A stretch of DNA of 22,819 nt, from positions 1 to 22,819 of IMG/VR virus record IMGVR_UViG_3300027969_000445. One strand, 5' to 3'. The translations under genes were made by a program, and so were the position numbers. Under the pieces are notes generated by a model that did not search any database, was not told the origin of the DNA, and saw only the letters and a list, made by a program, of their open reading frames with translations. Positions 1 through 22,819 of this stretch are shown in pieces (within the stretch, counting starts at the first letter, position 1; every line of letters starts with the position of its first letter). This DNA is from a virus.

Positions 1-2
1 CC

Positions 3-122
3 CAGAATGGGCATAAAACATATGTGGATCAAGATCTTTCTAAAGAGATCTTCCATATTGGAACATTTGAGTTCAAACATGAGCATACACTAGCGTGTAG
101 GGATGTAGAAAATGGCACTTGA
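3..122 (+). CDS. 3' end of an unknown phage gene (5' partial)
   Basis: This frame is open from the window edge to TGA at 120-122 and encodes 39 residues of a charged, polar polypeptide (for example IFHIGTFEFKHEHTL). It overlaps the start of the adaptor gene by 11 bases, a spacing typical of this phage. Its position just upstream of a head-tail adaptor suggests a head-module gene, but too little is visible to name it. Frame 1 is also open to a TAG at 91-93, but its translation looks less protein-like and leaves a gap, so I prefer frame 3. Confidence 0.4.
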   Translation, partial: QNGHKTYVDQDLSKEIFHIGTFEFKHEHTLACRDVENGT

Positions 123-732
123 TACTTTTAGTGGATTGAAGACAACGATTGCTGATTATTTGAATCGGGATGATCTGACTTCTATTATTCCTAGCTTTAT
201 CACTTTGGCAGAAGCAAAATTTAATCGTAAATTGCGTGTTCGTCAGATGATTAAGAGGTCTAATGCCACTATAGATACTCAATATTTTGCATTTCCTTCA
301 GACTTCCTACAGGCTAAAGAGTTCCAACTAAATACTAATCCAATTACGTATTTACAGTTTGTCACTCAAAATCAAGGAGATTTTGGATCTGCTAATCAAT
401 TTGTTTCCTCTGGTAAACCGCTGTATTACACAATTATTGGAAGTCAACTTGAGGTGATTCCAACTCCTGATACTGGTTACAGTGGAGAACTAACCTATTA
501 TGGTAAGATTACTGCGTTGAGTGACTCAAACACAAGCAACTGGCTGTTAGTTTATGCCCCAGACTTGTACTTATATGGTGCGCTGTTAGAGGCTTCACCA
601 TATTTGAAAGACGATGAACGTCTAGCCGTGTGGAGTTCGTTATATACAAATTCCTTGGGCGACATAGAGGTGGCAGATCAAAGGGCTTCTGTCTCTTCTA
701 CACCAATTGTTCGTGCCCGATCTTTAGGGTAA
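112..732 (+). CDS. Phage head-tail adaptor protein (SU10 adaptor-like)
   Basis: This 206-residue protein probably sits under the portal ring and joins the DNA-filled head to the tail. The N-terminus has the pattern of the SU10-type adaptor family: a helical start (TFSGLKTTIADYLNRDDL), then FITLAEAKFNRKLRVRQM, followed by a beta-rich middle with aromatic strands (YLQFV, YYTIIGSQLEVIP) and a late helix around YLYGALLEASPYLKDDER. The length fits the family. The ATG lies inside the end of the upstream gene and has only a weak Shine-Dalgarno sequence, so translational coupling is likely. The next gene starts 3 bases after its stop. The family assignment rests on sequence resemblance from memory; the role follows from the family and from the structural neighbours. 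Confidence 0.75.
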   Translation: MALDTFSGLKTTIADYLNRDDLTSIIPSFITLAEAKFNRKLRVRQMIKRSNATIDTQYFAFPSDFLQAKEFQLNTNPITYLQFVTQNQGDFGSANQFVSSGKPLYYTIIGSQLEVIPTPDTGYSGELTYYGKITALSDSNTSNWLLVYAPDLYLYGALLEASPYLKDDERLAVWSSLYTNSLGDIEVADQRASVSSTPIVRARSLG

Positions 733-735
733 AAA

Positions 736-1131
736 ATGTCATCTTTTAGCGATTACACCGAAAATCTAGTTCTTACTTGGTTGTTTACAACAAGTACAGC
801 AACTCGTCCAACTGCTTGGTATGTTGGATTATTTACTGCCGCACCAAGTGACACTGGTGGTGGCACTGAAGTGTCTGGAAGTGGTTATGCCCGTGTAGTT
901 ACTGGAACAATCTCTGGTTCTGGTACTGCTACTACATTTACAAATGCCGCTGCAATTGAATTTGCTGCTGCCTCTGGTGGCAATTGGGGTTCAATTGGTT
1001 GGGCAGGTATCTTTGATGCTTCTACTGGTGGAAATCTATTAGCCTGGGCGCCATTGACAACAGCACGAACAATCAATGATGGCGACATTTTCCGTATTCC
1101 TGCATCAAGTCTGACAATTACATTGACATAA
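736..1131 (+). CDS. Gp80-like phage tail fibre/base protein
   Basis: This 131-residue protein has the signature of the Gp80-like tail proteins found in many phages. It opens with a short helix (SDYTENLVLTWLF), then the strand WYVGLFTAAPSDTGGGTEVSG, the segment GYARVVTG, a Thr/Ala-rich middle, and a C-terminal beta segment ending INDGDIFRIPASSLTITL. No transmembrane or signal segment is visible. It is a virion structural protein, probably at the tail tip or fibre base. The exact location in the particle cannot be read from the sequence. The start has an AGGG element 6-9 bases upstream. The next gene begins one base after the stop, so the genes are probably co-translated. Confidence 0.7.
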   Translation: MSSFSDYTENLVLTWLFTTSTATRPTAWYVGLFTAAPSDTGGGTEVSGSGYARVVTGTISGSGTATTFTNAAAIEFAAASGGNWGSIGWAGIFDASTGGNLLAWAPLTTARTINDGDIFRIPASSLTITLT

Positions 1132-1132
1132 C

Positions 1133-1594
1133 ATGGCTGCTTATGGTTCTGGCTATTACGGAGGGGGTAAATATTCCTATGGAGTAACCCTTGGTGCTGC
1201 CAGTATTGTTGATGCAAGCAGTGTTGCAATTTCTGGAAGACGTGTTGCAAGAGGCGCAGTTGCAATTTCTGACACTAGTTCATTAGTTGTCAATGGAGTT
1301 AGAGTTGCATTTGCTTCAATGACTGTAGCAGATGACTCGACAATTGTTTGCAATGCAGTAGTAGTTAAGAATAACAGTTTTGGATTTTCTGAAGATAGCA
1401 ATTTAACAGTCAATGGCGTAAGAGTTTATCTTGGTTATGTTGATTATTTATGTACTTCAAACTTGCAAATCAATGCTCGATTAAAATGGGCTACTGAAAC
1501 TGACCAATCAGAAACATGGGATGCAGTTAGTGACACCAATGAAGGTTGGTCACCAATTGCTGATAATAGTGAATCTTGGCAAATTGCCGCATGA
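1133..1594 (+). CDS. Tandem-repeat virion protein, unknown function
   Basis: This 153-residue protein is built almost entirely from repeats. Residues 1-19 are Gly/Tyr-rich (GSGYYGGGKYSYG). Residues 20-119 are five exact-length 20-residue repeats, each with the pattern D/E-x-S-x-hydrophobic-x-hydrophobic-N/S-G/A-x-R-V; the clearest copies contain VVNGVRVA and TVNGVRVY. Residues 124-153 are three 10-residue repeats with a central E-x-W (SETWDAV, NEGWSPI, SESWQIA). Such periodicity suggests a small beta-solenoid followed by an aromatic tail. Its place between two tail proteins suggests a tail or fibre component. I do not recognise a named family. The start lies one base after the upstream stop with no clear ribosome-binding site, which suggests coupling. 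Confidence 0.75.
   Translation: MAAYGSGYYGGGKYSYGVTLGAASIVDASSVAISGRRVARGAVAISDTSSLVVNGVRVAFASMTVADDSTIVCNAVVVKNNSFGFSEDSNLTVNGVRVYLGYVDYLCTSNLQINARLKWATETDQSETWDAVSDTNEGWSPIADNSESWQIAA
1190..1489 (+). repeat. Five tandem 60-base (20-codon) repeats
   Basis: The codons for residues 20-119 of the repeat protein fall into five consecutive 60-base units with no insertions. The repeats are diverged at the DNA level but keep the period exactly, so selection seems to act on the protein fold rather than on recent duplication. Confidence 0.8.
1502..1591 (+). repeat. Three tandem 30-base (10-codon) Trp repeats
   Basis: Residues 124-153 form three consecutive 10-residue units, each with Asp at position 1, Glu at position 4 and Trp at position 6. 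They end at the stop codon of the same gene. Confidence 0.75.
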
Positions 1595-1602
1595 GGTGAA
1601 AA

Positions 1603-3282
1603 ATGGCTGATACAACAACCACAAACTTAGCATTAACAAAACCAGAAGTAGGTGCGTCTACTGACACATGGGGTACTAAGATCAATACTGATCTGGATAC
1701 TATTGACGCATTATTTGATACTGGCCCATTGCTAAAAGTCACTAAAGGTGGCACTGGTGTTGGAACAAGCACTGGAACTGGAAGTAATGTGTTGGCAACA
1801 TCACCAACATTAGTAACTCCTATTATTGACAATCCTAAATTGGGTTACACCACAACTGCAACTGCAGCAGGGACAACAACTCTTACAGTATCAAGCAATC
1901 ACCAACAATTCTTCACTGGTACAACAACCCAGACAATTGTTTTGCCTGTGACAAGCACTTTGGTTTTGGGTATGGGTTATTCAATTGAGAATAATTCAAC
2001 TGGTGTTTTGACAGTTCAGTCTAGTGGATTGAATTCAATAACAACTATTCCTGTTGGTGTGACAACTTTGTTTACTTGCATTTTGACAAGTGGAACAACT
2101 GCTGCATCATGGGACTATGACCAAGTAGGTTTTGCAACAATTACAGGTACTGGTGATAATGTATTGGCTACTTCACCTACTTTAGTGACTCCAGCACTTG
2201 GTACACCATCTAGTGCTACTTTAACTAATGCCACAGGTTTGCCAATTTCAACTGGTGTATCAGGTTTAGGTACTGGTGTTGCAACTGCTTTAGCGGTTAA
2301 TGTTGGTTCTGCTGGAGCACCTGTTTTATTCAATGGAGCACTAGGTACGCCATCTGGCGGTACTGTAACCAACCTAACAGGTACGGCAAGCATTAACATT
2401 AACGGGACTGTTGGTGCTACTACAGCAACCACTGGTGCTTTTACTACTTTGACCACATCTTCAACAGTCACACACAATGGTGGAACTGCAAGCGGAGTAA
2501 CCTATCTCAATGGCTCAAAGGTCTTGACAAGTGGCTCTACGCTTACTTTTGATGGAACAACTTTAAGTAGTTCAATTGCAAGTGCAGCAGCAGGTCTTTC
2601 TTTAGATAGCAGTTCGGCGGGTAAGGCAAACACTGTATATAGAAGTGCTGGAACACAAAAAGCAATAGTTGGACTTGCAGGCGCAATATTAGGTACAAGT
2701 TCAACAGATCTTGGTCTGTTTGCAGAAACTGGTGGCGCAGTTAAATTATTCGCTAATGGCGCATCAACAAACTCAGGCACTTTTAATCAGTATGGTTTTG
2801 GTATTGGTGCGGCAGTTCCAACAGCAGGTCAAGGCATAACATTTCCTGCGGCTCAAGACGCATCATCAAACGCTAATACGCTAGATGACTATGAGCAGGG
2901 GACTTGGACACCTACAGTTGTTGGGACAACTACTGCTGGTACGGCAGTATATAGCCAACAAAATGGACAGTACACAAAAATCGGTAACATGGTAACGGCT
3001 ACAGCATATGTTGAATGGTCAGTGCATACTGGAACTGGAAATATCACGCTAAGAGGTCTGCCGTTTACAACCCTTAGTTCTGGAGCTAATTTGGGTGCTG
3101 TTACTCTTGCTTATAACCACAATATCGCACTGACAGCAAATAACCTGCTTACGGCATATATAGGTGGAAATTCAACTTCAATCACTGTAGACCAATATCC
3201 AGTAGGTGGTGGTTCATCAACCGCTGTTCCAATGGATGCTTCTGGTGGGTTTATTTATACAGTTTCATATTTAACCGCTTAA
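1603..3282 (+). CDS. Phage tail fibre protein
   Basis: This 559-residue fibre probably binds the host receptor. The N-terminus carries the widespread tail-fibre anchor pattern ([18 protein letters not shown], then [10 protein letters not shown]). The shaft is Thr/Gly/Ser-rich and contains a 17-residue segment, [17 protein letters not shown], twice (residues 57-73 and 181-197), followed by GTPS modules ([17 protein letters not shown]). After a linker near residue 425 comes the common C-terminal fibre domain ([12 protein letters not shown], later [16 protein letters not shown] and [11 protein letters not shown]). I see no C-terminal chaperone domain. The start has a good Shine-Dalgarno sequence, GAGGTG at 1592-1597. 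It is one of two or three candidate receptor-binding proteins in the window. Confidence 0.85.
1771..1821 (+). repeat. Tail-fibre shaft repeat, copy 1
   Basis: These 17 codons encode the TGTG[13 protein letters not shown] segment. A second copy at 2143-2193 differs by one residue but by many synonymous bases, so the protein sequence is conserved while the DNA has drifted. Confidence 0.75.
2143..2193 (+). repeat. Tail-fibre shaft repeat, copy 2
   Basis: This is the second copy of the 17-residue segment at 1771-1821, with Asp instead of Ser at position 5. Repeats of this kind are frequent points of domain exchange in tail fibres. Confidence 0.75.
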
Positions 3283-3331
3283 CTAACTAGCATGGATGTG
3301 CTTGTCGGACACTTAACTTAAAAGGAAAATC

Positions 3332-3601
3332 ATGTCACTTACAAAACAAACAGTCATCGACCAAATTACAGTCTCCGAAAATGGAACAGTTTTTTATCGT
3401 GAGGCTACTCGCATCATGGAAGACGGCAATCAAATAAGCCAAACCTACCATCGCTCAAGCCTCACACCAGCACAAGACCTGACAGGCGTTCCCGCAAATG
3501 TTGTTGCAATCTGCAATACGGCATGGACTGCTGAAGTTGTTAGTGCTTATCAGGCAGAGCAAGCACGAATTGCTGCTGAACAAGCTGCTCGAAATGCCTA
3601 A
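3332..3601 (+). CDS. Small conserved phage protein, unknown function
   Basis: This 89-residue protein has a beta-rich N-terminal half (VIDQITVSENGTVFYREAT, then YHRSSLTPAQDLTGVP) and a long Ala/Glu-rich C-terminal helix (EVVSAYQAEQARIAAEQAAR). The same general pattern (VSE-GTV, YHR-x-S, P-D-L/V-G-P) is common in small genes next to phage tail fibres, as far as I recall; no function is known to me. A good ribosome-binding site (AAAGGA) precedes the ATG, after a 49-base gap from the fibre gene. The next gene begins 2 bases after its stop. Confidence 0.7.
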   Translation: MSLTKQTVIDQITVSENGTVFYREATRIMEDGNQISQTYHRSSLTPAQDLTGVPANVVAICNTAWTAEVVSAYQAEQARIAAEQAARNA

Positions 3602-3603
3602 TC

Positions 3604-3831
3604 ATGGAAGACCAAGTAACCCATAAGCAAATCTACGATAGGCTCGTTGAAGTCGAATCTAAGGTAGATAACATAGACCAGAACACTAAAGGTCTAGTAG
3701 ATGCTATGAAGGCTCTTGATGGGGCTTTTAAAGTGCTTGGATGGGTTGCTTCTGCTGCCAAGCCTATTCTATGGGTGGCGGGTTTAATCATGGCTGCTGG
3801 TGCTATTTGGCAGACTTGGCTTAAAAAGTAA
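3604..3831 (+). CDS. Small membrane protein, holin-like
   Basis: The 75-residue product has a soluble, charged N-terminal half predicted to be helical (HKQIYDRLVEVESKVDNID), then a hydrophobic stretch from about residue 43 to 70 (WVASAAKPILWVAGLIMAAG), and ends in a short basic tail (KK). This layout resembles XhlA-type or other small holin-like proteins. Its location among tail genes, not beside the endolysin, weakens a holin assignment; it could instead be a virion membrane-interacting protein. Its TAA stop overlaps the ATG of the next gene (TAATG), so the two are probably translationally coupled. Confidence 0.6.
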   Translation: MEDQVTHKQIYDRLVEVESKVDNIDQNTKGLVDAMKALDGAFKVLGWVASAAKPILWVAGLIMAAGAIWQTWLKK

Positions 3832-4484
3832 TGGCTAATGTAAAGCAACAGTTAGAAATCCCTGCTGTACCATCTTTAGGTACGTCAGGAATTGTTTATT
3901 CTGATAGTGTTCAGAATCAAAACAATGGACTTTTAAGGTTGTTTTTTACAAAGTTAGTTAATTCAGTACAGTCTGTAATTGGCCCAAGAGGTGGTAAGTA
4001 TCTAAACAATCCTTACGGAGCTTTTCAAGACTCTACAGACCAAGTAGCGGCTAGTACCACTGTAGCTTATCCAGTAACATTTAATACTACAGACTTTTCC
4101 AATGGTGTAACTATAGTTAGTAACTCTAGGATTACTGTAGCTGATGATGGAGTTTGGAACTTACAGTTTTCGCTTCAATTTACAAATACAACAAATGCTT
4201 CACAAGATGTAGATGTTTGGTTTAGAGTAAATGGTACAAATATTGCCAACTCAAATAGCAGATATGGATTGGCTCCAAGAAAAGGGGCGGGAGATCCATT
4301 TCATATAATTATGGCTTTGAATTATTTTGCTAGTTTAAATGCAACTGACTATATTGAAATTATGTGGAGAACTAGCGATACTGGTGTATCTATTGAGCAA
4401 TATGCCGCAGGAACAAGCCCAACTAGGCCAGCAATTCCATCTGCAATTGCTACAATGAGCTTTGTGTCTAACCTACCTAGGTAA
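3831..4484 (+). CDS. Putative jelly-roll virion protein (decoration or receptor-binding)
   Basis: The N-terminal third of this 217-residue protein is a linker region. From about residue 65 it is beta-rich with the alternating pattern of a C1q/TNF-like jelly roll: VTFNTTDFSNGVTIVSNSRI, then ITVADDGVWNLQFSLQF, then VDVWFRVNGTNIANSNSRY, then LNATDYIEIMWRTSDTGVSI. The 'D-G-x-W-x-hydrophobic' strand followed by 'D-V-x-V-W-x-R-V-N-G' is typical of phage surface jelly rolls. It may decorate the tail or bind carbohydrates. The start overlaps the upstream stop by one base. The fold is inferred from the strand pattern only. Confidence 0.65.
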   Translation: MANVKQQLEIPAVPSLGTSGIVYSDSVQNQNNGLLRLFFTKLVNSVQSVIGPRGGKYLNNPYGAFQDSTDQVAASTTVAYPVTFNTTDFSNGVTIVSNSRITVADDGVWNLQFSLQFTNTTNASQDVDVWFRVNGTNIANSNSRYGLAPRKGAGDPFHIIMALNYFASLNATDYIEIMWRTSDTGVSIEQYAAGTSPTRPAIPSAIATMSFVSNLPR

Positions 4485-4496
4485 TAGAATAAAGAT

Positions 4497-5972
4497 ATGG
4501 CTTACATTCCACTACAAATTCCTCCAGGCGTATACAAAAATGGGACTGAATATCAGTCTAAAGGCCGTTGGAACGGCTCAAATTTGGTACGTTGGTATCA
4601 GAATACTATTCGCCCAATTGGTGGATGGCGTAAACGCTCGTCAACTCAATTATCTGGATCTGCCAGAGGATTGATTACTTGGCGTGATAACGCTAATGTT
4701 CGTTGGACAGCAGTTGGTACGCACTCTAAGCTTTATGCAATGAATGAAGGTGGAGTCGCATTTGACATTACTCCCGCAACATTTACTGTTGGCATTGCTG
4801 ATGCAGACACCAAACTAGGTTATGGCTATGGTGCTTATGGCTCTGCTGCCTATGGCATTGCTAGGCCAGATTCTGGCTCTTACATCCCTGCGACTACTTG
4901 GAGTTTAGATACTTGGGGTGAATATTTAGTAGGTTGCTCAAATGCTGATGGAAAGCTTCTTGAGTGGCAATTAAATACTGGTTCTGATGCTGTCGCACTT
5001 ACTAACGCTCCAACTAGTTGTGTTGGTTTAATTACTACTCAAGAACGATTCTTATTTGCGTTGGGTGCTGGTGGAAATCCTCGTAAGATTCAATGGTCTG
5101 ACCAAGAAAACAATACTGTATGGACTCCTGCTGCAACCAATCAAGCTGGAGACTTTGAGTTAACTACTACTGGCTCTTTGCAATGCGCTAAACGCATCCG
5201 TGGATCTACAATTTTATTTACTGATGTAGATGTACATACTGCTACATACATTGGCCCACCATTTATTTATAGCATTGATCGTGTTGGTACTGGTTGTGGA
5301 GTTATTTCCCGTCAATCAGTAGCTGCTACTGACAATTCATGTATTTGGATGTCAAAGTCAGGATTTTGGCTATTTGATGGCTTTGTTAAGCCTTTGTCGT
5401 GTGATGTTGGTGATTACATTTTTAGCAACATTAATTATCAGCAAGCATCTAAGGTTTATTGCGTCCATAACTCTGCCTATGGTGAGATTTGGTGGTTCTA
5501 TCCAAGTTCTGCATCTAATGAAGTAGATTCCTATGTTTCTTACAATTATCGTGAGAATCATTGGGCTATTGGAACTTTGGCTCGTACCTGTGGTACTGAT
5601 CGTGGAGTTTTTGTTAATCCAATTATGGTTTCTTCAGATGGCTACGTTTATGAGCATGAAGTTGGATTTAACTATGACTCACAGACATTGTTTGCTGAGT
5701 CTGGACCAGTAGAGATAGGCAATGGAGACAGAACCATGAGTCTTACAGGATTGGTTCCTGATGAGAATACGGCTGGTGATGTTCAAGTTAAATTCAGCAC
5801 TAAATTCTATCCAAATGCCACTGAATACAACTATGGCCCATATTCAATGTCTAGTCCTACTTCAGTACGCATAAGCGGAAGACAAGTAGCGGCTAAGATT
5901 GAAGGTGTTAGATTAGCTGATTGGCGAGTTGGTGTTATTAGATTTGATGGGAAACCTGGCAGTTTGAGATGA
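4497..5972 (+). CDS. Large tail protein, beta-propeller-like (tail stabilisation/tubular candidate)
   Basis: The 491-residue protein starts with a pattern seen in many podovirus-like phages (IPPGVYKNGTEYQSKGRW, then LVRWYQNTIRPIGGWRK). It continues as repeated short beta segments with W, Y and G residues (GTHSKLYAMN, WGEYLVGCSNADGKLLEW, TTQERFLFALGAGGNPRKIQWSD), as expected for a propeller-like fold. The position after tail proteins and before the ejection genes fits a P22 gp10-like DNA-stabilisation protein or a T7 gp12-like tubular protein. I cannot choose between these. The ribosome-binding site is weak (AAAGAT). Its TGA overlaps the next ATG (ATGA), so coupling is likely. Confidence 0.65.
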   Translation: MAYIPLQIPPGVYKNGTEYQSKGRWNGSNLVRWYQNTIRPIGGWRKRSSTQLSGSARGLITWRDNANVRWTAVGTHSKLYAMNEGGVAFDITPATFTVGIADADTKLGYGYGAYGSAAYGIARPDSGSYIPATTWSLDTWGEYLVGCSNADGKLLEWQLNTGSDAVALTNAPTSCVGLITTQERFLFALGAGGNPRKIQWSDQENNTVWTPAATNQAGDFELTTTGSLQCAKRIRGSTILFTDVDVHTATYIGPPFIYSIDRVGTGCGVISRQSVAATDNSCIWMSKSGFWLFDGFVKPLSCDVGDYIFSNINYQQASKVYCVHNSAYGEIWWFYPSSASNEVDSYVSYNYRENHWAIGTLARTCGTDRGVFVNPIMVSSDGYVYEHEVGFNYDSQTLFAESGPVEIGNGDRTMSLTGLVPDENTAGDVQVKFSTKFYPNATEYNYGPYSMSSPTSVRISGRQVAAKIEGVRLADWRVGVIRFDGKPGSLR

Positions 5973-6373
5973 TTGACTATGAAAAGTACAAGGTTAATGG
6001 TGAACTACCATTATGGGCTGTATCTTTTCAAAAAGTAGAAAAAATACTTCAACCTGCTTTAGAATACGATAACACTCATAATATGCAGGACGTAGCCGAC
6101 TGTATAGACAGTTGTACGATGCAATTATGGCCTGGAGTTAACAGTGCAGTAGTAACTCAGGTTCAAAACTTTCCAAGAATGAAGGTTTTGCACATATTTT
6201 TGGCTTCTGGTGATCTAGTAGAACTAGAGACATTCACCCCCCATATTCAGAAGTTCGCTGAAGACATGGGATGCCACAAGATCACCTTAACAGGACGTAG
6301 AGGCTGGTCAAGAACTTTTGTATCTAAATTTAACATGAAGCCAACACATTATTGGCTATCTACGGAGGTGTAA
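5969..6373 (+). CDS. Phage GNAT-like acetyltransferase family protein
   Basis: This 134-residue protein matches a family often found between tail and ejection genes of podovirus-like phages. Diagnostic parts are the central strand VLHIFLASGDLVELE and the later segment GCHKITLTGRRGWSRTFV, followed by a short C-terminal strand. These resemble a shortened GNAT fold in which the GRRGW turn takes the place of the acetyl-CoA-binding loop. Substrate is unknown. It starts by ATGA overlap with the tail gene and ends 2 bases before the next ATG. The family assignment is fairly secure; enzymatic activity is not shown by the sequence. Confidence 0.65.
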   Translation: MIDYEKYKVNGELPLWAVSFQKVEKILQPALEYDNTHNMQDVADCIDSCTMQLWPGVNSAVVTQVQNFPRMKVLHIFLASGDLVELETFTPHIQKFAEDMGCHKITLTGRRGWSRTFVSKFNMKPTHYWLSTEV

Positions 6374-6375
6374 TT

Positions 6376-8547
6376 ATGTCTGGTGGTTCAAGTCAACAAA
6401 CAGCGCAGCTTGACCCTGCATTGCGTGACGCTTATTTAAAAAATGTAGAAAGCGCACAAGGAGTTGCAGGTAATCTGCAGGCTCGTCAGTTTTCAGGTTT
6501 TAACCCAGACCAGCAACAATCATTTGAATTAAATAGATTGTATAGTAGCCCATTAAGCGCACCAACAATGTATGCAACTGATGCCGCTAATCTGCTTAAA
6601 CAAGGTTCTCAATACGTACCACAAAATGTTAATTACCAAGCTTATGGCGGTGCTACTGTTGACCCTGCGGCTTTGGCTGCTCAACAAGGTTATACAGCAC
6701 AAACTGGCGTAGGTGCTAGTGCAGGTGCGGCTCAACAAGCAGGATCTCAAGGTTATACCGCAGCACAATTTGCTGGCGCACAAGCAGGTCCTGCTTCCTT
6801 GGCACAAGGGTTGGGCTACACATCCCGTGAATTTGCTGGTGTATCTGCAGGTGATGCAGAAAGAGCACAAGCCGCTGCTTTAGCCCGTGGGGATATTCGG
6901 GATGTCTCTGCCCAACAACTTACCGCAGAGCGTGTTGCCGCTGAAAGAGTTGCCGCCCAACAAGCCGCTGCTGCACAAGCCGCACGTAGTGGTGCAAGAG
7001 ATGTATCTGCTACTGGCGTAACAGGCGCACAAGTTACTTCTGAGGCTTTGGGACAGATTGCCCCACAAGCTCGTCAGAATGTTCGTGATGTTCAAGCCGC
7101 ATCATTTTTAAATCAGAATATTCAGCAGTATATGAATCCATATACTCAAGCTGTTACTCAACAAAGTTTGCAAGATTTAGAGCGTTCACGCCAATTACAA
7201 CAACAACAAACTGCGGCTCAAGCAACTGCCGCAAAAGCATATGGTGGATCTCGTCAGGGTGTTGCTGAAGCTGAGACTAATCGTGCCTTTGGAGAAAATG
7301 CCGCACGTTTGGTTGCCCAACAAAATGCTGCTGCATACACTGCTGCCCAACAAGCTTCTGAGGCTGATATTGCTCGTCAAATGCAAGCTCAGCAACTTAA
7401 TCAAGCTCAAGATGCCGCCACTACTCAGCAAGCTTTACAACTGGCTGGTCAGTTTGGTTTGGCTAATCAAGACGCAAACTTACGTGCGGCTTTGGCTAAC
7501 CAAGGTGTGGATACACAGTATGGTTTGAGTAATGCTCAATTGCAACAACAAGCAACTTTAGCTAATCAAGATGCGGCTTTACGTGCTTCTCTTGCAAATC
7601 AATCTACTGGTTTACAGGCACAACAGTTAAATCAGGCTTCTGCTTTGCAAGCTGGACAAGCTAATCAAGATGCTGCATTGAGAGCCGCCCTTGCAAATCA
7701 GGGGGTTGACTTAAGTGTTGGTCAACTAAATACGCAAAATACGCAACAAGCAAATCTTGCTAATCAAGCTGCCGCTAACCAGATGGCTCAATACAATGCA
7801 AGTAACTTGCAACAAGCAGGTTTGTCTTCTCAAGCTGCGGCTAACCAAGCCGCACAATTTGGTGCAGGTGCTCAGAACCAAGCTTCTTTGGCAAATGCTG
7901 CAGCGCAAAATGCACTGTCTCAGTTTAATGCAAGCAATCTGCAACAAGCAGGTCTTGCAAATGCAGGTGCCTTAAATCAAGCGGGACAATTTGGTGCTTC
8001 TGCGGCTAATACTGCGGCTTTGCAAAATGCGGCTGCTGGCAACCAGATGTCTCAGTTTAATGCTGGAAATCAGCAAGCTATGTCATTGGCTAACCTTGCG
8101 GCTCAAAATCAAGCAGGTCAGTTTGGTGCTTCTGCATTTAACCAAGCAGGTTTAGCTAATCAAGCGGCTTTAAATGCTCGTGCTGCTCAACAAGCAGGAT
8201 TGACTCAGCAAACTGGTTTAACAAATGCTCAGAACTTCTTGCAAGCTAATTTAGCTAACCAACAAGCAGGGTTGACTGCCAACCAACAAAGACTTACTGG
8301 TGGAAGCCAATTAGCTTCTGCAGCTACAAACTTGCAAAACTTGGGATTTGGTCAAGCCAATCAACTTGCTCAACAAGGTGCTATACAGCAGGGATTCTCT
8401 CAACAACAGTTGGATGCCATCCGCAATTTGCCATTGGAGCAACAACAGATCATCAACCAAGCATTGGGACTCAATGTGGGTGGTGGTTCTGGTACGCAAT
8501 CTTCATCTACTTCACGCCAAGGTTTGCTTGGTTTGCTTGGTCTGTAA
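6376..8547 (+). CDS. Large Gln/Ala/Asn-rich repeat protein, putative DNA-ejection protein
   Basis: I place the start at ATG 6376, which gives 723 residues. It has a strong GGAGGT Shine-Dalgarno at 6364-6369 with 6-base spacing; an upstream in-frame TTG at 6352 has none. The N-terminal 240 residues are Ala/Gln-rich. Around residues 240-320 is a conserved block (YMNPYTQAVTQQSLQDLERS, then AKAYGGSRQGVAEAETNRAF) that I recall from many phage tail or internal proteins. From about residue 345 to 640 the chain is nearly all repeats with a 22-residue period, consistent with a long helical coiled coil. With the next two genes it probably forms the ejection set that escorts DNA into the host. The Gln/Ala repeats make this inference rather than proof. 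Confidence 0.65.
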   Translation: MSGGSSQQTAQLDPALRDAYLKNVESAQGVAGNLQARQFSGFNPDQQQSFELNRLYSSPLSAPTMYATDAANLLKQGSQYVPQNVNYQAYGGATVDPAALAAQQGYTAQTGVGASAGAAQQAGSQGYTAAQFAGAQAGPASLAQGLGYTSREFAGVSAGDAERAQAAALARGDIRDVSAQQLTAERVAAERVAAQQAAAAQAARSGARDVSATGVTGAQVTSEALGQIAPQARQNVRDVQAASFLNQNIQQYMNPYTQAVTQQSLQDLERSRQLQQQQTAAQATAAKAYGGSRQGVAEAETNRAFGENAARLVAQQNAAAYTAAQQASEADIARQMQAQQLNQAQDAATTQQALQLAGQFGLANQDANLRAALANQGVDTQYGLSNAQLQQQATLANQDAALRASLANQSTGLQAQQLNQASALQAGQANQDAALRAALANQGVDLSVGQLNTQNTQQANLANQAAANQMAQYNASNLQQAGLSSQAAANQAAQFGAGAQNQASLANAAAQNALSQFNASNLQQAGLANAGALNQAGQFGASAANTAALQNAAAGNQMSQFNAGNQQAMSLANLAAQNQAGQFGASAFNQAGLANQAALNARAAQQAGLTQQTGLTNAQNFLQANLANQQAGLTANQQRLTGGSQLASAATNLQNLGFGQANQLAQQGAIQQGFSQQQLDAIRNLPLEQQQIINQALGLNVGGGSGTQSSSTSRQGLLGLLGL
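7756..8217 (+). repeat. Seven tandem 66-base (22-codon) repeats
   Basis: Seven consecutive 22-codon units each begin with Leu. Two types alternate: type A with QFNASNLQQAG and type B with QFGASAxNQAG, so the super-repeat is 44 residues. A 22-residue period equals two hendecads, which suggests a straight or right-handed coiled coil. The seventh unit is degenerate. Looser related repeats (LANQDAALRAALANQG) lie upstream, about 7459-7710. Confidence 0.8.
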
Positions 8548-8556
8548 GGAGTCTAT

Positions 8557-10104
8557 ATGCCTTTTAATCTTGGTTTGCTGTCAGATGCAGCACTTACTGG
8601 TCTTTCTGATGAAGAAAAGAGTAGTCTTCAAAAGCAAGCTACTCAACAATTTTTGCTTGGCTCTTTGTTAAGCAATGATCCTTCTATGGGTCTTAAATCT
8701 GCTTACTCAGTTCCAGAGCAATATTTGAGTGGTCAAAAGGCTATTACTGAGATGCAACAGAAGGCGGCTGATCGTGCTTCTTTAAGCAACTTCCAAGCGA
8801 AGTATATGCCTACGCAGTTTAATGAAGCTAGTCCTCAATACATGGGTCCTGTAACTCCTGATGTTGCAATGCAACAAGAAGAGCGAAAAGCATTAAACAA
8901 ACAAGGCTTACCTTTTAATATTCAAAATGCTTTGCAGGATGTTTTAAATCTTCCAACTGCAAGTCAAAGTGGTATGCGTGAAACAATTACCGCAATGAAA
9001 CCAACAATGACTCCAAGTGGAGTATTACTCAATAGTAATATGCAAGCTACTGGTGGAGTTCCTACTTTTGATCCAAAAACTGGTTTAGTTTCAAGGCCAA
9101 CAGTTCAAGGTGGAAATGTAGATTTCAATATTACTTCTGCACCAGGCTATGGGCAAGCAGTTGAACAAAATCTTACCTATGCTTTACAGCCTGGTGAGCA
9201 ACCTATTTATGATAGGAATAGAAATTTAATAGGTGTTAGGGCTATGGATGGCTCTACTCAAACTCTGCAACAACGTGAAGCTGCTAAAGCAATTGCTGGT
9301 TCTTTAGTTATACCAGAAAAAGTAGTTAATCCTGTTACACAAGAAGTAACATATCGATCTCGTGCAGATATATTAGGTTTGACTCCTCCATCTGGAGCAA
9401 GAGGCGCAGGTGGTGTTGGTGGTGCAGGTGGTGCAGTAGCTGAAGTTTCTCCTTCACAGAAAACAATGAATGAAACTGCTGATGCTAGATTTAAAGCATT
9501 TTCTAAAACAAGTTTAGATTCATCAGAAACTGCTGGCGGTAGAAAACTTGCCGCACAACAGTTATATGATTTATCTACAAGAATTGATAACAACAAATTA
9601 ACTGGTTTGCAAGCAGGTGTTTATAGTTACATGAATGCTATTCCAGGTGTTGGTAAATTGTTTGAGCAAGACATTACTGATGTTACTCGCATGAACCAAG
9701 CTATTGCAACAGCTCAGTTAGAAAAAACAGCACAACAGAAAGGTGCTGCATCTAATCTTGATGCTCAAGTTATTGCTAGAGGTTATGCAACATTAACAGA
9801 TCCTGCTACTGCTACCCGTATGCTTGCAGCGCAAGAAGTGGCTTTAGCTGATAAAGATATGATGCGAAATCAGTTTGTTGAAAATTACAAAGGTGATCCT
9901 GGGAAAATTGGTACGGCTTGGGAAAAATCTCCAGAAAATCAACCAATTTTTGAACATCCAAAATTTAAACAGTTTCTCAATGAGCAAGTTACTGCCAATC
10001 CTAGCGCACCTGTTTTACCCGCAGGATTTAGTCTTGTGCAAGGTAAATCTGGTAAGTATGGAATTAAGAGGCCAGATGGCACAGTAATGACATTGGGTCA
10101 ATAA
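8557..10104 (+). CDS. Putative internal virion (ejection) protein, unknown family
   Basis: This 515-residue protein begins after a strong AAGGAG site. The N-terminal 100 residues are helical and polar (SDEEKSSLQKQATQQF, QKAITEMQQKAADRASLSNF). A Gly-rich hinge, GARGAGGVGGAGG, lies near residue 285. The following 170 residues are predicted helical (ETADARFKAFSKTSLDSSE, QLYDLSTRIDNNKLTGLQ), and it ends in a short beta segment (GFSLVQGKSGKYGIKRPDG). No catalytic motif is visible. Placement between the repeat protein and the transglycosylase protein suggests the middle member of a three-protein ejection set comparable to T7 gp14-15-16 or P22 gp7-20-16. That comparison is positional only. Confidence 0.6.
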   Translation: MPFNLGLLSDAALTGLSDEEKSSLQKQATQQFLLGSLLSNDPSMGLKSAYSVPEQYLSGQKAITEMQQKAADRASLSNFQAKYMPTQFNEASPQYMGPVTPDVAMQQEERKALNKQGLPFNIQNALQDVLNLPTASQSGMRETITAMKPTMTPSGVLLNSNMQATGGVPTFDPKTGLVSRPTVQGGNVDFNITSAPGYGQAVEQNLTYALQPGEQPIYDRNRNLIGVRAMDGSTQTLQQREAAKAIAGSLVIPEKVVNPVTQEVTYRSRADILGLTPPSGARGAGGVGGAGGAVAEVSPSQKTMNETADARFKAFSKTSLDSSETAGGRKLAAQQLYDLSTRIDNNKLTGLQAGVYSYMNAIPGVGKLFEQDITDVTRMNQAIATAQLEKTAQQKGAASNLDAQVIARGYATLTDPATATRMLAAQEVALADKDMMRNQFVENYKGDPGKIGTAWEKSPENQPIFEHPKFKQFLNEQVTANPSAPVLPAGFSLVQGKSGKYGIKRPDGTVMTLGQ

Positions 10105-10105
10105 C

Positions 10106-12289
10106 ATGGCGACTAAAGACGAAATCTTTGCTTTTGCTGCTCAAGAGGCAGAACGACAAGGCGTTCCTCTTTCTTTGGTACAAGGTGTTGTTGAGGCTGA
10201 GTCTGGTGGTTCATTTAACGCCATAGGACCTAAAACTAGGTTCAATGATCGTGCCTATGGACCTATGCAATTGATGGGTTCTACTGCTAAAGATCTTGGT
10301 GTTAACCGCATGGATTGGAAAGATAACATCCGTGGTGGTGTTAAGTATCTAGGACAATTGACTGAACGATTCCAAGATCCAACTTTGGTAGCGGCTGCTT
10401 ATAACGCAGGTCCTGCTACTGTAGATAAATATGGTGGAGTTCCTCCATTTAAAGAAACACAAAACTACGTCAAGAAGGTGGTTGGTATGGCTCAAAAAGA
10501 TGATGAAGAATGGACACCAGTTGGTGGCATTGCTCAACCTCAAGCTCCTAATGAGGAATGGAAGCCCGTAGCTGGTATTGGGGTTACTGCGACTCAACAA
10601 CAAGCACAACAAAAACAAGCTATTCCTACTACTGCTGACTTTATGCAGAGCATTAGAGCGCAAGCATTTCAACCTAAGACTCAGTTCCAACAAGATGTTT
10701 CAGCAAGCTTTAATCCATTAGATGTATTGCGTGGCAAGACTACTGGTGGACAGTTAATTACTGGTACTGCTAATCTGATGTCTAAAGGCATTAAAGGTGG
10801 TTTGAGTGCACTTGGTTTATCTGATGAATACCTTGGCATTGATCGTACTAAAGAACAACCTGTTGCCCCACCAACTCCATCAATTAGCGACATTTTAAAA
10901 GGCACTTATAAAGTGGCTACAGAACGTCCTGGTCTATTGGTTGGAGGTATGGCTACTGGTTTGCTTGATCCTGTTAATTTAGCATTACCAGGCGGCTTGC
11001 AAAAATCTATTGTTGCGGGAACACCTGCTGCCTTTGTTAAGGTTGCACCAAGAACTGCCGCCTTGACTCAAAATGTTTTAACTGGAGCTGGTACTGCTGG
11101 AATTACATCTGCTGCCGCACAAGCCTCAGAAACTGGAACTATCAATCCTTTGCAACTAGCAAATGAAACTGTTGCTGGTGCTCTAATGACATTGCCAACT
11201 GCTACTGTTAGTGGATTGACTACTCCAAAAGCACCTGCTAACTTGACTCAGGCTCAGTTAGTTGCTGAACGTGCTATTGCTGAAGGAGCCACATTGCCTC
11301 CTACTCAAGTAAACCCATCAATGCTAAATCGTATTATTGAGGGTATATCTGGCAAACAACAAACAAGCCAAATTGCTTCTGTTAAAAATCAGCAATTGGT
11401 TAATGAACAAGCTCGTAAAGCTTTAAATCTTGCTCCTGATGTTGAAATTACACCTCAAGTATTGCAGCAATATCGAGATATTAAAGGTCAAGCTTATGAT
11501 GCACTTAGAGCAAACCCTGCCTATTATTCAGACAAGCCATTTTTAAATGATATTAATTCCAAGACTGCAGAAATACAAAAAAGAGGTGGTCTTGTTAAGT
11601 CTGGAGAAGAATTAAATCTTTTAAATGAGTTAAAACAATTACGTTTTGATGGCGATGGTCTTGTTGAAAAAATCAAAGTTTTGCGATCAGATAGTGATGT
11701 TAATTTTCGATCTGCAGATCCAGACAAAATACGTTTAGCTCAAGTACAAAAGTTTGCTTCAAAACAGCTTGAAGATCTTGCAGAACGTAATTTAAAGAAT
11801 TTTAATCAACCAGATGTAATGACAAACTTTAAACAAGCTCGTCAAGACATTGCTAAAAGTTATACGATTGAAAAAGCTTTAAATGCCGCTACTGGAAATG
11901 TATCAGGAGCTGTATTAGGCCAAAGAGCCGCTACTGGAAAGATTGTTCCAAGTGAACTACAAGCATTATCAAATGCTGCTGCAGCATATCCAACTGCATT
12001 TCAAAATGTAGCAAGGATTGGAAGTGTTCCAGGCTTTAGTCCATTAGATATTGGAACCGCAGGTATCGCTAGTGCTGCCGCAGGTAATCCATCTGTTATG
12101 TTGAGTGCCGCAACAAGACCGACATTACGTTCTCTTGCCGTGTCTCCGATGTACCAGCGCAATATGTTACCTAGTTCACAACCACAAACACCTGGCCTAC
12201 TAAATAGAGTAACTTCTAATCCCATGACAAACTATGGATTAGGTCAGTTACCTGAGTATGGTACTGAGCGTTTCTTGCTTCCTAGATAA
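10106..12289 (+). CDS. Internal virion protein with N-terminal lytic transglycosylase (SLT) domain
   Basis: Residues 1-130 of this 727-residue protein form an SLT-type lytic transglycosylase domain. It has the catalytic-glutamate segment VVEAESGG (E32 expected catalytic), the YGPMQLM motif at 51-57 and AAYNAGP at 97-103, followed by a Tyr-x-x-K-V helix (NYVKKVV). The domain should open the peptidoglycan during DNA entry. The remaining 590 residues are Ala/Gln/Thr-rich with hydrophobic, Gly-rich stretches near 275-345 (RPGLLVGGMATGLLDPVNLA) that could insert in a membrane. C-terminal helices follow (KFASKQLEDLAERNLKNF). This matches the T7 gp16-like layout of enzyme first and channel-forming body after. 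It is the last of the three putative ejection genes. Confidence 0.8.
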   Translation: MATKDEIFAFAAQEAERQGVPLSLVQGVVEAESGGSFNAIGPKTRFNDRAYGPMQLMGSTAKDLGVNRMDWKDNIRGGVKYLGQLTERFQDPTLVAAAYNAGPATVDKYGGVPPFKETQNYVKKVVGMAQKDDEEWTPVGGIAQPQAPNEEWKPVAGIGVTATQQQAQQKQAIPTTADFMQSIRAQAFQPKTQFQQDVSASFNPLDVLRGKTTGGQLITGTANLMSKGIKGGLSALGLSDEYLGIDRTKEQPVAPPTPSISDILKGTYKVATERPGLLVGGMATGLLDPVNLALPGGLQKSIVAGTPAAFVKVAPRTAALTQNVLTGAGTAGITSAAAQASETGTINPLQLANETVAGALMTLPTATVSGLTTPKAPANLTQAQLVAERAIAEGATLPPTQVNPSMLNRIIEGISGKQQTSQIASVKNQQLVNEQARKALNLAPDVEITPQVLQQYRDIKGQAYDALRANPAYYSDKPFLNDINSKTAEIQKRGGLVKSGEELNLLNELKQLRFDGDGLVEKIKVLRSDSDVNFRSADPDKIRLAQVQKFASKQLEDLAERNLKNFNQPDVMTNFKQARQDIAKSYTIEKALNAATGNVSGAVLGQRAATGKIVPSELQALSNAAAAYPTAFQNVARIGSVPGFSPLDIGTAGIASAAAGNPSVMLSAATRPTLRSLAVSPMYQRNMLPSSQPQTPGLLNRVTSNPMTNYGLGQLPEYGTERFLLPR

Positions 12290-12290
12290 A

Positions 12291-12383
12291 ATGAAAGACT
12301 GGCTGTTTGCAATTATTGCAGCAGTCAGTATTGCTGTTCTTGTAGCCTTTTGTAGCTACATAATTGTCTGGGCATACCCGTGA
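12291..12383 (+). CDS. 30-residue single-pass membrane protein
   Basis: ATG follows one base after the TAA of the ejection gene. The product is essentially one hydrophobic helix flanked by a charged start (KDW) and a short aromatic end (WAYP). It overlaps the next small gene through GTGA. The size and layout suit a membrane effector or a small holin-type peptide, but no family is recognised. Its support comes from spacing and coupling rather than length. Confidence 0.55.
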   Translation: MKDWLFAIIAAVSIAVLVAFCSYIIVWAYP

Positions 12384-12526
12384 AATGGTTACTAATGTTA
12401 TCAATGTTTGTTATATTGGTAGCATCTAGTGAAGATAAATACAGATGTGTCAGGTGGGCATGGACAGGTGATGTTTACAACCGAAAAGTAGTATGCCTTG
12501 AGTGGCAAAAAGTTGATAAAAAATGA
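12380..12526 (+). CDS. Small exported protein with two cysteines
   Basis: The frame starts with GTG overlapping the upstream stop (GTGA) and ends with TGA overlapping the next ATG (ATGA). The 48-residue product has a basic start (VKW), a hydrophobic core (LLMLSMFVILVA) and a likely signal cleavage near residue 16. The mature part of about 32 residues has Cys23 and Cys39 and the block YRCVRWAWTGDVYNRKVVCL, which I recall from small proteins in other phage lysis regions. A periplasmic peptide with one disulphide is plausible. An internal ATG at 12395 would remove the first five residues. Function unknown. Confidence 0.6.
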   Translation: MKWLLMLSMFVILVASSEDKYRCVRWAWTGDVYNRKVVCLEWQKVDKK

Positions 12527-13020
12527 TTGATCCGCTAACAGCACTAGCTGGCATACAGTCAGCAATCAGTATGGTTAAGAAGGCAAGTAAGGTTGCCAAT
12601 GACCTAGGCTCTCTTGCGCCAATGATTGGCAAGATGTTTGATGCTAAAAGTGTTGCTACCAAAGCTATGCTTGAAGCTAAGAGAGATAAAAAAGGCTCAA
12701 ACATGGGGGTTGCCCTCCAGATTGAGATGGCACTAGAGCAAGCCAGAGCCTTTGAAGAAGAACTCAAGATGTTGTTCATGCAGACAGGCAAAATTGACGT
12801 ATGGCAAAAGATTAAAGCTCGTCAGGCTGAGATGGACAGAGATGATGCCAAAGAGATTGCTGCACTAAAGTATGCGGAAAAGAAAGCTAAAGAAAAAGAA
12901 CAAGAACAACTAGAGATTGGTTTGGCACTAGGAGCATTATTCCTTCTTGGTTTCTTAGTCTTTGTTGGCATTTATGAGTTGATGGAATTCTGTGAGACTA
13001 CTAGAAGGTGTGGTAGGTGA
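12523..13020 (+). CDS. Conserved phage protein with C-terminal membrane helix
   Basis: This 165-residue protein begins MIDPLTALAG, a start I associate with a conserved podovirus/pelagiphage-type family of unknown role. Residues 1-50 are amphipathic, 65-130 form a highly charged helix (KKAKEKEQEQLE), and 132-152 are a transmembrane segment (IGLALGALFLLGFLVFVGIY), followed by a short tail with two Cys. A cytoplasmic coiled coil anchored by its C-terminus is predicted. Both ends overlap neighbours (ATGA before, GTGA after), so it is translated as part of the same lysis-region cluster. Confidence 0.7.
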   Translation: MIDPLTALAGIQSAISMVKKASKVANDLGSLAPMIGKMFDAKSVATKAMLEAKRDKKGSNMGVALQIEMALEQARAFEEELKMLFMQTGKIDVWQKIKARQAEMDRDDAKEIAALKYAEKKAKEKEQEQLEIGLALGALFLLGFLVFVGIYELMEFCETTRRCGR

Positions 13021-13172
13021 ATGAGTATCAGAAGACCTTTGATTTAGCACTCAAAATATTTGTTTATGGGTGTGTTGCGCTTTATTTTCTAGGATTTCTG
13101 AAGTTTTTGCCTGACGATTTGTCGGACAAAATTGTTAATCTCCTACTCGGAAGGATCGGTTTAGGTAAATGA
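13017..13172 (+). CDS. 51-residue single-pass membrane protein
   Basis: GTG at 13017 overlaps the preceding TGA, and the TGA at 13170-13172 overlaps the next ATG. The product has a hydrophilic start (NEYQKTFDLA), a hydrophobic helix at about residues 12-31 (LKIFVYGCVALYFLGFLKFL), and a polar end (DDLSDKIVNLLLGRIGLGK). The ATG at 13021 in another frame stops after eight codons, so GTG is the best start. It may be a holin accessory or another small membrane protein; no family recognised. Confidence 0.6.
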   Translation: MNEYQKTFDLALKIFVYGCVALYFLGFLKFLPDDLSDKIVNLLLGRIGLGK

Positions 13173-13360
13173 GATATTTATTGCTTATTTTGCTTTTAAC
13201 TGGCTGTGAGGAAAAGTATCGATATTTTTGTCAGAACCCAGATAACTTTCATGCTGAACCTTGCCAGAAACCTAGATGCCAGTTTACTCAGACTTGCCCA
13301 GAATATTTAGTAGCACCAATCTTGGAGAAAAAAGTTGACGAAGTTAAATCTAACAACTGA
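13169..13360 (+). CDS. Small Cys-rich lipoprotein
   Basis: This 63-residue protein has a signal peptide ending in the lipobox LTGC (Cys13), so it should be lipidated and tethered to a membrane. The mature part has Cys21, Cys32, Cys37 and Cys43, enough for two disulphides, and a polar C-terminus. Small lipoproteins with a Y-R-Y-x-C-Q-x-P-x-N pattern occur near lysis genes of related phages as I recall, with no known role. Possible functions are lysis assistance or superinfection control; neither is shown. It overlaps the next gene by 26 bases. Confidence 0.65.
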   Translation: MRYLLLILLLTGCEEKYRYFCQNPDNFHAEPCQKPRCQFTQTCPEYLVAPILEKKVDEVKSNN

Positions 13361-13844
13361 AGAGATAGAGGTAAGGATTTGGGGGTTTGTCGTGGTTGCA
13401 GTCACGCTTATTCTCATGTTTATTGTTGCTGCTTTGCTCTATTCTGTGACCTTTGTTACTCAGCCTATCAAAAGTATGGCTCCGATTGACCAAGCCTACA
13501 CCAAGATGCTGAACGACATTGTTCTGCTGATCGTGGGCGGTATCGGTGGCGTTATTGGTAAACGGGCTATGTCAAGTGCTTCTAAGGCGTTTAATCCTCC
13601 AACGCAACCAATGTGTCAACCAATGGGTTATGGAGGCTCTCAGGGCGGTTTTAACTCGTCCTATGCACCTCCGCAATCTGCGTATGGTTTGCCTAGTCAA
13701 CCTTTTGGTGCTATGCCTGTTTGGAAGAACCCCGAGTTGGATGAATCTTGGACACCTGGCCCTCCTCCCACTACCCCTCCTGACCACTTAGAAGATGACC
13801 ATGAGCGTGAGCAATTAGCACAAGCTAGAAAAGAGGCTGAATAA
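13335..13844 (+). CDS. Two-pass membrane protein, holin candidate
   Basis: The frame begins with TTG at 13335, preceded by GGAG at 13323-13326. The first usable ATG (13416) lies inside the first membrane helix, so TTG is preferred. Membrane segments are about residues 17-41 (FVVVAVTLILMFIVAALLY) and 61-77 (DIVLLIVGGIGGVIG). After residue 80 the chain is Pro/Gln/Gly-rich and unstructured and ends in a charged tail (EREQLAQARKEAE). The N-terminal pattern 'LTTEEIEVRIWGF' and 'APIDQAYTKMLNDIVLLIVGGIGG' belongs to a phage family I recall as unnamed. Position just before the spanins makes it the best holin candidate, though the long disordered tail is atypical. Confidence 0.65.
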   Translation: MTKLNLTTEEIEVRIWGFVVVAVTLILMFIVAALLYSVTFVTQPIKSMAPIDQAYTKMLNDIVLLIVGGIGGVIGKRAMSSASKAFNPPTQPMCQPMGYGGSQGGFNSSYAPPQSAYGLPSQPFGAMPVWKNPELDESWTPGPPPTTPPDHLEDDHEREQLAQARKEAE

Positions 13845-14341
13845 TGTTCGGAATACCACTACCTTATCTATTGTTAGGCTTATCAATTGCCCTTTTTGGT
13901 ACATATCGAGGTGGATACCATTACGGATGGGCAGATCGAGACCATGACATGAAGATAGCCATTGCCAAAAAGAATGATGAAGCTCGTCTAATCGAGCAAA
14001 ACATGGGTGAGAAACTTAATCAACAATCTTTGAAACTACAGGAAGCCAATGATGCCATCAACAAAAAAACTACTGCTCTTGCTGTTGCCAATCGTGCTGG
14101 CAAGTTGCGCCTCTGCCCCACCAGTAACGTACAAGCCCCCACAAATACCGCCTCTACCAGCTCAGATCCAAAAGCAACCAGCCAACCTGACAGACAGGCT
14201 AATGAACCTTCTGATGCCGAAAGAGCAACCATTGATGCCATCGCAGAAATAGTGGCTCAAGGGGATAGAAATACTGTCGCTTTAAATGCTTGTGTGGATT
14301 CGTACAATCAGATGAGAGATTTACTAAATGTCAGTAAATAA
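13844..14341 (+). CDS. Rz: Inner-membrane spanin (Rz-like)
   Basis: This 165-residue protein has a single N-terminal membrane anchor (about residues 5-22, LPYLLLGLSIALFGTYRGG) and a periplasmic coiled-coil region (about 35-85, KKNDEARLIEQNMGEKLNQQ). After a Thr/Ser-rich linker comes a C-terminal helix with a Cys (VALNACVDSYNQMRDLL). It would pair with the lipoprotein encoded in the +1 frame inside this gene to fuse the inner and outer membranes at the end of lysis. Its ATG overlaps the previous stop by one base, and its end overlaps the endolysin start by 14 bases. The nested arrangement is strong support for the spanin call. Confidence 0.85.
   Translation: MFGIPLPYLLLGLSIALFGTYRGGYHYGWADRDHDMKIAIAKKNDEARLIEQNMGEKLNQQSLKLQEANDAINKKTTALAVANRAGKLRLCPTSNVQAPTNTASTSSDPKATSQPDRQANEPSDAERATIDAIAEIVAQGDRNTVALNACVDSYNQMRDLLNVSK
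14049..14252 (+). CDS. Rz1: Outer-membrane spanin lipoprotein (Rz1-like), nested in Rz
   Basis: This gene lies wholly inside the Rz gene in another frame. The 67-residue product has a basic start, a Leu-rich signal and the lipobox LASC (Cys20), followed by a Pro-rich mature part (ASAPPVTYKPPQIPPLPAQ), which is the hallmark of Rz1 proteins. It should be lipidated, moved to the outer membrane and bound through its C-terminus to the Rz coiled coil. There is a second in-frame ATG at 14052. The nested type (as in lambda, but with a different offset) is well established. Confidence 0.85.
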   Translation: MMPSTKKLLLLLLPIVLASCASAPPVTYKPPQIPPLPAQIQKQPANLTDRLMNLLMPKEQPLMPSQK

Positions 14342-14927
14342 AGAACAACTCCGACAACTTCATATTGGTGAGCAATGGGTAGATGCTTTAAATGCTACTT
14401 TTGAGCGTTTTGACATCTCTACACCAACTCGCCAAGCAGCATTTATTGGTCAATGTGGGCATGAATGTGGGAACTTCCGCATCTTGGAAGAAAACCTAAA
14501 CTATCGTGCAGAGGCTTTACAGAAGTTATGGCCTAAACGCTTTGATGCCGCCAAAGCACAGATGTGCGCTAAGAATCCTAAGTTGATTGCCAATAGTGTT
14601 TACTCAAATCGTATGGGCAATAGGGATGAGGCTTCTGGGGATGGGTATCGTTTCCGAGGAAGAGGATGTATACAACTCACTGGATCGGCAAACTACCACC
14701 ATGCAGGTCAAGCACTAGGTGTTGACTTAATCATGGAGCCTGATTTAGTTGCTACTCCACAGTATGCCGCCCTTACAGCAGGGTGGTTTTGGAACACGCA
14801 TAGGCTTAATGAATTTGCCGATGTTAGAGACTATAAAACCATGACTAAGAAGATCAATGGTGGCTTTATTGGGCTTGATGACCGCATCAAACACATAAAT
14901 GAAGCTTTACAAGTCCTGACTTCTTAA
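14328..14927 (+). CDS. Endolysin, glycoside hydrolase family 19 (chitinase-like)
   Basis: This 199-residue enzyme cleaves the glycan strands of peptidoglycan. It has the GH19 phage-endolysin pattern: AAFIGQCGHECGNF with the catalytic glutamate E46, then EENLNYRAEAL with a second acid at E55. It continues with VYSNRMGNRDEASGDGYRFR, the conserved RGRGCIQLTG, and late segments GWFWNTH and TKKINGG. No signal or anchor segment is present, so it depends on a holin or exporter to reach the wall. Its first codons overlap the end of Rz by 14 bases. Family and role are confident. Confidence 0.9.
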   Translation: MSVNKEQLRQLHIGEQWVDALNATFERFDISTPTRQAAFIGQCGHECGNFRILEENLNYRAEALQKLWPKRFDAAKAQMCAKNPKLIANSVYSNRMGNRDEASGDGYRFRGRGCIQLTGSANYHHAGQALGVDLIMEPDLVATPQYAALTAGWFWNTHRLNEFADVRDYKTMTKKINGGFIGLDDRIKHINEALQVLTS

Positions 14928-14962
14928 ACTAAACTGTAACAATTCTGCTATAAGGTGTTGAA

Positions 14963-15337
14963 ATGCCTAACATTCCTACGCCAGAACAATCACAACTGTT
15001 TGCACAAAGTGTCAGAAAGTGGCAACAAGTGTTGAGTCTTGGTGATTGGAGAATAGAGAAGGGGAGCAAGGCGGCAAAGGCTGCTATGGCTTCTGTAGAG
15101 TTCAATGCTTCTGCTAGGTTGGCTACTTACAGATTAGGTGATTTTGGTGCTGAGAAGATCACGCCAGAGTCTTTGGATCAGACTGCCCTGCATGAGTTAC
15201 TTCATGTGTTTCTCCACGATTTAATGACTGTAGCGCAAGATCCGAAATCATCCCAAGATGAAGTGGAAATGCAAGAGCATAGAGTCATCAATCTTTTAGA
15301 AAAGTTACTTTCAAGGGATTCCAATGGGAAGTGCTAA
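14963..15337 (+). CDS. Putative zinc metallopeptidase-like protein (HExxH)
   Basis: This 124-residue protein contains HELLH at residues 77-81 within a hydrophobic helix (LHELLHVFLHDL), preceded by a beta strand (RLATYRLGD) and followed by an acidic helix with E-x-x-x-x-E-H (VEMQEHRVINLLEKLL), which could supply the third zinc ligand. It is short for a complete protease but fits minimal zincin-like phage proteins. Substrate unknown. It has an AAGGTG ribosome-binding site and overlaps the phosphoesterase gene by 14 bases, so the two are probably co-expressed. Confidence 0.65.
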   Translation: MPNIPTPEQSQLFAQSVRKWQQVLSLGDWRIEKGSKAAKAAMASVEFNASARLATYRLGDFGAEKITPESLDQTALHELLHVFLHDLMTVAQDPKSSQDEVEMQEHRVINLLEKLLSRDSNGKC

Positions 15338-16310
15338 CGAAACGTGTACTGATACCGAGTTCATCAAACTATGGGGTCAACTTCAATCTGCTCAAAAAGT
15401 AGCTGACCATCTTGGTATTGCAAACAGGGCGGTTCATCTGCGTAGAAGATGGATAGAAAAAGAATACAACATGGCACTTCATGCAAGTGACCATCGTGGT
15501 GTTAAATACGATAAAAACAAACCCAAGTCATTTAGTCCACTTAAACAGATAGAACTTGGCATACTAGACGGGACTGTGATTGTCTTCTCTGATGCCCACT
15601 TCATACCTGGTCAACGAACAACAGCCTTTAAAGGGCTTCTATGGGCTATACAGCAGTTTAAACCCAAGGCGATAATATGTAACGGGGATGCCTTTGATGG
15701 AGCGTCTATATCACGGCATGATGTCACTGAACTTCCTCAAACTTCTGTTATTCAGGAGCTAAAAGCTACGCAAGGTGCGTTGGGTGAGATTGAAGAAATA
15801 GCTAAAGCTGCCCGACACAATGTAAAGCTCCTCTTTACATGGGGAAACCATGACGTTAGATTTGGTAATCGTTTAGCGCAACAAGCACCACAATTTAAAG
15901 AAGTTCAAGGCTTTAAGTTGACAGACCATATCCCAGATTGGGACTTCTGTTGGGCAGTATGGCCTACCGAGCAATGTATTATTAAGCACCGATATAAAGG
16001 TGGTATTCACGCTACTCACAACAATACTGTCAACGCTGGTGTTTCAATCATTACTGGACATTTACACTCTTTAAAGGTTACGCCATTTACTGACTACAAC
16101 GGATGTAGATACGGGGTAGATACGGGAACTTTGGCTGAGACTGACGGCCCACAATTTACCTATGCTGAACTAAACCCTTCAAACCACAGATCGGGCTTTG
16201 CAGTGTTAAACTTCTTCAATGGTCAGCTTTTATGGCCTGAACTCGTCCATAAATTTGATGAGGATATGATTCAATTTAGAGGCGAAGTAATTGATGTAGG
16301 TGCATTTTGA
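15324..16310 (+). CDS. Calcineurin-like metallophosphoesterase with N-terminal HTH-like segment
   Basis: The 328-residue protein carries the full metallophosphoesterase motif set: SDAH (D90, H92), NGDAFD (G121-D122), WGNHD (N175, H176, D177), GIHATH (H229) and TGHLH (H246, H248). These bind two metals and hydrolyse phosphate esters. Residues about 11-50 look like a helix-turn-helix (QSAQKVADHLGIANRAVHLR), which may target DNA. The substrate could be nucleic-acid ends, nucleotides or a signalling nucleotide; I cannot tell. The TGA overlaps a TTG start of the next small gene. Enzyme class is confident, biological role is not. Confidence 0.8.
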   Translation: MGSANETCTDTEFIKLWGQLQSAQKVADHLGIANRAVHLRRRWIEKEYNMALHASDHRGVKYDKNKPKSFSPLKQIELGILDGTVIVFSDAHFIPGQRTTAFKGLLWAIQQFKPKAIICNGDAFDGASISRHDVTELPQTSVIQELKATQGALGEIEEIAKAARHNVKLLFTWGNHDVRFGNRLAQQAPQFKEVQGFKLTDHIPDWDFCWAVWPTEQCIIKHRYKGGIHATHNNTVNAGVSIITGHLHSLKVTPFTDYNGCRYGVDTGTLAETDGPQFTYAELNPSNHRSGFAVLNFFNGQLLWPELVHKFDEDMIQFRGEVIDVGAF

Positions 16311-16450
16311 GTGCTTGGCTCATCATTGTTACTGGTGGTATCTACGCCTACATTGCTGGTGAACAGCTTTGGAAAGATAACCCACACATGGCTATTGTGT
16401 ACGCAGGGTACGCCTTTAGCAATGTGGGGCTTTATCTGTTGGCAAAGTAG
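16307..16450 (+). CDS. 47-residue membrane protein, TTG start
   Basis: The best frame starts at TTG overlapping the phosphoesterase stop (TTGA). It reads SAWLIIVTGGIYAYIAGEQL, then a central polar turn (WKDNP), then a second hydrophobic segment (MAIVYAGYAFSNVGLYLLA). This suggests two short membrane helices. I recall the same pattern (YAY-x-A-E-Q, MAIVY-GYA-SN-GLY) as a common tiny phage gene. A GTG-start frame one base further along gives a weaker sequence. It is the last plus-strand gene before the convergent minus operon; only 8 bases separate the two stops, and no terminator is obvious. Confidence 0.6.
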   Translation: MSAWLIIVTGGIYAYIAGEQLWKDNPHMAIVYAGYAFSNVGLYLLAK

Positions 16451-16458
16451 CTTATAAG

Positions 16459-16680
16459 TTACAAAGGTTCGTGAGTGCTTAAAGCAAAGGGCGGCACTTC
16501 TTCTTCTTCAGTTTCTTCAAATCCATCTTCAAGTTCGTCAATAGCTTCATATTCAACTTCCCATCCATTTTCCTCTTGGAACTGGATAAATTCTTGAATG
16601 ATTTGAATCTTCTCGAAGTCAAAGGTTTCAACTGTAATCTTCTCATTACCAATAAAGCCAAAATCCATTTCAAATTTCAT
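16459..16680 (-). CDS. Very acidic small protein, unknown function
   Basis: I place the start at the ATG at 16680-16678, which has an AAGGAG site about 6 bases upstream; a longer version from 16698 would put that site inside the gene. The 73-residue product has 23 acidic and 3 basic residues, with an acidic cluster EDGFEETEEEEV near residues 51-62. The N-terminal half alternates strands (MKFEMDFGFIG, KITVETFDF) and a helix (KIQIIQEFIQFQEE). It is the last gene of the minus operon. The charge would suit a DNA-mimic or a protein that occupies a nucleic-acid-binding surface, but this is speculation; no family is recognised. Confidence 0.6.
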   Translation of the reverse strand: MKFEMDFGFIGNEKITVETFDFEKIQIIQEFIQFQEENGWEVEYEAIDELEDGFEETEEEEVPPFALSTHEPL

Positions 16681-16734
16681 GGTGTTCTCCTTACGCAACC
16701 GATTGTTGCAATGAAATACTAGGCTAAGTTTATG

Positions 16735-17043
16735 TCATTCAAGTGTCTTCTGGAACACTCCGTTGGGCAATAGTATGCCCTTCCGATTCTTAATCTGATC
16801 GTACGCAACTTCCATACAGTCTACCAGATTGATGTCTTGAAGAGCGCAGTAGTTAATAAGACAGACCATGACATCACCAACAGAATCCACAATAGCTTCT
16901 TTGTCCTTTTTGATGGTGGCATCTGCTAGTTCTCCTATCTCAGAAACTGCTTTTAGTAACTGAGACTCTGGGTTGCTATTAGGAATAATCTTTCGAGCTT
17001 CTGCCCACTGGATTATCTTTATTTCAATATCAGCATAACTCAT
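16735..17043 (-). CDS. mazG: MazG-like nucleotide pyrophosphohydrolase
   Basis: The start at 17043 has an AAGGAG site and overlaps the upstream stop (ATGA), giving 102 residues. Metal-binding motifs are visible: SEIGEL (E35, E38) followed by VDSVGDVMVCLINYC (D53, D57). The all-alpha MazG fold uses these acids to bind Mg2+ and hydrolyse NTPs or dNTPs to monophosphates. Phage copies may clear modified nucleotides or lower host alarmone levels; both are known suggestions for the family. A longer reading from 17127 would overlap the neighbouring gene widely and lacks a ribosome-binding site. Confidence 0.75.
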   Translation of the reverse strand: MSYADIEIKIIQWAEARKIIPNSNPESQLLKAVSEIGELADATIKKDKEAIVDSVGDVMVCLINYCALQDINLVDCMEVAYDQIKNRKGILLPNGVFQKTLE

Positions 17044-17219
17044 CTTACTCTCCTTAATTCCATTACTTTCTCGGGTGGTGGTGGCAGCATTTTTTCGCTT
17101 GGTGGGTTCCATCCATGTTTTCTCCAAACAGCCTGCACATCAGATCCAGAAGACCACTTAAAGTCTTTTGTTGGAGTAGATGGATAGCTAATCTTTGAAT
17201 GCGGTGGTTTTTCTAGCAT
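17040..17219 (-). CDS. 59-residue protein, coupled at both ends
   Basis: This small gene fits exactly between its neighbours: its ATG (17219-17217) shares a base with the upstream TAA (TAATG), and its TGA shares bases with the ATG of the MazG-like gene (ATGA). The product is basic and Pro-rich, with SGSDVQAVWRKHGWNPPSE in the middle and PPPPEKVMELRRVR at the end. The 'DVQAVWRKHGW-PPSE' pattern is one I associate with small conserved phage proteins of unknown function. The double coupling is the strongest support. Confidence 0.6.
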   Translation of the reverse strand: MLEKPPHSKISYPSTPTKDFKWSSGSDVQAVWRKHGWNPPSEKMLPPPPEKVMELRRVR

Positions 17220-17548
17220 TACTTGGCCTTCATAATTCGTTGATTTCTGCCAAACCTGCCACGTTTGACGCCTGATACTTCTATCAATCCCTTGTCCAAC
17301 AAAGCACGATACCTTGCCGTAATTGAGGAATATGGGTAGTTTGGATACATGGCTAGTATCTCATCTGAGATACACCCGTCTGGGAAGCCTTTAATGGCCT
17401 CGTAGACCATTCTTTCTAGCTTGGTGCTGTCTACCAACTGAGCAGCTTGATGGCTCGTTGTAGGGTCTTGGTTTCTGACCAACTTAAATGGCTCAGTACC
17501 AAAGAATCTTTCCATCGATTCTTTCATGTTGTTAAAAAGATCTCTCAT
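17219..17548 (-). CDS. Winged-helix DNA-binding protein
   Basis: This 109-residue protein starts after an AGGAG site. After a short polar N-terminus comes VRNQDPTTSHQAAQLVD, then ERMVYEAIKGFPDG, the recognition region SSITARYRALLDKGLIEVSG, and a basic wing (RGRFGRNQRIM). This is a common phage winged-helix type in which a helix-turn-helix is followed by 'D-K-G-L-I' and an R-G-R-x-G-R-N-Q hairpin. It may regulate early genes. It sits directly downstream of a structured intergenic RNA and overlaps the 59-residue gene by one base. Confidence 0.7.
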   Translation of the reverse strand: MRDLFNNMKESMERFFGTEPFKLVRNQDPTTSHQAAQLVDSTKLERMVYEAIKGFPDGCISDEILAMYPNYPYSSITARYRALLDKGLIEVSGVKRGRFGRNQRIMKAK

Positions 17549-17566
17549 TATTGACTCCTATTGGGT

Positions 17567-17622
17567 GAGGGGAAAACTGCTCGTCTGCAAGCTAGGAAAA
17601 TCCTTTGCACAGCTCTCCCCTC
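17567..17622 (-). ncRNA. Structured RNA segment in the SSB-HTH intergenic region
   Basis: This lies in the only sizeable gap of the minus operon (89 bases). Three stacked elements pair in order: 17567-17573 with 17616-17622 (7 bp, GAGGGGA/TCCCCTC on the plus strand), 17577-17579 with 17610-17612 (3 bp), and 17586-17590 with 17605-17609 (5 bp). The last leads through a 3-base bulge into 17594-17597 with 17601-17604 (4 bp) closing a 3-base loop. No T-tract follows on either strand, so it does not look like an intrinsic terminator. It ends about 9 bases before the AGGAG of the winged-helix gene and could control its translation or mark an RNA processing site. No known family is recognised. Confidence 0.45.
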
Positions 17623-17637
17623 GGGTTTAATATTAAC

Positions 17638-17874
17638 TCAGAAGGGCATATCCATGTCATCAAAACTTGCTTTTTTGGGGGCTTGTTTTGGTTGACTGTC
17701 TTCTTTAGGTGAGAGGGCTAGTCCCATGAACTTACCGCCCTTACCTTCTTTAATCCATGCAGATAGCCAGAAATCCTGACCATTTACAGTAATGTTTCCT
17801 TTGTAATCAGGGTGTTTCTCTGATTCTTTTTTATCGTTCTTAAACAAAACACCTGAGTTATCACGCTTTTCCAT
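17638..17874 (-). CDS. Small SSB-like protein with acidic C-terminal tip
   Basis: I place the start at 17874 (AAGG 5 bases upstream, one base after the upstream stop); a start at 17889 would add five residues. The 78-residue product has a compact beta-rich core ([20 protein letters not shown], then [17 protein letters not shown], then [12 protein letters not shown]). A disordered linker ([11 protein letters not shown]) leads to the tail FDDMDMPF. That tail mimics the acidic tip of bacterial SSB proteins (DDxxPF), which recruits replication and repair partners. The core could be a minimal OB-like or similar fold. Its place beside an Erf annealase supports a recombination or replication role. 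Binding to ssDNA is inferred. Confidence 0.6.
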
Positions 17875-17875
17875 A

Positions 17876-18493
17876 TTAACCTTTCGCATTCTTTAATGCA
17901 CTTCTTACTTTACTAGGAAGCAAAGTCCATAGAGCGACTTTTTGTTCGCTATCTAAGTTCTCTGCCTCCAACTTTACCCAAGCTGTCTTAGGTTCTTCAT
18001 TCTCGCAGATAGCAATCAACTCCATTGCTAACTCTCTGAGATAATTCTGTTCATCTTCTGGGATGCTATCCATTGCACCTTGTGTTGGCGTAATGATAGG
18101 AGCTTGCTTTTCTTCCTTTACGGGAGGTGAAGAGTCAAGCGCATCATGCTCAACTATTTCCATAGCAGACACCCAGAGGTAACGCCTGGTGTATGTCTCT
18201 ACAGCACCAAGGTTCTGGATAGGATGGCAACCTTTTAAATTGGCATCTGCCATAGGGCTTGTCAGAACAATCTGAGTGCCATCTTCTACATCTGTGATAC
18301 ACAGAGTAGCCAGCTCTTTGTCAAATGACACTACACCGCACAAACCAACCTTGTAAAAGATTTGATTGATTGTTGGCAGAAAGTCTCCAAGTTCAAAGTA
18401 TTGATACCCTGCAAACTTGTTGTGGCCTGACTTTTTAAGTGGAGCCGCTTGCAAGGCAATCCTTGCTTCCATTAACTTTTTATGTACACCCAT
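17876..18493 (-). CDS. erf: Erf-family single-strand annealing recombinase
   Basis: This 205-residue protein belongs to the ERF superfamily, which anneals complementary ssDNA during phage recombination. Evidence is the block [19 protein letters not shown] (residues 28-46) and the conserved [20 protein letters not shown] (94-113) followed by EHDALD. A charged linker ([10 protein letters not shown]) joins a helical C-terminal part (about 140-205) probably used for partner contacts. The start has an AAGGGA site. It is followed within one base by the SSB-like gene, a natural functional pair, and RusA in the rightward operon completes the recombination set. Confidence 0.85.
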
Positions 18494-18502
18494 GATTTTC
18501 CC

Positions 18503-18685
18503 TTAAGTATTTTCGTCTAACTCTGAATCAATGATAAATTTTTGATCCTCAATATCTAAGTCTTTAAACTCGATAAAGTGGTTTTCTTGGCAGCAATGCC
18601 ATTTCTCGCCCTGTGGCTCTAGGCAATAACAGCAGTAAGGGATGTCTGCAAATTGATCTCTGTACTGTTCAAACAATGTCTTCAT
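18503..18685 (-). CDS. 60-residue Cys-rich (zinc-ribbon-like) protein
   Basis: The start at 18685 is chosen for its AGGAG site; a longer frame to 18748 would cover a 5' leader hairpin. Cys18, Cys19, Cys21, His30, Cys31, Cys32 and His36 cluster in a pattern like CxxC...HCC...H, which could bind one zinc. The C-terminus is acidic. It is the first gene of the minus operon, so it is probably made early. I recall similar 'YC-x-C...KWHCC-ENHFI' proteins in other phages, without known function. Confidence 0.6.
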   Translation of the reverse strand: MKTLFEQYRDQFADIPYCCYCLEPQGEKWHCCQENHFIEFKDLDIEDQKFIIDSELDENT

Positions 18686-18709
18686 ATTCACTCCTATAAG
18701 TTTATTAAA

Positions 18710-18732
18710 ATGTGGGTTTTTGTTGCCCACAT
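18710..18732 (-). promoter_or_regulatory. 7-bp hairpin in the leader of the minus operon
   Basis: ATGTGGG (18710-18716) pairs perfectly with CCCACAT (18726-18732) around a 9-base loop. On the transcribed strand it is followed by TTTTAAT. It lies between the predicted start of transcription and the first gene, so it could stabilise the message, act as a weak attenuator, or be an operator. The four-T run is too short for a confident terminator. Confidence 0.45.
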
Positions 18733-18759
18733 CCATAATGTGCCACATCTTTTTATCTT

Positions 18760-18788
18760 TTTATACTAGGATAAACCCTAATAGACAA
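18760..18788 (-). promoter_or_regulatory. Sigma70-like promoter of the minus operon
   Basis: On the minus strand a -35 box TTGTCT (18788-18783) is followed by a 17-base spacer and the -10 box TATAAA (18765-18760). Transcription should begin near 18753, leaving a leader of about 68 bases that contains the 7-bp hairpin. Good match to consensus spacing. Confidence 0.6.
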
Positions 18789-18809
18789 TCATAAAAACAA
18801 CAGTAATAT
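18782..18809 (+). promoter_or_regulatory. Sigma70-like promoter of the rightward operon
   Basis: TAGACA (18782-18787), a 16-base spacer and TAATAT (18804-18809) precede ATG 18817 by only 7 bases, so transcription would begin at or one base before the start codon. The -35 box occupies nearly the same bases as the minus-strand -35 box, so the two promoters probably exclude or influence one another. Confidence 0.55.
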
Positions 18810-18816
18810 TCTGAGC

Positions 18817-18996
18817 ATGAAAACTGAAATACTTGAAAAAAGATGCGCTGAAGCCTTGCTTGGGTACTCTCAAACAATGGCAGATGCTTATACAACCGAA
18901 CCAGAGGACTTTGATGCGGCTGTAACAGCTTTGCTTGCCAGAACGCTAGAACTCCATCTAAACCGAACAATCAACCTAGAGAACCTTTACAAATGA
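18817..18996 (+). CDS. 59-residue helical protein, possibly leaderless
   Basis: This is the first gene of the rightward operon. The product is helical and acidic, beginning KTEILEKRCAEALLGYSQT and ending in LLARTLELHLNRTINLENLY. It has no recognised domain. There is no Shine-Dalgarno sequence, and the -10 box lies 7 bases upstream, so the message is probably leaderless. Its TGA overlaps the next ATG (ATGA), which supports it being a real gene. Confidence 0.6.
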   Translation: MKTEILEKRCAEALLGYSQTMADAYTTEPEDFDAAVTALLARTLELHLNRTINLENLYK

Positions 18997-19361
18997 CACA
19001 AGAAGCAGTTATCAGAGCATTACAAAATGGACCACTTACATCCTACCAATTAGAGGACTTAACTGGCATACCAAGATTGTCCATTGCAGCTTGTTGCACC
19101 AAGATGCGCTACAAGAAGAAAATCATAATTAAAAAAGTTAAGATGGGACGTTCTTGGGTTTCTCAGTACACCTTAGAGCCACACATGATTGAGGCCACAA
19201 AAGCCGCCAATGATGAGCCTTACAACAAGTTCAATCCCTTTGATATCAGGAATGCCGTTGGTATTTTTACAAAGGCTGAGTATGCTGTAATGAATGCCCA
19301 AGCTGTTAGATTGCTTGGCAGACAACCAACAAATGAAATTACAAATAATCAATATATTTGA
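18993..19361 (+). CDS. Winged-helix DNA-binding protein (early regulator candidate)
   Basis: This 122-residue protein opens with VIRALQNGPLTSYQLEDLTG, then a recognition helix (IPRLSIAACCTKMRYKKKI) and a basic wing (IIKKVKMGRSWVSQYTL). The order is typical of MarR- or Lrp-like winged helices used as phage switch proteins. The C-terminal half (from about residue 70) has no recognisable motif. It lies immediately downstream of the divergent promoters, so it may regulate them. It starts by ATGA overlap with the 59-residue gene. Confidence 0.7.
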   Translation: MTQEAVIRALQNGPLTSYQLEDLTGIPRLSIAACCTKMRYKKKIIIKKVKMGRSWVSQYTLEPHMIEATKAANDEPYNKFNPFDIRNAVGIFTKAEYAVMNAQAVRLLGRQPTNEITNNQYI

Positions 19362-19378
19362 TACAATGTTTTGAAACA

Positions 19379-19464
19379 CGGCTAAGTACGAAGTCATGAG
19401 CGTACTGAAAAGAGAACTCCCCTCCTGCCGCAGTTTCTTTCTGGGAGATTTGCGGAGAAGTGCC
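19379..19464 (+). promoter_or_regulatory. Structured leader of the DUF1376 gene, possible pseudoknot
   Basis: The 103-base gap before the DUF1376 start contains several pairings. AGTACG/CGTACT (19385-19390 with 19401-19406) forms a hairpin. CTCCC/GGGAG (19417-19421 with 19443-19447) and CCGCA/TGCGG (19428-19432 with 19451-19455) interlock as an H-type pseudoknot. The last partner covers the first bases of the GGAG Shine-Dalgarno (19454-19457), and a CTCC at 19422-19425 could also mask it. CGGC (19379-19382) can pair with GCCG (19427-19430) as an alternative to the second stem. This looks like translational control, perhaps by ligand or protein. No known riboswitch recognised. Confidence 0.4.
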
Positions 19465-20232
19465 ATGCACTATTACAAATTTAACATTGCGGATTATCGT
19501 AAAGATACTGGTCATTTATCAACCATTGAACATGGCATCTATCGCCAGTTGATTGATTGGTATTACCTTGATGAACAACCTATTCCAGAGGAAACCCAAG
19601 TGGTTATCAGGCGGTTACGTTTGGGTTCTGATGAGGTTAATTTTCTTCGAAATGTTCTGTCAGATTTCTTTGTTTTAGGCAAAACAGGATACACACACAA
19701 GCGCATTGAAGTAGAAATTAAAGACTACGCTGAACAGGTAGAGAAAAACAAGAACAATGGCAAGCTAGGTGGTAGGCCAAAGAAAACCCAAGTGGTTATT
19801 TCTGGGTTGCCAGATGAAAGCCAAAATAACCCTAACCAAGAACCACTAACCACTAACCATAAACCAATTAAAGAGAACAAGCGTGGCTCACGCCTCGCAC
19901 AAGATTGGTTTCTTAGTAAATCAATGGGAGATTGGGCTACTCAAGAAAGACCAGACCTAGATGTTCGGCAGGTTGCTGAACAGTTCAAAGATTATTGGGT
20001 TGCCCAAGCGGGTCAAAAAGGTGTCAAGTTGGATTGGGATGCAACATGGAGAAACTGGATACGCAACACCAAAGCTGTTAAACCAAATCCCTATGATATT
20101 GGGAGGCTCACTGTTGCGAGAAGTAATGAGCCTGACCCTGCTTTGCTAAAGATTGCAGAAGACGCAAAAAAAGCCGCACCTATTCCGCTAGAAGTGTTGG
20201 CTAAGATGGCTCAAATAAGGAAAAGTGCATGA
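19465..20232 (+). CDS. DUF1376 (YdaU-like) phage replication protein
   Basis: I start at ATG 19465, which has GGAG 7 bases upstream and matches the family start MHYYKFNIADYRKDTGHLS. The product is 255 residues. The DUF1376 domain (about 1-95) is followed by YRQLIDWYYLDEQPIP and EVNFLRNVLSDFFVLG, both family hallmarks. A basic linker (KNNGKLGGRPKKTQ) leads to a C-terminal region with WFLSKSMGDWATQE and WDATWRNWIRNTK, a pattern seen in phage primosome or helicase-loader-like proteins. The family is associated with initiation of phage replication, but its biochemistry is poorly defined. It overlaps the next small gene by ATGA. Confidence 0.8.
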   Translation: MHYYKFNIADYRKDTGHLSTIEHGIYRQLIDWYYLDEQPIPEETQVVIRRLRLGSDEVNFLRNVLSDFFVLGKTGYTHKRIEVEIKDYAEQVEKNKNNGKLGGRPKKTQVVISGLPDESQNNPNQEPLTTNHKPIKENKRGSRLAQDWFLSKSMGDWATQERPDLDVRQVAEQFKDYWVAQAGQKGVKLDWDATWRNWIRNTKAVKPNPYDIGRLTVARSNEPDPALLKIAEDAKKAAPIPLEVLAKMAQIRKSA

Positions 20233-20333
20233 ACTACTATGAAGCCATGAGACTGCTAGACAGAGTTAAGGAAGGCGTACCTTATCCCGTACGTTTAATA
20301 AATCAAGCACTGGAGCTTACTGGTGACTTATAG
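20229..20333 (+). CDS. 34-residue conserved phage peptide
   Basis: The ATG overlaps the DUF1376 stop (ATGA). The peptide reads as one helix and a turn (YYEAMRLLDRVKEGVPYP) followed by VRLINQALELTGDL. I recall this short pattern (LLDRVK-G-PYP-INQALELTGD) as a very common tiny gene in phage replication regions, with no assigned function. Its extent and coupling support expression. Confidence 0.6.
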   Translation: MNYYEAMRLLDRVKEGVPYPVRLINQALELTGDL

Positions 20334-20344
20334 GGTATGTACCT

Positions 20345-20557
20345 ATGGCATATAGCAGAAAGAACATATCCAATGCAGGAGACAGAGTTGTTCTGGAGCA
20401 AGCCGAGGCAAGGGAAATATACCGAACTTGGCAATCAAACAGAGATAACGATTTTGTGCGTGCCAGGCTTGAGCGTTGCGAAAAGATCTACGGATCTGGA
20501 GCAAGAGATCGAGTCAGGACCTATATGTCAAGAATGAAAGAAGGACAAATTGAATGA
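20345..20557 (+). CDS. DUF7696-like small phage protein
   Basis: The 70-residue protein is charged and helical, with AGDRVVLEQAEAREIYRTWQ, then DNDFVRARLERCEKIYGSGA and RVRTYMSRM. This resembles a small conserved phage family (DUF7696-like, from memory) of unknown role. The ribosome-binding site is weak. Its TGA at 20555-20557 overlaps ATG 20554 of the alternative frame and lies 3 bases after the TTG of the methyltransferase frame, so ribosomes arriving here can re-start in either frame. Confidence 0.6.
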   Translation: MAYSRKNISNAGDRVVLEQAEAREIYRTWQSNRDNDFVRARLERCEKIYGSGARDRVRTYMSRMKEGQIE

Positions 20558-21245
20558 GTTGGCATTATTTGCGGGGGGGGGGGGAGGAATCCTTGCAGGA
20601 CATTTGCTCGGGTGGAGAACTGTGTGTGCCGTTGAAATCGAAGATTACCCACGCAGAGTTTTATTGCAACGGCAAGCTGATGGACTCTTACCTAGATTCC
20701 CTATCTGGGATGACATCTGCACATTCGATGGGAATCCCTGGAGAGGAAAAATTGATGTTATCTCAGGTGGATTCCCTTGCCAAGATTTGTCAGCAGCAGG
20801 AAAAGGAAAAGGACTTGATGGAGAGCGATCAGGATTATGGCGAGAAATGGCACGGGTCATTTGCGAAGTACGACCCAGATACGCATTCATTGAGAACTCC
20901 CCAATGCTCACTATTCGAGGACTCGACAGAGTATTGTGCGATCTTGCCAAGATGGGGTTCGATGCGAACTGGGGAGTGCTGGGAGCAGACCTTGTTGGAG
21001 CAAAACATAAACGAGACAGAATATGGATTGTGGCCTACTCCAACAACACCAAGCGGAGGAGGAAACTGCGGGGGTTCTGGGGCTTACAAAAATGCAATCA
21101 AAAATGGGACTCATATTCCACATTCAATCAACCCGAACCTTTACGAATGGTTGATGGGGTGGCCCATCGGGTGGACAGACTTAAAGCCGCTGGCAATGGT
21201 CAGGTGGCCTTTTGTGCAGCCACAGCATGGGAACTCTTGAAATGA
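20550..21245 (+). CDS. dcm: DNA (cytosine-5) methyltransferase, short phage type
   Basis: This 231-residue enzyme methylates cytosine in phage DNA, probably to evade host restriction. Motif I is LFAGGGGGILAGHLLGW, motif IV is GGFPCQDLS with catalytic Cys77, motif VI is IENSP (E115), motif VIII is KHKRDRIWIV, and the C-terminal motif is RVDRLKAAGNGQV. The target-recognition region (about 163-200) is very short. The start is TTG at 20550 with AAGGA 4 bases upstream; family members usually read M-N-E-L-A-L-F-A-G, and here the first codon is TTG. A 12-G tract falls inside motif I. The whole gene is overlapped by another long frame. Its TGA overlaps the RusA ATG. Confidence 0.85.
   Translation: MNELALFAGGGGGILAGHLLGWRTVCAVEIEDYPRRVLLQRQADGLLPRFPIWDDICTFDGNPWRGKIDVISGGFPCQDLSAAGKGKGLDGERSGLWREMARVICEVRPRYAFIENSPMLTIRGLDRVLCDLAKMGFDANWGVLGADLVGAKHKRDRIWIVAYSNNTKRRRKLRGFWGLQKCNQKWDSYSTFNQPEPLRMVDGVAHRVDRLKAAGNGQVAFCAATAWELLK
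20554..21240 (+). CDS. Overlapping +1-frame protein inside dcm, unknown function
   Basis: The +1 frame is open for 228 residues across nearly the whole dcm gene. Its ATG overlaps the upstream stop (ATGA). It begins MSWHYLRGGGEES and ends with the block NPNLYEWLMGWPIGWTDLKP; the middle has HSLRTPQCSLFEDSTEYC, ILPRWGSMRTGECWEQ and EYGLWPTPTTPSGGG. I recall these blocks (S-W-x-T-x-Q-x-S-L-F, W-P-x-x-G-x-M-R-x-G-E, W-P-T-P, E-W-L-M-G-x-P-x-G-W-T) from phage proteins annotated as hypothetical or methyltransferase-like, so this is probably not a shadow. An internal start at ATG 20818 with an AAAAGGA site would give a 140-residue form covering the best-conserved part. Function unknown; a specificity partner for Dcm is one guess. 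Confidence 0.55.
   Translation: MSWHYLRGGGEESLQDICSGGELCVPLKSKITHAEFYCNGKLMDSYLDSLSGMTSAHSMGIPGEEKLMLSQVDSLAKICQQQEKEKDLMESDQDYGEKWHGSFAKYDPDTHSLRTPQCSLFEDSTEYCAILPRWGSMRTGECWEQTLLEQNINETEYGLWPTPTTPSGGGNCGGSGAYKNAIKNGTHIPHSINPNLYEWLMGWPIGWTDLKPLAMVRWPFVQPQHGNS
20573..20584 (+). repeat. Twelve-G homopolymer
   Basis: Twelve consecutive G bases lie 20-30 bases after the starts of both overlapping frames and encode the Gly run of Dcm motif I. The length keeps motif I in register with the family (FAG-x-GGG-IL), so it is consistent with an intact dcm. Tracts of this length are prone to replication, transcription or sequencing slippage. Confidence 0.9.
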
Positions 21246-21670
21246 CCTTTATGACAATGTTTATCGTCTACGGGGAGCCAGTAGGAAAGGGAAGACCAAG
21301 GTTTGCTAAACGTGGAAACTTTGTATCTACATACACCCCACAGAAGACCAAGACTTATGAAGATGAAATCAGGATGATGGCTAGAGCTGCAATGGGTAGC
21401 TCAGAGCCACTAGATAGCCCTGTAACAGTAGCAATCTACATCAGAGTTGGAATACCAGCATCATTCTCAAAACAGAAGCGTAAAGATGCCTTGGAAGGAA
21501 TACTCAAGCCAACAAAGAAGCCAGATATCGACAACATAGCCAAGTGCTTCCTAGACGGGATGAACGACATTGTTTATCTGGATGACAAACAAGTTGTAAA
21601 CCTACACATTACAAAAGTCTATGCAGAAACCCCCGCAGTAGAGGTAATGGTCAAGGAAGACTTAGGGTAA
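21242..21670 (+). CDS. rusA: RusA-family Holliday junction resolvase
   Basis: The start at 21242 overlaps the dcm stop (ATGA) and gives 142 residues. RusA hallmarks are FIVYGEPVGKGRPRF at the N-terminus and KKPDIDNIAKCFLDGMND followed by VYLDDKQVVN, with the catalytic aspartates at D95, D97 and D105 or D114/D115. The enzyme cuts four-way DNA junctions and would process structures made by the Erf and SSB-like pair before packaging. The upstream ATG at 21212 lies inside dcm and adds a non-conserved extension, so I reject it. Confidence 0.85.
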   Translation: MTFMTMFIVYGEPVGKGRPRFAKRGNFVSTYTPQKTKTYEDEIRMMARAAMGSSEPLDSPVTVAIYIRVGIPASFSKQKRKDALEGILKPTKKPDIDNIAKCFLDGMNDIVYLDDKQVVNLHITKVYAETPAVEVMVKEDLG

Positions 21671-21729
21671 GTCCCTATATAAATCTTTAAAAAAATAGAT
21701 AAAGTTAAGCTTTTAAACAGGAGTTAATT

Positions 21730-21966
21730 ATGGAAAGCACTTGGGAATTTGATACCACTGTTGGAGCAGGAAGCGTGATTGTTACAGTAGTTTATGAGTA
21801 TGAATCAGACGAAGATTCAACATACAACGAGTCCATCAAAGAAGTCTGGTTTGAAGGACGTAACATCATTGGAGTTTTCTCTGATGAACAGTTCAAAGAG
21901 ATGGAGTGCGAGGCTGCCATGCGGTTTCAGTATCACAAACTTAACTACAAAACAGAGGACGTATGA
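21730..21966 (+). CDS. Small acidic protein, unknown function
   Basis: This 78-residue protein has a strong AGGAG site and follows a 59-base AT-rich gap. It alternates strands (STWEFDTTVGAGSVIVTVVY, then IKEVWFEGRNIIGVF) with a C-terminal helix (DEQFKEMECEAAMRFQYHKL). Acidic residues dominate the middle (ESDEDSTYNES). No family with known function recognised. Its TGA overlaps the ATG of the next tiny gene. Confidence 0.6.
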   Translation: MESTWEFDTTVGAGSVIVTVVYEYESDEDSTYNESIKEVWFEGRNIIGVFSDEQFKEMECEAAMRFQYHKLNYKTEDV

Positions 21967-22034
21967 CTGAAAAAACCTGCCCACCTTGTAATGGAAACTG
22001 CAACCAAGGACGTAATTGTCCTTCTAGAAAATGA
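21963..22034 (+). CDS. 23-residue Cys-rich peptide
   Basis: ATG overlaps the previous stop, and TGA overlaps the next ATG, so this tiny frame links the genes on either side. The four Cys form the pattern CPPC-x3-C-x5-C, followed by a basic end (PSRK). A small zinc knuckle is possible. I have the impression that Cys-rich peptides of the form C-N-Q-G-R-x-C are frequent in phage early regions. Its coupling at both ends is the main support. Confidence 0.55.
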   Translation: MTEKTCPPCNGNCNQGRNCPSRK

Positions 22035-22546
22035 AAACAGAACTTTTAATCGGTTGTGGATCTAACCACTCAAAAAGACTAGCAACAGATGGAACCAAAG
22101 GTTGGGATAACCTGACTACTTTGGACTACAACGCTACCCACAGACCTGATGTTGTGTGGGATTTAATGAAGCTTCCATTGCCATTTAAAGACAAAGAGTT
22201 TGACGAAATCCATGCTTACGAGGTGCTAGAGCATCTTGGACAACAGGGTGACTACAAACTATTCTTTGCTCAGTTCTCAGAGTTCTGGCGACTTCTCAAA
22301 CCAAATGGTCATTTCCTTGCGACTTGTCCATCAAGAAACTCAGTCTGGGCATGGGGTGATCCAAGCCATACAAGAATCATGCAACTAGAGCAGTTGGTGT
22401 TCTTATCCCAGGAAGAGTACAGGAAACAAGTTGGCAAAACTCCGATGTCAGACTTTAGGAATATTTACCACGCTGACTTTAGAGTTGTCTTCCAAGAGGA
22501 CGATGGAGAAACAATCCAGTTTGTGCTGCAAGCTATCAAGATTTGA
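22031..22546 (+). CDS. Class I SAM-dependent methyltransferase, substrate unknown
   Basis: This 171-residue protein has motif I LLIGCGSNH, an acidic residue after strand 2 (TLDYN), FDEIHAYEVLEHL as the motif around the active site, and LLKPNGHFLATCPSRNSVW as the conserved later strand. The layout matches type-11-like small methyltransferases. The C-terminal part (FRNIYHADFRVVFQ, QFVLQAI) completes the sheet. Targets could be a nucleic acid, a small molecule or a protein; nothing visible decides this. It starts by ATGA overlap with the 23-residue gene. Confidence 0.75.
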   Translation: MKTELLIGCGSNHSKRLATDGTKGWDNLTTLDYNATHRPDVVWDLMKLPLPFKDKEFDEIHAYEVLEHLGQQGDYKLFFAQFSEFWRLLKPNGHFLATCPSRNSVWAWGDPSHTRIMQLEQLVFLSQEEYRKQVGKTPMSDFRNIYHADFRVVFQEDDGETIQFVLQAIKI

Positions 22547-22556
22547 TTCTGTAGCA

Positions 22557-22562
22557 TATAAT
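22557..22562 (+). promoter_or_regulatory. Perfect -10 box (TATAAT), possible leaderless start
   Basis: TATAAT lies 7 bases before ATG 22570, the same spacing as the -10 box before 18817. No good -35 box is visible at 16-18 bases upstream (TATCAA is the closest), so a phage factor or activator may be needed. There is no Shine-Dalgarno before the ATG. Confidence 0.4.
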
Positions 22563-22569
22563 TCAAGCC

Positions 22570-22819
22570 ATGAAACAACGTGGCGGCTCAAGAAAAGGTG
22601 CTGGTAGGAAAAAGATCAGCGAACAAGGAAGGACTATCCGAGCAAGGGTAGCTCCTATCCATGAGCAAGCATTGACCTTGGCAGGGAATGGTAGCTTGTC
22701 AGAAGGTATCCGCAGATTGGCAGAGAAACATTGGAGATTGATTCATGGAGAGCCAGATAGACCCAAGCAAAGCAATTCAGTATTTGATAGATACCGCACC
22801 CTTGTACGCCCAAGCGAAA
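22570..22819 (+). CDS. Basic, ribbon-helix-helix-like protein (3' partial)
   Basis: The frame is open to the window edge and codes for at least 83 residues. It starts with a basic Gly-rich tail (KQRGGSRKGAGRKKI), then a strand and two helices (TIRARVAPIHEQALTL, then SLSEGIRRLAEKHW), which resembles a ribbon-helix-helix DNA-binding unit. Basic phage regulators of this kind are common. The end is missing, so length and oligomeric state are unknown. Start by spacing to the -10 box rather than a ribosome-binding site. Confidence 0.6.
   Translation, partial: MKQRGGSRKGAGRKKISEQGRTIRARVAPIHEQALTLAGNGSLSEGIRRLAEKHWRLIHGEPDRPKQSNSVFDRYRTLVRPSE

Follow-up and report, generated by a model that had tools for sequence, protein, structure and literature searches.

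Two nested reading frames of a phage gene very probably encode the catalytic and DNA-reading chains of one C5-cytosine methyltransferase

The building of a C5-cytosine methyltransferase from two polypeptides is a known principle. The small chain of M.EcoHK31I is read from a second frame within the gene of the large chain, and M.EaeI is an enzyme of the same kind. In M.EcoHK31I (YGGCCR), the larger of the two polypeptides contains motifs I-VIII and X and is predicted to contain the TRD, and the smaller one contains only motif IX (PMC3404938). The two polypeptides of M.AquI (CYCGRG) are split after motif VIII, into I-VIII and IX-X, the smaller one having part of the variable region (PMC3404938).

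The window analyzed here, a 22,819-base IMG/VR virus record, contains a 690-base stretch which, on our best reading of its sequence, is a variant of the M.EcoHK31I/M.AquI type. It very probably encodes a heterodimeric C5-cytosine methyltransferase, in which the frame-0 product (alpha) would be the catalytic chain and the +1 product (beta) the small DNA-reading domain. The features of the locus are as follows.

20550..20556, + strand: paired starts of the form xTGAATG, the TTG of alpha and, four bases later, the ATG of beta (codon fixation in relatives)
20550..21245, + strand: alpha, large (catalytic) domain of a C5-cytosine methyltransferase, 231 aa from a TTG start (Pfam, PHROG, NCBIfam)
20565-20594, + strand: alpha motif I
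20573..20584, + strand: G12 tract in motif I (sequence)
20766-20786, + strand: alpha motif IV (GGFPCQD)
about 20889-20903, + strand: alpha motif VI (ENSP)
21012-21035, + strand: alpha motif VIII (RDRIWIVA)
about 21174-21206, + strand: alpha motif X (RLKAAGNGQV)
20554..21240, + strand: beta, +1 frame, ATG start, 228 aa (phrog_1008 at 5e-18; open in 77 of 78 relatives; dN/dS; shuffle test)
20554..20835, + strand: beta leader, residues 1-94, the +1 reading of motifs I-IV; open, neutral, predicted unstructured
20836..21024, + strand: conserved beta module KWHGSFAKYDPDTHSLRTPQCSLFE..LPRWGSMRTGECWE, over alpha motifs VI-VIII (dNN/dNS and alignment)
21025..21129, + strand: variable region between motifs VIII and X (WPTPT..GGGN.. 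in +1), probable TRD in beta (dNN/dNS)
21127..21183, + strand: beta motif IX-like block INPNLYEWLMGWPIGWTDL, on the DNA just 5' of alpha motif X (position in relatives)

Both open reading frames are as the earlier note on this DNA gave them, the +1 frame being free of stops. The neighbors are phage genes, with a replication gene upstream, a RusA resolvase downstream and structural genes earlier in the window, and no restriction enzyme gene was recognized beside the alpha/beta gene. At positions 22031-22546 the window has another methyltransferase-like ORF (Pfam Methyltransf_11), unrelated to the first.

Analysis of the frame-0 protein revealed the C5-cytosine DNA methyltransferase motifs I, IV (PCQ), VI (EN[VS]), VIII (RxR) and X, in this order, with a match to Pfam PF00145 (1.9e-27) confined to profile positions 4-168 of 324. 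The alpha profile matched M.HhaI/M.HaeIII in the PDB over motifs I-VIII, and the AlphaFold model of alpha from a close relative has a fold matching both enzymes. Neither motif IX nor a TRD of normal size is present in the translation or in the PF00145 match, and only about 45 residues separate motif VIII from motif X. Monomeric members hold motif IX and the TRD in the same chain and the frame-0 protein does not, so that its earlier description as a complete Dcm stands for motifs I, IV, VI, VIII and X and falls on completeness. A related Dcm in the E. coli PCP07014 prophage (L357) is annotated as a pseudogene and has an internal stop.

The layout of relatives indicates where the remaining domain may lie. 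First, there are split forms such as L188 (Spirochaetia) and L223 (Paraburkholderia), whose frame 0 ends after motif VIII and whose +1 frame contains WPTP repeats, then NPxWVEWLMGWPxGW, then motif X (KAIGNGQVPQV). Overlapping actinophage pairs in which both genes are annotated as DNA methylase are split likewise (LoneWolf 85/84, Bumblebee11 75/74, Vagabond 6/5), and motif IX followed by X was found in the +1 frame of LoneWolf 85/84, Vagabond 6/5, phiBT1, L188 and L223. Secondly, in the one-frame relatives Estave1 gp75, Trax gp78 and Seagreen gp68, motifs I-VIII, an EWMMG[WF]PxGWV block and motif X all lie in the alpha frame; directly 5' of motif X stands FPEWMMGWPAGWVTEVPG in Estave1 and Seagreen, after LLPTP repeats that follow motif VIII, and EEWMMGFPPGWV in Trax. 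Since one-frame and split relatives alike have this block 5' of motif X, the +1 protein would correspond to the small domain, with the variable region and motif IX, and frame 0 to the large domain, a division coinciding with the boundary between the large and small domains of which C5-cytosine methyltransferases consist (PMC3404938). The beta block NPxxxEWLMGWPxGW is thus best read as occupying the motif IX position, an assignment made by position and by the one-frame relatives. Nested beta aligned with split beta in hhalign (E 2.7e-11), and the beta block did not align significantly with canonical motif IX (E 0.19).

A beta module of the YDPDTRSWK..SETWPKTGYMSDGRAYELP type is still open in the +1 frame of the one-frame Dcms of Estave1 (L346), Trax (L348) and Seagreen (L349), where it may be a relic or may still be translated. 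Canonical phage Dcms with an ordinary in-frame motif IX (RRLTPRECFRLQGFPD; L336, L337, L341, L342, L345) have 11-35 stops in the +1 frame. More divergent Dcms of Klebsiella phage BUCT541 (L343) and Erwinia phage vB_EhrS_59 (L344), one of them noted as similar to the Salmonella phage epsilon15 cytosine methylase, have +1 ORFs of 315-321 aa with an RWLMGFP/RWLMALP block.

When 84,980 genome species and IMG/VR were searched with the beta profile, matches came from many phyla. All 155 beta matches, from 80 genome and 80 viral loci, overlap Dcm in the same frame relation, and no free-standing beta was found among them or among the matches that 299 surveyed Pseudomonadota genomes gave; six of these genomes, one of them the seed genome, had beta matches, which overlap Dcm where both profiles match. 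The earlier placing of the +1 blocks in free-standing phage proteins was not borne out, every match being a +1 reading over Dcm, and the proposed search for the +1 protein without Dcm yielded nothing in the 155 matches. The Nostoc genome of L222 contains seven +1-type matches. Beta matches PHROG 1008 ('DNA methyltransferase'), which in L188 covers beta including motif X, as well as PHROG 26627 and 35493; these three families together with 27243 and 31772, labeled function unknown or 'DNA methyltransferase', match beta or the motif IX block. No family was found for beta in Pfam, NCBIfam or PADLOC, and the PDB search with its profile gave one sub-significant match only. The AlphaFold model of beta alone has a mean pLDDT of 49 (about 40 in the leader) and shows no more than one short helix, located at the EWLM block. 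In Paenibacillus phage Genki (LYCANUS1_56/57) the nested gene is already annotated as a second cytosine methyltransferase. Beta is conserved in many phages and bacterial genomes and almost never annotated.

A real overprinted protein with an independent role outside the methyltransferase, for instance as a host-restriction inhibitor or a regulator, would agree with the lack of a Pfam family and of a solved relative; this explanation is nevertheless quite improbable, given that beta is never seen away from Dcm, that frame 0 lacks motif IX and TRD, and that the one-frame relatives have the motif IX block in the alpha frame and the split forms have it 5' of motif X. Among the roles offered in the earlier note, the setting of sequence specificity fits best, and neither restriction inhibition nor an independent overprinted protein found support.

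The start codons of the two frames are closely linked. The ATG of beta overlaps the stop of the upstream ORF (20345-20557) as ATGA at 20554-20557, a coupling reported before and confirmed here. The alpha start is TTG in the window and ATG or GTG in most relatives. The beta ATG, at the equivalent of 20554, is present in all 53 loci found with the frame-0 query. Alpha codon 2 (Asn), which creates this ATG, is AAT in 52 of 52 cases, compared with 34% AAT among other Asn codons, and codon 3 (Glu) is GAG in 52 of 52, compared with 17% elsewhere. Even in relatives that have lost the frame-0 start (TTAAATGAG) and in which alpha begins a few codons upstream, the beta ATG is kept. The second, internal start proposed at 20818 is a real ATG but occurs in only about half of 78 relatives. 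The fixation of the beta ATG and its flanking codons therefore indicates that 20554 is the right start and that 20818 is not a conserved one.

Scans with either frame gathered 158 viral loci, 78 of which, non-identical and complete, were used for stop counts. The +1 frame is open along the gene in 77 of these, the sole exception (L079) having a stop at codon 60, and every one of them has 10-26 stops in the +2 frame. Homologues with stops throughout the +1 frame, which would have spoken against dual coding, were thus not found among these loci. After synonymous resampling of the window Dcm, the whole-length +1 frame was still open in 0.1% of trials, with 0.8% for the part from codon 89 on and 14% for the part before it. 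The open +1 frame in 20554-21240 is more than chance.

Substitution in both frames was compared, as had been suggested, by an OLGenie-like count on matched pairs with bootstrap intervals, the sequences being related to one another. Both frames are under selection. The +1 dN/dS was 0.51 (bootstrap 0.41-0.62) from codon 89 on, and dNN/dNS was 1.07 (0.72-1.59) for codons 2-88. The conserved module (20836..21024) gave 0.54 (0.41-0.70), and the variable region (21025..21129) 0.41 (0.20-0.67) in the +1 frame versus 0.86 (0.54-1.31) in frame 0. In 18 of 18 distant genome loci, including Thiobacillus, Spirochaetales, Akkermansia, Nostoc, Mycobacterium and an archaeal MAG, the real +1 profile score exceeded those of all 200 synonymous shuffles, which kept the Dcm protein and codon usage (z 6.4-10.1). 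The +1 frame is thus under purifying selection from about codon 89 on, the leader is neutral, and only the later part is selected as protein. The full-length dual coding proposed earlier is supported by conservation, codon choice and dN/dS, and the neutrality of the first 90 or so residues limits it.

It is extremely improbable that the +1 frame is open simply as a consequence of the Dcm amino acid sequence and codon bias, with no product made from it: the neutral first 88 codons would allow it, as would the first half of the frame, where only 2-5 independent lineages exist at third positions, but the +1 signal is lost in the shuffles of all 18 loci, dN/dS is below 1 from codon 89 on, canonical Dcms have many +1 stops, and the start of beta is fixed even where alpha starts elsewhere.

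The gene and its relatives contain homopolymer tracts. The motif I tract is G10, G11, G12 or G15 in relatives (L005, L012, L014, L020, L061, L121, L122), and several contigs end near it; these length differences may reflect phase variation or homopolymer assembly error. Out-of-frame G-tract lengths would redirect both start codons. A C10-C13 tract lies just after motif VIII in L003, L043, L044, L047, L052, L053 and L057, and any length other than C12 swaps the frames of the 3' half, yielding fusions of motifs I-VIII with TRD/IX in L047, L052 and L057 and of the beta N-terminal part with the alpha C-terminal part in L043 and L044. In the AlphaFold model of the L047 alpha-beta fusion, the catalytic domain is folded and the C-terminal part is not. 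It is conceivable, though unlikely, that the gene acts as a switch, in which slippage at G12, or at C10-C13 in relatives, re-pairs starts and frames and turns the enzyme on or off, some states fusing the catalytic and DNA-reading halves. Programmed frameshifting into a single polypeptide of frame-0 motifs I-VIII and the +1 TRD and motif IX, for which the homopolymer tracts and the natural fusions in the DNA of L047, L052 and L057 could be cited, is scarcely credible, as those fusions are without motif X and as such a product would need neither the conserved frame-0 motif X, nor the fixed beta ATG, nor the selected beta module over motifs VI-VIII.

In the two-polypeptide enzyme that we favor, frame 0 would supply alpha, whose motifs I-VIII and X would provide AdoMet binding, the catalytic PCQ, ENS and RxR. 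The +1 frame would be translated into beta, whose C-terminal ~135 residues would form the small domain (variable region/TRD and motif IX) reading the DNA major groove. Both chains would be made from one message with two starts four bases apart (xTGAATG), the beta ATG being coupled to the stop of the upstream gene, and would assemble into one enzyme methylating phage DNA. The neutral leader, which split forms lack, could be the price of starting at 20554. With the variable region constrained in the +1 frame but relaxed in frame 0, beta is probably the chain that sets specificity. Judging from the established roles of orphan phage methyltransferases, the most likely function of the enzyme is to shield phage DNA against restriction by the host. 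Against the assignment of beta to such an enzyme stand the hhalign E of 0.19, the missing Pfam and PDB matches, the low pLDDT of beta, the neutral leader and the L079 stop.

This assignment would give a function to a conserved frame missed by most annotations (PHROG 1008, 26627, 35493). Nested two-frame coding of the two domains of one enzyme would have a wide distribution, over phages, prophages and some genomes of bacteria and archaea, and would reach beyond a couple of restriction systems. If this is true, many orphan 'short Dcm' genes would be inactive when expressed in the laboratory without beta. As nested, split and one-frame forms exist side by side, it becomes directly testable how an overlapping gene arises and is resolved.

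Among described enzymes, the locus is likened by description to M.EcoHK31I: the large chain of the window also has motifs I-VIII and X, and a motif IX confined to the small chain is suggested by position, the profile comparison with canonical motif IX being non-significant (E 0.19). It differs in that the TRD of M.EcoHK31I is predicted in the large chain, whereas the variable region of the window is constrained in beta and its frame-0 version, of about 45 residues, is relaxed; moreover, beta has 228 residues, starts four bases after alpha and has no recognized restriction gene beside it. With M.AquI it shares the two polypeptides, the split after motif VIII and a smaller chain with variable region and, in the window by position, motif IX, but motif X is in the small subunit there and in alpha here; L188, L223 and several actinophages are AquI-like, with motif X in the small chain. 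M.HhaI and M.HaeIII have a catalytic domain like alpha in sequence and fold but hold TRD and motif IX in frame within a single chain. No description of phage two-frame Dcms was found in the open literature searched. The same two-frame alpha/beta layout exists as two GenBank genes in Paenibacillus phage Genki (LYCANUS1_56/57), LoneWolf 85/84, Bumblebee11 75/74, Vagabond 6/5 and KHumphrey 42/43, although in the actinophage pairs motif X belongs to beta, whose overlap with alpha is limited to the 3' part of the latter. The differences from the known types are thus the TRD constraint in the small chain, the paired starts and the wide spread of the layout; this spread, the paired start codons and the missing annotation seem to be little recognized.
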